A stretch of DNA of 64,000 nucleotides from Chitinophagaceae bacterium (GTDB lineage: Bacteria > Bacteroidota > Bacteroidia > Chitinophagales > Chitinophagaceae), in the NCBI GenBank assembly GCA_947459295.1, contig CANHCY010000005.1:1-64000 (forward strand). The letters run 5' to 3'. A program made the translations under genes and the position numbers. Every line of letters begins with the position of its first letter. The first letter of the stretch is position 1. Below are positions 1 to 64,000 of this stretch, piece by piece. The notes below the pieces were generated by a model that saw nothing but the letters and a program-made list of their open reading frames with translations, had not been told where the DNA came from and made no database searches.

Positions 1-229
1 CTTGTGCATAATAAGTACGCTGATGCGCAAAACTAGGATGCAATAATTTATGGTTTAAAGAAGTATCGTTTGTTAAAATAAGTAAGCCTTCACTATCTGC
101 ATCCAGCCTACCAACAGGGTATACATCCTTTGGAACATCAAAGTAATTGGCTAGTGTTTCTTTATTTTCTATGGGCGAAAACTGAGAAGCAACTAAGTAG
201 GGTTTGTAGATAATAAAGTACTGATTCAT
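1..229 (-). CDS. RluE/RsuA-family pseudouridine synthase (partial)
   Basis: The first 76 codons of a gene running off the left edge. I translated it by hand from the ATG at 229. It opens MNQYFIIYKPYLVASQFSP and carries VYPVGRLDADSEGLLILTND near residues 37-56. The GRLDxxSxGLL segment is the catalytic motif of the RsuA/RluB/RluE/RluF family, in which the Asp attacks uridine in rRNA. The absence of an N-terminal S4 domain and the short FIIYKP start resemble RluE (23S rRNA, U2457 region), but the C-terminal half is missing, so the target base is not certain. The frame is open upstream to an ATG at 367, but that extension resembles no pseudouridine synthase and runs through a hairpin, so 229 is the preferred start. 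Confidence 0.85.
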   Translation of the reverse strand, partial: MNQYFIIYKPYLVASQFSPIENKETLANYFDVPKDVYPVGRLDADSEGLLILTNDTSLNHKLLHPSFAHQRTYYAQ

Positions 230-240
230 ATAGAAAACAA

Positions 241-262
241 AAGTCTCGCAGAAGCGAGACTT
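241..262 (-). terminator. Terminator-like hairpin just upstream of the pseudouridine synthase
   Basis: A perfect 9-bp stem (AAGTCTCGC / GCGAGACTT) with a 4-base loop. On the minus strand it is followed by a T-rich stretch (TTTTGTTTTC) and then the start codon at 229, only 11 nt away. It has the form of an intrinsic terminator or attenuator. No gene ends here on the minus strand, so it may be a leader attenuator for the downstream gene. It is equally symmetrical on the plus strand, but there the T-run is short. Confidence 0.5.
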
Positions 263-477
263 TATATATGGATGGGTTAGTAAGTACAGGGAAATAAATT
301 CCCCTACCACAATATTAAAAATACTTTTAGATGATTCAATATTATTTGTAAACAATTTTATTAACATTTTAGAATCAAATGGGTATAGTGCTTCAAATCA
401 CCTAGCGTAAAATGAAGTTGAGCACTTAATGCTTATGCGCATGGAGTCTTACCTTTACATCAATCAAATGGTTAAGT

Positions 478-1422
478 ATGAAGTTTCCAAATCCTGTTTT
501 AGTGAGTCGTATTGCGGAATTAATTGATGCTGAAGTTGTAGGTGATGCAGATGCAAACGTATATGGTATCAATGAAATTCATGTGGTGGAACCCGGAGAT
601 TTAGTTTTTGTAGACCATCCAAAATATTATGATACCTGCCTTAATAGTGCAGCTAGTTTTATCATCATCAATACATCAGATGTTACCGTACCGGAAGGAA
701 AAACAATACTCGTTACCAAGGATCCATTTGAATCTTACCTTACTATAGTGCATCATTTTAATCCTGTACTAAAAGCGACAGAACCTATAGCAGACAATGC
801 TTTCATAGGAGAGGGTACTTATATTATGCCGCATGCTTTTATTGGTAATCATGTTCGCATTGGAAAAAATTGTAGAATCTATCCGGGTGTTTGCATATTA
901 GATAACACCGTTATTGGAGACAACGTTATTGTACAAGCAGGTAGCATTATTGGTAGCGATGCATTCTATTATAACACTAAAAAAAATAGAGACCAGTGGT
1001 TTAAAAAAATGGAAAGCTGTGGATCTGTGGTACTTGAAGATGGAGTAGAAATTGGTGCCAACTGTACCATTGATAGAGGCGTAACTGCCATCACTAAAAT
1101 TGGAGCAGGCACAAAAATTGACAATCAGGTCCATATTGGACACGATACCATTATTGGAAAAAACTGTTTGCTTGCCGCGCAGGTTGGAATTGCTGGAGGT
1201 ACTATTTTGGAAGACGGTGTTACCCTATGGGGTCAGGTTGGTGTTAATAAAACAATTCGAATTGGAGCAGGTGCCGTGGTTTTAGGACAGGCTGGCGTTA
1301 CCAATAATTTAGAAGGTGGCAAAACCTATATGGGCTTTCCTGCCACAGAAGCATCAGCAAAAAGACGTGAACTAGTATGGATCAAAAGAATCCCCGAACT
1401 CTGGAAAAAAGTAATGGACTAG
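478..1422 (+). CDS. lpxD: LpxD-type UDP-3-O-acylglucosamine N-acyltransferase
   Basis: A 314-residue left-handed beta-helix acyltransferase. The N-terminal ~95 residues fit the LpxD uridine-binding domain (DLVFVDHPKYYDTC). Residues ~105-280 are hexapeptide repeats with the family signature GANCTIDRG (193-201) and DNQVHIGHDTIIG (215-227), where His222 aligns with the catalytic base of E. coli LpxD (His239). The enzyme adds the second 3-hydroxyacyl chain in lipid A synthesis in the cytoplasm. Length is slightly short of E. coli LpxD (341 aa). It stands alone: no lpxC, fabZ or lpxA is beside it. Bacteroidota often carry two LpxD-like genes, so this could be the second copy. ATG at 478 gives the conserved start; a weak -7-like TACCTTTA lies at 450-457. 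Confidence 0.88.
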   Translation: MKFPNPVLVSRIAELIDAEVVGDADANVYGINEIHVVEPGDLVFVDHPKYYDTCLNSAASFIIINTSDVTVPEGKTILVTKDPFESYLTIVHHFNPVLKATEPIADNAFIGEGTYIMPHAFIGNHVRIGKNCRIYPGVCILDNTVIGDNVIVQAGSIIGSDAFYYNTKKNRDQWFKKMESCGSVVLEDGVEIGANCTIDRGVTAITKIGAGTKIDNQVHIGHDTIIGKNCLLAAQVGIAGGTILEDGVTLWGQVGVNKTIRIGAGAVVLGQAGVTNNLEGGKTYMGFPATEASAKRRELVWIKRIPELWKKVMD

Positions 1423-1445
1423 TTGCTAGTTGTGTATCTATACAA

Positions 1446-2441
1446 CTATCCCTTCAACTTATATTTTACCCTTAACTCTTCTGCTACTCTATTGATTGTT
1501 TCTTCAAGTGGCGTATAAGAAAAATCAGGTAAGGCTTTTAGTAGTTTACTATTGTCAAAATAGACAGCAGCCTGTGCTGTTAACGTCGTTTCCTTGGTTA
1601 ACAGTGGTGAACTACCTGTAAAAAAGGTTTTTACTGCTTCGATCCTCCACACAATGGCAGCAAATAAGGGCGTTACTCTTTTAGATGGACGGGGCACTTT
1701 AAAAGCGTCGGCAATTAAATTAAATATGGTGCGGTAAGGGGTATTATGACCGCTAATAATATAACGCTGTGACTTAATACTACTATTCATGAGTAGGGTC
1801 ATGGCATTTGAGACGTCTTTAACGTCTACAAACCCACTCACACCTGTTGTATACCACGGAAAACGGTTATACGCCGATTTAAAGATACTTGTAGACCCGG
1901 TATGCCAACTACCACTACCCAAAATAATAACTGGATTTACAATGACAGCGTCGAGACCTTCTCCAATCCCCCTCCACACTTCCATTTCGGCTAAATATTT
2001 TGTTTTACCGTATTCACTATTACTCGTTTCTGCAGACCAGTTCATCGTTTCATTGATAGGACCATCTTCTCTTATTCTACCTAGTGCAGCTACCGAACTT
2101 ACAAATAACAACTTTTTAATGCCGGCATCTATACATGCATTTACAACATTTGCAGTGCCGTCGATATTGGTGGCGTGCATCTTCTGTTTTAGCTTTGGAT
2201 GAAAAGACACAATAGCCGCGCAGTGGTATACCTGCTCCACACCTTTCATGGCTTCTTCTAACACAACAACATCCAGTACATCGCCTTCGATCCACTCGAT
2301 TTTTTCTGCGAATTTTATTGCAGGGATTTGCTTTCGGTATAGTGCACGAATTTGGAGTGGCGAAGTGCCCGTATGTTTTTCAAACAAGGTTTCTATCAAT
2401 GAAGATCCGAGTAAACCGCTAGCGCCAGTAATAAATATCAT
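1446..2441 (-). CDS. NAD-dependent epimerase/dehydratase (extended SDR)
   Basis: A 331-residue extended short-chain dehydrogenase. The N-terminal Rossmann motif TGASGLLGSS sits at residues 5-14, a conserved VSSVAALG strand near 115-122, and the catalytic YGKTK tetrad segment near 144-148. The closest families are 3-beta-HSD-like/dihydroflavonol reductase-like epimerases. The substrate cannot be told from sequence. It is the last gene of a minus-strand run, 8 nt after the Fur-family gene, so it is probably co-transcribed with the SCO and Fur genes. It converges on lpxD with a 23-nt gap and no clear terminator. Confidence 0.85.
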   Translation of the reverse strand: MIFITGASGLLGSSLIETLFEKHTGTSPLQIRALYRKQIPAIKFAEKIEWIEGDVLDVVVLEEAMKGVEQVYHCAAIVSFHPKLKQKMHATNIDGTANVVNACIDAGIKKLLFVSSVAALGRIREDGPINETMNWSAETSNSEYGKTKYLAEMEVWRGIGEGLDAVIVNPVIILGSGSWHTGSTSIFKSAYNRFPWYTTGVSGFVDVKDVSNAMTLLMNSSIKSQRYIISGHNTPYRTIFNLIADAFKVPRPSKRVTPLFAAIVWRIEAVKTFFTGSSPLLTKETTLTAQAAVYFDNSKLLKALPDFSYTPLEETINRVAEELRVKYKLKG

Positions 2442-2449
2442 AGCAAAAT

Positions 2450-2875
2450 TTAAGTTGTAGCATTACAATAATTACAAATCCCACTTACCACCATATCAAT
2501 TTGTGAAGCAGCAAAACCAACCGGCATATGTACAGTGGGTACAACTACATGTTCTAAACAAAAGGTTTTATTACAATTGTCACAAATAAAATGAACATGA
2601 TTGTCGTGGTGATGGCCAGCACTGCAACTGTCTTTGCAAAGTGCATATAAAACGGCATTGTCTGGCGTAGGTATAGTATGGATAATCCCTTTGTCTACAA
2701 AGGTTTGAAGGGTTCTATAAATGGTAACGCGATCAAAATCTTCTCCCACATAGTCTTCAATATCTGCATGTGCCAATGCCGAATTTTCCTGAAAAAAACT
2801 TTCTAGAATTTTTTTCCTGCTATCCGTAATACTTAAACTACTTCTTTTTAATAGATCAATTATTTTTTGTTCCAC
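2450..2875 (-). CDS. Fur-family metal-responsive repressor, possibly Zur
   Basis: 141 residues. The winged helix occupies ~1-75, with recognition-helix segment DFDRVTIYRTLQTF (47-60). The dimerisation half carries Cys98-x2-Cys101 (CDNC) and Cys134-x2-Cys137 (CNYC), the structural zinc site of the family. It also has His88-90, His93, His95 and extra Cys80, Cys84 and Cys106. The Cys/His-rich region HHHDNHVHF fits the metal sensor of Fur/Zur/PerR proteins. It lies 7 nt after the SCO gene and 8 nt before the epimerase. Zur rather than Fur is inferred from the divergent His-rich MerC-like gene. The palindrome at 3600-3616 is the obvious candidate operator, which would make the locus autoregulated. 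Confidence 0.9.
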   Translation of the reverse strand: MEQKIIDLLKRSSLSITDSRKKILESFFQENSALAHADIEDYVGEDFDRVTIYRTLQTFVDKGIIHTIPTPDNAVLYALCKDSCSAGHHHDNHVHFICDNCNKTFCLEHVVVPTVHMPVGFAASQIDMVVSGICNYCNATT

Positions 2876-2882
2876 CTATTAT

Positions 2883-3539
2883 TTATTGGGGGTTGTTGGT
2901 AAATACTCCATTTACAAAAGTGCCTGAAATACTTTCTGCTAATAATTTTTTGAGGTCTATTTGAAGTTGCTGCAAATCTGTTTGTTTGAGGGCGTCGTAT
3001 ACTTGTCCGCGTACTTTTCCATTACGGTCTACAAGGGCAAAAAACTGCGTATGTATAAATTGATCTTCAATTTTTTCTACATTATTTTTTGGATCATCTA
3101 GCAAATACGAGCTTCTGGCCATTTGGTACAAACTATCTTTTCTTCCTGTAAGTAGTACCCATTTTTTAGTATCAATTTGTAAAGAGTCGGCATATTTTTT
3201 AAGACGTGCCACCGAATCGGTTTCTGGATTACAGGTGTGCGCCACAATTAAAAAATCAGGATTGGATTTGTTGGCTTCATAAATAGTACGCATACTTTCA
3301 TGCATGCGCGGGCAAATACCTTTACAAGTTGTAAAAAAATATTGAACCACGGTTACCTTCCCTTTTAAATCTTCATTGGTAAATGATTTACCATTTTGTG
3401 TGGTAAACTTAAATGGCTTCACATAACCGAGGGTGGTTAGTTTGGGCTTCCAGTTATCGGTGCCGCGAAACAAGAAGTAATAGAACCCTGCCAAAAGAAG
3501 GGTAAAAAACAACAGGTAAATTGCTAGTTTCTTGCTCAT
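2883..3539 (-). CDS. SCO1/SenC-family copper-binding thioredoxin-fold protein
   Basis: 218 residues from the ATG at 3539, which begins MSKKLAIYLLFF, an N-terminal membrane anchor. The open frame extends upstream to 3608, but that would cross the divergent promoter and adds a non-conserved leader. The motif TTCKGICPRM is the CxxxC copper site of SCO proteins, and the distal His lies in FIHTQFFAL. Members deliver copper to cytochrome oxidase or act as thiol-disulfide proteins facing the periplasm. It is the first gene of a likely three-gene operon with the Fur-family repressor and an epimerase. That linkage suggests metal-responsive control. Confidence 0.88.
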   Translation of the reverse strand: MSKKLAIYLLFFTLLLAGFYYFLFRGTDNWKPKLTTLGYVKPFKFTTQNGKSFTNEDLKGKVTVVQYFFTTCKGICPRMHESMRTIYEANKSNPDFLIVAHTCNPETDSVARLKKYADSLQIDTKKWVLLTGRKDSLYQMARSSYLLDDPKNNVEKIEDQFIHTQFFALVDRNGKVRGQVYDALKQTDLQQLQIDLKKLLAESISGTFVNGVFTNNPQ

Positions 3540-3597
3540 ACTATTCGAATTGGGTTCAAAGTTACGGTTATTGCCGCTCCACAAGGGCATTTTAACA

Positions 3598-3629
3598 TTT
3601 TGCAACATAGTTGCAATAGTGTACCTTTG
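3598..3629 (+). promoter_or_regulatory. Bacteroidota-type promoter for the MerC-like gene
   Basis: TTTTG at 3598-3602, a 19-bp spacer, and TACCTTTG at 3622-3629 match the Bacteroidota -33/-7 consensus (TTTG, TAnnTTTG). The ATG at 3635 lies 5 nt after the -7 element, so the message should be leaderless or nearly so. The palindrome at 3600-3616 overlaps the -33 element. Confidence 0.65.
3600..3616. promoter_or_regulatory. Perfect 17-bp palindrome, candidate Fur/Zur operator
   Basis: TTGCAACATAGTTGCAA: two perfect 7-bp arms around a 3-bp centre. It sits between the divergent SCO-Fur-epimerase operon and the MerC-like gene and covers the -33 box of the latter. Size and symmetry are those of a Fur-family dimer site. 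Assignment to the Fur-family protein encoded two genes away is inference. Confidence 0.6.
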
Positions 3630-3634
3630 TATGT

Positions 3635-4027
3635 ATGAAATTCAAAATCAATTGGGACGCTTTTGGTATTGCCGCATCGGTTGCGTGCGCCATACATTGC
3701 GCGGTGCTTCCTCTTATTTTGAGCAGTTTGCCTCTTTTTGGAATCAATATTATAGAAAACCAAGGCTTTGAATTGATAATGATTACGCTGGCCTTTATTG
3801 TGGGTGTTTACTCTTTATACCATGGGCGTAAAAAACACCACCATAGTTATTATCCAATGCTGTTATTTGCAGCGGGCATTAGTTTGCTTTTTATAAAATC
3901 AATGCTTCATTCGCACAGCCTCATGTTGCTGCTTCCTGCAGTTTTACTGGTGGTAATAGCACATTATTTGAACTATAAGCTGTGTAGGGTACATAATCAT
4001 GCACACGCCGACGATTGCAATCATTAG
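3635..4027 (+). CDS. MerC-family membrane protein with His-rich tail
   Basis: 130 residues with about four transmembrane segments. The N-terminal motif ACAIHCAVLPLIL (18-30) is the CxxHC metal-binding signature of MerC-domain proteins. A cytosolic loop reads HGRKKHHHSYY and the C-terminus [11 protein letters not shown], both strongly His-rich. Classic MerC moves mercuric ion. Chromosomal Bacteroidota members have no proven substrate, and the His-rich ends together with the neighbouring Fur-family repressor suggest zinc or another divalent metal. The gene overlaps the 3' end of cysS by 4 nt tail to tail. The promoter is almost abutting the ATG. An alternative ATG at 3631 is out of frame. Confidence 0.8.
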   Translation: MKFKINWDAFGIAASVACAIHCAVLPLILSSLPLFGINIIENQGFELIMITLAFIVGVYSLYHGRKKHHHSYYPMLLFAAGISLLFIKSMLHSHSLMLLLPAVLLVVIAHYLNYKLCRVHNHAHADDCNH

Positions 4028-5538
4028 TTTGATACAGAATAACTAACGCTACCGTCTTTCTCATCTTTCAGTTGAATACCTAGGGCCATCAGTTGATTTC
4101 GGATTTTATCTGATGTGACAAAATCTTTACTTGCTTTGGCTTGACTGCGCATTTCAATAAGTAATTGTAATACGCCATCTAGTACTGCAGTGTTTGCGGC
4201 AGAAGGCGCAACGAGTCCAAAAATATCTTCGAGGTAAATTTTTAAAGAACGCTGTAGATGTAGTAAAGTGCTATTAGATAACGCTGTCAGTGCTGTGTGT
4301 TTATCTTTAATGCCATTAATGATAGGCACTAGTTCAAACATATTTGCAAGCACTTTAGGTGTGCTAAAATCATCATTCATAAACAATGCAAAATCATCAA
4401 CAAGCGCGTTTACTTTTTTATCCAACTCAACATCACTAGGCGCAGATGTTACATCCGAAACTTGTAATTTAGACAACCACTCATAGGCTTCCCATAAACG
4501 CTTTGCCGCTTTATCGGCAGCAATTAGCGCTTCGTTACTAAAATCAAGTGTGCCTCTATAATGACTTTGTAAAATAAAGAATCGAACCGTATTTGGCGCG
4601 TATGCTTGCTCTAATATTGGATGCGTGCCCGCAAAAAGTTCGGAGAGTTTGATAACGTTGTTATAACTCTTACCCATCTTTTTACCGTTGATGGTTATCA
4701 TATTATTGTGCAGCCAGTAATTGGCAGGTGCCACATGATTACAAACGGTGCTCTGTGCAATTTCACATTCGTGGTGTGGAAATTGTAAATCCATTCCACC
4801 ACCATGTATATCAAATTTTTTTCCTAAATATTTTGAACTCATCGCAGAGCACTCAATATGCCAACCCGGGAAACCTTCTCCCCATGGGCTTTGCCAGCGC
4901 ATGATATGTTCTGGGGGTGCTTTTTTCCATAATGCAAAATCAGATTTGTTTTGCTTTTCGTCTTGGTTATCTAGCTCCCTAGTTGTATCGAGTTGATCTT
5001 CTAAATTGCGGCCGCTTAATATGCCGTAAGGTTGTCCTTTTTTAGAAAAGTCTGTGTTGTATTTTTCTACATTAAAATAAACAGAGCCATTGGCTTCATA
5101 AGCATAACCATCTGCAATGATACGCTTGATCATTTCGATTTGCTCCACAATATGACCCGTTGCAGTAGGCTCAATACTTGGTGGCAAATTGTTAAACTGC
5201 TGCATGGCCCAATGAAACATATTGGTGTATTTCTGCACCAGCTCCATGGGTTCTAATTTTTCAAGGATTGCTTTTGTTGCAATTTTATCTTCAGCTTCTC
5301 TACCTTCTTCTTCAAAGTGTCCAGCATCCGTAATATTTCTTACATAACGCACTTTGTAACCGAGGTGCTGTAAATAACGAAATACCACATCAAAAGTGAT
5401 AAAGGGCCTCGCATGTCCCAAATGGCTTTCGCCAGAAACAGTAGGACCACACACATACATACCCACATAAGGCGCATTGATAGGTGTAAATACTTCTTTT
5501 TGACGCGTTAACGAATTGTATACTTTTAAAGGTGCCAT
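4024..5538 (-). CDS. cysS: Cysteinyl-tRNA synthetase
   Basis: 504 residues of class I aminoacyl-tRNA synthetase. The HIGH-type motif is SHLGHARPF near residues 38-46, preceded by CGPTVSGE, whose Cys is a zinc ligand. The other zinc ligands lie in [10 protein letters not shown] and [11 protein letters not shown]. The KMSKS-type loop reads [10 protein letters not shown]. The C-terminal anticodon-binding region is complete (length ~460-500 in the family). It charges tRNA-Cys in the cytoplasm. It is the last gene of a minus-strand run starting at rlmD, 17 nt downstream of the EEP gene, and overlaps the MerC-like gene by 4 nt at the 3' end. Confidence 0.97.
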
Positions 5539-5555
5539 GAGGTCACGAAGGTATT

Positions 5556-6671
5556 TTATTTTTTTAATTGTACGTCAGAAACCAGCATTACATGGTCACT
5601 AAGCCCTTCGTCGATCATATCAAATGTAACAATGTCAAACTGAGGGCTTGCTAAAATATAATCGATACGAAGCGTTGGAGCGAGGGTAGTAAAACTACTG
5701 CCAATACCAAATCCTTTTTGTAAAAATGCATCCTTCCAGTTGTTTCGGATGGTAAAATAGGTATAGGAATTAGGTACATCATTAAAATCGCCACAAATGA
5801 TAGATGGATGCGGCGAGGAACCTAAAGATTTTTTAACAAGCTCAGATTGCGGACCCCTTCTTTTAAATGCCTGACCCATTTTATTAAACAGGTTCATAGA
5901 AGCGTCAATGGTTTTAGCGTCTTGCTCTTTAATTTTTTCAATATCAGAATAATCGTTTTGCTTGAATTTAAACGATTGAAGGTGGGTATTAAATATTCGA
6001 ATGGTATCCTCGCCTTTTAAAATATCGACATAAATTAGACTTTCTGCTACCGGGAATTTAATTTTTCCAGAATCAATTATTTGATACTTAGAAAAAATAA
6101 TACAGCCCGATTGGTAAGCCCCGGCATTTCTAGTGTAGTCTTTAGAAAAATAAAAATATTTATACCGCTTTTTAAATAGCGCAATATTATTTGTTTGCGC
6201 GCCGCCCGATTCGGAACTATTAAATTCTTGTAAGCAAACAACATCAGGTTCTAAAAGTAAAATGCTAGCAGCAATATCTTTGCGTATTTGCTTTTTAACG
6301 AGTGGCTTTTTGGACAACCCATTAAAACTTTGAATATTCCAATCTATAATTCGGATGTGATTTTCTCTTTTTCGGTCGGACAACATGGGACCCGGTTTTA
6401 CTGCGGCAATAACTCCTATTTGTTGCCATCCGATACAAAGTGCCACGATAGAAATGAGTGATAGCTTGGGTTTAACGATAAGCCAAAAAATAGCGAAGAA
6501 AAATAAAATAGTGATTGCATAAGGTACCACTAAACCTGTAAATCCTAAAATCCACCAAGTGCCAGTAGGTGCAAAAGGCGTTAAACAGGCCAATAAGAAA
6601 ATAAAAACAACCAATAAATTGATACTTAAAATTACCGTTTTGGTTGCCCGCCTGATAAAACTTTTCGCCAT
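5556..6671 (-). CDS. Membrane-anchored endonuclease/exonuclease/phosphatase-family protein
   Basis: 371 residues. Three hydrophobic segments fill residues ~14-105. The rest is an EEP (DNase I-like) domain with its standard motifs: DWNIQSFNG, LQEFNS (metal-binding Glu), GDFNDVPNS (catalytic Asp-x-Asn) and LSDHVMLV (terminal Asp-His). It is therefore a predicted metal-dependent phosphodiesterase displayed at the cytoplasmic membrane. Substrate (nucleic acid, lipid or sugar phosphate) cannot be told. It lies 36 nt downstream of a rhomboid protease and 17 nt upstream of cysS. Confidence 0.85.
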   Translation of the reverse strand: MAKSFIRRATKTVILSINLLVVFIFLLACLTPFAPTGTWWILGFTGLVVPYAITILFFFAIFWLIVKPKLSLISIVALCIGWQQIGVIAAVKPGPMLSDRKRENHIRIIDWNIQSFNGLSKKPLVKKQIRKDIAASILLLEPDVVCLQEFNSSESGGAQTNNIALFKKRYKYFYFSKDYTRNAGAYQSGCIIFSKYQIIDSGKIKFPVAESLIYVDILKGEDTIRIFNTHLQSFKFKQNDYSDIEKIKEQDAKTIDASMNLFNKMGQAFKRRGPQSELVKKSLGSSPHPSIICGDFNDVPNSYTYFTIRNNWKDAFLQKGFGIGSSFTTLAPTLRIDYILASPQFDIVTFDMIDEGLSDHVMLVSDVQLKK

Positions 6672-6707
6672 ACATTAAAAATAAGAATTAATGACGGGAA
6701 CAAAAAA

Positions 6708-7574
6708 TTATTCCTGACTCGCAGATTTCAAAAATGCTTTTTCTTTTTCCGTTAAATTATCATATCCTACGATATTCATTTTATCTAAAATAGCATTCAA
6801 TTCATTTTCTGTAGACGAGTTTTTTATAGTATTGGATTTCTTTTCGCGAAGTTCTGCGGGTTCAAATAACCCATTACCCCATTGGTAAAAACGAACCATC
6901 CGATCTCCTAGATTGGTGCCATTTTGTAAAAGTTTCATGTATCCAAAACCTACTAGTGCCGCTATAATATGTGACATAAGGATTGATGGTGTTCCAAGAG
7001 CCGTTGAAAAATCCAATACCAAAAAAATTAGGGTCAATACCCAAAGTGGAATGCCGCCGTATACAAGCGGAAACAACTTATACTTTGGAGCCAATACTGT
7101 GGTAGCCACGGCAATACCAACAACACTAGCACCCGCGCCCATAATGGGTTGCGCCACATTTACCATGGAAGGCAGCAGCGCATTAGCCGTTAAAAAGGCT
7201 ATCGCACCTGCAGCGCCTGCATAAATGTATACAGGAATAACGTGTTTATTGCCCGATAAATCTTGAAAAATATATCCAAAACTCCAAAGCCATAACATAC
7301 TACTCACCAACTGCCAAAAATGGTATTGGCTAAAAAAGTGAATCAAAAAAGTCCATGGCTTATACATGACAGCTAAAAAACTGCCAGGCATTCTAAACCA
7401 ATCCACAATTTGACGCTCAAAAAGTTCTAAAGGCGTATCCGTTAAATAATACACTGTTTTTAGAAAACTAATCAGCACAAAAATGATCATGTTTACTGCA
7501 AATAAAAAAACAAGCGCATTGCTGTCTTCTCCAAGTAGCATTTTTCTATTTGACATAAAACGTTGTTGTGGCAT
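6708..7574 (-). CDS. Rhomboid-family intramembrane serine protease with soluble tail
   Basis: 288 residues with about six membrane segments and a ~70-residue cytosolic tail ending NIVGYDNLTEKEKAFLKSASQE. The nucleophile segment reads MGAGASVVGI (family GxS), and the partner His lies in LMSHIIAALVG. These are the catalytic dyad positions, although SVVGI departs from the usual SGAVFG. Rhomboids cut single-pass membrane proteins within the bilayer. It is the second of two tandem rhomboid genes (14-nt gap) and probably arose by old duplication. The tail resembles a C-terminal helical extension known from Bacteroidota rhomboids. Confidence 0.85.
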   Translation of the reverse strand: MPQQRFMSNRKMLLGEDSNALVFLFAVNMIIFVLISFLKTVYYLTDTPLELFERQIVDWFRMPGSFLAVMYKPWTFLIHFFSQYHFWQLVSSMLWLWSFGYIFQDLSGNKHVIPVYIYAGAAGAIAFLTANALLPSMVNVAQPIMGAGASVVGIAVATTVLAPKYKLFPLVYGGIPLWVLTLIFLVLDFSTALGTPSILMSHIIAALVGFGYMKLLQNGTNLGDRMVRFYQWGNGLFEPAELREKKSNTIKNSSTENELNAILDKMNIVGYDNLTEKEKAFLKSASQE

Positions 7575-7588
7575 GAATTGGCTTTATA

Positions 7589-8305
7589 CTAGTAAAACGT
7601 TTTTTTGTTGGTTTTGTTCCAGGTAATGACAATTATAAGTCCTACAAGTGCGCCACCAACGTGGGCCCATCTTGCAACATTGTCGCCAGCTGCATTTTGC
7701 ACCGCACTAAACACTTCAAATCCAAAATAAATAAGCCCTACCCACTTTGCTTTAACGGGTACAAAAAAGTACAAATAGATATAGGTGTTAGGAAACAAGT
7801 AAACAAACGCAGCCAATATGCCAAATACTGCACCACTAGCGCCAAGTGTGGCGGTATTAATGATTTGATTGTACTTGAAAGCAACAGCCTCGTTCATTAA
7901 ACCTAGCTTTTCTCTAGTTTGAAACTCTTGTATTAGAGGTGTTAACTCGTAACTTAAAAACAACAAATGAATAAGTGCTGCACCGAGTCCACAAACAAAA
8001 TAAAAAGTAATGAATCGATTAGAGCCCCATAAATTTTCTAACACTGACCCAAACATCCAAAGGGCAAACATATTACCTAAAATATGGTAAAAATCGCCGT
8101 GCATAAATAAGTGTGTCACCAACTGCCATGGCTTAAATAATTCACTTTGCCAAGCATGTAATGCAAACATATCTTCCAAACTAAAATTTGCAGTGGGTGA
8201 TTCTGGAAATGTGATTTGTGCCAAAAAAAATATCCCATTAATGATTAAAAGGTTTTTAATAACTGCGGGTAATATTTCGAATCTGCTGGGTCTAAATTCT
8301 GTCAT
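7589..8305 (-). CDS. Rhomboid-family intramembrane serine protease
   Basis: 238 residues with six predicted membrane segments. Canonical motifs are HGDFYHILGNMFALWMFG (loop 1/TM2), LGASGAVFGILAAF (Ser nucleophile in GASG) and WAHVGGALVGLI (catalytic His). It is the more canonical of the two adjacent rhomboids. It lies 22 nt after rlmD and 14 nt before the second rhomboid, so all are likely one transcript. Natural substrates cannot be inferred from the sequence. Confidence 0.92.
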   Translation of the reverse strand: MTEFRPSRFEILPAVIKNLLIINGIFFLAQITFPESPTANFSLEDMFALHAWQSELFKPWQLVTHLFMHGDFYHILGNMFALWMFGSVLENLWGSNRFITFYFVCGLGAALIHLLFLSYELTPLIQEFQTREKLGLMNEAVAFKYNQIINTATLGASGAVFGILAAFVYLFPNTYIYLYFFVPVKAKWVGLIYFGFEVFSAVQNAAGDNVARWAHVGGALVGLIIVITWNKTNKKTFY

Positions 8306-8327
8306 ACTGATTTATTAAAAAGTGATC

Positions 8328-9764
8328 TTATCCTACATTCAAAGACTTTAACTTTAACTGCACTACATTTTCTATATGAAGTGTGTGCGGGAACATATCT
8401 ACCGGCTGAATTTTAGTGACCTCATATTTTTCATCAAGGAGCGCTAAATCTCTAGCCTGTGTAGCAGGATTACAACTCACGTATACAATAGTTGGGGCTG
8501 CTATTTCTAATAATTTTTTTACAAGTTTATCGTGCATGCCTGCTCTAGGCGGATCTGTGATAACTACGTCTGGCTTACCATGCGTGGCAAAAAAAGCGTC
8601 ATCTACAATATCAATAACGTCACCAGCAAAAAATGCAGTGTGGTTTAAATTGTTGAGTGCAGCGTTAATTTTTGCATCTTCGATGGCATCAGCTACGACT
8701 TCTACACCCACTACTTTTTTAGCGCCTTCGCTTAAAAAAATACCAATACTTCCAGTACCACAATACAAATCATATACCACTTGCGAACCGTCTAATTCAG
8801 CAAATTCACGTGTTACTTGATACAGTTTTTCGGCCTGCTTGGTATTGGTTTGAAAAAATGATTTAGGACTAATTTTAAACGAAAATTTTTCTAGTTTTTC
8901 GGTGATGCTTCCATTTCCAAAATATGTTTTTGGGTCTAGATCATACAAACTATCATTTCGTTTTGGATTGATGGTATACAGTAATGTTGTAATTGCTGGA
9001 AACGCCGCTAGTAGTTGATCTAGTAATGCAAGGCGGTGTGGTTCATCTTCATAACCAAATACAACATTGATCATAAGTTCACCTGTTGTGGTATTACGCA
9101 CAAACATATTACGTAACCAGCCTGTATGCTGCTTTACATCGTAGTATGGAAGATCATGATCTAACGCATACTGTGCTACCATTTTACGAATGAAGTTGGT
9201 GGGCTCTTCTTGCAAATGACATGTGTCTATCTCTACCACTTTATCAAAAAAACCGCGCACATGAAAACCAGCAGCGCCAGGTTGATTCGAAAAATCGGCA
9301 CCTGCGGCTTTCATTTCCCTAAACAATGCTGAAGGAATATATTTTTTTGTAGCAAACGTGTATTCCATTTTATTGCGGTACAACTCCGTTTGACTCGCCC
9401 CAATAATGGGGTTAATAGCCGGCAAGTGAACGCGTCCAATTCTGGTTAAATTATCTGTTACTTGCTGTTGTTTATACACGAGTTGTTTTGCATAAGGAAG
9501 CATTTGCCACTGACAACCTCCACAAATACCAAAATGCGTACAAAAGGGCTGCACCCGGTCTTCGGAATAGGATTTAAAGGATACCACAAAGCCTTCTGCC
9601 CAATCGGCCTTATTTTTTTTGAGTTGCACATCTACAACATCGCCAGGTACGGCGCCTTCAATAAATACCACTTTGCCATCTACACGTGCTAATGCCTTGC
9701 CCTCAGCTGCATAGTCTTGTACCAATACCTGTTCTAAAATGGGCTGTCTTTTTTGTTTTCTCAC
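8328..9764 (-). CDS. rlmD: 23S rRNA (uracil-C5)-methyltransferase, RlmD/TrmA family
   Basis: 478 residues from the GTG at 9764. An upstream in-frame TTG at 9773 is possible but lies inside the -7 promoter element. A TRAM domain occupies ~10-70 and a [4Fe-4S] cysteine cluster reads CTHFGICGGCQW. The SAM site reads YDLYCGTGSIGIFL, followed by DPPRAGM and YVSCNPATQARDL with the catalytic Cys. The family methylates U1939 or U747 of 23S rRNA, or U54 of tRNA; 23S rRNA is favoured by the TRAM domain and cluster. It is the first gene of the run to cysS. The TATATTTG box at 9771-9778 makes the transcript effectively leaderless. Confidence 0.9.
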   Translation of the reverse strand: MRKQKRQPILEQVLVQDYAAEGKALARVDGKVVFIEGAVPGDVVDVQLKKNKADWAEGFVVSFKSYSEDRVQPFCTHFGICGGCQWQMLPYAKQLVYKQQQVTDNLTRIGRVHLPAINPIIGASQTELYRNKMEYTFATKKYIPSALFREMKAAGADFSNQPGAAGFHVRGFFDKVVEIDTCHLQEEPTNFIRKMVAQYALDHDLPYYDVKQHTGWLRNMFVRNTTTGELMINVVFGYEDEPHRLALLDQLLAAFPAITTLLYTINPKRNDSLYDLDPKTYFGNGSITEKLEKFSFKISPKSFFQTNTKQAEKLYQVTREFAELDGSQVVYDLYCGTGSIGIFLSEGAKKVVGVEVVADAIEDAKINAALNNLNHTAFFAGDVIDIVDDAFFATHGKPDVVITDPPRAGMHDKLVKKLLEIAAPTIVYVSCNPATQARDLALLDEKYEVTKIQPVDMFPHTLHIENVVQLKLKSLNVG

Positions 9765-9770
9765 TGCATG

Positions 9771-9778
9771 CAAATATA
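9771..9778 (-). promoter_or_regulatory. -7 promoter element of the rlmD operon
   Basis: TATATTTG on the minus strand, 6 nt upstream of the GTG start at 9764. This is a perfect TAnnTTTG match. Transcription should begin at or next to the start codon. No clear -33 TTTG was found at the right distance. Confidence 0.5.
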
Positions 9779-9784
9779 AGATGG

Positions 9785-9819
9785 TTTGAGAGGCTGCATG
9801 GTCTAATTACCTAAATTTG
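9785..9819 (+). promoter_or_regulatory. Promoter of the TlpA-like gene
   Basis: TTTG at 9785-9788 and TAAATTTG at 9812-9819 with a 23-bp spacer, at the long end of the usual range. The ATG follows at 9836. It is divergent from the rlmD promoter, with only ~7 bp between the two elements. Confidence 0.5.
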
Positions 9820-9835
9820 CCTAGAATTTAATTGT

Positions 9836-11296
9836 ATGAAGAACTTTTTAGCAAAATCTTGTATCACCTTTTTAACACTGATATGTTTGAATAGCGCAAT
9901 TAGTGCACAAACAAACCCAGCTGGAAGGCGTATTAGTATCAAATTAAAGCCCCTTACAAATTGTAAAGTGTATATCGGGAGTTACTATGGTAAAAGTTTA
10001 GTGCTTGTCGACTCCACTATGTTGGATGCAAATGGTCAAGGCGTTTTTAAAGGAGATACAAAGTTAACAAGTGGCGTATATTTTGTTGTTACACCGCAAA
10101 TTACCAAGCAGTTCGAATTTTTAATGGACGACGTCCAACATTTTAATATTGAAGGCGATACCACCATTAAAGAAAAAGCAACCATTACCGGTTCACAAGA
10201 CAACGATTTATTTAAAGCCTATATAGGTTTCTCTTCAGAAAAAGGTCAACAGTTACAAAACATCAGAAACGAATTTAATACAGCTAAAACCAAAGCCGAT
10301 TCTACTCGGTTAGCAGATGAATATGGCAGGGTAGATAAATTGGTAGAAGGTTACCGAAACGATATTGTAAAAAAATATCCAGGCTCATTATTAGCCATGC
10401 TTTTTAGTGCGATGAAACGCCCTGTAGCCCCTGCTGTGCCTATCGTTAACGGAAAGCCCGATTCGTTGGCGCCTTACCGTTTTGTGAAAAATCATTTTTG
10501 GGATGACGTACTTTTTAATGATGACAGACTTTTAAGAACTCCATTTTTTGAAGCCAAATTAGACGAATATTTTAAGTACTATGTTTCTGCTGAACCAGAC
10601 TCTCTTATCGAAGAAGTAAAGTACATGTTACTGATGGCAAAAACAGGAAAAGAAATTTATCCATACTTACTTACCAAGTTCACCAATAAATACATGGCAC
10701 CAGAATTTATGGGTCAAGACAAAGTGTTTGTGTATTTATTTGAAAACTTTTACGCCAAAGGTGATACCGTTATTTTAAATCCAGCATCTCGAAAAACAGT
10801 CACCGAAAGAGCCTATAGCTTAATGGCCAATCAACTCGGATTACCCGCACCAGCACTGGATTTGGTGGATTCTTTAGGTAAAGCAGTTTCACTCTATAAT
10901 CTACCCGCTACCTATACCATGGTGGTCTTCTATGATCCTAATTGTGGGCATTGCAAAGAAGAACTACCAAGACTAGATTCTTTTTACAGAGCCAAGTGGA
11001 AAGCAGTGGGTATGACCATGATTGGTGTAAATATTTACGACGCGGAACAAGCGGCTTGGAAAAAATTTGTAGTAGAAAAAAACTTAAAAAATTGGATCCA
11101 CGCCTATCAAACAAAAGCTGCAAAAGAGGCGGATGAAAAAGCAGGTAGGGCCAATTACAGACAACTTTATGATATCTATAAAACACCTACCGTTTATTTG
11201 TTAGACAAAGACAAACGCATCATTGCTAAACAATTAACAATCGAACAGTTTGACGATATTATTCAAGTAAAAAGTAAAAAACCACCTACCAAATAA
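9836..11296 (+). CDS. Exported TlpA-like thioredoxin with DUF4369-type N-terminus
   Basis: 486 residues. The signal peptide runs to ...SAISAQ (~25). A beta-rich DUF4369-like domain (~30-130: VYIGSYYGKSLVLVDS, ..FKGDTKLTSGVYFV) is followed by a helical spacer and a C-terminal thioredoxin domain (~345-480) with active site DPNCGHCKEELP, a CxxC. Such proteins are periplasmic thiol-disulfide oxidoreductases typical of Bacteroidota. It is monocistronic and converges on metF with no spacer (stop codons abut at 11296/11297). Confidence 0.88.
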   Translation: MKNFLAKSCITFLTLICLNSAISAQTNPAGRRISIKLKPLTNCKVYIGSYYGKSLVLVDSTMLDANGQGVFKGDTKLTSGVYFVVTPQITKQFEFLMDDVQHFNIEGDTTIKEKATITGSQDNDLFKAYIGFSSEKGQQLQNIRNEFNTAKTKADSTRLADEYGRVDKLVEGYRNDIVKKYPGSLLAMLFSAMKRPVAPAVPIVNGKPDSLAPYRFVKNHFWDDVLFNDDRLLRTPFFEAKLDEYFKYYVSAEPDSLIEEVKYMLLMAKTGKEIYPYLLTKFTNKYMAPEFMGQDKVFVYLFENFYAKGDTVILNPASRKTVTERAYSLMANQLGLPAPALDLVDSLGKAVSLYNLPATYTMVVFYDPNCGHCKEELPRLDSFYRAKWKAVGMTMIGVNIYDAEQAAWKKFVVEKNLKNWIHAYQTKAAKEADEKAGRANYRQLYDIYKTPTVYLLDKDKRIIAKQLTIEQFDDIIQVKSKKPPTK

Positions 11297-12250
11297 TTAC
11301 ACCAATTCTTTAACGGCGTTAAAGATAACTTTTGGTTTTCCGAGTGTATAATAGTGTAGTACAGGTACGCCAAATGCTTTGAGCTCCCTACTTTGCTGTA
11401 TCAACCATTCGGTTCCTACTTGCTCACAATCTGCATCTGTTTTACATTTATTAATCGCATTAGAAAGTTCTGTTGGAATATCTACATGGAATATTCGGGG
11501 CAAAACAGAGAGCTGTTTTTTATTGGTAATAGGTTTAAGTCCTGGTATGATAGGAACGCTAATACCCATATCCCTACAGGCTTTCACGAAATCATAAAAT
11601 TTTTGATTGTCAAAAAACATTTGTGTCATGATGTAGCTTGCGCCTTCATCCACTTTGTTTTTTAAATGCTTTAAATCAATTTCTAAATTCGGTGCTTCAA
11701 AATGTTTTTCTGGATATCCGGCAACGCCCACACAAAATTTTGTTTGGCCGCCGTTTTTAATATCTTCATCTAAATAAACACCGTTATTCATGTTATTTAC
11801 CTGCTTAATTAAATCGATGGCAAAATGATTGCCATCTTTTTCAGGTTCAAAAGATGACTCATTTTTTGCAGCGTCCCCTCTTAACACAAGTGCATTGTCT
11901 ATCCCTAAAAAGTCTAAATCAATGAGCGCATCTTCCGTTTCTCTTTTCGTAAATCCACCACAAATAATGTGTGGAATGGCGTCCACTTGGTAGTGGTTCA
12001 TAATAGCCGCACAAATACCAACAGTACCAGGGCGTTTTCGCACTTCTACTTTTTCAAAAGTACCATCTACCTTTTTCTTAAACATGGTTTCACTACGGTG
12101 GTAGGTTACATTAATCCAAGAAGGTTTAAACTCCATTAAAGGGTCTAAATGCTCATATAAAGTATTGATGGTTTTACCTTTTAATGGAGGTAAGACTTCA
12201 AAAGAAATAAGGGTGTCTTTTGCCTGCTGTAAATGATCCGTTACTTTCAT
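11297..12250 (-). CDS. metF: Methylenetetrahydrofolate reductase
   Basis: 317 residues from the ATG at 12250, giving MKVTDHLQQAKDTLISFEVLPP. The frame is open to 12298, but that leader is not conserved and covers the promoter. It is a TIM-barrel flavoprotein with ISFEVLPPLKG near the N-terminus, INVTYHRSE, and ALVLRGD before a long insertion. The ASYIMTQMFFDNQKFYDF segment carries the folate/FAD-site residues of the family. It reduces 5,10-methylene-THF to 5-methyl-THF for methionine synthesis. The gene stands alone, with its own promoter at 12271-12299. Confidence 0.95.
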   Translation of the reverse strand: MKVTDHLQQAKDTLISFEVLPPLKGKTINTLYEHLDPLMEFKPSWINVTYHRSETMFKKKVDGTFEKVEVRKRPGTVGICAAIMNHYQVDAIPHIICGGFTKRETEDALIDLDFLGIDNALVLRGDAAKNESSFEPEKDGNHFAIDLIKQVNNMNNGVYLDEDIKNGGQTKFCVGVAGYPEKHFEAPNLEIDLKHLKNKVDEGASYIMTQMFFDNQKFYDFVKACRDMGISVPIIPGLKPITNKKQLSVLPRIFHVDIPTELSNAINKCKTDADCEQVGTEWLIQQSRELKAFGVPVLHYYTLGKPKVIFNAVKELV

Positions 12251-12270
12251 GATTGCTGCTTTATGGGGGG

Positions 12271-12299
12271 CAAATATAAAAATTGTTATAGTAAACAAA
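12271..12299 (-). promoter_or_regulatory. Promoter of metF
   Basis: On the minus strand, TTTG at 12296-12299 and TATATTTG at 12271-12278 are separated by 17 bp. The ATG is 20 nt downstream, giving a leader of about 15 nt. Confidence 0.6.
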
Positions 12300-12362
12300 T
12301 ATAAAGGTATTATAAAAGGTTAAGATGTAGCAAAACCTGATACACAAAAGGCTTATAAGCCC

Positions 12363-12370
12363 TATTTTTG
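12363..12370 (+). promoter_or_regulatory. -7 element upstream of lptB
   Basis: TATTTTTG fits TAnnTTTG and lies 15 nt before the TTG start codon at 12386. No convincing -33 TTTG is seen at the usual spacing. Confidence 0.35.
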
Positions 12371-12385
12371 TAGAAAGCAACTATT

Positions 12386-13156
12386 TTGAACGGAATCATA
12401 CATACAAGTGCGCTCCAAAAAAGTTACAAGGGCAGAACCGTTGTAAACAACGTAAGCGTAACAGTAAAACAGGGTGAAATTGTAGGTTTACTTGGGCCCA
12501 ATGGTGCTGGTAAAACAACTACTTTTTATATGGTGGTGGGTCTTATTAAACCGGACGAAGGCACGGTATTTTTAAATGAAGAAGACATTACAAAGCTACC
12601 CATGTACAAAAGAGCACAAATGGGTATTGGCTATTTACCTCAAGAAGCAAGCGTTTTTAGAAGCCTCAGTGTAGAAGACAATATTTTAGCGGTACTGGAA
12701 ATGACTTCGCTTTCTAAAGAAGAAAGATTATTAAAATTAGAATCTTTGCTCGACGAATTTAATTTACAACTCGTTCGAAAAAATAATGGAGATAGTTTAA
12801 GTGGTGGCGAAAGACGAAGAACAGAAATCGCGAGAGCACTAGCGGTGGACCCAAAATTTATTTTATTAGATGAACCATTTGCAGGCGTTGATCCAATCGC
12901 AGTAGAAGATATTCAAACCGTAGTAGCTAAATTAAAAACAAAAAATATTGGGATTTTAATTACAGACCACAATGTAAATGAAACCTTATCGATTTGTGAT
13001 AGAGCCTACCTATTAATTGAAGGAAAAATATTTAAGCACGGAACTGCCGAAGAATTAGCAGAAGATGAAGACGTACGACGTTTATATTTAGGAACCAATT
13101 TTACGCTACGTAGAAAAGATTGGATTATTGAAATGGGAAAAGAAGCTAAGCTTTAA
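12386..13156 (+). CDS. lptB: Lipopolysaccharide export ABC ATPase LptB
   Basis: 256 residues of ABC ATPase starting at a TTG (12386); no in-frame ATG exists before the conserved core. Walker A is GPNGAGKTT, the Q-loop region is [14 protein letters not shown], the signature is [16 protein letters not shown], Walker B is [13 protein letters not shown], and the H-loop is [17 protein letters not shown] and [12 protein letters not shown] are diagnostic of LptB, which powers LPS extraction from the inner membrane with LptFG. The C-terminal ~15 residues ([15 protein letters not shown]) extend past the usual ATPase end. It is followed after 5 nt by the GH3-like gene, an arrangement seen in other Bacteroidota. 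Confidence 0.94.
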
Positions 13157-13161
13157 TTCAC

Positions 13162-14679
13162 ATGAAATTTTTAAGTCCTGCCATATCACGACTTGCCCTT
13201 TTAAGAATTGCGCATATTGAAAGATGGGTTGCAAATCCTGTAGCAACACAAAGAGAAGTGTTACAAGATTTAGTGACGCATGGACAGTACACATCCTTTG
13301 GTAGAAAATATGGTTTCAACGAAATATTTAATATCCGAAAATTTAAAGAAGCCGTTCCAATTAGTGAATACGAAGATCTGAAACCCTTTATTGATAGGCT
13401 TTTTGAAGGAGAAGAGCAAGTGCTATGGAATACACCTGTACATTGGTTTGCAAAAAGTAGCGGCACCACTTCAGACAAAAGCAAATTCATTCCAATCACC
13501 GAAGAAAGTTTAGAAGATTGTCATTACCAAGCAGCAAAAGATGTATTAGCGCTATATTATAAATTTAACAATGATAGTGATTTACTAACTGGTAAGGGGC
13601 TCGTAATTGGTGGAAGTCATCAAATAAGTAAGATCAACGACGACATTAGTGTGGGCGATTTAAGCGCCGTACTACTTCAAAATACACCCATGTGGGCCAA
13701 CTGGATTCGCACACCAGAATTATCCATTGCACTCATGGATGAATGGGAAACAAAAATTGAACAGCTAGCACAATCTACCATTCTTGAAAATGTAACTTCT
13801 ATATCTGGCGTTCCTACTTGGACACTTTTACTCATTAAAAGAATTTTAGAAATTACAGGCAAGCAAACTTTAAAAGAAGTGTGGCCAAGTTTAGAATTAT
13901 ACATTCATGGTGGTGTTTCTTTTACGCCCTATAAAGAGCAGTTTCAAAAATTAATTGGACCCGGTTGTCATTACTTAGAAATGTATAATGCCTCCGAAGG
14001 TTTTTTTGCAGCGCAAGATGACCCAAGTGTAGAAGGCATGCTTTTGTTTTTAGACCATGGTATTTTTTATGAGTTCATGCCCACCGAAGAATACGGAAAA
14101 GAAAAACCGCGCACTATTGGACTAGATAAAGTGGAGCTTGATAAAAATTATGCACTTGTCATTAGCACCAATGGTGGCCTATGGCGCTATTTAGTAGGTG
14201 ACACGATTAAATTTACAAGTCTTTCGCCTTACCGAATTGTAGTAACGGGGAGACTCAAACAGTTTATCAATGCTTTTGGCGAAGAAGTGATGGTAGATAA
14301 TACTGACAAAGCCATCGCAGCTGCAGCAAAAACTACAGGGCTTGTGGTGAAAGATTATACGGCTGCACCCATTTATTTTGGAGATCAAAACCAAGGGGCA
14401 CACGAATGGCTTATCGAATTTGAAAATACGCCGGAAAACCTAAGCGCCTTTACAATAGCGCTAGACCAAAACTTAAAATCCTTAAATAGCGACTACGAAG
14501 CCAAACGTTACAAAGACATCGCACTTGGGCTTCCAAAAGTTACCGCCCTACCGGGGGGATTGTTTCATACATGGCTTAAAAATAAAGGAAAACTGGGGGG
14601 GCAGCATAAAGTGCCAAGACTCAGCAACGACCGCAGGTACATCGATGAATTATTGTTGCTTTTACAACAATATGCATAG
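13162..14679 (+). CDS. GH3-like acyl-adenylate-forming protein
   Basis: 505 residues of the GH3 auxin-responsive-promoter family in the acyl-adenylate (ANL-like) superfamily. The ATP/phosphate loop reads FAKSSGTTSDKSKFIP (near 95-110), then GGVSFTPYKEQF, LEMYNASEGFF (adenine-site motif), LWRYLVGDTIKF (substrate/ATP Asp) and TGRLKQFINAFGEEV. In plants GH3 enzymes join amino acids to jasmonate or auxin; the bacterial role is unknown. Close coupling to lptB (5 nt) suggests an envelope or lipid-related task, which is inference. Confidence 0.88.
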   Translation: MKFLSPAISRLALLRIAHIERWVANPVATQREVLQDLVTHGQYTSFGRKYGFNEIFNIRKFKEAVPISEYEDLKPFIDRLFEGEEQVLWNTPVHWFAKSSGTTSDKSKFIPITEESLEDCHYQAAKDVLALYYKFNNDSDLLTGKGLVIGGSHQISKINDDISVGDLSAVLLQNTPMWANWIRTPELSIALMDEWETKIEQLAQSTILENVTSISGVPTWTLLLIKRILEITGKQTLKEVWPSLELYIHGGVSFTPYKEQFQKLIGPGCHYLEMYNASEGFFAAQDDPSVEGMLLFLDHGIFYEFMPTEEYGKEKPRTIGLDKVELDKNYALVISTNGGLWRYLVGDTIKFTSLSPYRIVVTGRLKQFINAFGEEVMVDNTDKAIAAAAKTTGLVVKDYTAAPIYFGDQNQGAHEWLIEFENTPENLSAFTIALDQNLKSLNSDYEAKRYKDIALGLPKVTALPGGLFHTWLKNKGKLGGQHKVPRLSNDRRYIDELLLLLQQYA

Positions 14680-14714
14680 CTAAAATTCGTTCTACATATC
14701 TATAAATACTGGAT

Positions 14715-15470
14715 ATGAAATTACTAGCAGGCAAAGTCTCGATCGTAACAGGTGCAGCCCGTGGAATTGGCGCTGCAATTGCATTAAAATTAGCAGAACA
14801 AGGAAGCCATATTGCATTTACCTACGTTAGTAGCGGTAGTGCCGAAAAAGCAAATGCTTTAGTAAGCCAAATTGAAGCCCTGGGTGTTAAAGCAAAGGCA
14901 TATCAAAGCAATGCAGGTGTTTTTGAGGAGTGTGAAGCCTTTGTAAATGATGTAGTAGCAAGTTTTGGAACTGTTGATATTTGCGTAAACAATGCAGGTA
15001 TTTCAAAAGATAATTTATTGCTCCGCATGAACGCAGAACAATGGGATGAAGTGATGGACACCAACTTAAAGAGTGTGTTTAACATGACTAAGCAGGTTAT
15101 TAGACCCATGATGAAAGCGAGGTCTGGTAGCATCATCAACATGAGTTCAATCATAGGTATTAGAGGCAATGCAGGCCAAAGCAGTTATGCCGCTAGTAAA
15201 GCGGGTATTATTGGGTTTACCAAATCTGTGGCCCTAGAACTTGGAAGTAGAAATATTAGGTGCAATGCCATTGCCCCTGGTTTTGTTGAAACCGACATGA
15301 CCCATTATTTAAAAGAAGGGGAAGCCGCTACCGCTTTTTTAAGCAAAATACCATTAGGTAGGTTTGGAAAAGCAGAAGAAATCGCCAACACGACGCTCTT
15401 TTTGGCGAGTGACATGAGTTCCTATGTAACCGGTCAGGTAATTAGCGCCTGTGGCGGTTTAAACATTTAA
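14715..15470 (+). CDS. fabG: FabG-like 3-oxoacyl-ACP reductase (SDR)
   Basis: 251 residues of classical SDR. NAD(P) motif TGAARGIG (12-19), NNAG (~92-95), and catalytic Ser-Tyr-Lys in MSSIIGIRGNAGQSSYAASKAG. The C-terminus PLGRFGKAEEIANTTLFLASD..SYVTGQVISACGG matches FabG, which reduces 3-ketoacyl-ACP in fatty-acid elongation. A second FabG-like paralogue with another substrate cannot be excluded. It is 35 nt after the GH3-like gene, same strand, and probably in the same transcript. Confidence 0.88.
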   Translation: MKLLAGKVSIVTGAARGIGAAIALKLAEQGSHIAFTYVSSGSAEKANALVSQIEALGVKAKAYQSNAGVFEECEAFVNDVVASFGTVDICVNNAGISKDNLLLRMNAEQWDEVMDTNLKSVFNMTKQVIRPMMKARSGSIINMSSIIGIRGNAGQSSYAASKAGIIGFTKSVALELGSRNIRCNAIAPGFVETDMTHYLKEGEAATAFLSKIPLGRFGKAEEIANTTLFLASDMSSYVTGQVISACGGLNI

Positions 15471-15482
15471 ATAAAACATTGA

Positions 15483-15567
15483 TTGTCAAAACGTTGTCAA
15501 ATAAAGCCTATAAACATGTTAAACTATTTAACACTCCAATTGTTGTAATACCCGGGTGTTATATTTG
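15483..15567 (+). promoter_or_regulatory. Patterned promoter region of the SulP/carbonic anhydrase operon
   Basis: The region holds TTGTCAAA twice with an 11-bp period (15483-15490, 15494-15501) and a perfect 6-3-6 palindrome GTTAAACTATTTAAC (15518-15532). A TTG at 15540-15542 is a plausible -33 element, and TATATTTG (15560-15567) is the -7 element, 17 bp further on. An ACCCGGGT palindrome (15550-15557) lies inside the spacer and extends with one mismatch to 14 bp. The density of symmetric elements suggests regulated transcription; the regulator is not in the window. Confidence 0.55.
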
Positions 15568-15576
15568 TAGATCATC

Positions 15577-15882
15577 ATGAAGCGAAACTTAATAAATATC
15601 ATTTTAATGGGAGTACTCCTAATACAGGTATTGCCCGTTCGTGAAATTGGTGAAATGCTATTTGACAATCAACTAAATGAAGAAATCAACTGTTCGGGCT
15701 CAAGCATCAAAGAATTGAGCAAATGCAACGACTCATATGTTGACAACCAAGACCCAATAGTTCATTACGACCTTAGCATGCATAGTGGTTTACCAACTTC
15801 ATATGCTGCATTTCAGGCGATCATACCTGTTCACCATACGAGTGATGTACCCGTCCCGCCTCCCAACAAATTATTTGTATAA
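15577..15882 (+). CDS. Small exported protein of unknown function
   Basis: 101 residues, not recognised. Residues 5-20 are hydrophobic (LINIILMGVLLIQVLP) and look like a signal peptide or anchor. The mature part is polar with two cysteines (Cys39, Cys50), and the end reads VPVPPPNKLFV, proline-rich. The promoter -7 box lies 9 nt before the ATG. It is the first gene before the SulP operon (59-nt gap, no terminator), so it is probably co-transcribed and may be a partner or secreted product of that system. No domain can be assigned. Confidence 0.6.
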   Translation: MKRNLINIILMGVLLIQVLPVREIGEMLFDNQLNEEINCSGSSIKELSKCNDSYVDNQDPIVHYDLSMHSGLPTSYAAFQAIIPVHHTSDVPVPPPNKLFV

Positions 15883-15941
15883 GCACAACAGCATATATAC
15901 TAGTTCAACTAGATTAATTTGGGTTTTATCAAATACAATAA

Positions 15942-17498
15942 ATGAAAAAATTATACGCACACTTGGGTGACAACATTTCTGCATCCATTGTAGTACTACT
16001 GGTAGCGCTGCCACTTTGTGTTGGCATTGCGTTAGCATCTGGTACACCAATTTTTTCAGGTATTATTGCGGGCATTATTGGGGGTATTGTAGTTGGACAA
16101 TTAAGCGGATCACAGTTAAGCGTATCTGGGCCCGCGGCCAGCTTAACATTTGTGGTTTCTGCCATGCTTATTAAATTAGGAAGTTTTGAAACTTTTTTGT
16201 TAGCTGTTTTAATTGCCGGCGCTTTTCAAATTTTATTTGCTTTTTTAAAAGGCGGTATTGTAGGTGACTATATTCCCAATGCTGTGATCAAAGGAATGGT
16301 TGCTGCAATTGGAATTATTTTAATGATGAAACAAATTCCGCACTTACTTGGTTATGATGCAGATTTTGAAGGGGATGAATCATTTTTACAAGACGATCAT
16401 AACAACACCATCACCACTATTTTAACAGCGGTAGAGTTTTTGACACCCATGTCAGTGCTCATTGGTTTCGTGTCTCTTATTCTATTAATACTTTGGGAGC
16501 AATTCAATTACAAGAGTAGCAAATGGGTACATTATGTGCCAGGGCCACTCGTTGTTGTACTTTTAGCAGTAGCACTTAACACCTTTGGTGCTCCGCTATT
16601 AGATATGATACCACTTGAACAAAAACACTTGGTATCGTTACCGGTTGCTAATAATATGAAGGAATTTTTATCGTTTTTTACCTTTCCTAACTTTCATGAA
16701 ATTGGAAATCATGAGGTTTGGTTAGCCGGATTTATGCTGGCCGTGATTGCCTCACTTGAAACGCTTTTGGGCATTGAGGCTGTCGACAAATTGGATGCCT
16801 TAAAAAGAGTAACACCATCTAATCAAGAATTAAAGGCGCAAGGAATTGGAAATATACTTTCTGGTTTAATTGGTGGCCTCCCTATTACTTCGGTAATTGT
16901 TAGAAGCTCAGCCAATGTTAGTGCTGGTGGTAAAACAAAACAGGCTGCTATATTTCATGGAGTGCTCATATTAGTGTGTGCAGCATGTATACCTTTTTTG
17001 CTCAATAAAATACCTTTAAGCGCTATCGCAGCTATACTTATTGTAACGGGATATAAAATTGCAAGAATAAGTTTGTTTAAAGAGATGTTTAAAAAAGGGT
17101 TCAATCAGTTTATTCCTTTTTGCATTACAATCATTGCAATTTTATTTAGCAATTTATTATTAGGTATTACTATTGGAATTATTGTAAGTGTCATTTTTAT
17201 TATTCGTGGTAATTTTAAATCTGCCATTTTAATGATACAAGACAATAATCAATATCTCATCAGATTTAGAAAAGATATTACGTTTTTAAATAAAGCTATA
17301 ATCAAACAAAAATTAGAGTCGCTTCCCAATAATTCTTTTGTATTAATTGATGTTAAAAAAGCCGATTTTATTGACAAAGATGTCATTGATGAAATAAATG
17401 ATTTTTTATGTCACGTTCATTTAAAAAACATTTCAGTATCGTTTAGTTTACATGAATACAATCCCAACCATTTGCTCATAAATTATACAAAAAAATGA
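15942..17498 (+). CDS. SulP-family anion transporter
   Basis: 518 residues with 10-14 membrane segments. The N-terminal region ALPLCVGIALASGTPIFSGIIAGIIGG and SGPAASLTFVV is the SulP signature. A C-terminal STAS-like domain (~420-518: NNSFVLIDVKKADFIDKDVIDEINDFL) is present but short. SulP proteins carry sulfate, bicarbonate or other anions. The next gene is a beta-carbonic anhydrase overlapping by 4 nt (ATGA), which makes bicarbonate the likely substrate. It is the second gene of a six-gene run. Confidence 0.9.
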   Translation: MKKLYAHLGDNISASIVVLLVALPLCVGIALASGTPIFSGIIAGIIGGIVVGQLSGSQLSVSGPAASLTFVVSAMLIKLGSFETFLLAVLIAGAFQILFAFLKGGIVGDYIPNAVIKGMVAAIGIILMMKQIPHLLGYDADFEGDESFLQDDHNNTITTILTAVEFLTPMSVLIGFVSLILLILWEQFNYKSSKWVHYVPGPLVVVLLAVALNTFGAPLLDMIPLEQKHLVSLPVANNMKEFLSFFTFPNFHEIGNHEVWLAGFMLAVIASLETLLGIEAVDKLDALKRVTPSNQELKAQGIGNILSGLIGGLPITSVIVRSSANVSAGGKTKQAAIFHGVLILVCAACIPFLLNKIPLSAIAAILIVTGYKIARISLFKEMFKKGFNQFIPFCITIIAILFSNLLLGITIGIIVSVIFIIRGNFKSAILMIQDNNQYLIRFRKDITFLNKAIIKQKLESLPNNSFVLIDVKKADFIDKDVIDEINDFLCHVHLKNISVSFSLHEYNPNHLLINYTKK

Positions 17499-18130
17499 AA
17501 ATCTACGAAAAACTACTTTTAGAAAATAAGGCTTGGGCAGAAGAACGTAAACTTGATGATCCTGGATTTTTTTCTAGGCTTTCTGAAATTCAAACCCCAG
17601 ATTTTTTATGGATTGGGTGCAGCGATAGCCGTGTGCCAGCCAACGAAATCACAAATACGCAGCCCGGCGAAATTTTTGTACACAGAAATATTGCCAACAT
17701 GGTAGTGCATACCGATGTTAATTTATTAAGTGTACTAGACTATGCGGTTACGTATTTAAAGGTAAAACATGTAATTGTGTGTGGGCACTATGGATGTGGT
17801 GGTGTTAAAGCTGCTATGTCAAACCACAGTTACAATAAAATATTAAACATGTGGCTCAAAAATATAAAAGATGTTTACAGGTTTCATAAAACAGAACTTG
17901 ATACACATACCAATGAAGAGCGCAAGTTTGACCGTCTCGTAGAATTAAATGTACAAGAACAGGTTTTACAATTATCTAAAACTTCTATTATACAAAAAGC
18001 ATGGCAAAATGAACAAAGGCCTCACCTTCATGGTTGGGTGTACGGTTTAAAAGATGGTATTATCAAACCCGTATTTGAAATGGAAGCATGTTCAGAAATA
18101 GACCCTTTATATAAATATGATGACTTATAA
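17495..18130 (+). CDS. Beta-carbonic anhydrase
   Basis: 211 residues. Zinc ligands and catalytic dyad are intact: Cys42-Ser-Asp44-Ser-Arg46 (CSDSR), His98 and Cys101 (GHYGCGG). Length and the HRNIANMV segment fit the bacterial Can/CynT type. It interconverts carbon dioxide and bicarbonate in the cytoplasm. It overlaps SulP by 4 nt and the ABC gene by 14 nt, implying coupled translation. The pairing with SulP resembles bicarbonate uptake pairs known in other bacteria; the link to the export genes downstream is unusual. Confidence 0.93.
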   Translation: MKIYEKLLLENKAWAEERKLDDPGFFSRLSEIQTPDFLWIGCSDSRVPANEITNTQPGEIFVHRNIANMVVHTDVNLLSVLDYAVTYLKVKHVIVCGHYGCGGVKAAMSNHSYNKILNMWLKNIKDVYRFHKTELDTHTNEERKFDRLVELNVQEQVLQLSKTSIIQKAWQNEQRPHLHGWVYGLKDGIIKPVFEMEACSEIDPLYKYDDL

Positions 18131-19799
18131 GAAAATTACACCGATTGTAGCTGCTAGAAAATTAGTAGCCATTTTACAGCTTGACAAAAAAGAAGTGTCA
18201 GCAATTTATATTTATGCCATACTTGCTGGACTAGTTCAGCTTGTTACGCCCCTTGGCATACAAAGTATAATTGGATTTGTAATGGCAGGTGCGCTATCCA
18301 CTTCGATTGTGGTGCTTATTGCCGTTGTTGTATTAGGCGTTTTTTTAAACGGCCTTTTTCAAATCAGACAACTTCAGATTATTGAAAAAATCAAACAAAA
18401 AATTTATACCAGGGACGCCTTAAGTTTTGCGCACAAAATTCCACATTTGAATATTGAAAAATTAGACAACTACTATTTGCCAGAACTTGTCAATCGATTT
18501 TTTGATACCATTACTTTACAAAAGGGTATTGAAAAGATTTTACTAGAAATTCCTGCGGCTTTTATTCAAATTTTGTTTGGTATCATTTTATTATCACTTT
18601 ACCATCCAGTGTTTATTGCCTTTGGTATTGTACTAGTTGTGCTTTTATATGTTATACTAGCAACAACGCTACCAAAAGGTTTTACTAAAAACTTATTGGC
18701 TAGTGATTATAAATACAAAACAGCAGCATGGCTACAAGAATTAGCAAGGGTAGTAAAAACCTTTAAATATGCTAAAAAAACATCTTTGCACATTGATAAA
18801 ACAGATGATTTAGTTAGTAACTATTTAGTTGCACGCACAAGCTACTTCAAAATTTTATTAACGCAGTTTTGGAGTCTTGTGGTATTCAAAATTATTATTA
18901 CTGCATCCATGTTAATTGTGGGTGTTTACTTGTTACTCAATCAGCAAATTAATATTGGTCAATTTATCGCTGCAGATATTGTAATTCTTGCCGTTATTAG
19001 CTCTGTAGAAAAATTAATACAAACATTAGATAAGGCATACGATACCTTAACAGCAATTGAAAAACTAGATAAAATTAAAAGTGCCGAACTAGAAAGTGCT
19101 GGCACTGAAATAATTGCAGAATCAAATGGGATGAAAATTGATTTCAAAAATGTTTCATTTCATTATCCAAACGGTAAAAATGTATTATCTGAAATTAATT
19201 TAGAAGTACAACCTGGAGAAAAGGTATTGATTGTTGGTAATTCAGGTTCCGGAAAATCAACCTTGCTGCGCTTACTTACTGGAACTTACACAAATTTTAC
19301 TGGCGCTATAAGAATTAATAATATAGCCTTAGGTAGCTATTCCATTGACTCTCTAAGGTCTAGTACCGGGGTGCTTATCAGTCAACAAGATATTTTCCAA
19401 GGTACCATACGAGATAATATCACGATGGGAGATAAAAATATCAGCAATGAAGAGTTGTATCAACTTACAAAATCTACAGGACTGGAATCATTTATTGGTG
19501 AATTAGAAATAGGTTTTGACACCGATATTGATCCAGCAGGCAAAAAGCTTCCAGAAAAAATTAAACAAGGGGTGCTCTTAGCTAGGGCGCTGTTTTGTAG
19601 AAAAACATTGTTACTATTAGAAAATCCTTTTGATGGATTAGAAGATAGTACCATTGAATCTGTAAAAGAAATGATGGCTAAATTAGAAAATGTAACAATA
19701 CTTGTTACTGCTGGAAATAATGCACATCAAGAAATTTTTGATAAAATTATTTATCTAGAAAATGGATCTATTGTTTCATTTCAAAGTAAAAATAAATAA
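18117..19799 (+). CDS. ABC exporter-like protein with degenerate ATPase
   Basis: 560 residues laid out as a type I exporter without an N-terminal C39 peptidase. The membrane domain spans ~27-300 and the nucleotide-binding domain ~335-555. Walker A is intact (GNSGSGKST, 374-382) and the Q-loop present (SQQDIF, 422-427). The signature LSGGQ is replaced by LPEKI (478-482). Walker B plus catalytic Glu reads LLLLEN (498-503) instead of hhhhDE, and the H-loop His is lost (LVTAGN, 529-534). ATP binding is possible but hydrolysis looks crippled. It is followed by HlyD (2-nt gap) and TolC. It may act as a gated membrane component, or work with another ATPase. Confidence 0.85.
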   Translation: MMTYKKITPIVAARKLVAILQLDKKEVSAIYIYAILAGLVQLVTPLGIQSIIGFVMAGALSTSIVVLIAVVVLGVFLNGLFQIRQLQIIEKIKQKIYTRDALSFAHKIPHLNIEKLDNYYLPELVNRFFDTITLQKGIEKILLEIPAAFIQILFGIILLSLYHPVFIAFGIVLVVLLYVILATTLPKGFTKNLLASDYKYKTAAWLQELARVVKTFKYAKKTSLHIDKTDDLVSNYLVARTSYFKILLTQFWSLVVFKIIITASMLIVGVYLLLNQQINIGQFIAADIVILAVISSVEKLIQTLDKAYDTLTAIEKLDKIKSAELESAGTEIIAESNGMKIDFKNVSFHYPNGKNVLSEINLEVQPGEKVLIVGNSGSGKSTLLRLLTGTYTNFTGAIRINNIALGSYSIDSLRSSTGVLISQQDIFQGTIRDNITMGDKNISNEELYQLTKSTGLESFIGELEIGFDTDIDPAGKKLPEKIKQGVLLARALFCRKTLLLLENPFDGLEDSTIESVKEMMAKLENVTILVTAGNNAHQEIFDKIIYLENGSIVSFQSKNK

Positions 19800-19801
19800 G
19801 A

Positions 19802-21094
19802 ATGAAAGCGTATAACAATATTTATCAAATAGAGAAAGAGAATAGAATTACTAGAGTATTTGTTATTCTACTAATTGTCATGGTTGTTATTTTGTTTTTG
19901 CCGTGGACACAAAACATTAGGGCTAAAGGCAGTATCACCACATTAAAACAAGAACAAAGAAGACAAGAAGTGAATACCATTATTGCTGGTAAAGTGGTAA
20001 AATGGTGGGTAAGAGAAGGGGATGCTATTAAGGCAGGTGATACCATCATGCAATTAAGCGAGGTAAAAGTAGAATATTTAGATCCTCAGTTATTAGAAAA
20101 AACCAGGGCTCAAATTCAAGCCAAAGCTGCTGCCATTGAAGGTTACACTAGAAAAGGTGAAATGGCAGGTAAACAAGAGCGGGCCCTAGGAGAACTTCAG
20201 CTCATTAAACTGGACCAACTTAAAATCAAACAACAGCAACTACAATTAAAACTAATTTCAGATAGCATGGAATTGGTTGCTCAAATCAATGAATTACAGG
20301 TTACTAAAAGACAAATTGATGCTGCTAAAAACATGTTGGATAGTGGTGTAATTTCATTAGTGGATTTTGAAAGAAGAAAAGTGAATTATCAAAATGCATT
20401 TGCTAAAAAAACAGCAGCAGAAAATAAGTATGCACAATCAAAACAAGAAACCCTAGCATTATTATTTGAACAAAGCAGTATTTTACAGGACTACAATGAT
20501 AAAATAGCAAAAGTAAATGGCGATAAATTTACAGCAGGTGCAGATCAGGCAGTTGGTATGGGTGATTTAGCAAAACTTGAAAATAACTACGCTAATTATG
20601 ACGTGAGAAACAAACTCTACTACATCATTGCACCTCAAACTGGACAAATTACAAAAGCTAAAAAAGCGGGTATTGGGGAATATGTTAAAGAAGGTGAGAT
20701 GATTGTAGAAATTGTTCCCAAAGACATTAAATACGCCGTAGAGCTATTTGTTGAACCCATGGACTTACCCCTCATTAGTAAGGGACAAAAAGTGAGGTTT
20801 ATTTTTGATGGCTTCCCTGCCATCGTTTTTAGCGGATGGCCCAATAGTTCATATGGTACTTTTGGCGGGGTTATTACTGTCATCGAAAATGGTATCAGCG
20901 AAAATGGGAAATTTAGAGTTTTAGTTTCTGAAGACTATTCCGATAGCCCATGGCCTAAGCAATTAAAATTTGGTGGAGGCGCCAATGGCATAGCACTCTT
21001 AAATGATGTTAGCATTGGTTATGAACTTTGGAGAAATATAAACGGATTCCCACCAGAATATTATCAAGCAAAAGTTGAAACGACGAAAAAATGA
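19802..21094 (+). CDS. HlyD-family periplasmic adaptor
   Basis: 430 residues. One membrane anchor (~18-37: VFVILLIVMVVILFLPW), a lipoyl-like half-motif GKVVKWWVREGDAIKAGDTI (~62-81), then a long alpha-helical hairpin (~95-220, rich in Gln, Lys and Ala). The second lipoyl half (APQTGQITKAKKAGIGEYVKEG) and a beta-barrel follow. Membrane-fusion proteins of this type join an inner-membrane exporter to TolC. It lies 2 nt after the ABC gene and overlaps TolC by 4 nt, so the three form a predicted tripartite complex. Confidence 0.9.
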   Translation: MKAYNNIYQIEKENRITRVFVILLIVMVVILFLPWTQNIRAKGSITTLKQEQRRQEVNTIIAGKVVKWWVREGDAIKAGDTIMQLSEVKVEYLDPQLLEKTRAQIQAKAAAIEGYTRKGEMAGKQERALGELQLIKLDQLKIKQQQLQLKLISDSMELVAQINELQVTKRQIDAAKNMLDSGVISLVDFERRKVNYQNAFAKKTAAENKYAQSKQETLALLFEQSSILQDYNDKIAKVNGDKFTAGADQAVGMGDLAKLENNYANYDVRNKLYYIIAPQTGQITKAKKAGIGEYVKEGEMIVEIVPKDIKYAVELFVEPMDLPLISKGQKVRFIFDGFPAIVFSGWPNSSYGTFGGVITVIENGISENGKFRVLVSEDYSDSPWPKQLKFGGGANGIALLNDVSIGYELWRNINGFPPEYYQAKVETTKK

Positions 21095-22476
21095 GTTATC
21101 TAAAGCAAATATTACTGCTCCTATTGATATGCACAAAGGGATTTGGTCAACAGCTTACCTATACTGAATTTATAGATCAGGTTAAAAAAAACCACCCCCT
21201 TAGTAAACAAGCAAAGATTGTTGTTGATAAGGCAAGCGCCGATGCTATGATTGCTCGGTCAAACTTTGATCCTACTATCGGGTTTCAATCTGATATGAAA
21301 ACCTTTGATGGAAAAAATTATTTCAATTATCAAAATACGGAATTAAAAATTCCAACATGGGCTGGTATAGACATCAGTACAGGGATTGAAAGCAATAGAG
21401 GACAATTTTTAAATAGTGAAGTATCTAAAGGACAAAGTAGCTACTTGGGCATAAGTGTGCCAGTCATTAAAAATTTAGTGATTGACAAAAGAAGAGCTGC
21501 CGTATTACAAGCCAAAAACTTAATACTGGCCAGCGAGCAAGAAAGACAATCAATTGTCAACAACCTCTTATTGGATGCAAGTTTACAATATTGGAAATGG
21601 GCTGCTCAATACCAACTTCTTAAACTATACAATCAATATGTAGTCACTTCAAGCAATAGGTTTAATATTACTAAAATTGCATTCAATAATGGAGAAAGGG
21701 CTTCACTTGATACCCTAGAAGCATTGACACAATTACAGCAATTAAAAATATTAGAAAACGACGCTGATTTACTTTTTACCAACGCAGGTATAGAACTATC
21801 CTATTTTTTATGGGATAATCAGGATAGTGCCTTACAGTTAAGCCCTACGATGATACCTGACACGCTAAACAGTAAGCAAATTTCTATCGAAAGCGGCATT
21901 GCCGACTTAATTAGTTTGTCAATACTTCAAAATCCAGAAGTGCGTGCTTATGAGTACAAAATCAATAATTTAATCATTGAAAAGAAATTGAAATTTCAGT
22001 CGCTGCTCCCCATGTTAAATGTAAAATCAAACATTTTAAACCAAAACTACAACGTATTTAAAGATGCGGGTTCTCAGTTTTACCAGAACAACTATAAGTT
22101 TGGTGTAGATTTTAAAATGCCTTTATTTTTAAGAGAAGGTCGGGGAGAGTACAGAAAAGCAAAACTAAAAATAGAAGAAACGAACTTGGCTTTTGCTGCT
22201 AAAAAGATTGAGGTACAAAACAAAGTAAAAACCTACAGCAACGAAAACTTTTTCCTAAAAAATCAATTGGAAACACTTTTCACCATCAACAATAATACTA
22301 ATACGCTACTTAAAGGAGAACTTATTAAGTTTTTCAATGGAGATAGTAATTTATTTGTTGTTAATGCCCGGGAAAATAAGGTAATTGAAACTGCAGAGAA
22401 ACTTATTTCTCTGCAGTTCAAAATTGTTAAATCATATTATGGACTTAAATGGGCTAGCGGAACCATTAATCAATAA
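21091..22476 (+). CDS. TolC-family outer membrane channel
   Basis: 461 residues with a signal peptide ending at ~19-20 ([10 protein letters not shown]). Two long coiled-coil repeats of the outer-membrane efflux type are seen; the helix around [25 protein letters not shown] and the later [17 protein letters not shown] segment are typical of TolC helices. It forms a trimeric outer-membrane and periplasmic duct. It is the last gene of the SulP-to-TolC run, and its 3' end overlaps the opposing VPS10-type gene by 11 nt. Confidence 0.85.
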
Positions 22477-25400
22477 GCGAAGCATGGGGTAATTGCAATG
22501 CTTTGCACTTTTCATTAAAGTTTTTAATATCCGCTTCAATAAGTTTATTGAATTGTGCTTTGTATATATTCCACTCATCACGTAGTTCCTTGAATCTATT
22601 TAAATGGCCTGATGTAACATGAGGGGTATTGGTATCTAATTCACCTCTTAAAAAGATATAATTTGCACTCAGTTTATTTACAAAATTAATTACGTCATCA
22701 TTAGATTCAGACTTTGTTTGTATGAGCTTTTCTTCCCACTCGTCTATTGTAGTATTGATGGAGTCCGCAAGCGCTACAATGCTTTTATAGGCTTCTTTAT
22801 TTTCAGTTCTGTCTACTATAGCATTCAATTGTTTTTGAACACCACGCATCCGCACAACCGATACATGAATATCATTCACATCTGTGGCAATATTTTGTAA
22901 TAAATTGGCCTGTGCCTCATATTCTGCAGCAGTAGCTTTAATACGAGGGTCTGCAAGCACTTGAAAGGTTTTTTCAAAAACAATTGTATCTAAATAAAGG
23001 GCTACTTTGTAGGTGCCTGGAACCACGCGTGCACCATCATAGCTTCCTTCTATAAATACACCAGGAATAGATGCTATTGATTCTTGACGTAGATCCCAAA
23101 CAAAACGGTTTAAGCCAGCATGCACAGTTAGCTCTGGATCATTTTCGTTTTTGTTATTACTCGTTTTATTGCTTGGTGCGGTTGCATAAAAAGTTCTAAC
23201 CACTTTTCCATTAGCATCAGAAAAAACTAGTTTAGCTTTATCTGTTGAAGCACCTGCTGCATGTACCGTGTAATAAACAACAGCGCCACTTGCTTGATTA
23301 GCTCCTAGTGTGTTTATAGCTTTGCCATTTTTATCTGTTAAGTTGTTGTAATCTAAAACACTCCCACCAGAAATACGGTGTACATTACTGACAGCAAATA
23401 AATTATTTGCTGCGGTGTCTTTATTATAGTGTCTAATTGGTTCTAAATCATCTAAAATCCAAAAAGCTCTCCCTTGTGTAGAAGCCAATAAATGATTTTC
23501 ATGCACTTTTAAATCCGTAATTGGAACTACTGGTAAATTCAATTGAAGTTGCTTCCAATTTTCTCCTCCGTTGTATGAAATATAAAATCCGGTTTCTGTG
23601 CCTGCATATAAAATTTTAGGATTTGAAGGGTCTTCTCTCACAACACGCACAAAAGCGCCATAAGGTATGCCGTTTGAAATCTGTTTCCAGTTAACGCCGT
23701 AATCATTTGTTTTATAAATGATGGGCGTGAAATCATTCACCTTATACTTATTAACGGCAATATATGCAGTGCCCTTGTTTACGCTTGAAACTTCAATCGC
23801 ATTTATTAAAGACTCCTCTAAAGTTTTTGGGGTAATGTTTGTCCAATTGTTACCGCCATCTTTTGTTAGGTATACTAATCCATCATCACTACCTGTATAA
23901 ATGACCCCTTTTTCATTTTCAGATAATGCTACATAACTAATGGTGCAGTAGTTTTCACCACCTGCACCTTCATTGGTATAAGGCACACCACTAATACCCA
24001 TTTTAGTGGTATCGTGTTTTGTTAAATCTGGAGAAACCGCTTTCCAGGTTTTACCTAAATCGGTGGTTTTAAATAAAATATTTCCAGCGTGGTAATAAGC
24101 ACCAGGTTCTAATGGATCATACACAATAGGTGCATTCCAATTAAAACGGTACTTCATATCTTTTGGCTGAAGTGCTTGGTATTGCACCGGGTGCTCCATA
24201 ATATTCACACCTTCTTTGGTAACATTATTATACGCTTCAATAGTACCCTGATATGAGCCTCCCATGGTAATTACCGGATTGTTAGGGTCGAATGCAACAA
24301 AGGCAGATTCGCCACCCGCGGTACTCGTCCAATCTTTATCTGAAATGCGGTAACCATTGGTTACGCGGCTTGCCATTTTAATTGAACTATTGTCTTGTTG
24401 ACCTCCGTATAAATTATACGGGAATAAATGATCGGCATTTACACGATAAATTTGTGAAGTAGGTTGGTTGGCCTGAGTTGACCATACTTTACCAGTATTA
24501 AATGTTACAGCAGCACCACCATCATTGGCTACAATCATATTACTGCTATTTTTTGGATGAATCCAAAGCTGGTGATAATCACCATGTGTGCCGCCCATAT
24601 TGCTCCATGTTTTTCCACCATCACTAGACCTTAAGCCAGGAGAATTTAATACATACACCACATTTTCATTTTGTGGATCTGCAAACACTTCGATATAATA
24701 CCAAGCGCGTTGTGTTAAGCGGTGGTCTTTGCTAATTCTATTCCAGTTTTTTCCAGCATCGTTAGAAACAAAAAGTCCGCCCAATTCATATTCAGTATCA
24801 CTTTCTACTAGTGCATATACTTTTTCAGGATTTGCCCTAGAAACGGATACGCTCATTTTACCTAATGCAGATGGTAATCCATTTTCTATTTTATTCCAGG
24901 TGAGTCCGGCATCGGTAGATTTATACAAACCGCTTCCAGGACCACCACTTTTAATTTCCCATGGCAATCTTTGGTATTCCCACATAGCAGCATATAAGAT
25001 GCGCGGGTTGGTCATGTCCACCACTAAATCGGCACAGCCTGTGTTATTATCAACAAATAAAATTTTATTCCAGTGCGTACCGCCATCCACAGATTTATAA
25101 ACACCACGATCTGCAGAAGGACCATGTGTTGCTCCTTGTGCAGCTACATAAACGATATCAGGATTTGAAGGATCAATCCGTATCCAAGATATTTGACGCG
25201 TTAATTCAAGCCCCATATGCTTCCATGTTTTTCCAGCATCTGTGGATTTATAAACACCATCACCATAAGAACTCATCACACCTCTAGGTGCATGCTCTCC
25301 CATACCAACATACACTACATTTGGATCAGACTCTGCAACAGCTACTGCACCTACACTTCCTGTTTTAAAAAATCCATCAGATATATTATTCCATGTTTGT

Positions 25401-25669
25401 CCTGCGTCTTCTGTTTTCCAAACACCGCCACCTGTGGTACCCATATAATAGGTTAATTGATTTTGTACTACGCCTGTTGCTGTAACAGATCGTCCACCAC
25501 GGAGTGGACCAATATTGCGCCATAACAAATTATTAAAATGAGAAGGCACTAAATTTTCTTCAATTACGGTTGCGGCTTGGGTTTTTGAAGCCACTTTTTT
25601 TTGTGCTTGAACTAAAGAGGTACATGCAATGATAGATGCAAAAGCACCCATTAAATACTTAGAAAACAT
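22466..25669 (-). CDS. Exported VPS10/sortilin-like BNR-repeat protein
   Basis: 1067 residues with a signal peptide ending ...TSLVQAQ (~23). Residues ~45-790 hold at least ten BNR/Asp-box motifs of the SxDxGxTW type (for example [36 protein letters not shown]), predicting two seven-to-ten-bladed propellers like sortilin VPS10 domains. A beta-sandwich and helical C-terminus follow. Databases often name such genes glycosyl hydrolase, but no catalytic residues can be assigned. It follows the knot-type miniprotein by 20 nt. A paralogue lies at 47144-50326. The role may be binding or turnover of extracellular glycans or proteins. Confidence 0.8.
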
Positions 25670-25689
25670 AGAAAATATTTGATGAGAAA

Positions 25690-26025
25690 TTAATAAAATA
25701 AATAACGCTTAGCACTATTACGCCAGCCGGCCTGACTTTCATAATCTACAAAGAAGATTTTGACATCGGCTTGGCTTTCATAGTCTACAAAAAAGATTTT
25801 CTTTTTTGCTTGTGAAGCATAAGAAGTAAAAAACCATTTTCCGTTATTATCACCGGCTTGGCTTTCATATTTTACTTTGAAAACTTTTAAATCAGCCTGA
25901 CTTTCGTATTTAACAACAAAAACTTTTACATCTGCTTGGGATGCATAGTCTACCGCAAATATTTTTTGCGCTTTTAAAGTACCTACAAATGCGAACAGAA
26001 AAATGATTAAGCCTAATTTTTTCAT
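25690..26025 (-). CDS. Six-repeat exported miniprotein, probable 7(1) septoil-knot domain
   Basis: 111 residues. The signal peptide ends at TLKAQ (20). Residues 21-102 are six copies of a (K)(I/V)F.VxYxSQA unit, with the Tyr at 27, 40, 53, 69, 82 and 95: two sets of three 13-residue units joined by a GDNNGKWFF linker. This repeat pattern matches what I know as the 7(1) septoil-knot family (also seen under DUF6150 names) of Bacteroidota, small proteins whose chain forms a seven-crossing torus knot. Function is unknown. It is 20 nt upstream of the VPS10-type gene and 47 nt downstream of the DUF4838 gene on the same strand. Confidence 0.75.
25720..25965 (-). repeat. Intragenic 39-bp repeats (six units)
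   Basis: The coding DNA for the six YxSQA units is itself repetitive: imperfect 39-bp units, with one 48-bp interval after the third copy. The codons for Tyr-x-Ser-Gln-Ala are best kept. This indicates growth by internal duplication. Confidence 0.75.
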
Positions 26026-26072
26026 AGAGATAAATTTAGGAATTCAAGTTATAAATATTCCTGCACAAAAGT

Positions 26073-28304
26073 CTATTTCACCACAATCTCATCTGCAAAA
26101 ATCCAAGCGCCCGTGCCCGCCGCATGATGCCAATAAGGAGGCGACTTCATATTTTTTCCAGTAACCCTAATAAACCTTGCTTTTTGGCTTTTTGAACCGG
26201 TAGCAAAAACTTGTATATCATTGACTTTACTGGTTTTTACCAAAGGAAATACATTGTCGACGGTTTGGATGAGCGTATAGTTAATACCGTCTTCGGAAGC
26301 CTCAAATGTAACCGCTGTTGGAAAAAACACCACATGATTGGTCACCTGCAAAAAAGACACTGAAACCTCGGAGAAACTCGTAACCGCACCTAGGTCAACG
26401 GTAGCTTTCATATCATCTAAAAAGCCAAGCCAATTTGCATAAAAGCTCCAGCCACCAAATGCGCCATCCGTAAGGGCTTGCGGGTCTTCTTTGGCATATT
26501 TAACCGGCTTTATGGCAAGGCTTACCTTACTATTTTTAGCCATATCCACCTCTTTGGCACTAGCTACTAATTTTTGATACCCTTGTAAATAATCCGATAA
26601 GGGTAAGCCCATTTCATTGATAATTTTAATGCCCTGCGCACCAGTTGCGGCTGTAAAGCGGTCTACTCGTTTTTGAATTGCTGATGCATCAGATAATGGG
26701 AAGGATGCTTTATTTAAGCGGTAAAATTCGAGGGTTGCAAAATCAAGTCCAATGCGCGCTTCATGAACACGTGCTTGTAAAATAGCATTACCCACTGTAA
26801 CATTTGTAGCACTATCAAATAGCGCATTATACTGCTTTAATTTTTGTTCACTCAACCATGTTTCAAAACCCTGTGCAGGATCACCATATAAGAACAAATA
26901 AAATTTAGGCGTTTCTTTTATCGCAGCATGTAAATCATTCAAATATTGAACAATAAATGGGGATGCTACTCCGTAAAAATTATTTGTAAATTCCTGAAGC
27001 AATGCTGCATAATTTAATTTTGGATTCCATAAAAATTTTGAAAGCAACCAACTACGGAGCTCAAAAAATTCGGAAGGATTATGACTATGCTGTTCAAAAA
27101 TCCAATTGGCATTGTTATCTACAAATAAATTAATATTTGGCTGAAGCGTTTCTAAATTTGGAAAGGGTGCTAAAAAATTTGTGAACTGCGTGGTGTAATC
27201 CCAAATTTGAATAGTGGCGCCAATTGCCCCCCAAGCTTTTAAATCCGATTCAAAATCTTTACACTTGTCCGCAATAGGGCCACTCCTGTCACACTCGATA
27301 GAACAAAGTGTCACTAAAACATTTTTTTCTGGCTTGATATGCAGTGGCGCTTTTCTAGTGTACTGATATGCTAATGTTGCAATTGTTTTATTCGGAAAGT
27401 CTTTGGCAATGCGGTTTACAAGGGTTATCATGGTTCCAGAAGGAGAGCCTTCATAAGCATCAATGGCTGCACATTTATCACAAGTGCAGTATTGTGTGTT
27501 GTCATCTTGACTCACCGATAAAACAGATGCTGTTGGTCTTCTATCAAAAAATGCAGCTACTGAATCTTTGATTATTTGATACACCGTATCGTTGGATAGA
27601 CAAAGTTGTGTGGGCTGTCTTTTATTTTTTACAAGCGCATAAAAAGTGGGATGGCTTTCAAAAAAGTTTTTTTCTGGCAAAAATTTATTGAAAGTATGCA
27701 CGCGCGCTTCCGGTACAAATTTTGGAAACCCTTCGGTGGTCACTCTTCTTTTTGCGGCAAAAGACGGATTGTCATAAAATAATTTTGAATGCACCGTTCT
27801 TGTTAATACCGCTGGCGTATAATGATAATCTGCGGCGACAACGATATTTTTTGTTGTTGGAATCTTTTCAACTGTTGGCGATAAAAATTGACAGCCTAAA
27901 AATTCTTCTAATAAAACGTACACCGATTCAAGTGTTTGATAGGGTGTTGCGCCAGTTATTTGTAGTGTATTATTAGTACTCGTGATAGCATATTCATTTT
28001 TTATAAGCGCTGCATAATTTGGACAAGCGCGCCCTATATAAATAACTGTCTTTGAACTGCTTATTGTTGATAGAACTGGGATACGCGCGCCAGTTATTTT
28101 AAAAACATAATCACTAAGCTCATTAGCGGCTAAACGCTCGTCGCTATCTGCATTTTCAGCTATCTGAATAACCGCTTTTGAACTTCCTTGTTGCACCATC
28201 TTAAAACTAGAATTGGCGGCTTTTTGAGCATTTACATGATTGCTAGCAATAGAAAGCAAAAGCACGAATAAAAATGAAAATGTAGCGCGAATGAATAACT
28301 GCAT
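26073..28304 (-). CDS. DUF4838-type glycosidase-like exported protein with F5/8C-like end
   Basis: 743 residues. Signal peptide to ...NHVNAQ (~27). Residues ~35-135 resemble the N-terminal domain of alpha-glucuronidases (ERLAANELSDYVFKITGARIPVL). The centre (~200-520) matches DUF4838, with the Cys-rich CTCDKCAAID segment and VLVTLCSIECDRS. The C-terminal ~140 residues look like a discoidin/F5-8C carbohydrate-binding sandwich (FEASEDGINYTLIQT, ARFIRVTGKN). Predicted periplasmic or surface glycan hydrolase; the catalytic residues are not established for DUF4838. It is divergent from the esterase/GH20 pair across a 138-bp region with a LacI-like operator candidate. Confidence 0.8.
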   Translation of the reverse strand: MQLFIRATFSFLFVLLLSIASNHVNAQKAANSSFKMVQQGSSKAVIQIAENADSDERLAANELSDYVFKITGARIPVLSTISSSKTVIYIGRACPNYAALIKNEYAITSTNNTLQITGATPYQTLESVYVLLEEFLGCQFLSPTVEKIPTTKNIVVAADYHYTPAVLTRTVHSKLFYDNPSFAAKRRVTTEGFPKFVPEARVHTFNKFLPEKNFFESHPTFYALVKNKRQPTQLCLSNDTVYQIIKDSVAAFFDRRPTASVLSVSQDDNTQYCTCDKCAAIDAYEGSPSGTMITLVNRIAKDFPNKTIATLAYQYTRKAPLHIKPEKNVLVTLCSIECDRSGPIADKCKDFESDLKAWGAIGATIQIWDYTTQFTNFLAPFPNLETLQPNINLFVDNNANWIFEQHSHNPSEFFELRSWLLSKFLWNPKLNYAALLQEFTNNFYGVASPFIVQYLNDLHAAIKETPKFYLFLYGDPAQGFETWLSEQKLKQYNALFDSATNVTVGNAILQARVHEARIGLDFATLEFYRLNKASFPLSDASAIQKRVDRFTAATGAQGIKIINEMGLPLSDYLQGYQKLVASAKEVDMAKNSKVSLAIKPVKYAKEDPQALTDGAFGGWSFYANWLGFLDDMKATVDLGAVTSFSEVSVSFLQVTNHVVFFPTAVTFEASEDGINYTLIQTVDNVFPLVKTSKVNDIQVFATGSKSQKARFIRVTGKNMKSPPYWHHAAGTGAWIFADEIVVK

Positions 28305-28372
28305 GTGTATGATTTTATATACCCTAAATTTAATTTATTTCAATAACTCTATTCTAACCTTTTTTAAGCCTA

Positions 28373-28388
28373 TTTGAACCGGTTAAAA
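28373..28388. promoter_or_regulatory. LacI-type operator candidate between divergent glycan genes
   Basis: TTTGAACCGGTTAAAA is a 16-bp dyad with a single mismatch, centred on CpG, in the form common for LacI/GalR-family operators. It lies 69 nt from the DUF4838 start and 55 nt from the esterase start, so one repressor could govern both. No LacI-family gene is present in the window. Confidence 0.4.
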
Positions 28389-28442
28389 AATAATTAATGG
28401 GCTCATTTAATAGTGGCGTAAATTAACTGCAAATAAAAATTC

Positions 28443-30872
28443 ATGAAAAAAATATTGTTCGTATTTGCAGTGCTTTGTTCAAGTGTTTTACTTGCGCAGG
28501 ATGTATTTTACTTTACTAGCGGACTGGCATCCGGAAAAACACACCAATATGGTAGAGAAGCCATGTACTCCGACGCACTCGCTTATAGCTTGTATAAGGG
28601 AGAAAGTAAACCACAGGAAGGATTACCTGTTTCGAGTGGCGCAAATACCAATTGGACAAGTATTAAAGCAGACAGTGCGCACAACTTTAGAAGCCAAGCA
28701 CTAGCCAATGGTTATTTATACCTACAATACAATGCTGTAAAGGCTGGAACAGCAGTCTTTATTGGCACTGGTCACTCCATGGTGTTTATCAATGGCGCAC
28801 CACATGCAGGTGATATGTACCGTTATGGTTGGATGTATATTCCCGTTCAGTTAAAAAAAGGGATCAATGAATTTTATATCCGCACCGCAGGCGCTGGCCG
28901 GTTTGCTTCTGTAAAAGCAATGTTAGATTTTTCATTTAAGCCTCTACAATTAAGTACCAAAGATGCTACACTGCCATTTTTTATTGAAGGAGAAAATGTT
29001 TCCAAAAAATGGGCAGGCCTTGTTGTAGTCAATAGTTCTAAAAACAATACGACAGGCATGCGTATTACAGCAGCCGTCGACGATCAAAAAATAGAAACCA
29101 ATATTGCTAATATCGCTCCGCAAATTTCAAGAAAAGTAGCCGTAGAAATTCCAGTACCAAAAAATACAACAAAAGGAAGCTACAGGGTTTCACTTACTTT
29201 AATGGCCAACAACCAAATCATTGACACTACATCCGTTGTAGTAACAGCAGTAAAAAGTAATGAACATGCTTCTCATACTTTTATTAGTAATATAGACGGC
29301 TCTGTTCAGTACTATGCAGTGGCACCTCAAGCCAACGTCAATAAAAATAATCCAAGTTTATTTTTATCGGTACATGGCGCAGAAGTAGAAGCCATTTCTC
29401 AAGCAAGAGCTTATAAACCAAAAACAGAAGGGCCGATTGTAGCACCTACCAATAGAAGACCTAGAGGTTTTAATTGGGAAGATTGGGGTAGACTCGATGC
29501 ACTAGAAGTTTTTGAGATCGCGAAAAAAACATATCAGCCAAATCCACAAAATATATATTTAACAGGACACTCTATGGGAGGTCATGGCACTTGGTATTTA
29601 GGCGCTACCTATCCTGGAAATTGGGCTGCTATTGCGCCATCGGCGGGCTATCCAACCCTTGCTGCGTATGGCTCACACGACGGACTGGTTCCAAACGATA
29701 CCAGCACAGCAGTTAAAAAAATCTTAACGAGAGCAAGCACGCCAAGCAATGTATTAGGTATGGTCAATAACTACAAAGCGAGTGGTGTTTACATTTTTCA
29801 TGGTGATGCAGACGAAACCGTTTCGGTAAACTATGCTAGACAAATGAAAAAAGTATTGGCCGAATTTCATCCTGATTTTAGTTACTACGAATACCCAGGA
29901 GGTTCACATTGGTTTAGTGATGAGAGTGTAGACTGGGCGCCTATTTTTGATTATTTCAAAAGACATACCATTCCAGTTAGCAGTAAAGTAAATGTGATTG
30001 ATTACACACTTCCTTCTACGGCTATTACCAATACTTATCACTGGTTACAAGTGTTACAACAAACAAAAAGTTTTGATTATAGCCGCGTGCAACTTACGCG
30101 CAATATGAAAACAAAAAACATTACAGGTACCACTACCAACATTAATGCTGTTGCCATTGATACCAAAGACTTTGCCGTTGGTGATACGGTTAGTATTGTT
30201 TTAGACGGCAGTTCTATAACACATATTGTAAATGGTACTGCGCTCGTGTTGGAAAAAAATACAACTTGGGGGAAAGGAACTTCGCCGCTTTTAACCAACA
30301 AGGGTATCCAAAGAAATGGTGGATTAAAAGAAGCATTCAATCATAACATGGTATTTGTATACGCTACGCATGGAACCGAAGCAGAAAATAACTGGGCGCT
30401 ACAAAAAGCAAAATACGATGCAGAAACTTGGTATTATAGAGGAAACGGATCAGTTAGCATAATTTCAGATAAAGATTTTACTGCTGCTGCTTATCAAAAT
30501 CAGGGCGTTATTTTATATGGTAACGAAACTACCAATACCGCAGCAGCAGCGCTCCTTAGCAACTGTCCTATTAAGGTAACTAGCGGAAAAATTGTAATGG
30601 GGAGCACTGTATTTGAAGGTCAAGACCTAGGCGCTTACTTTATATATCCGGCACAAAATAATGGTATTACAAGTGTAGCGCTTATTGGTGGTACTGGTGT
30701 ACAAGGTATGCAAGCCGCGGATGCCAATCAATATTTTAGTGGTGGAAGTGGTTTCCCGGACTTCATGGTTTTTTCTCTTGATATGCTTATTAAAGGAGAG
30801 GACGGTATTAAAGCAGTGGGTTATTTTAACAATGACTGGAGTTTAGGTAAGGATTTTTATATAAAAAAGTAA
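28443..30872 (+). CDS. Exported alpha/beta-hydrolase (esterase/peptidase-like)
   Basis: 809 residues with a signal peptide to LLAQD (~20). A beta-rich N-terminal part (~20-280) precedes an alpha/beta-hydrolase core. The nucleophile elbow is GHSMGGHG (Ser377), the Asp lies in FHGDADETVS, and the His in PGGSHWF. This is the arrangement of the prolyl-oligopeptidase/acetyl-xylan-esterase-like group. The C-terminal ~270 residues form a further domain not assigned. It is 6 nt upstream of the GH20 gene, so probably removes esters from the glycan the hexosaminidase attacks. The exact substrate is not known. Confidence 0.75.
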   Translation: MKKILFVFAVLCSSVLLAQDVFYFTSGLASGKTHQYGREAMYSDALAYSLYKGESKPQEGLPVSSGANTNWTSIKADSAHNFRSQALANGYLYLQYNAVKAGTAVFIGTGHSMVFINGAPHAGDMYRYGWMYIPVQLKKGINEFYIRTAGAGRFASVKAMLDFSFKPLQLSTKDATLPFFIEGENVSKKWAGLVVVNSSKNNTTGMRITAAVDDQKIETNIANIAPQISRKVAVEIPVPKNTTKGSYRVSLTLMANNQIIDTTSVVVTAVKSNEHASHTFISNIDGSVQYYAVAPQANVNKNNPSLFLSVHGAEVEAISQARAYKPKTEGPIVAPTNRRPRGFNWEDWGRLDALEVFEIAKKTYQPNPQNIYLTGHSMGGHGTWYLGATYPGNWAAIAPSAGYPTLAAYGSHDGLVPNDTSTAVKKILTRASTPSNVLGMVNNYKASGVYIFHGDADETVSVNYARQMKKVLAEFHPDFSYYEYPGGSHWFSDESVDWAPIFDYFKRHTIPVSSKVNVIDYTLPSTAITNTYHWLQVLQQTKSFDYSRVQLTRNMKTKNITGTTTNINAVAIDTKDFAVGDTVSIVLDGSSITHIVNGTALVLEKNTTWGKGTSPLLTNKGIQRNGGLKEAFNHNMVFVYATHGTEAENNWALQKAKYDAETWYYRGNGSVSIISDKDFTAAAYQNQGVILYGNETTNTAAAALLSNCPIKVTSGKIVMGSTVFEGQDLGAYFIYPAQNNGITSVALIGGTGVQGMQAADANQYFSGGSGFPDFMVFSLDMLIKGEDGIKAVGYFNNDWSLGKDFYIKK

Positions 30873-30878
30873 AGCAGC

Positions 30879-33086
30879 ATGAAAAAAATAGTATTTGCTA
30901 TTTCGTTATTACTCCTAGGAAATATTGCAGTAGCTCAAAAGCAAGTAAGCATTATTCCAGAGCCGCAATTTTTGAAAGTAAATACTGGAAATTTTACTTT
31001 TTATAAAAACACGCAATTTACAGCGCCTACTAGTTGGAATCCAATTGCAAAATATGTACAGCAAATTACAAGTACATCAATTAGCACGCTTTCAAAAGGA
31101 AGTACACAAATTGTATTTAAAGAAGATAAAAATTTAGCGAGTAGCGAATACATGCTAGAAGTTTCTACCAATAGCATTACTATTTCTGCAAAAGATTATG
31201 CAGGTGCACTCTATGGTGCGCAGACCATTGTTCAACTTTGGTACACGAGTAATACCCCTAGTCGTATTGCTTGTGTCACGGTAAAAGATAAGCCCAGGTT
31301 CGAATACAGAGGACTCATGTTAGATGTATCTCGAAATTTTTATCCGGTATCCTTTATTAAAAGTTTAATTGATGTTTTAAGTATTTATAAAATCAATAAC
31401 CTGCATTTGCACCTAACAGATGGTGCTGGTTGGAGACTTGAAATCAAAAAATACCCGCTTTTAACAAAGCAAGCCGCTTTTAGAACACATAAAACATGGA
31501 AGGAGTGGTGGAAAAATGGAATGGGTTATTTACAAGAAGGAGATCCGTTAGCATATGGAGGTTATTACACACAAAATGATGCAAAAGATATTGTTGCGTA
31601 TGCCGCTGCTAAAGCCATCAACGTTATTCCGGAAATTGAAATGCCAGGACACTCTGATGAAGTGCTAGCAGCCTATCCAAATCTAGGCTGTGATAGCGTT
31701 AAAGGTAGAACTGGAGAATTTTGTATTGGCAATGATTCGACATTCACTTTTATGCAAGACGTAATTACAGAAGTGATGGGGTTATTTCCTTCAAAATATA
31801 TTCATATTGGAGGCGATGAAGCCGCAAAAGGGCACTGGAAAAAATGTACAAAATGTCAAAAGCGCATTCGTGATAATAACCTAAAAGATGAGGATGAACT
31901 CCAAAGCTATGCCATCAAAAGAATGGAAAAATTTATCTCTAGTAAAGGGCGGTACCTACTAGGCTGGGATGAAATATTAGAAGGTGGCCTTGCGCCTGGT
32001 GCCCGCGTAATGAGCTGGAGAGGGGAACAAGGTGGTATTGATGCAGCAAGACAAAACCACGATGTAATTATGACCCCTGGTGGCACTTGTTATTTTGATA
32101 AATACCAACAAAACCCTGCTGGGGAACCAGAAGCCATTGGTGGATTTTTACCACTTCAAAAAGTGTATGAATACGAACCACTTCCCGCTGCACTCGAAAA
32201 AGACAAACAGCAGTATGTAAAAGGTGCGCAAGCCAATTTATGGACCGAATATGTACCTACGCAGGAGCATGCAGCCTATATGATTTTCCCGCGCATCATT
32301 GCATTAAGTGAAGTGGTATGGAGTAATCCGGCTGCTAAAAATTGGGCACAGTTTCAAGAAAAATTAACGGCTCATTATAAATTACTACAAGCATTTAATA
32401 TCAATTATTGTCGGCCTTCTAATAGAGTAGATATTGTTACAAGTATTGATACCGCGTCACGTGCTGCGCGTATAACTTTTAATAGTGAGCAGTTTAAACC
32501 TACTATCTATTATACCACCAATGGAACAGAGCCCACCACGGCTTCTAATATTTATTCAACGCCATTTTTAATTGATTCGAAAACAACTATTAAGGCTGCT
32601 ATTATAAATGCAAAAAAATCGGTGCCTGATTCGGTACTTATAAATTTTCATAAAGCATTTAATAAACCCGTGACCTACAATATACCTTATAGTAAAGGTT
32701 ATCCGGCTGATGGTGCGCGCACACTTGTGAATGGTTACCGCGGAACTTTAACTTACCAAGATGGTCAATGGCAGGGCTTTATCACCAATATGGATGTTGT
32801 TATTGATTTACAAAAAATCGATACAGTAAGTTTAGTGCAGGCAAACTTTATGCAAATCATTGGGCCGGGCGTTTATATGCCTAAATATATAGAAGTACAA
32901 ACCTCTGTGGATGGAATCAATTATATCAATCAGGGTAGAGACAACAATACGGTATCTTCTACAGAAAGCAGTTTACTCTTTAAAGATTTTAAAGTACAAA
33001 TGAAACCAACGGCCGCGCGCTATATTAAGTTTATATCAAAACTTCAAAGCGGCTTTCAATTTATCGATGAAATTATTGTAGAATAA
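30879..33086 (+). CDS. Beta-N-acetylhexosaminidase, GH20
   Basis: 735 residues. Signal peptide to AVAQ (20). GH20b domain ~21-135, then the GH20 TIM barrel from ~140 with HLHLTDGAGWRLEIKKYP, IPEIEMPGHSDEVLAAYP and the catalytic pair Asp313-Glu314 in HIGGDEAAKGHW. A chitobiase-C-like beta module (TIYYTTNGTEPTTAS, ~545-560) and a C-terminal F5/8C-like sandwich follow. It removes terminal GlcNAc or GalNAc from oligosaccharides in the periplasm or at the surface. It is the second gene of the pair and ends at a strong terminator. Confidence 0.95.
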   Translation: MKKIVFAISLLLLGNIAVAQKQVSIIPEPQFLKVNTGNFTFYKNTQFTAPTSWNPIAKYVQQITSTSISTLSKGSTQIVFKEDKNLASSEYMLEVSTNSITISAKDYAGALYGAQTIVQLWYTSNTPSRIACVTVKDKPRFEYRGLMLDVSRNFYPVSFIKSLIDVLSIYKINNLHLHLTDGAGWRLEIKKYPLLTKQAAFRTHKTWKEWWKNGMGYLQEGDPLAYGGYYTQNDAKDIVAYAAAKAINVIPEIEMPGHSDEVLAAYPNLGCDSVKGRTGEFCIGNDSTFTFMQDVITEVMGLFPSKYIHIGGDEAAKGHWKKCTKCQKRIRDNNLKDEDELQSYAIKRMEKFISSKGRYLLGWDEILEGGLAPGARVMSWRGEQGGIDAARQNHDVIMTPGGTCYFDKYQQNPAGEPEAIGGFLPLQKVYEYEPLPAALEKDKQQYVKGAQANLWTEYVPTQEHAAYMIFPRIIALSEVVWSNPAAKNWAQFQEKLTAHYKLLQAFNINYCRPSNRVDIVTSIDTASRAARITFNSEQFKPTIYYTTNGTEPTTASNIYSTPFLIDSKTTIKAAIINAKKSVPDSVLINFHKAFNKPVTYNIPYSKGYPADGARTLVNGYRGTLTYQDGQWQGFITNMDVVIDLQKIDTVSLVQANFMQIIGPGVYMPKYIEVQTSVDGINYINQGRDNNTVSSTESSLLFKDFKVQMKPTAARYIKFISKLQSGFQFIDEIIVE

Positions 33087-33087
33087 A

Positions 33088-33128
33088 AAAAGCGGCTCCC
33101 AATTACTAGAAAAGGGAGCCGCTTTACA
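33088..33128. terminator. Strong bidirectional intrinsic terminator
   Basis: A 12-bp perfect stem (AAAGCGGCTCCC / GGGAGCCGCTTT) with a 13-nt loop, flanked by A and T runs on both sides. It separates the GH20 gene from the converging oxidoreductase gene and can serve both. Confidence 0.9.
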
Positions 33129-33138
33129 TTTTTGCTCA

Positions 33139-34464
33139 TTAGTATTTTGTTACACCAGGTACAGGAACTGGATAGAATCCGTCAGGGCCCGGGTTAACAG
33201 GTGCTGCAGCATCAAAGGCATACACCGATGGATGTAAATTAAGTCCAGAATTAATTGCTTTATCCCAGTCTATAATTTGTCCGCTATACGTAGCCATTCG
33301 GCCTAAAATTGATGTCATAGTTGAGTAGGCACCGTTTTCTGCATCGGCATATTTATACTCGCCCTTTGCAATGGCTGCAAAAAGTTCGTCATGCTCGGTT
33401 TGATATGGATTACGCTCTTTCGATTTATCAAATTGAAAAATAGTTTTACCACGTAAATCTGTGATACGTGCTGCATCGCAATAAATTTTACCCTTAGTGC
33501 CTACAAGTAGTTCATCTACTTTACTTGAAGTACCTGGCATATGTCTACATTGAGAATTTAAAATAGATCCATCGGCGTAATGAAACTCTACGTAATGATG
33601 GTCAAATATTTCACCATGCTCTTTTGATTTTCTTACTTGTCGTCCACCAAAGCCTTGCGCTTTAACAGGATATCCCTTTTTAAACCAGTTAATCACGTCT
33701 AAATTGTGAATATGCTGTTCTGTAATATGATCGCCGCAAAGCCATACAAAATAATACCAGTTACGCATTTGGTATTCCATTTCTGTTTGACTTGCTTTAC
33801 GTGGTCTTGTCCATACGCCATCATTATTCCACCAAGCTTGCATGGATGTAATATCTCCAATCATGTCTTTTTTTGCAAAGAGCGCGCGGTATGAATCTTG
33901 GTAATGTCTTTGAAGACCTACCACCACATTTAATTTTTTTTGTTTTGCAATTTTAGCAGCAGCCAAAACCCTTTGCACACCTGCAGGATCTGTAGCAACC
34001 GGCTTTTCCATAAATATATGTTTGCCTTGCTTTACCGCTTCTTCAAAATGAATGGGTCTAAAACCTGGAGGCGTTGCAAGTATCACAACATCTGCAAGTG
34101 GTATGGCTTTTAAATAACCGTCAAAGCCTACAAATTTTCTTTCTTCTGGAACATCGAGTGTACCTTTCGTACCAGCGCCAGCACTTGCCAGTTCTCCACT
34201 TACGTTTTTGTAACATTCATCCAATCGGTCTCTAAAAGCATCCGCCATCGCAACAATTTTTACATTTTGTTTGCTCATCAATGCTTGAACGGCAGCGCCT
34301 GTTCCACGTCCACCGCAACCAATAACGGCTACTTTGATAACGTCATCAGAACCAGAAAAAAAGTTAGCTCGAGAAATAATGGGTGCAGCTGCAATAGCAC
34401 CTGCTAGCATCGAACCTTGTTTTACAAAGTCTCTGCGTTTGTCATGAAAAGATGAATTTGACAT
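33139..34464 (-). CDS. Gfo/Idh/MocA-family oxidoreductase with Tat signal
   Basis: 441 residues. The N-terminus DKRRDFVKQGSMLAGAIAAAP is a twin-arginine signal. A Rossmann fold follows (VIGCGGRGTGAAV, ~48-60), with the EKP motif (MEKPVATDP) typical of Gfo/Idh/MocA enzymes, then an alpha/beta C-terminal domain. Tat export implies folding with bound NAD(P) before secretion, as for glucose-fructose oxidoreductase and the GH109-like members. Substrate is unknown. It lies 13 nt after the FGE-like gene; together they look like a two-gene operon. Confidence 0.88.
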   Translation of the reverse strand: MSNSSFHDKRRDFVKQGSMLAGAIAAAPIISRANFFSGSDDVIKVAVIGCGGRGTGAAVQALMSKQNVKIVAMADAFRDRLDECYKNVSGELASAGAGTKGTLDVPEERKFVGFDGYLKAIPLADVVILATPPGFRPIHFEEAVKQGKHIFMEKPVATDPAGVQRVLAAAKIAKQKKLNVVVGLQRHYQDSYRALFAKKDMIGDITSMQAWWNNDGVWTRPRKASQTEMEYQMRNWYYFVWLCGDHITEQHIHNLDVINWFKKGYPVKAQGFGGRQVRKSKEHGEIFDHHYVEFHYADGSILNSQCRHMPGTSSKVDELLVGTKGKIYCDAARITDLRGKTIFQFDKSKERNPYQTEHDELFAAIAKGEYKYADAENGAYSTMTSILGRMATYSGQIIDWDKAINSGLNLHPSVYAFDAAAPVNPGPDGFYPVPVPGVTKY

Positions 34465-34477
34465 ATGGCTGTTGTTT

Positions 34478-35434
34478 TTATTTTATCAAATAAGATGAAA
34501 AAAAATGTGTTGCTTGTTCGGGTGTTGGTTGTTGTAATGGACGCACGAGTCTAATGCCTACATCTGTTGCTTCGGTGAGCCACCATTTACTTTTTGGAAT
34601 TTGTGGATCGCGTCTATTCCAAATAGGATCTGATTTAATGCGTTTGCCATTTCTGCAAGTATTGGCATCCGATAAAAACGACCCGCCGCGTAATACCTTT
34701 GGATATACCCCTTGCGTAGGCGAAACCATGGGGTTGTTTAATTCAATGCTAGCGTATCTACCCGGTAAATAATGATCTGTGGTCCACTCCATTAAATTAC
34801 CAAGCATATCGTAAAGCCCCCAAGCATTGGGTAATTTTTGAGCCACTTTTTGGTATTTATTAGCACTGTTTTTTTGAAACCATGCATATTTAGTAAGCAG
34901 ATTAGGATCTGTTCCAAAATAGTATGGAGTAGTTGCTCCAGCCCTGCTTGCATATTCCCATTCGGCCTCTGTAGGGAGTCTATAAAAAATACCTGTTTGT
35001 TTGTAGAGCCATTTGCAAAACATAAGAGCTGCATACTGCGACATACTATTGGCAGGGAATCCTCCCTCTTTACCCATCCCCCAGGTTAAATCTACGTATT
35101 GAGGACTGGGTCTAGTGATGGCGTCTACATCAGAATTTTGAGAAGTCGTTTCGTCTTTTAAAAAAACATCAAATACATCACGGGTTACTTCTGTCGAACT
35201 CATCCAAAATGCATCTAGTGTAATTTCTTTTTGAGGCGTTTCGTCAGCATTGATTTTTGGAGATACTATAGTGGAACCCATTTTGAATTGTCCAGCAGGT
35301 ATTGGCACCATTGCAAAACGCAAATTACTGACTGGTAATTTTTGCTCATACTTTTCGAAATTGGCACTGGGTTGTTGCGCAGAGGCACCAATAGCAATGA
35401 AACAAAATATGACTGCAAAAAAATTCTTGAACAA
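34478..35434 (-). CDS. Exported FGE/SUMF1-like protein
   Basis: 318 residues from a TTG at 35434; the alternative ATG would lose the signal peptide (FFAVIFCFIAIGASAQ). The FGE-sulfatase fold is clear: VPIPAGQFKMGS, TEVTRDVFDVFL, PTEAEWEYASRAG, GNLMEWTTDHY and VLRGGSFLSD. Only a single Cys (ANTCRNGKR) lies in the region where true formylglycine-generating enzymes have the catalytic Cys pair, so sulfatase activation is doubtful. It may be a structural protein, as the Gld relatives of Bacteroidota are. No sulfatase gene is in the window. Confidence 0.8.
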   Translation of the reverse strand: MFKNFFAVIFCFIAIGASAQQPSANFEKYEQKLPVSNLRFAMVPIPAGQFKMGSTIVSPKINADETPQKEITLDAFWMSSTEVTRDVFDVFLKDETTSQNSDVDAITRPSPQYVDLTWGMGKEGGFPANSMSQYAALMFCKWLYKQTGIFYRLPTEAEWEYASRAGATTPYYFGTDPNLLTKYAWFQKNSANKYQKVAQKLPNAWGLYDMLGNLMEWTTDHYLPGRYASIELNNPMVSPTQGVYPKVLRGGSFLSDANTCRNGKRIKSDPIWNRRDPQIPKSKWWLTEATDVGIRLVRPLQQPTPEQATHFFSSYLIK

Positions 35435-35486
35435 AATTAAAATTTAGAATTAGGAAGTTATGAATTTTTTATAATAGCTACAACAA

Positions 35487-36506
35487 TTATTGTTCTAGGT
35501 AGCTGTCAAATTTTCCAAAACTAACTTTATGAATCCTTCCATTTTGTAAAGTGGTAATGAGTACTTCAGATTTGTACTTTTTTGCCAATATTTTAACCTG
35601 ACTAAGTGTTAGTATGCTACAAGCCGTTGCCAACCAATCTGCGGTTGTAGCAGATGGAGAAACCACGGTTACATTGCGCTGAAAAGTAACGCCATAGCCG
35701 GTTCTAGCATCAATGATATGCGCATACTTTTTACCCTCATGAAACATATATTGAAATGCATCACCAGATGTAGCTACTGCCTTATTGGACAAGATGAGCT
35801 TACGGTTCCATAATGCTTCCTGCTGCCCCGGTATGTTTACGCCAACACGCCATCCTTTTTTTTGTGACGGCTTACCAAAAGCAACCATATCACCACCTGC
35901 ATCTACTAGGGCGTTTGTGATTCCAAATGATTGTAATAAAGCGAGTACTTTATCAGCAGCATATCCTTTAGCAATACCGCCCATATCAAGTTGTATGTTG
36001 GGTTGTAAAAACGTAATTGTTTGGGCGCTACTATCTATTTGAACTTTATTAAATCCAATACATTTACGCGCCTCGTTAATTGCTGTCGCTGTGGGAAATA
36101 GTTGAGAGGTACGGGCGTTTCGCCATAGACGAGAAAGTGGACCAACGGTAATGTCAAAACTACCATAAGAATCTTTGTATGCCTGACTTGCGGTACAAAG
36201 CAGCTCCATTAAAATGGACGAGACCTTTATAGGTTTGCCAACTGCTGCAAATTGTAGTTTATACAATTCGGCGCTGCTATCATAATCACTACAAATGATG
36301 TTAATAGAATCGATAAGTTTAAAACTTTGAGAAGCTGCACTATCTGCTAACTGTTTTGCTTCTGCATAGATTACTAAATTAAATGGAGAGCCCATCTTTT
36401 GCATACTATACGTATATCTATTTACTTGTGCAACCGATAGACATACTTGCACAAAGAATAACAAAAAGAAAAGGAGCTTTTTCAAATAAAAGAAGTTTGC
36501 GTTCAA
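35487..36506 (-). CDS. apbE: ApbE-family FAD:protein FMN transferase
   Basis: 339 residues. Start codons are both TTG: 36506 or 36485, the latter giving a compact signal peptide (KKLLFFLLFFVQVCLSVAQ). ApbE motifs: SFDITVGPLSRLW, QLDMGGIAKGYAADKVL (flavin binding), ALVDAGGDMVAFG and the metal-site region ATSGDAFQYMF. It attaches FMN covalently to threonine of periplasmic flavoproteins such as NqrB/C or RnfG. Its target is not in the window. It is divergent from mtgA with a 29-nt gap. Confidence 0.9.
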   Translation of the reverse strand: MNANFFYLKKLLFFLLFFVQVCLSVAQVNRYTYSMQKMGSPFNLVIYAEAKQLADSAASQSFKLIDSINIICSDYDSSAELYKLQFAAVGKPIKVSSILMELLCTASQAYKDSYGSFDITVGPLSRLWRNARTSQLFPTATAINEARKCIGFNKVQIDSSAQTITFLQPNIQLDMGGIAKGYAADKVLALLQSFGITNALVDAGGDMVAFGKPSQKKGWRVGVNIPGQQEALWNRKLILSNKAVATSGDAFQYMFHEGKKYAHIIDARTGYGVTFQRNVTVVSPSATTADWLATACSILTLSQVKILAKKYKSEVLITTLQNGRIHKVSFGKFDSYLEQ

Positions 36507-36535
36507 AAGATTTGTAATTTAGAAAAACTTTAATC

Positions 36536-37225
36536 GTGATCAGGAAAATTAAGCGGATTTTATTGTATTTATTTGTTAGTTCATTTTTATATGTGCTGAT
36601 AACAAAATTTGTGGATCCTCCTATCACCATCACGCAGCTTACAAATGCTTTTGGACTTGGTTTAAAAAGAGATTATGTAAGTTGGGATGAACTCGGCTAC
36701 CAGAGTAAACTCGCTGCTATTGCTAGCGAAGATCAACTATTTGCAGAACATACTGGTTTTGATTTTGACGCCATCGAAAAAAGCCTACGTCCTAAAAAGA
36801 AAAAAAGTAAAATCCCTCTTGGAGGAGGCGCTAGCACCATATCGCAACAGGTTGCTAAAAATGTTTTTTTATGGCAGGGTGGTTCATATGATAAATACAT
36901 TCGAAAAATTCCTGAATTCTATTTCACGTTTTTGATAGAACTTATTTGGGGTAAAAAAAGAATTTTAGAAGTTTACTTAAATGTCATTGAAACCGGACCT
37001 GGCTGTTTTGGAATGGAGGCAGCTGCCAAACATTATTTTAATAAATCAGCAAAATCATTAACGCCTGCACAGGCAGCTATGATTGTGGCCGGTTTTCCAA
37101 ATCCTAAAAAATTTACAGCAAGTCCCATGAGCCGCCGCGTAAGTTGGCGCTACCCACAAATTTTAAAACAAATGAGCAATATAGATACCGATGAAGATAT
37201 CTATAACTTACTTCGACAAAAATAA
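36536..37225 (+). CDS. mtgA: Monofunctional peptidoglycan glycosyltransferase
   Basis: 229 residues from a GTG at 36536. One N-terminal membrane segment (ILLYLFVSSFLYVLITKF) precedes a complete GT51 domain. The catalytic Glu lies in AIASEDQLFAEHTGFD. GGGASTISQQVAKNVFLW and EVYLNVIETGPGCFGMEAAAKHYF are the other family motifs. It polymerises lipid II into glycan strands at the outer face of the inner membrane. There is no transpeptidase domain, so it is MtgA rather than a class A PBP. It converges on the SdpI-like gene. Confidence 0.94.
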   Translation: MIRKIKRILLYLFVSSFLYVLITKFVDPPITITQLTNAFGLGLKRDYVSWDELGYQSKLAAIASEDQLFAEHTGFDFDAIEKSLRPKKKKSKIPLGGGASTISQQVAKNVFLWQGGSYDKYIRKIPEFYFTFLIELIWGKKRILEVYLNVIETGPGCFGMEAAAKHYFNKSAKSLTPAQAAMIVAGFPNPKKFTASPMSRRVSWRYPQILKQMSNIDTDEDIYNLLRQK

Positions 37226-37229
37226 ATGC

Positions 37230-37883
37230 CTACTGACTAGCTTTAAAGAAACGGTACGAAAAGATAATGGGCGCAAGTACCATGGGTATCATGATCACAA
37301 AAAAACTAACAAATGACCAAATACCTGGTAGTACAAAACCAAGTATCATTTGAAGCATGCCACCATACAACCAAAATTTACCAGCATAATTGTGCGTGGC
37401 TTTCCAGTTTTCTTCATTAGCTAATGTCCAAGGCAGTTTAAATCCTGCATAATAGTTTTGAGAAAGCTTTGGAAAAAACCAACCCATAACAGCAAATAAT
37501 AGACCTAGTAGGGGTATCAACAATTTATCGATAGGCAGATTTGGTTGCTTCGTTTTTGTTAAGATCACCATATTCAGTGCAGACATAAAAGCAACTATAA
37601 TGAGTCCAAATATTTTAAAATATTCATCATTATTGTTTTCATACCTTTTAGGATCAATTTTTTTGATATTAATCATGATTGCATAAACAAACAAACTAAC
37701 GATTCCAATAAAAACAGGTCCGAAAAAAGCCATGCTTTTGGATCCAAACCCATCGGCCTCTCCTTTTAAATTAAAATGAGTTGGAATGGTATCAGGCAGG
37801 CTACTATAAAAAGTAAATAAATATATAAATGGAGCGGTTAATAGGAGTAGTACAATAAGATAATGAGAATAATTCTTATTCAT
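37230..37883 (-). CDS. SdpI/DUF1648-like membrane protein
   Basis: 217 residues with about six membrane segments. The N-terminal DUF1648 signature is YSSLPDTIPTHFNLKGEADGFGSKS. A later SdpI-like segment reads NYYAGFKLPWTLANEENWKATHNYAGKFW. In Bacillus, SdpI gives immunity to a secreted toxin and signals to a repressor; most members are of unknown role. No toxin-like or ArsR-family gene is adjacent. It converges with mtgA across a 4-nt gap. Confidence 0.82.
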   Translation of the reverse strand: MNKNYSHYLIVLLLLTAPFIYLFTFYSSLPDTIPTHFNLKGEADGFGSKSMAFFGPVFIGIVSLFVYAIMINIKKIDPKRYENNNDEYFKIFGLIIVAFMSALNMVILTKTKQPNLPIDKLLIPLLGLLFAVMGWFFPKLSQNYYAGFKLPWTLANEENWKATHNYAGKFWLYGGMLQMILGFVLPGIWSFVSFFVIMIPMVLAPIIFSYRFFKASQ

Positions 37884-37943
37884 AGTTTGAGGGTTAATAT
37901 ATTTGTAATCAACAATTACAAAGCATTGTAAAATTAAGAAAAA

Positions 37944-39461
37944 ATGAAGATTAAATTAGTAATAATAGGACTATTGGGTATTGTAGTTTGCGGACTCTTT
38001 TCTTTTACTTCAAAAACAGCAACAACAAATTCGACAGGAGAAGCCCTTGCAAAGCAATATTGCGGTAGTTGTCATATCTATACGGCGCCCGACTTACTAG
38101 ATAAAAAAACCTGGAAAGAAAGCGTACTACCTAATATGGGTTGGCGACTAGGGATTAGAGGCGTTAATGACAGCCCCTATGCAGCAATGGAACCAGATGA
38201 GGCAGCCATTGTAGAGAAATTGAGGGTCTACCCAAATTCACCCATTATTTCAAAATCGGACTGGCAAAAAATTGTAGACTTTTATATTGCAAAAGCACCA
38301 GCAACCGTAATTCCAGCTAAAAATACAACCGTTGTAAAAACATCCATTCGACAGTTTTTTAATCAGCCTGTTTTTATTGACAACAAACAAGCACCAAAAA
38401 CAAGCATGATCAAATTTAATGAGGCCACTGGCACATTGTATGTGAGTGATGCCATTAATGAGTTGTATGCATTAGATAAAAATTTACGTCTCGCAGAAAC
38501 ATGGAATACGCCATCTGCGGTGGTAGATTTATTGTTTGAGAAAAATAAAGAACCAAGGGCCTTATGCATTGGTAGCATTGCGCCTTCAGAAAAAAAAGAA
38601 GGGTTGTTGATATCACTTGATTCTAATGATCAGAAAAGCTCTTTTGGTGGTTTGGCTAGACCTGTAAATATTGAAAAAGCAGATTTAAATCAGGACGGAA
38701 AAGAAGATATCCTTATTTGTCAATTTGGAAATCATACCGGCAAAATAAGTTGGTTGGATGGTGGTGATATCCGCAAAGAAAATATTTTAGTGTACCGCCC
38801 AGGTGCTAGAAAAGCAGAAATAGTAGATTTAAATAAAGATGGAAAATTAGACATTGTAGTAATGATGGCGCAGGCCTACGAAGGCATTTATTATTTAGAA
38901 AATAAAGGCGATGGTAGTTTTAAAGAAACGCCACTGGTTAAATTTCCACCCGTGTATGGTGTAAGTTATTTTGAAATGGTAGATATTAACAAAGATGGTT
39001 ATTTAGACATCGTTATGACCAATGGAGACAACTGGGATTTATCGAGGGTTAAAAAAAGATTTCATGGCGTTCGAATTTTAATCAATGACAAACTCAATCA
39101 CTTTAAAGAAAGCTTTTTCTTTCCAATGTATGGCGCTAGCAAAGCCGTTGCTAGAGACTTTGATGGAGATGGGGATGTAGACATTGCAGCAATTTCTTTT
39201 TATGACGACCTTGCAAAACCAGAACAAGGATTTATTTATTTTGAAAACACAGGAAATTTGCAGTTCAGCGCTTCTTCTACACCAGAAGCTGCCAATGGAA
39301 AGTGGCTTACCATGGAAGTCGCCGATATAGACAAGGATGGTGACACAGATATCGTACTTGGTTCTTTTATTTATACCTTTAGTGAAATGACACAACTCCT
39401 TATGAAAGGAATTGAACATTTCCCGCAGTTATTGGTGTTGCGCAACAATAAAACAAATTAA
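37944..39461 (+). CDS. Exported cytochrome c with FG-GAP/VCBS repeats
   Basis: 505 residues. The signal peptide/anchor (~1-22) is followed by a single c-type heme site CGSCH (~39-43), and then a propeller with repeated calcium-type loops DLNQDGKEDILI, DLNKDGKLDIVV, DINKDGYLDIVM, DFDGDGDVDIAA and DIDKDGDTDIVL. The combination suggests a periplasmic electron-transfer protein with a beta-propeller, possibly part of a sugar or alcohol oxidation chain. A TATATTTG element at 37898-37905 may be its promoter. It is followed within 1 nt by the thioredoxin-fold gene. Confidence 0.85.
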   Translation: MKIKLVIIGLLGIVVCGLFSFTSKTATTNSTGEALAKQYCGSCHIYTAPDLLDKKTWKESVLPNMGWRLGIRGVNDSPYAAMEPDEAAIVEKLRVYPNSPIISKSDWQKIVDFYIAKAPATVIPAKNTTVVKTSIRQFFNQPVFIDNKQAPKTSMIKFNEATGTLYVSDAINELYALDKNLRLAETWNTPSAVVDLLFEKNKEPRALCIGSIAPSEKKEGLLISLDSNDQKSSFGGLARPVNIEKADLNQDGKEDILICQFGNHTGKISWLDGGDIRKENILVYRPGARKAEIVDLNKDGKLDIVVMMAQAYEGIYYLENKGDGSFKETPLVKFPPVYGVSYFEMVDINKDGYLDIVMTNGDNWDLSRVKKRFHGVRILINDKLNHFKESFFFPMYGASKAVARDFDGDGDVDIAAISFYDDLAKPEQGFIYFENTGNLQFSASSTPEAANGKWLTMEVADIDKDGDTDIVLGSFIYTFSEMTQLLMKGIEHFPQLLVLRNNKTN

Positions 39462-39462
39462 T

Positions 39463-39903
39463 ATGCTCCGCCTGCTATTGATATTTCTTTTTCCACTCAT
39501 TCAACTATCTCCAAATTGGGAGTCAAATTTTGATATTGCAAAACAGAGGTCAATAAAAGAAAACAAAATCATCCTCATTCATTTTGTCCATAAAAATAAA
39601 GACGCTAAAAATGTTAAACTAGAAAAAACATTATTTGAAAGCAGCGACTTTATTGATTATGCGAACAAAGAGGTTGTATTATTAAAAGTAGATCTAGGGA
39701 TAGAGCGGACTGGTGACAGCGAAAAACAATTTTACCACAATTCAATACTGCTTGAACGCTTTAACAATAAAATGGTAGCGCCTTATACCATCATTACAGA
39801 TGCCGAAGGTAAAATTTTGAAGCGCTGGAATCATGAACAACCATTAGTTGCTGCCGATTTCGTTAGATTCATTCATGAATCGATAGAAGCGCATAAACAG
39901 TAG
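39463..39903 (+). CDS. Thioredoxin-fold protein lacking the CxxC motif
   Basis: 146 residues from the ATG at 39463, 1 nt after the previous stop; the frame is open 51 nt upstream, but the upstream part lies inside the previous gene. It has a signal-like N-terminus (LRLLLIFLFPLIQLS). The layout (NKIILIHFVHKNKDAKNVKLEKTLFESSDF..VVLLKVDL..VAPYTIITDAEGKIL) is that of thioredoxin-like DUF255/thiol:disulfide domains, but the positions of the active Cys pair are His-Lys-Asn-Lys. It has no cysteine after the signal. It is probably a structural or binding member rather than an oxidoreductase. It sits between the cytochrome c and hydrolase genes. Confidence 0.72.
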   Translation: MLRLLLIFLFPLIQLSPNWESNFDIAKQRSIKENKIILIHFVHKNKDAKNVKLEKTLFESSDFIDYANKEVVLLKVDLGIERTGDSEKQFYHNSILLERFNNKMVAPYTIITDAEGKILKRWNHEQPLVAADFVRFIHESIEAHKQ

Positions 39904-39908
39904 CTAGC

Positions 39909-40856
39909 ATGAAAAAAGTCATACAATATATTGGGATTGCAATTGTAGCAATTATAGTGGTCGTTGTTGTTGGAATTTTGGCGCTAGCAGAATCAGATAA
40001 AAAATTAGAAACACTACTGCCTATTTATACGAGTAAAGAATCAAAATTTTTGCCCGTATTAGGTATGCAGGTACATTATACAATAGAAGGGCCCGAGTCA
40101 GATACGGTTCCACTTGTGCTAATACACGGAACATCGGCATCCCTTCATACCTGGGATAGTTTAACACTACTTCTAAAAGACAAAAAGAAAGTTATTCGTT
40201 TTGACCTACCTGCTTTTGGGTTAACCGGGCCCAATAAAGAAAACACATACAATGCAGATGTCTATAACATTTTTGTGGATTCGGTATTAGAAAAATTAAA
40301 AGTTACATCATGTATAGTAGCTGGAAACTCACTAGGGGGAAGCATTGCATGGCATTACGCGCTATATAACAAAACAAGGGTTCAGCAGCTAATATTGCTT
40401 GATGCAAGTGGGTATCCAAAAAAAAATGAAAAAGGATCTCTTGGATTTAAAATTGCAAGCATGCCAGTTATCAATAATTTATTATTATGGGTAACGCCTA
40501 AATTTTTAGTCAAAAAAAGTTTAGAGGGTGTTTTTGTAGATAAAGCTAAAATCAATGACGAATCCATTAATCGTTACCACGATTTATTATTAAGAGAGGG
40601 CAACAGAAAAGCGGCGCTTTCCATTTTTAAGGGCGGCTTTAGAGCAAACCCTACGCCCATCAAAACAATTCAAATTCCTACACTTATTATTTGGGGCGAT
40701 CAGGATCAGCTCATCAACGTTTCCAATGCATATCTTTTTAATAAAGACATCAAAGGAAGTAAGCTAGTTGTATTAAAAAATGTTGGACATGCGCCAATGG
40801 AAGAAACGCCTATTAAAGTAGCTGCAGCCATTCGTGCATTTTTAAATACCCCCTAG
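39909..40856 (+). CDS. Alpha/beta hydrolase
   Basis: 315 residues with one N-terminal membrane segment (IGIAIVAIIVVVVVGILALA). The oxyanion-hole motif is LIHGTSASLHTW, the nucleophile Ser lies in AGNSLGGSIAW, the Asp in WGDQDQLI, and the His in NVGHAPMEE. It is a membrane-tethered serine hydrolase of broad type; substrate unknown. It lies 5 nt after the thioredoxin-fold gene and overlaps the rmuC 3' end by 4 nt. Confidence 0.88.
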   Translation: MKKVIQYIGIAIVAIIVVVVVGILALAESDKKLETLLPIYTSKESKFLPVLGMQVHYTIEGPESDTVPLVLIHGTSASLHTWDSLTLLLKDKKKVIRFDLPAFGLTGPNKENTYNADVYNIFVDSVLEKLKVTSCIVAGNSLGGSIAWHYALYNKTRVQQLILLDASGYPKKNEKGSLGFKIASMPVINNLLLWVTPKFLVKKSLEGVFVDKAKINDESINRYHDLLLREGNRKAALSIFKGGFRANPTPIKTIQIPTLIIWGDQDQLINVSNAYLFNKDIKGSKLVVLKNVGHAPMEETPIKVAAAIRAFLNTP

Positions 40857-42124
40857 TCAAGCGCTATGCCCGGATTTTCGAGGGCATTTGAACTATCTGG
40901 TGCATCATTTAAAACCTCTACATCCCTTAATTGTCGCTGAATAGCGCGGGTGCGCACACCCACTACTTCATCAAGTTGCTTGAGACCATTTTGAATATTG
41001 CCTTGCGCTTTTTCAATAAGGCCGCCAAATTTTTCAAATTCGGTTTTTACATTGCCCAGCACTTTCCAAACCTCACCACTTCTCTTTTGAATAGCGAGTG
41101 TTTTAAAGCCCATTTGCAAACTATTTAAAATTGCGGCTAGCGTACTTGGACCCGTCACTACTATTTTATAATTACGCTGTAAATCTTCGAGTAAGCTAGC
41201 TTTTCTTACTACTTCTGCATAAATGCCCTCAAATGGTAAGAATAGAATTCCAAAATCGGTGGTATTAGGTGGATCAATGTATTTATCAGAAATATCTTTG
41301 GCCATTTTTTTAATGGTTTGCTCTAAATTTTTTTGCGCTACTTCTATCTGTGTAATATCAGAAGTATCATAAGCGTTTTGTAATTGCTCATATACATCTT
41401 TAGGAAATTTAGCATCGATAGGAAGCCAGACCTGTTTGTTGTTATCATCTCGCCCAGGTAATTTAATGGCAAATTCTACAATGTCTGCACTGTTTTGTTT
41501 GGTTTTAACATTGGCTGCATACTGCTCTGGTGCTAGTATTTGCTCTAACAGCATGGCTAGCTGCACTTCACCAATGCCACCGCGCATTTTAACGTTACTC
41601 AACACTTTTTTTAATCCGCCTACATCATTTGCAAGTGTTTTCATTTCTCCAAGTCCAAGCTGGACGGCTTCTAATTGTTTACCCACCGCTTCAAAGGATT
41701 GACCCAGTCTTTCATTTAACGTTTTTTGAAGTTTTTCATCCACTGTCTCCCGCATTTGCTCTAGCTTTTTTTCGGTTTGTTGTACCAGTTTAGATTGGCC
41801 TTCTGTTAAATCGGTAAATTTATTTTTAAGCTCTTGTGTTAAATCAATTAAGCCAGTTCTTAAATCATCTCTATTGTGCTTATGATTGGCATCCGTTTTT
41901 TGAATAAGACCGTCAAGTCCAGATTGCAAAGTACCATTGATCTCTGTTCTATTTATACTAAAATCTGTTTTTATCGAATGCTCTAGTTGTGCAATTTTTG
42001 ATTGTAGTACGGCCATTTCGTTTTGCAAACCTGCACCAGTATTGGATTTTAATAGAAGCAGGATGACGAGTAAAAGCGATACGCTACTAACGGCAAGCGA
42101 AGCATATAAAACAAATTCGTTCAT
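40853..42124 (-). CDS. rmuC: RmuC-family DNA recombination protein
   Basis: 423 residues from the ATG at 42124 (MNEFVLYASLAVSSV); an upstream start at 42145 adds seven non-conserved residues. It has an N-terminal membrane anchor, a coiled coil (~30-140), then the RmuC domain with restriction-endonuclease-like fold (GGIGEVQLAMLLEQILAPEQY, WLPIDAKFPKDVYEQL, DFGILFLPFEGIYAEVVR). RmuC limits rearrangements at short inverted repeats. It is monocistronic. Confidence 0.93.
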   Translation of the reverse strand: MNEFVLYASLAVSSVSLLLVILLLLKSNTGAGLQNEMAVLQSKIAQLEHSIKTDFSINRTEINGTLQSGLDGLIQKTDANHKHNRDDLRTGLIDLTQELKNKFTDLTEGQSKLVQQTEKKLEQMRETVDEKLQKTLNERLGQSFEAVGKQLEAVQLGLGEMKTLANDVGGLKKVLSNVKMRGGIGEVQLAMLLEQILAPEQYAANVKTKQNSADIVEFAIKLPGRDDNNKQVWLPIDAKFPKDVYEQLQNAYDTSDITQIEVAQKNLEQTIKKMAKDISDKYIDPPNTTDFGILFLPFEGIYAEVVRKASLLEDLQRNYKIVVTGPSTLAAILNSLQMGFKTLAIQKRSGEVWKVLGNVKTEFEKFGGLIEKAQGNIQNGLKQLDEVVGVRTRAIQRQLRDVEVLNDAPDSSNALENPGIALD

Positions 42125-42209
42125 ACATAAAATTTTAGAAATCAAAGATACGCGCAGTGTCCTCCACCTATTGGAGCACCATCATTATTTAACAAAAAAA
42201 TGTAACGGT

Positions 42210-43265
42210 TTATTGTAAGCCAACTCCGGCTAATAAAGTAGCTGCATTTGCATCTGCGTCAACAGTAGGTGCTTCAATTTTATGAATCAACGTTTCTGCA
42301 TTTTCTCTATTATAGGCGCCCTTTAAGTATAATTTATCATAGTAGGTAAGCAGTATATTAAAACTACTTTCAACATCGTCTTCTATTAAAAAATTAATGG
42401 CCGTTTTTGTTTCCAATCCACCCAATCTTTTTTTGATTCGAAGAATGGCGCTCATCAATTTATCTTTTTCAAATTTACCATATCCCTTCAAAATAAATTG
42501 AAGCCTTTGTGAAAATGAAATATCTAAAAAATACAATTTACTTTTTCTGATTTGCTCAAATAGTTGAGCAGGTATATTTACAAGACCAATACGCCTACTT
42601 TCATCTTCTATCCAAATGTAAGCGTGGCTTGCAGTTATTTTATATAGTGACTGTGCCAATAAATTTTCAAACTGCTCTTGTGATGGTTGTACGGGCTGAC
42701 CTAAATTTCCAAATGTAGAACCCTTATGGTGCGCAAGACCTTCTAAATCAATAATAGGCTCATTTGATGCTTGAAGGGCATGCAAGATTTCTGTTTTGCC
42801 AGATCCTGTATAACCACCAATCACTTTAAAATGGTACTCCAAGGTAAATTGAGCTAATACCCAGTTGCGGTAAGCTTTATAGCCGCCCGCGAGTGTGTAC
42901 ACCGTATAACCGTATAAATCTAAAAGCCATGCCACGCCGGCACTGCGCATGCCTCCACGCCAACAGTGTACGAGTACTACTTTATTGTTAGGATCTGGGC
43001 TAGCTGCTAGCATCGCCTCCACTTCAGAAACCATTGAAGCCATTTTGACCCCAAAATAGTTGAGACCTAATTTAATGGCAGGTTGCTTTCCTTGTTGTTT
43101 GTAAGCAGTGCCCACAACTTTTCGTTCTTCGTCTGTAAACAAGGGTAAAGAGTATGCGTTTTTCATATGCGCATGCGCATATTCAGATGGGCTTCGCACA
43201 TCCAAAATTGGATGCTGTTCCATCATGGAAACAAATTCTGTTATAGATATCCGTTTTACAGCCAT
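42210..43265 (-). CDS. selU: tRNA 2-selenouridine/geranyl-2-thiouridine synthase
   Basis: 351 residues. The rhodanese domain carries catalytic Cys101 in VLVHCWRGGMRSAG. A P-loop (GGYTGSGKTEIL, 150-161) opens the C-terminal nucleotide-binding half. It replaces sulfur by selenium in the wobble 2-thiouridine of tRNA, by way of a geranylated intermediate. No selD is in the window. A TATATTTG element ends 5 nt before the ATG, predicting a leaderless message. It lies 24 nt after the EamA gene. Confidence 0.93.
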   Translation of the reverse strand: MAVKRISITEFVSMMEQHPILDVRSPSEYAHAHMKNAYSLPLFTDEERKVVGTAYKQQGKQPAIKLGLNYFGVKMASMVSEVEAMLAASPDPNNKVVLVHCWRGGMRSAGVAWLLDLYGYTVYTLAGGYKAYRNWVLAQFTLEYHFKVIGGYTGSGKTEILHALQASNEPIIDLEGLAHHKGSTFGNLGQPVQPSQEQFENLLAQSLYKITASHAYIWIEDESRRIGLVNIPAQLFEQIRKSKLYFLDISFSQRLQFILKGYGKFEKDKLMSAILRIKKRLGGLETKTAINFLIEDDVESSFNILLTYYDKLYLKGAYNRENAETLIHKIEAPTVDADANAATLLAGVGLQ

Positions 43266-43270
43266 CCTTA

Positions 43271-43278
43271 CAAATATA
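43271..43278 (-). promoter_or_regulatory. -7 element of selU
   Basis: TATATTTG on the minus strand, 5 nt before the ATG at 43265. A perfect TAnnTTTG match with start codon and probable transcription start coinciding. No TTTG at -33 spacing was found. Confidence 0.5.
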
Positions 43279-43289
43279 AAGAAACGCTG

Positions 43290-44177
43290 TTAGATTGCTT
43301 TTTTTCTATTCACTAAATAAACACCCGAAAAAATAAGTACCGCTGCAGCTGCTTTAATAAATGTAAAATGCTCGCCCGCAAAAACCATTGCGATAATGGT
43401 TGCAAAAACGGGTTGCGTATAAATGTAAGCACCCGTTACAGATGGACCCAGCTCCTGCAAACCATACACCGTAAATAAATACGATAAAAAAGTAACAAGG
43501 AGTACCACAAACGCAAGTGCTAACCACTGTGGGGTTCCAAACAAAGACCAATCGGTGGCTACAAAATCAGGAACTGCGATAGGTAAAATAAAAATGCTGC
43601 CAAATGTAAATACCCAGCGTAATACATGGAGTGCATTGTATTTTTCCATAAGTGGTTTTACGAGCACCATATAAAATGCATAAGAAATAGCATTGATAAG
43701 AATAAACAAATCACCAAGTAAACTACTGCCATTATTTGATTGACCATCTTTAATAAGTACGAGTAAAGTGGCACCCCCAATACCAAGCAATAAGCCAATC
43801 AATTTATTGATACTAAATTTTTCGCCAATTAGCCAAATGGCAATAATGGTAATAAATATTGGTGTTGCTAATGAAAGTAAAGAACTATGAATCGCCGATG
43901 TTAATGCCAATCCTTTTACAAACATAATTTGATTGATGGCTACACCTGTGATACCACAAAGTATAAATAAGGGAATATCTTTTTTATCGATAGATACTTT
44001 TGATGGCTTGAATAATAACAAAGACCAAAATAATACAAGACTCACCACCACACGCACTACATTTAAAGAATAGGGCGCTAAATAAGCGGGCGTAATTGTT
44101 TTTATAACCGCGTACCCAGCTCCAAAAATTAAATTGGCAATTAATACAGCAAGATGTGCCTTTGTTTTTGAATTCAT
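43290..44177 (-). CDS. EamA/DMT-family transporter
   Basis: 295 residues from the ATG at 44177 (MNSKTKAHLAVLIANLIFG); the frame extends to 44195, but that overlaps the promoter box. It has ten membrane segments in two EamA repeats (~8-140 and ~150-290), with the GxGYAVIK, SSLLSLATPIF and GPSVTGAYIYTQPVFATI segments of the drug/metabolite superfamily. Likely an exporter of amino acids or other metabolites; substrate unknown. It overlaps the 3' end of the glycosyltransferase-like gene by 4 nt. Confidence 0.9.
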   Translation of the reverse strand: MNSKTKAHLAVLIANLIFGAGYAVIKTITPAYLAPYSLNVVRVVVSLVLFWSLLLFKPSKVSIDKKDIPLFILCGITGVAINQIMFVKGLALTSAIHSSLLSLATPIFITIIAIWLIGEKFSINKLIGLLLGIGGATLLVLIKDGQSNNGSSLLGDLFILINAISYAFYMVLVKPLMEKYNALHVLRWVFTFGSIFILPIAVPDFVATDWSLFGTPQWLALAFVVLLVTFLSYLFTVYGLQELGPSVTGAYIYTQPVFATIIAMVFAGEHFTFIKAAAAVLIFSGVYLVNRKKAI

Positions 44178-45148
44178 GTGGCAAATATAAAGCAATGCTT
44201 GTCTGCGTTATCATTAAGTGTGTTAAGGTCAAATGAAGCCTGATGAGTCATTACAGCCATTTGACGACTAGCTAACGATGAGGCTAAATACTCCTGCTCT
44301 GTTTGACCGGGCGTGGGAACTAATATCATTTTTTTGTGTAGCGGTAATAATTCCATGATTGTAGAATATCCACTGCGGCACACAATATATTCAGACTGCA
44401 TAATGATGTCTAGCAAATCTTGACCACGCGCATAACGCAGTCTGGTCAGCGACTCTTTTATTTGATAATGATTGGGTAAATCGGAAGGCCTTCCTTCTAT
44501 TAGTATGGAAGGTTCATGTAAACCTGCTGCCCCAGATTCTATTAAATTTTGTAGCATCGTTCGTTGTGGCTCTGGACCTGATAATAAAAAACAAAATTTA
44601 TATTTTATTGGTGGTGCAGTATTGGATGCCTTTTGTAAAACACTAAACTGGCTTAGTGGACCAATATAAGTTACCGGTATATTTGGCATGACAGCAGGGT
44701 GAGACAAATCCGCTGCAAAGCCAGGGAAATCAAGCGTGTCAGGAACCCAGCATTCCGAAAATTTATTAATAAAATAGTACTGTAGTTTTTGAATAATGTT
44801 TTCCGCCCACTTAAATGGCGCTTTAACAATCAATTGATGGGTAATAAAAGTAGTTGTCAATTGACTATTGAATAATCCATACCTATTATCTGATATCACT
44901 TGATCAAACGCTGTTACATGCGCTTGTAACCAGCGGTGTTCTTTGTAAATAGCGATAGCAATTTTAGGTAATTGAAAAAATAAAACAACAGGGAGCCACC
45001 AAGCTTTTTTGCTATACCGGATATTATATTTTGGTGCCTTTACATAGGTGTTATTGGGGAAATAATATTGTAATAATTTTTTTTGAGGGCCATCAGCAGC
45101 AATAGTAACTATGTGGCCTTTTTCAATACAATCATGGATAATAGGCAC
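44174..45148 (-). CDS. Glycosyltransferase-like protein, start unresolved
   Basis: At least 324 residues from a GTG at 45148. Family members begin with a glycine-rich APLDWGLGHA motif, and here that motif is encoded in the same frame upstream of the GTG. Codons 45205-45149 read IQRILIAPLDWGLGHASRC, open back to a TAG at 45235. No ATG, GTG or TTG lies in that stretch, only ATC (45223), ATA (45205) and ATT. The true start is therefore probably non-canonical, or the start has been lost. The rest is GT-B-like: AADGPQKKLLQYYFP, NRYGLF, and EYIVCRSGYSTIMELLPLHKKMILVPTPGQTEQEYLA, the MurG-like nucleotide-sugar site. Sugar and acceptor unknown. Confidence 0.75.
   Translation of the reverse strand: MPIIHDCIEKGHIVTIAADGPQKKLLQYYFPNNTYVKAPKYNIRYSKKAWWLPVVLFFQLPKIAIAIYKEHRWLQAHVTAFDQVISDNRYGLFNSQLTTTFITHQLIVKAPFKWAENIIQKLQYYFINKFSECWVPDTLDFPGFAADLSHPAVMPNIPVTYIGPLSQFSVLQKASNTAPPIKYKFCFLLSGPEPQRTMLQNLIESGAAGLHEPSILIEGRPSDLPNHYQIKESLTRLRYARGQDLLDIIMQSEYIVCRSGYSTIMELLPLHKKMILVPTPGQTEQEYLASSLASRQMAVMTHQASFDLNTLNDNADKHCFIFAT
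44182..44189 (-). promoter_or_regulatory. -7 element of the EamA gene
   Basis: TATATTTG on the minus strand, 4 nt before the ATG at 44177. It lies inside the 3' end of the preceding gene, so the EamA gene may be transcribed both by read-through and from this internal promoter. Confidence 0.45.
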
Positions 45149-45262
45149 ACATCTAGAGGCATGTCCAAGTCCCCAATCGAGTGGGGCAATTAAAATTCGT
45201 TGTATGGGCGCCTCTGTTTTGATGGTAAATGGCTAAATTTTTACGTAATTTAGTATTCAATT

Positions 45263-45391
45263 ATGAAATACAGTCTACTTAAAATTATTATCATCACCCT
45301 TGTGATGGCTGTTATGGCCTCTTCTTGCAGCGTTTTAAAGCCTGGCTATCAGCGGAAAGGCGGTTGCGGCTGCGCAAAAGATGTTAGATAA
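45263..45391 (+). CDS. Small lipoprotein (42 residues)
   Basis: A short gene translated by hand: MKYSLLKIIIITLVMAVMAS, then SCSVLKPGYQRKGGCGCAKDVR. Residues 1-21 are a lipoprotein signal and Cys22 in ASSC is the lipidation site. The mature peptide of 21 residues is basic and ends with a Cys-Gly-Cys pair. Function unknown; tiny lipoproteins with CGC ends recur in Bacteroidota by my recollection. It is divergent from the glycosyltransferase-like gene and converges on the symporter gene 2 nt away. Confidence 0.6.
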   Translation: MKYSLLKIIIITLVMAVMASSCSVLKPGYQRKGGCGCAKDVR

Positions 45392-45393
45392 GC

Positions 45394-47094
45394 TTACCAG
45401 AATTTAACGTATAAGGCACTTAAGAGCATCAGTATGATTACGATCAGCACCAGTGTTGATTTGCTTACCTTAAACATGCTTGCATCAATTTCAAATGCTT
45501 TAGGGTTTACTTTAGGACCTGCCATACTTACGATCACCATGATAATTATTGTAAGTACAAATGACCAACCCATATTTATTAAAAATGGAATTTCATAAGC
45601 GCCGCTTTTATTCAGGTACGCGGTATACATGATGTTTTCTGTTCCAAAAAGTGGAATTGCATAACTATTAAAAAATATAGCTAATAAAAATCCAGTAATT
45701 AAACCTGTCATAGCAGCTGCACCAGTGGTGCGCTTCCAGAAAAATCCTAATATAAACATGGCAAATACACCCGGGCTAATAAAGCCAGTGTATTTTTGAA
45801 TAAATGTAAATCCACCTTCGCCACCGATACCCAATAAATCTTTCCAAGTAAATATAACGGCAATAACCATTGAAATAAATACGGTTAAACGGCCTGTCCA
45901 TACCAACTTTTTTTCGTCGGCATGTTGGTTGATGTATTTTTTGTAAATATCTAAAGTAAAAATGGTTGAAATACTATTTGCCTTACCTGCTAGTGATGCT
46001 ACAATCGCAGCAGTGAGTGCAGCAATCGCTAGTCCTTTTAAGCCAGCCGGTAAAAATGCAAGTATCGCAGAGTAAGCGCCGTCTTTCCCACCTTCAAAAC
46101 CTGCTAACTGACCATTTTTATAAAGTACAAATGCTGCAATACCCGGAAGCATTACAATAACAGGCATAAATAATTTCATGAAGCCAGCAAACAAGATCCC
46201 TTTTCTTGCCGTTTCTAATTGTGCGCCAAGTGCGCGTTGTGTGATGTACTGATTACAGCCCCAATAATTTAAATTCAAGATCCATTGGCCTGCAAAATAC
46301 ATGGCAATGCCAGGTAAAATAATATACTTATCTCTTGCCAACTGCCCAGCAGCACTCATATCAGTATTATTGGGTTTTGGTAAAATTAAATGGAAGTGTT
46401 CTGGGGCTTGTGATAGCAAGGTATTAAATCCTGCTAGTGCGCTGCCATCCACTACATGATTGATACGTTGATCTACAATTTCTAATGCCATGTACACGGT
46501 TGCAAAACCACCAATAATTAAAACGGCAACCTGAATTACATCGGTGTATCCAATTACTTTCATGCCCCCAAGTGTAATAATAAGCGCCATCAGCATAAGT
46601 CCAATCATTACGAGGTGTAAATAATCGCCACCTAATAGTCCATTGATGGCAACGGCGCCTAAATACAAAATAGAAGTAAAGTTTACAAACACATACAACA
46701 GCAACCAAAATATAGCCATTACAAGCGCCACAGATTCGTTATACCTCGTTTTTAAAAACTGAGGCATCGTGTAAATCTTGTTCTTCAAATAAATAGGTAT
46801 GAACCAAACAGCGATAATGATTAACCCAAGTGCCGCTATCCATTCGTAGGCTGCAATAGCAACACCCACAAAAAAGCCTTCGCCACTCATCCCAATAAAC
46901 TGCTCTGCAGAAATATTAGAGGCAATTAATGAGGCTCCAATAGCCCACCAGGTAAGCGATCCTTCGGCTAAAAAAAAATCTTGAGACGCCGATACGGTAT
47001 CTTTCTTTTTTCGGTACACCCAATAACCATAACTAGCAACTATTAAAAAATAAAGTACAAAAACAATTTTATCTGATAGTGCTAATGAACTCAT
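45394..47094 (-). CDS. vSGLT-like sodium/sugar symporter
   Basis: 566 residues with 14 predicted membrane segments of the SSS family. It closely follows vSGLT of Vibrio: FFLAEGSLTWWAIGASLIASNISAEQFIGMSG (with the sugar-site Asn and Gln), YEWIAALGLI, LNYWGCNQYITQRAL and GLAIAALTAAIVASLAGKANSISTIFTLDIYK. vSGLT carries galactose or glucose with sodium. It is the last gene of the long minus-strand run beginning at fucP, 49 nt after the VPS10-type gene, so it may import sugar released by the upstream glycosidase. Confidence 0.9.
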   Translation of the reverse strand: MSSLALSDKIVFVLYFLIVASYGYWVYRKKKDTVSASQDFFLAEGSLTWWAIGASLIASNISAEQFIGMSGEGFFVGVAIAAYEWIAALGLIIIAVWFIPIYLKNKIYTMPQFLKTRYNESVALVMAIFWLLLYVFVNFTSILYLGAVAINGLLGGDYLHLVMIGLMLMALIITLGGMKVIGYTDVIQVAVLIIGGFATVYMALEIVDQRINHVVDGSALAGFNTLLSQAPEHFHLILPKPNNTDMSAAGQLARDKYIILPGIAMYFAGQWILNLNYWGCNQYITQRALGAQLETARKGILFAGFMKLFMPVIVMLPGIAAFVLYKNGQLAGFEGGKDGAYSAILAFLPAGLKGLAIAALTAAIVASLAGKANSISTIFTLDIYKKYINQHADEKKLVWTGRLTVFISMVIAVIFTWKDLLGIGGEGGFTFIQKYTGFISPGVFAMFILGFFWKRTTGAAAMTGLITGFLLAIFFNSYAIPLFGTENIMYTAYLNKSGAYEIPFLINMGWSFVLTIIIMVIVSMAGPKVNPKAFEIDASMFKVSKSTLVLIVIILMLLSALYVKFW

Positions 47095-47143
47095 AATTGG
47101 TTGCTAGTTATGATTGTAAAAATATTGGGGTATTAAAATTTAT

Positions 47144-50100
47144 TTATTCGATTGTTTTGTAGTCTTTGAAGATTTTAACAGGCGCCGCTTCTGCAAGTGT
47201 TCTCAATGTTTTCCATGTACCATCAAAAAACTTATTGGCTCGTGTTATTACTTCGCCAACTTTTTGCTCAGCAAATGCAATAAGTCTGTCTTCTTGTGCA
47301 CCAGGTGCTACCGGCTTACCCATCACTGTCATTCTAGCCTCACCAAAAACACTGCTTACTGTTACTTGAGGAATGTTTCCGTAACCTTGTTTGGTTTGTG
47401 GTTTGCCATTAAGCATTTCTCTAATCGCTTTTAATTCATCCTTAGCAGCTGTTACAGTTTTGCGAATGGTATCTGCTGCTTTTTTATCCATATCTCTTAG
47501 GTTGGCTTCAATTTTAGCAATGATACCATCTGCTTCTGTCATACGCTCATTTAACGTATTTAGTTTTTCGGTGGTTTTATCTAGACGTGCATTTGCTTTT
47601 CTGATGGCGTCACGCACTTCCTTAGAAGTTGGTGCAAATGGATCATCATTTACAACAAGCATGGTGCTATCAGAAAAATTACGACCAACACTTACGACTA
47701 CTTTATAAGTTCCTGGATCCACTGGTAAACCTGGTGCTTCTTGAGGTGCACCACCGCCAAATCCAGCGCCGCCGCCCATTCTACCACCTCTTCCACCACC
47801 GCCACTTGCACGAAGTCCACGACCTTCCATACCCCAGAAATATCTATTATAACCAGAATCTGTTTTTGTACGAATGGTTCTTACAAGTGTATTGCTAGCA
47901 TCATAAAAACGAAGCATAGCGGTGTCTCCGATAGCATTTTTACCAGTATCAGATGCAGCTTTATTTACATAAAAACTAATTGGTAATCCAGCTCTTTTAT
48001 TTTCACCTTCGTAGGTACCCCAAACGCTATACTCGATACCCATTGCGTTTTTACGGTGTGCTTGGTAACCAGCTGGCGCATTAAATACAGTTACTTTATT
48101 TGAAAATACTTTACCCATATTAGCAGCTGCTTTTCTTAAGCCACCTATATCATCTAAAATATAAATAGCTCTACCGAAAGTTGCAATGACTAAATCGTTT
48201 TCTCTTTCTTGAATCGCTAAATCGTAGGTAGAAACTGAAGGATAATCATTTTTAAATTGTTGGAATGTTGCGGCGTTATCAAGACTAATCCATAAGCCTT
48301 GCTCGGTACCAACAAAAATTAAATTAGGTTGTGTTGGATCTTGTAATACACAAAGTGCATAGCCAATCACTTTTTTATCTTCTAGAATATTAGTCCATGT
48401 TTTACCAAAGTCGGTGGTTCTAAAAACAGTTGGCTTCATATTGCCTCTTCTGTAATCGTTGGCCACTACAAAAGCTTCTCCTGCATTAAAACGAGAAGCA
48501 CGAATTTGTGGAACCCATGCCCCAAGCGGCATTCCAGGGATTTTACCTCTAAAGTTAGTCCATGTTTTTCCACCATCTTGCGTTAATTGAACGTTACCAT
48601 CATCGGTACCTGCCCAAATAACACCTTGTTGTTTTGCAGAAGGTTCGATACAAATAATCGTGCAATAATTTTCAGCTCCAGTAATGTCTACGTTTAAGCC
48701 TCCATTATTAGACTGATCCATTTTTGCACTGTCGCGCGTTGTTAGATCATCAGAAATTTGTGTCCATGAAGCGCCCTTATCGATACTCTTGTTTACGAAT
48801 TGAGAACCGTAATAGATTGTTTTTTTATCAAAAGGATCTTGAGCAATTGCTGCGTTCCAATTAAAACGCTGACGAACACCTGGTGCTGGACTTGGAGGAC
48901 GAATGCTCCACTCTTCACCCGTTGCTAAATTATAACGGCCCACTGCTCCGCCTTGGCTCATGCTATATACCCAGTTTGCATCTTCTGCATCTGGAACCAC
49001 ATCAAAACCATCACCACCACCAACACCTTGCCAATATGCATTTCTAATACCGCTGTTTACCCAAACGTATGCAGGACCATGCCAGCTTCCGTTATCTTGT
49101 AAACCACCCATTACATTGTAAGGAATTTTATTATCTACATTGATATGATAAAATTGTCCAAGTGGTAATTTCTCATCAAACTGCCATGTTTTACCACGGT
49201 CTCTTGAAATTCCAATACCACCATCATTACCATCAATAATAAAATTTCCGTTTTGTGGATGAATCCACCAAGCGTGGTGATCCGGATGAATACCGCTGTA
49301 AGGAATCACTGATTTAAATGTTTTACCAGCGTCTTCACTCACTGTAATCATTTGATTGATATTGTACAATCTGTTTTCGTTGGTTGGATCAATAGCGATG
49401 TCCTGAAAATAAAATGCACGGTTTGTAACAACCGTTGGATCACTATTTACAAGCTCCCATTTTAATCCACCATCTTCTGATTTATATAAACCATTTTTTG
49501 TTGCTTCTACAAGTGCATATACCCTGTTTGGATCGTTACGACCCACTGTAATACCTATGCGGCCTAGGTTTCCGTCAGGTAAACCATCTTCTTTTCCTAA
49601 TTTTTTAAATGTTTTACCACCATCATAGGTAACATAAAATCCACTTCCTTTTCCACCGCCTTGTAAGCTCCATGGCGTTCTTTGGTGTTGATACATGTTT
49701 ACAAATAACTTGTTTGGATTTACTGGATCCATCACCATATCACCTACACCACTGCTATCATTGGTGTGTAAAATAATTTTCCATGTTTGACCACCATCTG
49801 TTGTTTTGTATAATCCTCTTTCTGGATGTGGAACAAATGGATTACCAATAACACCAGCGTATACAACATCCGGATTTGTTGGATCAATAATGATGCGGTG
49901 GATGTTTCTAGTTTTTTCTAGGCCCATACACTTCCATGTTTTACCACCATCTAAACTTTTATAAATACCTTCTCCTAAACTCACAGAATTTCTTGGATTA
50001 CCTTCTCCTGTTCCTGCCCAAACAATACTTGGATTACTTTGTGTAATTGCGACAGAACCAATATTTAAAATAGGTTGTTCATCAAAAATAGATGTCCAAC

Positions 50101-50326
50101 TAGCACCGCCATTTTCAGATTTCCAAACGCCGCCACTAGCCGTTCCCAAATAAATAATATTAGGGTTAGACCACACCGCATCAATCGCAGTAACACGTCC
50201 ACTCATACCAGCAGGACCAATGCTTCTTGGTTTTAAACCTTTAAAATGCTTCGCAATGTCAATGTTTTGCGCACTTGTGCAAAGAGCAATTACAAGAAAT
50301 GTAAATGCGGAAAAGAATTTTTTCAT
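47144..50326 (-). CDS. Exported VPS10/sortilin-like BNR-repeat protein (paralogue)
   Basis: 1060 residues from the ATG at 50326 (KKFFSAFTFLVIALCTSAQ signal); the frame extends to 50377 without conserved content. At least eleven Asp-box motifs (SENGGASWT, SLDGGKTWK, TTDGGQTWK, SRDRGKTWQ, TQDGGKTWT, TTDFGKTWT and others) predict two beta-propellers. Near residue 840-865 lies a Gly-rich stretch (47740-47812) not found in the paralogue at 22466-25669. A helical C-terminus follows. Function uncertain. It sits between the clan-D-like glycosidase and the sugar symporter, 86 nt downstream of the former. Confidence 0.8.
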   Translation of the reverse strand: MKKFFSAFTFLVIALCTSAQNIDIAKHFKGLKPRSIGPAGMSGRVTAIDAVWSNPNIIYLGTASGGVWKSENGGASWTSIFDEQPILNIGSVAITQSNPSIVWAGTGEGNPRNSVSLGEGIYKSLDGGKTWKCMGLEKTRNIHRIIIDPTNPDVVYAGVIGNPFVPHPERGLYKTTDGGQTWKIILHTNDSSGVGDMVMDPVNPNKLFVNMYQHQRTPWSLQGGGKGSGFYVTYDGGKTFKKLGKEDGLPDGNLGRIGITVGRNDPNRVYALVEATKNGLYKSEDGGLKWELVNSDPTVVTNRAFYFQDIAIDPTNENRLYNINQMITVSEDAGKTFKSVIPYSGIHPDHHAWWIHPQNGNFIIDGNDGGIGISRDRGKTWQFDEKLPLGQFYHINVDNKIPYNVMGGLQDNGSWHGPAYVWVNSGIRNAYWQGVGGGDGFDVVPDAEDANWVYSMSQGGAVGRYNLATGEEWSIRPPSPAPGVRQRFNWNAAIAQDPFDKKTIYYGSQFVNKSIDKGASWTQISDDLTTRDSAKMDQSNNGGLNVDITGAENYCTIICIEPSAKQQGVIWAGTDDGNVQLTQDGGKTWTNFRGKIPGMPLGAWVPQIRASRFNAGEAFVVANDYRRGNMKPTVFRTTDFGKTWTNILEDKKVIGYALCVLQDPTQPNLIFVGTEQGLWISLDNAATFQQFKNDYPSVSTYDLAIQERENDLVIATFGRAIYILDDIGGLRKAAANMGKVFSNKVTVFNAPAGYQAHRKNAMGIEYSVWGTYEGENKRAGLPISFYVNKAASDTGKNAIGDTAMLRFYDASNTLVRTIRTKTDSGYNRYFWGMEGRGLRASGGGGRGGRMGGGAGFGGGAPQEAPGLPVDPGTYKVVVSVGRNFSDSTMLVVNDDPFAPTSKEVRDAIRKANARLDKTTEKLNTLNERMTEADGIIAKIEANLRDMDKKAADTIRKTVTAAKDELKAIREMLNGKPQTKQGYGNIPQVTVSSVFGEARMTVMGKPVAPGAQEDRLIAFAEQKVGEVITRANKFFDGTWKTLRTLAEAAPVKIFKDYKTIE
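47740..47812 (-). repeat. Gly/Arg-rich low-complexity coding stretch
   Basis: The minus strand reads repeated GGT/GGC/GGA codons encoding GGGGRGGRMGGGAGFGGGAP. Base composition here is far richer in G than the surrounding gene. It forms a flexible linker between propeller and C-terminal domain. Confidence 0.7.
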
Positions 50327-50412
50327 AAATGGTGATTTTGTAACGGGTAATTTCCTAAATAATTGGTCAATTTCCAAAAAAGTTAGCTGAATGGTTGCAT
50401 AAAATAGATGAA

Positions 50413-52566
50413 TTATTGAATGGTGAACCAGGTATAACTTTCTGGATCGATCGTAACAGTAAGCATGAGCTCATGATTTCTATTTAGTGTGTATTTTTTT
50501 GCAGTTGTCATGTCGTCTTTGATTGCCAGGGTTGCATTAGTTGTCAAGCCTGTATAATAAAGAGGTACTGGTATGGTTCTAGTAATTTTTTCTTTGGTTG
50601 GATTGTACAACATACCAAGCGCTTTTTGTTTTGAACTAGGGTCTACGTGAATAAGACCATCCCAATCTCTGCCATCGGCCCTTCTGAGCTGAATCATATC
50701 TGCATTGAGTATAGAGCGGTATTTCTTATACCAGTTAATGGTACGCGCAACCATTTGGCGAGTAATTTCTGTATCGTATAGTCTAGGGCCTCTGTAACAA
50801 GCCTGAACACCTGCGCCATAATACTGAATCATGAGTTGTTCATAATCGGCTAAATGCTCCGAAAGTGGCTCTAGCACAGCTCTTGGATCAGTACCCTGGT
50901 AATTGGTTAATGGTACAAAACCCCAACTCATTGAGCCTGTTTTTTCGATGGTACCATCATGAATATTTTGTCTATTTAAAATGCGTTGTTGCTCGCGTGG
51001 TAATGAAAAATTTACTTCGCGGTAGCCAATTGCAATTTTATGCGTGCCATCTAAAAAATACCAATCGGGTGCATTGATATACACACCTCTTTCATTTAAC
51101 CAGCGGTACAGCTCTTTTTGAATTTCCATCTGACGCCACTGCGAATCATTAAAATCCTTGTGTCCTGGATGTGTGGTAGATGCGCAAACGTCGCCAGGAT
51201 AAGGACCATCGTTTTCCCAAATATCAAATCCAGTTTTATCAAAAAAGTTTTTTATTTTTTCTCTGTAAGCGAGGCCCCACTTGCTTCCAAAGCATGGTGC
51301 GTTTCCAAAAAATGCGCCACCCGGCTTTCCAGTTTTTATATCCACTACATCGTCAGCATCAGAAATACGTCTACTACTAAAAAGTGAATAACCACCTAAC
51401 ATGATGCCACGCGCATGCGCATAATCAGTTAGTTCTTTCCAGCGTTGTATATTTTTTTGTGTGGTATCTTCCATATTTAAGTGACTACCAAAACTTAAAA
51501 TCACGGCTTCATATCCAGTAGCTACGCACTGATCAATCGCTGTTTTTACTTCCGTATCATTTTTACTAACAAGGTGCATGAAAATGGGATTCTGCGCAGT
51601 CCATGGTGCAACTGCTGTATACATTTTTCGAATCATAAGGCCCCTACGCTGTCTATCGTAACTATCCATGAGCAGTTCGTGCGTACGCACCGATTTAAAT
51701 AGTTCATTAGGCTGTAAGTCAATACCAGGAGCTTTTTCGGGATATATTTCTAAAAGGCAAGGGGTTTGATAATTGTAATTTACTTGAGAGGTATATACCG
51801 AATCTGTTTTCCAGTGTGTAGTTTGATCACTGATATCATAACGCATAGCATTGTTAAACGCATAATTTGTTTCAACATAAATACCATGTTGTTTTTTCAT
51901 TTCTTCTGGGGATCCTACTACCGCACTTTCTTCTTCTACAAGCCCTAGCACTTCATTAACTACCCTGTCAAGTGCGTGTGGCGTTGCAGATGAATTTAGA
52001 ATAGACACCCATTTAACAATGAGTGGCAAATGATCGTAGAGTTCATAATGCACTTCTACTATTATGCCATTTAGTTTTTGAGTCGGGTGTGCGTATGTAA
52101 CAATTAATTCTTTACCCGTTGGCGCTGCTGAGTGGTGTGCCCAGCTTTTATTTTTCCATTTTAAAAATGGTTGAAGTGACCCTATTTTATGAGAAACATA
52201 TTTGAAATCGTTTGCGCCGGCTTTTAAAGTGTCGGCAAGGCCTGGTAAAATGTATCCATTTTCTTTTTGACCTACCAGTCCACCCACATTATAAAGCTGA
52301 CCATCAAATACAATACGAGCCTCCGGTTTAATGGCACGTAACAGTTGTTGTTGGTTGGCTAGATTGGTATAATCGGTACAGGCAAAATTGGCACCAATGG
52401 TAAACCTTCTTCGTACGAGACCATTGTTAAGTTCAATGGCAGTGCCCTTTTGCGTGATGTTTGCTTTGTAAGGTGAAGCGTCAATTAACCAATCTTGTGC
52501 GCGCACAACTACAGTTAGTTGCAGTGTAACAAGGCAACTAACAAAAACGATTTTTTTAAAATTCAT
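50413..52566 (-). CDS. Exported clan GH-D-like glycosidase (alpha-galactosidase-like)
   Basis: 717 residues. Signal peptide to VVVRAQ (~24). An N-terminal beta-sandwich (~30-300) precedes a TIM-barrel part. That part carries EAVILSFGSHLNMED, YAHARGIMLGGYSLFSSRR and GFDIWENDGPYPGDVCAS, where the Asp/Glu in DIWENDGP is a nucleophile candidate. WLNERGVYINAPDWYFLDG follows, then a C-terminal beta domain. The architecture resembles GH36/GH27 relatives labelled alpha-galactosidase in Bacteroidota, but family membership is not certain and fucosidase or other activity is possible. It lies 32 nt after the fucose-dehydrogenase-like gene, at the end of the fucose genes. Confidence 0.65.
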   Translation of the reverse strand: MNFKKIVFVSCLVTLQLTVVVRAQDWLIDASPYKANITQKGTAIELNNGLVRRRFTIGANFACTDYTNLANQQQLLRAIKPEARIVFDGQLYNVGGLVGQKENGYILPGLADTLKAGANDFKYVSHKIGSLQPFLKWKNKSWAHHSAAPTGKELIVTYAHPTQKLNGIIVEVHYELYDHLPLIVKWVSILNSSATPHALDRVVNEVLGLVEEESAVVGSPEEMKKQHGIYVETNYAFNNAMRYDISDQTTHWKTDSVYTSQVNYNYQTPCLLEIYPEKAPGIDLQPNELFKSVRTHELLMDSYDRQRRGLMIRKMYTAVAPWTAQNPIFMHLVSKNDTEVKTAIDQCVATGYEAVILSFGSHLNMEDTTQKNIQRWKELTDYAHARGIMLGGYSLFSSRRISDADDVVDIKTGKPGGAFFGNAPCFGSKWGLAYREKIKNFFDKTGFDIWENDGPYPGDVCASTTHPGHKDFNDSQWRQMEIQKELYRWLNERGVYINAPDWYFLDGTHKIAIGYREVNFSLPREQQRILNRQNIHDGTIEKTGSMSWGFVPLTNYQGTDPRAVLEPLSEHLADYEQLMIQYYGAGVQACYRGPRLYDTEITRQMVARTINWYKKYRSILNADMIQLRRADGRDWDGLIHVDPSSKQKALGMLYNPTKEKITRTIPVPLYYTGLTTNATLAIKDDMTTAKKYTLNRNHELMLTVTIDPESYTWFTIQ

Positions 52567-52598
52567 TCGGAGAAATTTAGGTATCCAAAATAATATGT

Positions 52599-53381
52599 CT
52601 ATAAAAGTGCTCTGTCTAGATGTGTGTATCCACCATCTACATGTATCAGTTGTCCAGTGGTATGACTTGAAACTTCAGAAAGTAATACCGCAACCATATT
52701 TGCAATTTCTATATCGGTGGTCATTCGGTTTTCTAATGGAATTTTAGCGGTGATACTTGCTAATTTTTCGGAAGGATTATCAAATGTTTGAATCCAAGTT
52801 TCATAGAGTGGCGTAAAGCATTCGGCAACAATAACAGCATTTACACGAATGCCATATTTTAATAACTCTACTGCCCACTCTCTTGTTAACGCGTTTCTGC
52901 CGCCATTAGATGCTGCATACGCAGATGTGTTTCCCTGACCCGTTTCGGCGGTTTTAGAACCAATATTTACAATCGCGCCTTTAGATTTTTTTAATGCAGG
53001 TAATGCATGATGCGCTAATAAATAATAGTGCACTAAATTTTTATGAAGCGACGCGATAAAACCTTCATAGCTTCCGTTCTCTAAACCCACGCCATCGTTA
53101 ACACCGGCATTATTGACAAGTCCATCAATGGTACCATAAGTTGCAAGCACGGTATCAACCGCCTGTTTACAAGCATTTGGATCTGTTAATTCAGCTTCAA
53201 CAGCAAATGCTTTACCGCCATTAGCTATAAGGGCATCTACAGCTACTTTATTATCAGCAGCACTGCGCCCAATAATACAAACCGTTGCGCCTTCCTTTGC
53301 TAATACCTTAGCAATGCCATAACCGATGCCTTTAGCGCCACCCGACACAACAATTACTTTATTTGAAAGTCTTAGTTCCAT
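52599..53381 (-). CDS. L-fucose dehydrogenase-like SDR
   Basis: 260 residues of classical SDR. Motifs: SGGAKGIGYGIA, NNAG, and Ser-Tyr-Lys in NIGSKTAETGQGNTSAYAASNGG. The Lys position of the YxxxK motif reads YAASN-G here, so Asn replaces Lys. The segment RVNAVIVAECFTPLYETWI resembles known L-fucose dehydrogenases (for example FucX of Campylobacter). It would oxidise L-fucose to L-fucono-lactone. It is 6 nt after the mutarotase gene. The substitution in YxxxK is worth checking. Confidence 0.8.
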   Translation of the reverse strand: MELRLSNKVIVVSGGAKGIGYGIAKVLAKEGATVCIIGRSAADNKVAVDALIANGGKAFAVEAELTDPNACKQAVDTVLATYGTIDGLVNNAGVNDGVGLENGSYEGFIASLHKNLVHYYLLAHHALPALKKSKGAIVNIGSKTAETGQGNTSAYAASNGGRNALTREWAVELLKYGIRVNAVIVAECFTPLYETWIQTFDNPSEKLASITAKIPLENRMTTDIEIANMVAVLLSEVSSHTTGQLIHVDGGYTHLDRALL

Positions 53382-53387
53382 ATTATT

Positions 53388-53729
53388 TTATTGAGGAAGT
53401 GTAAATATTTTTTCTAATAAGACCCATTTTTCTCCAGGCTTTGATCCTGGCATGGCTTGTTGATAAGTCCACATGAGTGTTTCCCATTTTTGAACCACTT
53501 CGTTTGCAGCATCCGCCGCCGACTTGGCTTCAAAAGAAAAATTTTCATTTGCTTCTAATACCATAAATAAACGGTTGGCTACACAATAAATATCCAAACA
53601 GGTAATACCAGCAGTTTTAATGCTTTCAATAATTTCTGGCCACACGTTTTGATGGTAAGCTTTATACTCCTCTATGAGTGCCGGATCCTCTTTTAAATCT
53701 AGTGCTAAAAAGTATTGTTGTGCTGCCAT
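53388..53729 (-). CDS. L-rhamnose/L-fucose mutarotase family protein
   Basis: 113 residues from the ATG at 53729 (MAAQQYFLALDLKEDP); an upstream start at 53753 would overlap the preceding gene and adds eight residues. It is a RhaM-type (DUF718) ferredoxin-like fold with YHQNVWPEIIESIKTAGI carrying the conserved His and the C-terminal W/E motif (VLLEKIFTL). It interconverts alpha and beta pyranoses of a 6-deoxysugar. Context (fucP, fucose dehydrogenase) points to L-fucose. Its start lies 4 nt after the preceding stop. Confidence 0.85.
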   Translation of the reverse strand: MAAQQYFLALDLKEDPALIEEYKAYHQNVWPEIIESIKTAGITCLDIYCVANRLFMVLEANENFSFEAKSAADAANEVVQKWETLMWTYQQAMPGSKPGEKWVLLEKIFTLPQ

Positions 53730-53733
53730 GTTT

Positions 53734-54591
53734 TTATTTTTTTGTGTAAGCAACCGCTGTTTGCTTACTAGTGCCTAATCCTTCGATGCCTAATTCAATA
53801 ACATCGCCCGCTTTTACATAAACTGGCTCTGGCTTAATGCCCAAACCTACGCCAGGAGGGGTTCCTGTGCTAATAACATCACCCGGTAATAGGGTCATAA
53901 ACTGGCTTAAGTAGTGCACCAAAAAAGGTATTTTAAACACGAGGTTTAACGTATTACTATTTTGATAGGTTTTACCGTTTACTGTTAACCACATTTTTAA
54001 ATTGTTAACGTCTGCGATTTCATCAGGTGTTGCTAAAAAGGGTCCGAGCGGTGCAAATGTGTCGCAACCTTTTCCTTTAGCCCACTGTCCACCTCTTTCT
54101 AATTGAAATTCTCTTTCGCTATAATCATTATGAAGGCAATAACCTGCAACATAATCGAGTGCATCTGCTTCTTCTACATAAGAAGCTTTTTTACCAATCA
54201 CAAAAGCAAGTTCTACTTCCCAATCTGTTTTTACACTATTTTTTGGAATAACAACATGGTCATTTGGACCACATAATGCAGTAGTAGATTTAAAAAATAA
54301 AACCGGTTCGGTTGGAATAGGAGCATTGGTTTCTAAACAGTGGTCTACATAGTTAAGGCCAATACAAATAATTTTTGAAGGCCTCGCTACAACAGAACCC
54401 AGTCTGATAGAAGGTTCTACAACAGGAAAAGATGTGCCCGCAGCAATAGCAGATTTAATTTTTTCTATTTCGTTATTTGCAAAAAACGCTTCGTTGTAAT
54501 CTGTTACCACACCCGATACATCATACCATGTGTCATTTATAATGATACCCGGTTTTTCATGTCCTTCATTTCCAAATCTAATTAATTTCAT
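53734..54591 (-). CDS. FAH-family hydrolase, likely 2,4-diketo-3-deoxy-L-fuconate hydrolase
   Basis: 285 residues. The fumarylacetoacetate-hydrolase fold is shown by SKIICIGLNYVDHCLETN, the metal Glu/Asp set in TDWEVELAFVIGKKA, and QLERGGQWAKGKGCDTFAPLGP, LNLVFKIPFLVHYLS, GDVISTGTPPGVG. In the non-phosphorylated fucose route such an enzyme cleaves the diketo acid to pyruvate and lactate. It is the fourth gene of the cluster, 24 nt after the 2-keto-3-deoxy-sugar dehydrogenase. Confidence 0.87.
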   Translation of the reverse strand: MKLIRFGNEGHEKPGIIINDTWYDVSGVVTDYNEAFFANNEIEKIKSAIAAGTSFPVVEPSIRLGSVVARPSKIICIGLNYVDHCLETNAPIPTEPVLFFKSTTALCGPNDHVVIPKNSVKTDWEVELAFVIGKKASYVEEADALDYVAGYCLHNDYSEREFQLERGGQWAKGKGCDTFAPLGPFLATPDEIADVNNLKMWLTVNGKTYQNSNTLNLVFKIPFLVHYLSQFMTLLPGDVISTGTPPGVGLGIKPEPVYVKAGDVIELGIEGLGTSKQTAVAYTKK

Positions 54592-54615
54592 TGCTTGCTA
54601 TTTTTCTTCTAAATA

Positions 54616-55380
54616 TTAATTATTAAGTTTTATAAATCCGCCATCTATTGGATAATCACAACCTGTAATAAATGAAGCTTCATCGCTGGCTAAATAAAGT
54701 GCGAGCGCTGCTACTTCGTTAGGCTCTCCCATTCTACCGATGGGTTGTGAAGCAGATAATTTTTCAAACATTTCTTTTTCTTTGCCCGGATAATTTTTTG
54801 CAATAAATCCATCCACAAACGGTGTGTGTACACGCGCTGGAGAAATAGAATTGCACCTAATATTTTCGTGCATATAATCTTTGGCAACAGAAAGTGTCAT
54901 GGCCATAACAGCACCTTTTGCAGTAGAGTAAACAAATCGGTCTGCTAGTCCTACCCATGCAGCAATAGAAGCCATGTTAATAATAACACCGCGCCCGTTG
55001 GCACGAAATCCTGGTATAGCCGCAGCTATGCACTGGTACACCCCTTTAACATTGATAGACATGACCCTGTCAAAGTCAGCTTCAGGTGTCGTGTCAGCTT
55101 TACCAATATGCGCAACACCAGCATTGTTTACCAAAATATCTAGTTGACCAATGCTTGCAAAAACAGCGGCCACTTCTTCTTTACTAGCCACATTACAAGC
55201 ATGTACCGTTACCTGTCCACCAGCTGCTTTAATAGTAGCAGCTGTATCTGCGCCTGCCTCTGTAGTTAGTTCTAACACATGCACCGATGCACCTTGTGCT
55301 GCAAATGTTACGGCGATTGCTTTTCCAATGCCACTACCACCGCCGGTGATAACTGCTTTTTTATTAACTAATGAAAACAT
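54616..55380 (-). CDS. 2-keto-3-deoxy-L-fuconate dehydrogenase-like SDR
   Basis: 254 residues of classical SDR. NAD motif TGGGSGIGKAIA (11-22), NNAG, and catalytic Ser-Tyr-Lys in MASIAAWVGLADRFVYSTAKGA. The HTPFVDGFIAKNYPGKEKEMFEKLSASQPIGRMGEPNEVA segment is typical of 2-keto-3-deoxy-L-fuconate/rhamnonate 4-dehydrogenases. It would make 2,4-diketo-3-deoxy-L-fuconate for the FAH-family enzyme encoded next. It lies 9 nt after the UxaA-type gene. Confidence 0.85.
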   Translation of the reverse strand: MFSLVNKKAVITGGGSGIGKAIAVTFAAQGASVHVLELTTEAGADTAATIKAAGGQVTVHACNVASKEEVAAVFASIGQLDILVNNAGVAHIGKADTTPEADFDRVMSINVKGVYQCIAAAIPGFRANGRGVIINMASIAAWVGLADRFVYSTAKGAVMAMTLSVAKDYMHENIRCNSISPARVHTPFVDGFIAKNYPGKEKEMFEKLSASQPIGRMGEPNEVAALALYLASDEASFITGCDYPIDGGFIKLNN

Positions 55381-55389
55381 AAAAAATAA

Positions 55390-57045
55390 TTATAAAGAAA
55401 CACCGCGCTTCCACGGTATAAAATCATCTTGATTTAAAAGCACCGCTTTGGGAGTAACTTCTCCACTAGCTGCTTTAATGCAATATTCTAAAATTTCTAC
55501 CCCCATTTGTTCAATTGTTTTTTCACCACTAATGATAGGTCCACAATCGATATCAATGATGTCCTTCATTCTTTTTGCAAGAGATGAATTGGTAGCCACT
55601 TTAATCACTGGACATACCGGGTTACCCGTTGGTGTACCAAGACCGGTGGTAAATAAAATCAGGGTAGCGCCTGCTGCAGCCTTACCTGTAGTAGCTTCTA
55701 CGTCATTACCTGGCGTACATACAAGGCTAAGTCCAGGTTTTGTTGCTGGCTCTGTGTAATCTAACACATCTACAACTGGAGAAGTGCCTCCTTTTTTTGC
55801 CGCCCCTGCGCTTTTGATGGCATCGGTTATAAGTCCATCTTTAATATTTCCTGGAGAAGGGTTCATATGAAATCCCGAACCCACTTTATGCGCCAGTGCA
55901 TCATAACTGCGCATGAGGTCTATAAATTTACCGGCAGAAGATGCGCTCTCACACCTGTCAATTAAATCCTGCTCTGCGCCACATAATTCTGGAAACTCAG
56001 CTAACAATACTTTACCACCAAGCGCCACTAATAAATCTGAAGCATAACCTACAGCCGGGTTCGCAGATACGCCGCTAAACCCATCACTACCACCACATTT
56101 AACGCCGAGTGTAAGTGCACTTAATGGTGCAGGTTGTCTTTCAAATTGATTGATGGTAATAAGGCCTTCAAATGTTTTTCTAATCGCTGATGCGATGAGT
56201 TCTTCTTCGCTTTCTGATTGTTGCTGTTCAAAAATATAAAGCGGTTTATCAAAATTCGGCGCTAATTTATGAATGTCATTTTTAAAATCTTCTACCTGTA
56301 AATGTTGACAACCAAGGCTTAAAACCGTTATCCCACCTACGTTTGGATGATTGGCATAAGAAGCAAGTAAGGCACTTAATGTGGCAGCATCTGCTCTTGT
56401 TCCGCCACAACCACCATTATGGTTTAAAAATTTAATGCCATCAATATTTTTAAATACTCTGTTCTGTTGTGGTGTATTACTAGGCGTAAAATGTATAGAA
56501 GAAACAGATTCTCCTTTTTCGTAGGCCTCTAAAAGCGACTGTGTATACTTGCTATATTTATCACTCACCGCATAACCTAGTTTGTGATGCAGCGCCTCTT
56601 TAATAACATCTAAATTTCTGTTTTCACAAAAAACGGTAGGAATAAATAACCAATAATTGGCTGTTCCCACCTGACCATTGGATCTTACAAAACCGTTGAA
56701 AGTTTTATTGGCAAACCCAGATACATCCGGCTTTTCCCATGAAAAATTTGTTTCACGGTATGCATAAGGCTCTGCAGCATGCTTTAAATTAGCCGTAGTG
56801 ACAAGGCTTCCCTTAGCAACATCTTGTTGGGTAGTGCCAACTAAAACGCCGTACATAAACACAGAAGCGCCTTTTGCTAAATCTGTGGTATAAAATTTAT
56901 GCTTGCTTTGGATGGGTTCCAAAATAGTATACTGCTCATCACGATATTCCACAACCTGCCCTTGGGCTAATTGAGTGAGCGCCACCAACACATTGTCTTT
57001 AGGGTGCATCTCTATCACTAATCTTTTTGGTGGCACAGTAGTCAT
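55390..57045 (-). CDS. UxaA-family dehydratase, likely L-fuconate dehydratase
   Basis: 551 residues of the altronate/galactarate dehydratase family. An N-terminal SAF domain (~10-90) precedes the UxaA body with GFVRSNGQVGTANYWLFIPT, NHNGGCGGTRADAATL, LGVKCGGSDGFSGVSANPAVGYASD and GLGTPTGNPVCPVIKVATN. Several conserved Cys (GGCGG, VKCGG) bind the iron cofactor. By position between a fucose permease and the keto-deoxy-fuconate dehydrogenase its likely substrate is L-fuconate, as proposed for UxaA-like genes in the Campylobacter fucose locus. Altronate remains possible. Confidence 0.83.
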   Translation of the reverse strand: MTTVPPKRLVIEMHPKDNVLVALTQLAQGQVVEYRDEQYTILEPIQSKHKFYTTDLAKGASVFMYGVLVGTTQQDVAKGSLVTTANLKHAAEPYAYRETNFSWEKPDVSGFANKTFNGFVRSNGQVGTANYWLFIPTVFCENRNLDVIKEALHHKLGYAVSDKYSKYTQSLLEAYEKGESVSSIHFTPSNTPQQNRVFKNIDGIKFLNHNGGCGGTRADAATLSALLASYANHPNVGGITVLSLGCQHLQVEDFKNDIHKLAPNFDKPLYIFEQQQSESEEELIASAIRKTFEGLITINQFERQPAPLSALTLGVKCGGSDGFSGVSANPAVGYASDLLVALGGKVLLAEFPELCGAEQDLIDRCESASSAGKFIDLMRSYDALAHKVGSGFHMNPSPGNIKDGLITDAIKSAGAAKKGGTSPVVDVLDYTEPATKPGLSLVCTPGNDVEATTGKAAAGATLILFTTGLGTPTGNPVCPVIKVATNSSLAKRMKDIIDIDCGPIISGEKTIEQMGVEILEYCIKAASGEVTPKAVLLNQDDFIPWKRGVSL

Positions 57046-57050
57046 GGGTA

Positions 57051-58337
57051 CTATACAGATTTTACTTTATATCCTTTGGTTGCAAACAAAAACACTACAA
57101 CAAAACAAAGAAGTGGAACAATATACCCATTTTGTATACTACCGGTGGCATCAGAAATAACACCAAGTACTGGAGGCAATAATGCGCCACCAACAATTGA
57201 CATCACAATTAAACTGGATGCCATTTTTGTATCGGCACCTACTTCTTTAATACCCAATGAAAAAATGGTAGGAAACATGATAGACATAAAAAATGCAATA
57301 GCAATAAGTGCATAGACAACAACAATGCCTGATCCAAAAATTGCTACCGCAGATAAAACAATATTGATGAGTGCATACGTGCTTAATAATTTTTCGGAAG
57401 CAAACTTACCCATTAAAAAAGTGCCTACAAATCTGCCCAGCATAAATGCAGCACCATAACCCCATCCTAAATATTGTGCGGCCGTTTTTTCATCCATGCC
57501 TGCACCCGTTCTCGCCATTTTAATAAAAAAACTTCCCACACAAACCTGTGCGCCAACATAGAAAAACTGTGCAACAACGGCCCATGTCAAATGCCTATGT
57601 CTAAAGGCTTTTAACGGATTGTTACCGGCGGTATTGTCGTCCCCTTCTTTTACATCAGGGAGCTTGGATACCATAAATAAAACAGCTACAAGTAAAACAA
57701 GAATACCTAAAACAAGGTAGGGCATTTTTACACTTTGTGCTTCGGTCGTTAAATAATTATTAAGCGCTTCGGGAGATAATTGTGCATATGCTTCATCAGA
57801 CATTTCTGTACCAGATAAAATAAATTGACCGCCAATAATAGGCGCTACCATGGCAGCAAGCCCATTAAATGATTGCGCAAAATTTAATCGACGCGTTGCA
57901 GTTTCGGGAGGACCAATAATAGTAGCGTATGGATTAGCCGCCGTTTCTAAAAAAGTCAATCCACTCGCAATGATAAAAAGTGCACCCAAAAAATAAATAT
58001 ACTGATGGGTATCGGCAGCGGGTAAAAATAAAAAGCAACCTAGTGCAAACAATAAAAGTCCACCAACTATTCCGGATTTATACCCATACTTACGCATTAC
58101 ATATCCGGCTGGTAGCGCCATTGCAAAATAGGCGATAAATACCGATGAGTCAATCAGCGATGATTGTAAATCATTTAACCTGAAAGATTTACGCAAATGC
58201 GGTATTAAAATAGGATCTAGATTATGCACAAAGCCCCAAAAGAAAAATAAGCTTGTTACAAGAATAAATGGATAGAGCCAATTAGATGCTTGATTGCCTA
58301 TACCATTATTACTATTAGTTGGTGCGTTTATTGCCAT
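57051..58337 (-). CDS. fucP: L-fucose:H+ symporter
   Basis: 428 residues of MFS with twelve membrane segments. FFFWGFVHNLDPILIPHLRKSF near residues 30-51 is the FucP signature including the proton-relay Asp. FLETAANPYATIIGPPETATRRLNFAQSFNG carries the second conserved acidic residue (Glu135 in E. coli). It imports L-fucose with a proton. It is the first gene of the cluster, 5 nt before the UxaA-type gene. The start ATG lies 5 nt after an AT-rich -7-like box (AATATTTA). Confidence 0.92.
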   Translation of the reverse strand: MAINAPTNSNNGIGNQASNWLYPFILVTSLFFFWGFVHNLDPILIPHLRKSFRLNDLQSSLIDSSVFIAYFAMALPAGYVMRKYGYKSGIVGGLLLFALGCFLFLPAADTHQYIYFLGALFIIASGLTFLETAANPYATIIGPPETATRRLNFAQSFNGLAAMVAPIIGGQFILSGTEMSDEAYAQLSPEALNNYLTTEAQSVKMPYLVLGILVLLVAVLFMVSKLPDVKEGDDNTAGNNPLKAFRHRHLTWAVVAQFFYVGAQVCVGSFFIKMARTGAGMDEKTAAQYLGWGYGAAFMLGRFVGTFLMGKFASEKLLSTYALINIVLSAVAIFGSGIVVVYALIAIAFFMSIMFPTIFSLGIKEVGADTKMASSLIVMSIVGGALLPPVLGVISDATGSIQNGYIVPLLCFVVVFLFATKGYKVKSV

Positions 58338-58340
58338 GCC

Positions 58341-58461
58341 TTAAATATTGTCCTATTTTGACCCTTAATTTTGATTAACAATATACTTAAATATTGCCTC
58401 TTTTTACAAACATGGTAATGTTAAGCAAGTTTTTATTAATATGAACGAAATAGGGTCAAAA
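58341..58461. promoter_or_regulatory. Divergent control region of fucP and the PqqB-like gene
   Basis: Within 155 bp lie TTTTGACCCT at 58356-58365 and its exact reverse complement at 58452-58461, centres 96 bp apart. TTAAATATTG also occurs twice in direct orientation (58341-58350 and 58387-58396, 46 bp apart). This fits paired regulator sites serving both start points. The regulator is not identified. Confidence 0.4.
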
Positions 58462-58492
58462 AAGTAGAGAAATCTCTATATTCAATATACAT

Positions 58493-59389
58493 ATGAAGCG
58501 CATCATTATTATAACTTTTTCTTTATTTTTTTTATTGGGTACAAAGGCTCAAACCCTTGTTGTACTTGGCACCACACAAGATGCGGGAAAGCCTCAATTG
58601 GGGTGTCAAAAAAGTTGTTGTAAGAATTTAAAACATAGGTTTTTTGTTTCGAGCCTTGGTGTTACAGATACAAAAAATAAAAAGAACTATTTGTTTGATG
58701 CCACACCAGATATAACGGCTCAATTTGAACGCCTATCAAAAACAAATGGTGTTACAAGTATTGATGGCATTTTTCTGACACATGCGCACAGTGGGCATTA
58801 TACGGGTCTGATGTATGTTGGTAGAGAAGGCATGAATGCTGGTAAAATACCTGTTTACGCCATGCCAAGATTTATCAGCTATTTAACCAATAACGGGCCC
58901 TGGAGCCAACTTGTAACGCTTGGTAATATTGACTTAAAGGCCATACAATCCGAGGCCCCAATTACGTTAGACAGCTCGCTTATTGTGATACCCATTGTTG
59001 TTCCGCATAGAGATGAATTTTCCGAAACAGTAGGATATAAAATTATTGGCGCGAAAAAGTCAGCCCTTTATATCCCTGACATAGACAAATGGAAACTTTG
59101 GCAAAAAAATATCGTCACAGAAGTAAAAGCTGTAGACTTTGCATTTATTGATGGTACATTTTTTGAAGATGGAGAAATAAATAGACCCATTGGGGATGTA
59201 CCACACCCGTTTATAAGTGAAAGTATATCCCTCTTTAAAGATGAGCCGCTTTCTGTCAAACAAAAAATTTACTTTATTCATTTAAACCACACCAATCCAG
59301 CACATAACAATACAAGCCCACAAAGAAATTCTGTAGAAAAACAAGGATTTCGCTTTGCAACCCTTGGCGCACAATTTATACTCAATTAA
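58493..59389 (+). CDS. Exported PqqB-like metallo-beta-lactamase-fold hydrolase
   Basis: 298 residues. Signal peptide IIIITFSLFFLLGTKAQ. The N-terminal GTTQDAGKPQLGCQKSCC matches the structural-zinc segment of PqqB, and THAHSGHYTGLMYVGREGMN is the PqqB version of the metal motif, in which Gly replaces the usual Asp of HxHxDH. The C-terminal HLNHTNPAHN provides further ligands. PqqB acts in pyrroloquinoline quinone synthesis, but no other pqq gene is in the window and export argues against that role. It is more likely a hydrolase of unknown substrate. Confidence 0.82.
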   Translation: MKRIIIITFSLFFLLGTKAQTLVVLGTTQDAGKPQLGCQKSCCKNLKHRFFVSSLGVTDTKNKKNYLFDATPDITAQFERLSKTNGVTSIDGIFLTHAHSGHYTGLMYVGREGMNAGKIPVYAMPRFISYLTNNGPWSQLVTLGNIDLKAIQSEAPITLDSSLIVIPIVVPHRDEFSETVGYKIIGAKKSALYIPDIDKWKLWQKNIVTEVKAVDFAFIDGTFFEDGEINRPIGDVPHPFISESISLFKDEPLSVKQKIYFIHLNHTNPAHNNTSPQRNSVEKQGFRFATLGAQFILN

Positions 59390-59406
59390 TTGGTATTTTT
59401 AGATAC

Positions 59407-59919
59407 ATGAATTTGCAACCTAATCATTTAAGCAATCATTTAATTCGGTTGGAGCCACTTCAATCATTTCATTTCGATGAACTTTATGCGGCTGCATCGG
59501 ATCCGCTTATATGGGAACAGCATCCTAATCCAAATAGATATCAAAAAGATGTTTTTGAATCTTTTTTTGAAGGCGCTCTAGCATCGGGTGGCGCATTTAT
59601 TGTTAGAGACGTAGACACCGGTAAAACCCTTGGATCCAGTAGGTTTTACGATCATAAGCCTCTTGACAGTGAAATAAAAATTGGTTATACCTTTTTTAGC
59701 AGAGACTGCTGGGGAAAGGGCATCAATAAGCAAGTGAAAACACTTATGTTAAACTACGCTTTTATCTACATTGAAAAAGTGATTTTTCATATTGGTGCAC
59801 AAAATATTAGATCGCAAATTGCGATTGAAAAATTAGGTGCAAAAAAAGTAGGCGAAGAAATGATTGCGTATTACAACGAACCAGACCGGCTAAATTATGT
59901 GTATGAAATGATGCGGTAA
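59407..59919 (+). CDS. GNAT-family N-acetyltransferase
   Basis: 170 residues of RimJ/RimL-type GNAT. N-terminal IRLEPLQSFHFDELYAAASDPLIWEQHP; the acetyl-CoA loop region reads IGYTFFSRDCWGKGINKQVKTLML, and IGAQNIRSQIAIEKLGAKKVGEE follows. It may acetylate a protein N-terminus or small amine; substrate unknown. It lies 17 nt after the PqqB-like gene. A TATTTTTA box directly before its ATG may be a promoter of its own. Confidence 0.87.
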   Translation: MNLQPNHLSNHLIRLEPLQSFHFDELYAAASDPLIWEQHPNPNRYQKDVFESFFEGALASGGAFIVRDVDTGKTLGSSRFYDHKPLDSEIKIGYTFFSRDCWGKGINKQVKTLMLNYAFIYIEKVIFHIGAQNIRSQIAIEKLGAKKVGEEMIAYYNEPDRLNYVYEMMR

Positions 59920-59921
59920 AT

Positions 59922-59950
59922 TTATTTAATAAGTAAATAAGATTTTTTTA
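59922..59950 (+). terminator. Weak AT-only hairpin with T-run after the GNAT gene
   Basis: TTATTTA and TAAATAA form a perfect 7-bp stem with a 5-nt loop and are followed by GATTTTTTTA. The stem has no G-C pairs, so termination strength is doubtful. Confidence 0.3.
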
Positions 59951-60008
59951 ACACCGCTAAATTTTTTTATTAAAAATAAATTTATATATTGCTTAAAAAC
60001 CATATATA

Positions 60009-60389
60009 ATGAAAAGAATATTTTGGTTACTACTCTTTGGTCTCATTTCAATCTATTCATATAGCCAAGATAGCAAAGGTATTTGCAAGATAGAAGTTAC
60101 CGATATTTCAAAACTCATAAGTTTTGGATACTTAGTTGGCTATACTGCTGAGTTTAAAAATAACTCAAACAAAACTGTTGACGGAATTTATTGGACAACC
60201 TATTACATAAATAATAACGGAGATTATATCAAAACCGAAACCGATTCATTTAATGCCTCTGATCTAATTGATCCAATTCAATCTGGTTTTAAAAAATCTT
60301 TAGTTCGGGCACCAAAAATTAAAAATGCATCGAAATTAATTATAGTCATTAATAAAGTACACTTTACCGACGGAACTACTTGTAAATAA
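60009..60389 (+). CDS. Small exported protein of unknown function
   Basis: 126 residues, not recognised. Signal peptide to SYSQ (19). The mature part has a beta-sandwich-like pattern (GYTAEFKNNSNKTVDGIYWTTYYINNNGDYIK) resembling FxLYD-type modules, and two Cys (26 and 125) that could pair. Flanking DNA is notably AT-rich. It stands alone between GNAT and the converging ornithine aminotransferase gene. Confidence 0.65.
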   Translation: MKRIFWLLLFGLISIYSYSQDSKGICKIEVTDISKLISFGYLVGYTAEFKNNSNKTVDGIYWTTYYINNNGDYIKTETDSFNASDLIDPIQSGFKKSLVRAPKIKNASKLIIVINKVHFTDGTTCK

Positions 60390-60412
60390 GCATTTTTTAA
60401 CTGCTGGTAATC

Positions 60413-61648
60413 TTACGCAGCTAAAAATTGATTCAAAGATTTTTGAATAATAGCTATGCTTTCTAAAACTTGATCACGTGTTATAATGAGCGGTGGTGCA
60501 AATCTTATTTTGTTTCCGTGTGTAGGTTTAGCAAGTAGCCCATTTTCTTTTAATACCAAACAAAATTCCCAAGCTGCATTTGGGTTTTGATGTATAACTT
60601 CAATCGCATTTAAAAGACCCTTGCCTCTCACCATGCTTATAAATGGTGAATTTATTTTTTCTAATTCTGATCTAAATAAAACACCCATTTCCTGTGCATT
60701 AGCTGCTAAATTTTGATCACGTAACACTTTAAGTGCTGCCACTGCTACCACACAAGCTAGTGGATTACCGCCAAAAGTGCTGCCATGTTCTCCGGGCTTT
60801 ATGGTATCCATAATCGTATCATCACATAAAACAGCACTGATGGGCATAACACCACCACTCAAGGCTTTTCCTAGCATTAAAATATCTGGACGAACACTAT
60901 CATAATCAGAAGCTAATAATTTTCCTGTTCTACAAAGGCCAGTTTGAATTTCATCCGCTATGAAAAGTACGTTGTACGCTTTGCACAAATCATAAGCAGC
61001 TTTTAAATAACCTTCGTCTGGAACAATAACCCCTGCTTCTCCCTGAATAGGCTCAACCATAAATGCAGCAACATTTTTATTTTGAAGTGCTGTTGCTAAT
61101 GCATCTATATTATTATATGGTATTTGCTGAAACCCAGGAACAAAGGGGCCAAAATTTTTATAACTACTTGGATCTGATGAACTAGAAATCGCCGCAATGG
61201 TTCTACCCCAAAAATTACCTTCTGGAAATAATATAACTGCTTCGTTTGGCGCTACCCCTTTTTTCTCATAAGCCCAACGCCTAGCAAGCTTCACAGCTGT
61301 TTCTCCAGCCTCTACACCGGTATTCATGGGTAACACTTTTTGGTAACCAAAATACTGTGTTATAAACTGTTCATATTCACCTAGTTGATTGTTATAAAAA
61401 GCCCTAGACGTCAGCGTAAGCTTTGATGCCTGCTCCACCATAGCATTTATAATGTCCGGATGACAATGCCCTTGATTAACGGCCGAATAACCACTCAAAA
61501 AGTCGAAGTACTGCTTGCCTTCTACATCATATAAGTATACACCTTGTCCTCTTTCGATAACAACGGGTAAAGGATGATAATTATGGGCACCATACTTTTC
61601 TTCTAATGCGATATAATACGAGGTGTTATTAAGATCCTGAGTAGTCAT
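60413..61648 (-). CDS. rocD: Ornithine aminotransferase
   Basis: 411 residues of class III PLP aminotransferase. Motifs: [53 protein letters not shown] (diagnostic of OAT), [15 protein letters not shown], and the PLP Lys in [12 protein letters not shown]. It converts ornithine to glutamate-5-semialdehyde. Its start overlaps the arginase stop (TAATG), so the two are translationally coupled and form an arginine-degradation pair. Confidence 0.95.
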
Positions 61649-62598
61649 TATAAAACAGTTAATTGTTGTTCAAAATTAGAAAGAATTTGAAAAGCGGTTT
61701 CTGCCATTTTATTGCCTTTATTATCTAGCAAAGGATTTATTTCGGCAATTTCTAAACAAACAACTTTTTGGGTAGAAATCAATTGTTCGAGGATTTGATT
61801 TATTTCGTCTGGTAAAAAACCAGATTTTACAGGTGTGCCAGTGCCATAAGATATTTGATCACAATCCATAGAATCTACATCAAATGAAATGTATAATTCA
61901 TCAACGTCTTCGAACTTTTTAATAATCGCCGCAATCGTTTTTTGTAACCCATTTTCACGAAGCTGCTCCACTGTATAATTTGAAATAGACGCTTCTTCAA
62001 TAACTTGCTTTTCCGCGAGTTCAAAATCTCTTAAACCAAAATAAACTAAGTTATTGGGAGTTAATTTAGGGCCGTTGATGCCAATACTTTTTAAAACATT
62101 CCAATGGCTAATTGTGTCATCAGAAATTTTATTTACTTGAATGTGCACATGGTCTAAACCTAGTGCTGCCGCAAGTGGCATGCCATGAATATTTCCTGAA
62201 GGCGAAGTGTAAGGTGAATGCATATCGGCGTGTGCATCTATCCAAATAACTCCCAGTTTTTTATTGGGATGCGCTTTTTTAATACCACTAATGGTACCAA
62301 GTGCAGAGGAGTGATCGCCAGATAAAACGATGGGAAAATAATTTTGTAAAAGCGCTTTTGATACCGCATCACAAACACGGTTACACTGCTCTGCTACATG
62401 TTCAATTCGTTTTGCAAAGCTGTTGGTATTTTTTTGATAAATAGTTTCATTGTGCGTAACAATATCTTGAAACAAATGTCTATGAAAAAAATCGTTGTTT
62501 TGATTGATGGCAGCTATTTCAAGTGCATCGATGCCCAAATCTGAACCCCTTGTTCCTGCACCAATATCAGACCTATTTTTAAGTAATTTAATTACCAT
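61648..62598 (-). CDS. rocF: Arginase-family ureohydrolase
   Basis: 316 residues. Manganese ligands: His in SGDHSSALG, the DAHADMHSP triad, and SFDVDSMD. The [12 protein letters not shown] loop is typical of arginases rather than agmatinases. Coupling to rocD confirms the role: arginine to ornithine and urea. The ATG at 62598 is preceded 4 nt upstream by an AATATTTAA box similar to that in front of fucP, a probable -7 element. Confidence 0.93.
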
Positions 62599-62680
62599 AT
62601 CTTTAAATATTGATACTACTTTATTAATCGAAATTAGTAATAATCCACGTCACGGCATTATTAAATTAAAGCTTACTTCC

Positions 62681-63640
62681 ATGCGGCTTAAGTTATACTT
62701 ATTTTTTTGTTTGGTGATTTGTGTTACATGCTCAAAAGCTCAATCTTTTCAATACACGGTTTCAAAAGATAATTCTTCAAAATACCATAGCATACAGGAG
62801 GTATTAAATACTATCCCTTCAGGTAACACAAAGCCAGTTAAAATATTTGTAAAGGCAGGGGTGTATCAAGAGGTGTTGGTAGTGGATGCTAGTAAATCAA
62901 ACATCACCCTCATTGGTGAAGACGTAAATACTACGATTATCAATTTTAATAACCATGCTGGTGTTAAAACCCCCGATGGTGACACTCTAAATACTTGGAC
63001 CTGTGCCACAGTATTTATTTATGGAAATGATTTTCAAGCACAAAACATCAGTTTTAGCAATCAGGCTGGTTTTACCGCTGGACAGGCCGTAGCAGTAAGG
63101 GTAGAGGGCAATAGAGCGAGTTTTTTCAATTGCAAAATGACGGGTTTTCAGGATGTGTTATTTTTAAGTGGTAATGGCGTCAAGCAGTATTTTAAAGACT
63201 GTTACATAGAAGGCACCACCGATTTTATTTTTGGAGCCGCTACTGCGGTTTTTGAAGATTGTCATATTCATAGCAAGAAAAACTCACACGTTACGGCGGC
63301 ATCTACCAATTCAATTATTCCTTTTGGATTTGTATTTAAACGCTGCAAACTAACTGCAGATACTGCCATCAATAAAGTGTCACTTGGAAGACCGTGGTCA
63401 CCAACTGCGAGTGTAACGTATTTAGACTGCTGGATGGGTCAGCACATCATTGAAGAGGGGTGGAACAATTGGAAAAATCCTGCCAACGAGTTAACTGCAA
63501 GGTATAGAGAGTATAATAGCGCTGGACCTGGCGCTAATCCTCAAAAAAGGGTTTTATGGTCTAAACAATTAACGAGTCAAGAAGCGCTAGGCTATAGTAA
63601 TGATAAAATACTAGGCGCATGGACGCCCGTAAAAAAATAA
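62681..63640 (+). CDS. Pectinesterase, CE8
   Basis: 319 residues from the ATG at 62681 (MRLKLYLFFCLVICVTCSKAQ signal); the frame is open further upstream, but that region belongs to the divergent arginase gene. Right-handed beta-helix with the CE8 catalytic motifs: QAVAVRVEGNRASFFNCKMTGFQDVLFL (Asp), EGTTDFIFGAATAVFEDC (nucleophile Asp) and LGRPWSPTASVTYLDC (Arg). It removes methyl esters from pectin outside the cytoplasm. No pectate lyase is in the window. Confidence 0.95.
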   Translation: MRLKLYLFFCLVICVTCSKAQSFQYTVSKDNSSKYHSIQEVLNTIPSGNTKPVKIFVKAGVYQEVLVVDASKSNITLIGEDVNTTIINFNNHAGVKTPDGDTLNTWTCATVFIYGNDFQAQNISFSNQAGFTAGQAVAVRVEGNRASFFNCKMTGFQDVLFLSGNGVKQYFKDCYIEGTTDFIFGAATAVFEDCHIHSKKNSHVTAASTNSIIPFGFVFKRCKLTADTAINKVSLGRPWSPTASVTYLDCWMGQHIIEEGWNNWKNPANELTARYREYNSAGPGANPQKRVLWSKQLTSQEALGYSNDKILGAWTPVKK

Positions 63641-63641
63641 A

Positions 63642-64000
63642 TTATTTTTTATTTTTGGCGCTCGTTCCTTTTTTCCAAAAACCAAAAAAAGAAGAGTAAT
63701 AACCTTCGGTGTTTGGAAACATCCAGTCTCTGTTATCTTTTATGCCTGGGTAATATTCAAATGCAGGATGTTCTTTTGAAATAAATACATTTGAAATGGT
63801 AAGGCCCTCATATTGCTTTATGAGTGCATCCACTTCTCCAACATAAACAATAATATCGTCTATATTTTTTGATAGTGCTATAATAAAATCCATCACTTTT
63901 TCACTCACCGGATATTTATTAAAATGAGACGGTTCTAACACTAGCACCCTATTTACATTTTCTGTTGCGCGCCAAAGTGGATCTAAATTGTAGCTATTGT
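63642..64000 (-). CDS. Photolyase/cryptochrome-like protein, C-terminal part
   Basis: The last ~119 codons of a gene entering from the right edge. The frame is open from 64000, so the GTG at 63947 is internal and not the start. The sequence DPLWRATENVNRVLVLEPSHFNKYPVSEKVMDF..KEHPAFEYYPG..DWMFPNTEGYYSSFFGFWKKG resembles the C-terminal part of FAD-binding photolyase/cryptochrome-family proteins of Bacteroidota. This rests on recollection of family sequences. The FAD site itself would be outside the window. It ends 1 nt from the pectinesterase stop. Confidence 0.6.
   Translation of the reverse strand, partial: NSYNLDPLWRATENVNRVLVLEPSHFNKYPVSEKVMDFIIALSKNIDDIIVYVGEVDALIKQYEGLTISNVFISKEHPAFEYYPGIKDNRDWMFPNTEGYYSSFFGFWKKGTSAKNKK

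Follow-up and report, generated by a model that had tools for sequence, protein, structure and literature searches.

A decayed-ATPase exporter trio beside bicarbonate-uptake genes and carbonic anhydrase in Bacteroidota suggests an unrecognised envelope part of inorganic-carbon handling

The window analysed here is a stretch of 64,000 nucleotides from a Chitinophagaceae bacterium (contig CANHCY010000005.1, assembly GCA_947459295.1), and all six genes described below lie on its + strand. A small PPPN protein of 101 aa (15577-15882) is followed by a SulP/SLC26-family anion transporter (518 aa, 15942-17498; Pfam Sulfate_transp PF00916, E 4e-54), a beta-carbonic anhydrase (CA; 211 aa, 17495-18130; Pro_CA PF00484, E 2e-54), a degenerate ABC exporter half-transporter (560 aa, 18117-19799; ABC_membrane and ABC_tran), a HlyD-type periplasmic adaptor (430 aa, 19802-21094; HlyD_3 PF13437, E 4e-12), and a TolC-type outer-membrane channel (461 aa, 21091-22476; OEP PF02321, E 8e-31). 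The adaptor also matched TIGR01843 in the NCBIfam profile search (E 5e-19), below that profile's cut-off. From SulP to TolC, the ORF coordinates give gaps of -4, -14, +2, and -4 nt, the same values as in the first-pass annotation, whose five family identities were all matched by Pfam domains and whose span, starting at 15483, already covered the PPPN ORF that we count as part of the unit. Given this spacing, a single transcript across the five genes is likely. Inspection by eye picked out a TATATTTG box at 15560-15567; the Bacteroidota promoter pattern with its spacing, in the form we assume for it, found no match at this site and was no more frequent in the window than expected by chance. Sigma-70-like sites were fewer in the window than in shuffled sequence, while terminator-like sites numbered 18 against 8.9 in shuffles; those on the + strand inside the ABC (19571-19591) and HlyD (20806-20825) genes were not accepted as real. 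An Rfam scan gave no match reaching gathering scores.

The PF00916 match places the transporter in the SulP superfamily, and its best PDB match was 5da0, which we take to be SLC26Dg, with BicA (6ki1) also matched. It scored 105.9 bits against the BicA profile NF050096, below the curated cut-off of 880, and bicarbonate is its likely, putative substrate. A protein search found a second SulP, 48% identical, on another contig of the same genome. The CA has both GCSDSR and HYGCGG, the zinc-binding motifs of beta-CA, and has 1ddz and 1i6o as PDB relatives; in a protein search limited to this CA family, it was the sole beta-CA match in its own 83%-complete assembly.

The ABC protein has six long TM helices and an NBD, with no N-terminal extension. 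Its AF2 model (pLDDT 80) has a classic exporter fold, nearest to the PCAT1 core (TM 0.84) with HlyB (8dck, TM 0.83) among the top matches, and its best NCBIfam profile by E-value was type_I_sec_LssB, though far under the cut-off. An ABC exporter, a HlyD adaptor, and a TolC channel are thus encoded together, and the six-TM fold with NBD, the two partners, and the gene order are shared with type I secretion (HlyB-HlyD-TolC) and PCAT1-like exporters. The fold and the profile match would favour an ordinary type I system secreting a protein or peptide, with the ABC protein hydrolysing ATP through unorthodox residues, yet we consider this very unlikely in view of the motifs, the weaker conservation or outright loss of the NBD, and the lack of a substrate gene. 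With positions assigned by alignment, Walker A is kept, but Walker B reads LLLLENP (D to E, and E to N), the signature reads LPEKI, and the H-loop His is absent, so the label "degenerate" was rightly given and the sequence motifs are not those of a hydrolysis-competent NBD. Walker B Asp, Glu, and H-loop His occur together in 0/102 sequences of the Chitinophagaceae set and in 11/50 other full-length sequences, while the Walker A Lys is retained in 97/102 and 48/50, respectively. After the D to E change, Glu is kept at the catalytic position in 72/102 Chitinophagaceae sequences, making residual ATPase activity possible. Conservation of the NBD falls below that of the TMD, which stays strongly conserved, in 5110/5110 pairs (mean identity 0.42 vs 0.60), and in 662/662 pairs of a second set (0.33 vs 0.53), unlike an outgroup in which Walker B and His are mostly canonical, where the values were 0.43 vs 0.465 and 30/66 pairs were reversed. 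Outgroup relatives of the L105 type carry canonical motifs, and Dokdonia species MED134 and D. donghaensis encode close relatives of the ABC protein. In four loci, the ABC gene is TMD-only, and in three of these it abuts HlyD and TolC with no NBD remnant at the locus. We therefore regard it as highly likely, judging from sequence, that ATP hydrolysis by this protein is lost or vestigial. The differences from type I secretion and PCAT1-like exporters are then the lost ATPase residues, an NBD that is faster-evolving or absent, the missing N-terminal extension in the window protein, the lack of any substrate gene seen, and a link to carbon genes.

A neighbourhood survey of 160 loci found HlyD near the ABC gene in 155/160 and TolC in 152/160, at register +1 and +2/+3. 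On gene order, what stays fixed is the ABC-HlyD-TolC trio, and the five-gene operon is just one of the layouts in an association that shifts. Conservation of the residues N126, R127, K199, Y200, and E208, probably in coupling loops, extends to the three NBD-less proteins in the alignment. Together with a Walker A retained while the hydrolysis residues are gone, this conservation would suit a trio acting as a sensor or scaffold, whose nucleotide-binding remnant would read out the energy status or pH/CO2 and adjust the activity of the carbon transporters or of the TolC duct; such a role seems a long shot, as it leaves the near-constant retention of HlyD and TolC unexplained and the NBD can vanish outright. 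SulP(-2)-CA(-1)-ABC were contiguous on one strand in 16/160 loci, 15 from the Chitinophagaceae set plus L105, from a genome outside the window's class; L053 and L065 are from the same genome, and L050, L052, and L057 end inside the trio. By this count, the contiguous order is more than chance and is not unique to one genome. Loci with CA only, with SulP only, and with neither all exist, and 117/160 have neither SulP nor CA within seven genes. A fixed five-gene machine was rejected, given that SulP/CA linkage takes 15 changes on the ABC tree (154 rows), at least 13 of the 15 forced by supported branches.

The most frequent neighbours were TetR (46 loci), CA (40), FabG (35), and SulP (30), with none other so frequent. 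FabG reflects local synteny, and both TetR neighbours scanned matched PF00440. TetR regulators are typical of small-molecule efflux, and HlyD/TolC systems export as a rule. With the retained Walker A Lys, these points speak for an exporter, driven by residual ATPase or otherwise, of a small molecule or peptide leaving during carbon uptake or CO2 shortage, in which case the carbon genes would share its regulation and not its cargo. We give this explanation real but less than even weight: the ATPase motifs are lost, three loci keep only the TMD beside HlyD and TolC, and no substrate-like, biosynthetic, or precursor gene was seen to recur beside the trio in the 160 loci, where neighbours were assessed by cluster and visually. 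The export genes are accordingly not tied to any one unrelated substrate gene in the loci examined, nor is a dedicated adjacent substrate gene of the kind expected for type I secretion found there.

The trio also recurs with other inorganic-carbon uptake systems. In the survey, SbtA (PF05982, E 4e-115) neighboured the trio at 10 loci, belonging to 8 genomes. Measured by coordinates, the distance from SbtA to the ABC gene is no more than ~10 kb for 16 copies, spread over 15 Chitinophagaceae genomes, and no more than ~4 kb for four Flavobacteriaceae copies. One locus (L209) carries PPPN-ABC-HlyD-TolC-SulP-CA-SbtA in a single row, and DabA or DabB is near the trio in L170, L177, L186, L172, L161, and L077. 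In all, the trio is combined with unrelated carbon transporters in at least five arrangements, which are spread over two families and a single genome from a further class. In plain genome counts that ignore kinship, 62/64 Chitinophagaceae SbtA genomes carry the trio (26 expected), as do 22/24 at genus level (13.5 expected, p 3e-5) and 16/17 in Flavobacteriaceae (9.8 expected, p 5e-4). Of 10 genomes sampled from the window's genus, 5 have both the trio and SbtA, and the other 5 have neither (p 0.004). Trio carriage was higher in SbtA (bicarbonate) genomes than in DabA (CO2) genomes (62/64 vs 29/45, p 8e-6), and 98/160 Chitinophagaceae trio genomes are without SbtA.

These patterns might instead reflect shared lifestyle or descent: aerobic free-living Bacteroidota would typically have both the trio and the carbon genes, which would sit close by without cooperating. 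The phylogenetic non-independence of the counts and the FabG-(PPPN)-SulP-CA block, an old synteny within one clade, point that way. A lifestyle control with KdpA matched in 1/120 genomes, too few to be informative. We nevertheless find this improbable because of the range of arrangements with unrelated transporters, the trio-SbtA concordance at genus level and within the window's genus, and the behaviour of SbtA and DabA, each of which is associated with the trio but not with the other (9 genomes with both vs 7.3 expected), which speaks against a mere inorganic-carbon lifestyle. By linkage and by co-occurrence with bicarbonate or CO2 uptake and CA, the trio is a candidate component of the inorganic-carbon toolkit; the association appears well supported, and a functional tie very probable. 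The first-pass annotation had proposed, for one five-gene set, a carbon module joined to a three-part envelope conduit, with anion sensing or movement across both membranes, or pH/CO2 control of secretion, as conceivable roles. Its functional link holds up, recurring with SulP and CA, SbtA, and DabAB, while the fixed set gives way to several arrangements; the component genes of a secretion machine are present, though it is probably not a normal one because the ATPase motifs have decayed.

The PPPN protein has an N-terminal hydrophobic segment, a variable middle, and the C-terminus VPPPNKLFV, with no Pfam or NCBIfam match. Of 38 PPP-type small ORFs (near-duplicates counted), 33 are immediately followed on their own strand by SulP, ABC, or CA, and PPPN proteins were found in 0/46 TetR-bearing trio loci. 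A hydrophobic N-terminus, a C-terminal proline motif, and a position directly upstream of a gene make up the layout of an arrest-peptide upstream ORF, and PPPN is a candidate exported upstream ORF that probably adjusts how the next transporter gene is translated, replacing TetR. An RNA hairpin behind the ORF as a SecM-like switch was rejected, since 29 regions showed no excess of structure over 90 control gaps (mean z -1.23 vs -1.19, p 0.51). In the parts of PMC9973294, PMC10987492, and PMC12992588 that describe translated upstream ORFs, the CutF and SecM-like cases share with PPPN a small protein, exported in those cases and putatively so in PPPN, a C-terminal proline motif, and a gene directly upstream of the regulated one. 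PPPN differs from them in its PPP[NDR] close to the stop, its anion-transporter or ABC host genes, the lack of excess RNA structure behind the ORF, and stalling that is predicted.

The explanation we favour, tentatively and with less than even confidence, is that ABC/HlyD/TolC is a trans-envelope conduit, not driven by ATP hydrolysis, recruited to inorganic-carbon handling and perhaps carrying bicarbonate across the outer membrane. The ABC protein would no longer pump by hydrolysis and would serve as a membrane base for the HlyD-TolC duct, perhaps gated by ATP binding through its retained Walker A. The duct would let bicarbonate, or else a small solute that moves along with it, pass the outer membrane; SulP or SbtA would import the bicarbonate, and CA would equilibrate it with CO2 for carboxylases. 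That the cargo is bicarbonate or another anion, as opposed to something else, is somewhat doubtful. The HlyD-TolC duct normally connects the inner membrane to the exterior, bypassing the periplasm, which counts against a bicarbonate duct; a link exists to DabA as well, whose substrate is CO2 and which should manage without a duct in the outer membrane, so the bicarbonate duct is not uniquely required. The family consensus of the motif in the window TolC is GESSLFLVNSRE. A reading of the constriction as a sign of anion selectivity, with the register to E. coli TolC set by eye, was rejected, as the tip motif is common to outgroup relatives with an active-looking ABC.

In vertebrate epithelia, CFTR (ABCC7) associates with SLC26 exchangers and carbonic anhydrase. 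The window locus likewise sets a partly degenerate ABC protein beside an SLC26/SulP transporter and CA, although homology is at the ABC and SulP superfamily level only, and in the window a half-transporter is accompanied by HlyD and TolC. A kept Walker A with lost hydrolysis residues would be compatible with, but no proof of, a CFTR-like ATP-gated anion conductance. The type I exporters TAP, TM287/288, and CFTR, listed in the review PMC7756269 for their degenerate nucleotide-binding site, have also lost Walker B, H-loop, or signature residues; these exporters keep one consensus site in a heterodimer. In the window locus, the only ABC subunit is a degenerate one, which in a homodimer would make both sites degenerate. 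By analogy, a gated bicarbonate channel across both membranes (ABC without hydrolysis, HlyD, and TolC), working with SulP, SbtA, or DabAB and CA, would be an independently evolved counterpart of CFTR-SLC26-CA, its expression governed by exported stalling PPPN peptides as a novel family; we think this unlikely as a whole.

We found no description of the SulP/CA and ABC/HlyD/TolC combination in titles or abstract openings of the open-access literature. The inorganic-carbon toolkit of autotrophs reviewed in PMC10880623 comprises SulP/BicA, SbtA, DAC/DAB, and carbonic anhydrase; SulP, SbtA, DabAB, and CA also occur across the window and its relatives. The main text of that review has 0 matches for "outer membrane", "porin", "secretion", or "Bacteroid", and the toolkit as presented there names no outer-membrane part, unlike the window and its relatives with their linked tripartite conduit. 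How charged inorganic carbon passes the outer membrane is seldom asked. The decay of the ABC protein to a TMD with HlyD and TolC kept would show that TMD-HlyD-TolC is useful without hydrolysis, and a testable link between bicarbonate transporters and a tripartite outer-membrane conduit in two families would supply a layer so far missing for common heterotrophs.

The five genes of the operon lie on the forward strand at 15942-17498 (SulP), 17495-18130 (beta-carbonic anhydrase, CA), 18117-19799 (ABC), 19802-21094 (HlyD) and 21091-22476 (TolC), according to an ORF listing with families assigned by Pfam. The successive gaps of -4, -14, +2 and -4 nt agree with the overlapping or abutting arrangement claimed in the first-pass annotation. 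A 101-aa ORF (15577-15882) with a hydrophobic N-terminus, ending VPPPNKLFV, is found 59 bases 5' of SulP and had no match in Pfam or NCBIfam profile searches. The window's draft genome (2.3 Mb, 83% complete), whose closest named records at this locus are Sediminibacterium-type, carries SbtA, a bicarbonate transporter unrelated to SulP, on a different contig, and a model search of it returned no match for DabA of the CO2-hydrating DabA/DabB complex. The block 5' of the operon (11297-15470) holds methylenetetrahydrofolate reductase, LptB-like ABC ATPase, GH3 and FabG-like genes and is old synteny in many loci of the Chitinophagaceae set (names by eye, homology by BLAST). A 111-aa DUF6150 protein with YxSQAD-like repeat units was also observed at 25690-26025 (-).

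We surveyed 161 loci around the ABC gene, namely the window, 23 database records and 137 genome regions, with four distant database records omitted. The counts refer to the 160 loci that yielded an ABC ORF (156 distinct ABC sequences); L120 was uncounted, as the ORF caller returned no ABC ORF there, though tblastn detects the membrane domain (TMD). An ABC identity of ≥46% placed loci L038-L058 in the Chitinophagaceae set; a few of these records are titled otherwise (L041 Sphingobacteriales, L047 Thiotrichales). The second family was taken as Flavobacteriaceae from its centre genome (G118), whose ABC protein is identical to one from Aegicerativicinus sediminis. ABC relatives (E 1e-50 or better) were found in 75/296 genomes of the phylum, 160/394 Chitinophagaceae genomes and, with a flavobacterial query, 69/120 Flavobacteriaceae. 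HlyD lay near the ABC gene in 155/160 loci and TolC in 152/160; the ABC-HlyD-TolC trio is a conserved unit.

The most frequent neighbours beyond the trio were TetR (46 loci), CA (40), FabG (35, local synteny) and SulP (30). Outside Chitinophagaceae (54 loci, 30 of the 46 with TetR), the trio's usual partner is a TetR regulator gene immediately 5' of it (PF00440 in both TetR proteins scanned). In the gene-neighbourhood survey that the first-pass annotation had proposed, the contiguous order SulP-CA-ABC was present in 16/160 loci, including L105, which is outside the window's class and has a 781-aa ABC protein. Other arrangements were also observed: the trio followed by a small ORF like the window's 101-aa one (called PPPN below), SulP and CA (L175, L184), SulP and CA facing the trio (L068), CA and SulP divergent from it (L168), and CA without SulP in 12 loci, with the contig stopping just before CA in L045 and L047. 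Two carbonic anhydrase matches lie in the surroundings of one trio in L152, L168 and L068. TetR and SulP/CA are almost mutually exclusive, with 45 loci having TetR only, 42 SulP/CA only, one both and 72 neither. On the ABC tree (154 rows), the SulP/CA label changes 15 times, at least 13 of which are forced by supported branches.

SbtA (PF05982 in L042, E 4e-115) lay near the trio in 10 of the 160 loci, from 8 genomes. Its gene was divergent from the trio, immediately 5' of it in the same direction, or located behind TetR. A separate group of nine loci (L205-L213) was chosen for a nearby SbtA by coordinates. Of these, L209 presents a single row, PPPN-ABC-HlyD-TolC-SulP-CA-SbtA. SbtA and a LysR regulator accompany the trio in four Flavobacteriaceae loci (L205-L208), and TetR is present as well in three of the four. 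Of 21 SbtA places judged by eye to be on one contig with the ABC gene, 16 copies (two of them fragments) from 15 Chitinophagaceae genomes were within ~10 kb of it. At 16 SbtA loci fetched away from the trio, three from trio-less genomes, LysR was within a few genes in 10; in L226 and L227, the SbtA gene and a unit made up of a small or PPPN ORF, SulP and CA are convergently oriented. DabA was found near the trio in L170, L177, L186, L161 and L077, and DabB in L172. Pfam confirmed DabB in L170, and the DabA model matched the genomes of L170, L177, L186, L172 and L161 near those places; the L077 call is from BLAST. By coordinates, eight Chitinophagaceae DabA genes lie within ~12 kb of an ABC gene. 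No carbon gene was observed near the trio in L214-L216, chosen for a genomic DabA. A TerC-family membrane protein stands between the trio and DabAB in L170 (11811-12554, PF03741), L177 and L186.

LysR regulators were also seen near the trio or SbtA in L187 (PF00126/PF03466), L140, L134, L138, L141, L197, L077, L175 and L184, as in L205-L208; the conserved regulator is possibly carbon-responsive. Several loci (L229:6077-6370 (-), L230:4665-4940 (+), L206:7416-7727 (-), L222:4007-4252 (+)) share a small protein of 81-103 aa encoded close to sbtA and the LysR gene; Pfam gave no match for the three copies that were scanned.

In genome-wide counts, which ignore kinship (genomes and genera are not phylogenetically independent), SbtA occurred in 64 of 394 Chitinophagaceae genomes, the trio in 160 and both in 62, against 26 expected (Fisher p 1e-25). 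DabA, counted above a cut-off that left out two weaker matches (one in a trio genome), occurred in 45, with the trio in 29 against 18.3 expected (p 5e-4). SbtA and DabA were not associated with each other in the 394 genomes (both in 9, 7.3 expected). By genus (101), the trio was found in 22/24 SbtA genera (13.5 expected, p 3e-5) and 20/26 DabA genera (14.7 expected, p 0.01). Within the window's genus, the five trio genomes of 10 sampled were the five SbtA genomes (p 0.004), and the remaining five had neither. In 120 Flavobacteriaceae genomes, one per genus, SbtA was in 17, the trio in 69 and both in 16 (9.8 expected, p 5e-4), while all 5 DabA genomes had the trio (p 0.06). The control gene KdpA, in 1/120 genomes, was too rare for comparison.

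SbtA requires the bicarbonate ion, whereas DabA uses permeable CO2. The trio was present in 62/64 SbtA genomes versus 29/45 DabA genomes (p 8e-6), and this tighter tracking of SbtA fits, without proving, a route for bicarbonate through the outer membrane: DabA is linked to the trio too, the majority of trio loci lie away from carbon genes, and an alternative in which the trio would export another solute under carbon limitation is about as likely.

The surveyed loci contain 421 small ORFs of 70-160 aa, of which 38 combine a hydrophobic N-terminus with PPP close to the C-terminus. Of these, 33 were directly 5' on the same strand of SulP (17), ABC (13) or CA (3), near-duplicates counted, representing 31 loci and 0/46 TetR loci. 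In 31 distinct sequences, the residue after PPP was N (25), D (4) or R (2), with the stop 2-5 residues past PPP. In L175 and L184, ABC and SulP are each preceded by a copy of their own, so both units carry this type of leader. Sections of published work describe CutF, an upstream ORF with a signal and proline motif that controls the next gene, whose proline motif alone did not cause stalling in that study's sensor (PMC9973294), and C-terminal-proline uORFs near sec genes, confined to Bacteroidota in an arrest-peptide survey (PMC10987492). RNA structure at 29 PPPN regions (mean z -1.23) was similar to that of 90/191 controls (mean z -1.19, p 0.51). Because no such signal was found, it is from their architecture that we infer that PPPN proteins may act in stalling.

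The 'degenerate ABC' description was borne out for the window's type. In 102 full-length Chitinophagaceae-set sequences (98 distinct in the alignment), the Walker A Lys was retained in 97, the Walker B Asp was Glu in 96, the following residue was Glu in 72, the H-loop His was missing in 99 and the signature glycines were mostly lost. D, E and H occurred together in 0/102 of these and 11/50 other sequences, all 11 of them from a 12-member outgroup clade whose proteins are mostly longer. Mean pairwise identity for TMD versus ATPase domain (NBD) was 0.600 versus 0.420 in Chitinophagaceae, 0.529 versus 0.331 in 37 other degenerate members and 0.465 versus 0.432 in the outgroup, with the NBD less conserved in 5110/5110, 662/662 and 36/66 pairs, respectively. 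TMD residues N126, R127, K136, K199, Y200, E298, K299 and K316 are common to nearly all 139 degenerate and most of the 12 outgroup proteins, and to nearly all of three NBD-less ones.

Four loci have a TMD-only gene (open frames 334-349 aa): L118:7962-8981, L119:7983-8987 (-), L121:7989-8990 and L120 at about 7998-8975. In L118, L119 and L121, a 333-339-aa TMD ORF is followed directly by HlyD and TolC, and the locus surroundings held no significant NBD match; L120 has a weak one (E 8e-4) ~3.4 kb off on the opposite strand. Given the shared residues, the function of the membrane part appears to persist through the decay of the ATPase. AlphaFold2 predicted the window's ABC protein as a type I exporter with six long TM helices (pLDDT 80, pTM 0.67), nearest to the PCAT1 core (TM 0.84), with HlyB at rank 19 (TM 0.83). 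Public records label close relatives 'peptidase domain-containing ABC transporter', despite this 560-aa type having no N-terminal extension. Proteins closely related to the degenerate-type ABC protein were also seen in the marine Dokdonia sp. MED134 and D. donghaensis (P0132, P0136, P0157, P0163; 68-69% to the flavobacterial query). In the portions consulted, a degenerate-site review covers exporters with one of two sites degenerate (PMC7756269), whereas here the locus's sole ABC subunit is degenerate.

A carbon-toolkit review names SulP, SbtA, DAC and CA, and a search of its main text gave no match for outer membrane or porin (PMC10880623). We found no description of the trio/carbon-gene association in open-access literature, by title and abstract start; the component families are known, and their combination and the decayed ATPase are undescribed as far as searched. 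The likeliest reading of these sequences is that a TolC-HlyD duct would sit on a non-hydrolysing ABC base and would serve inorganic-carbon handling.
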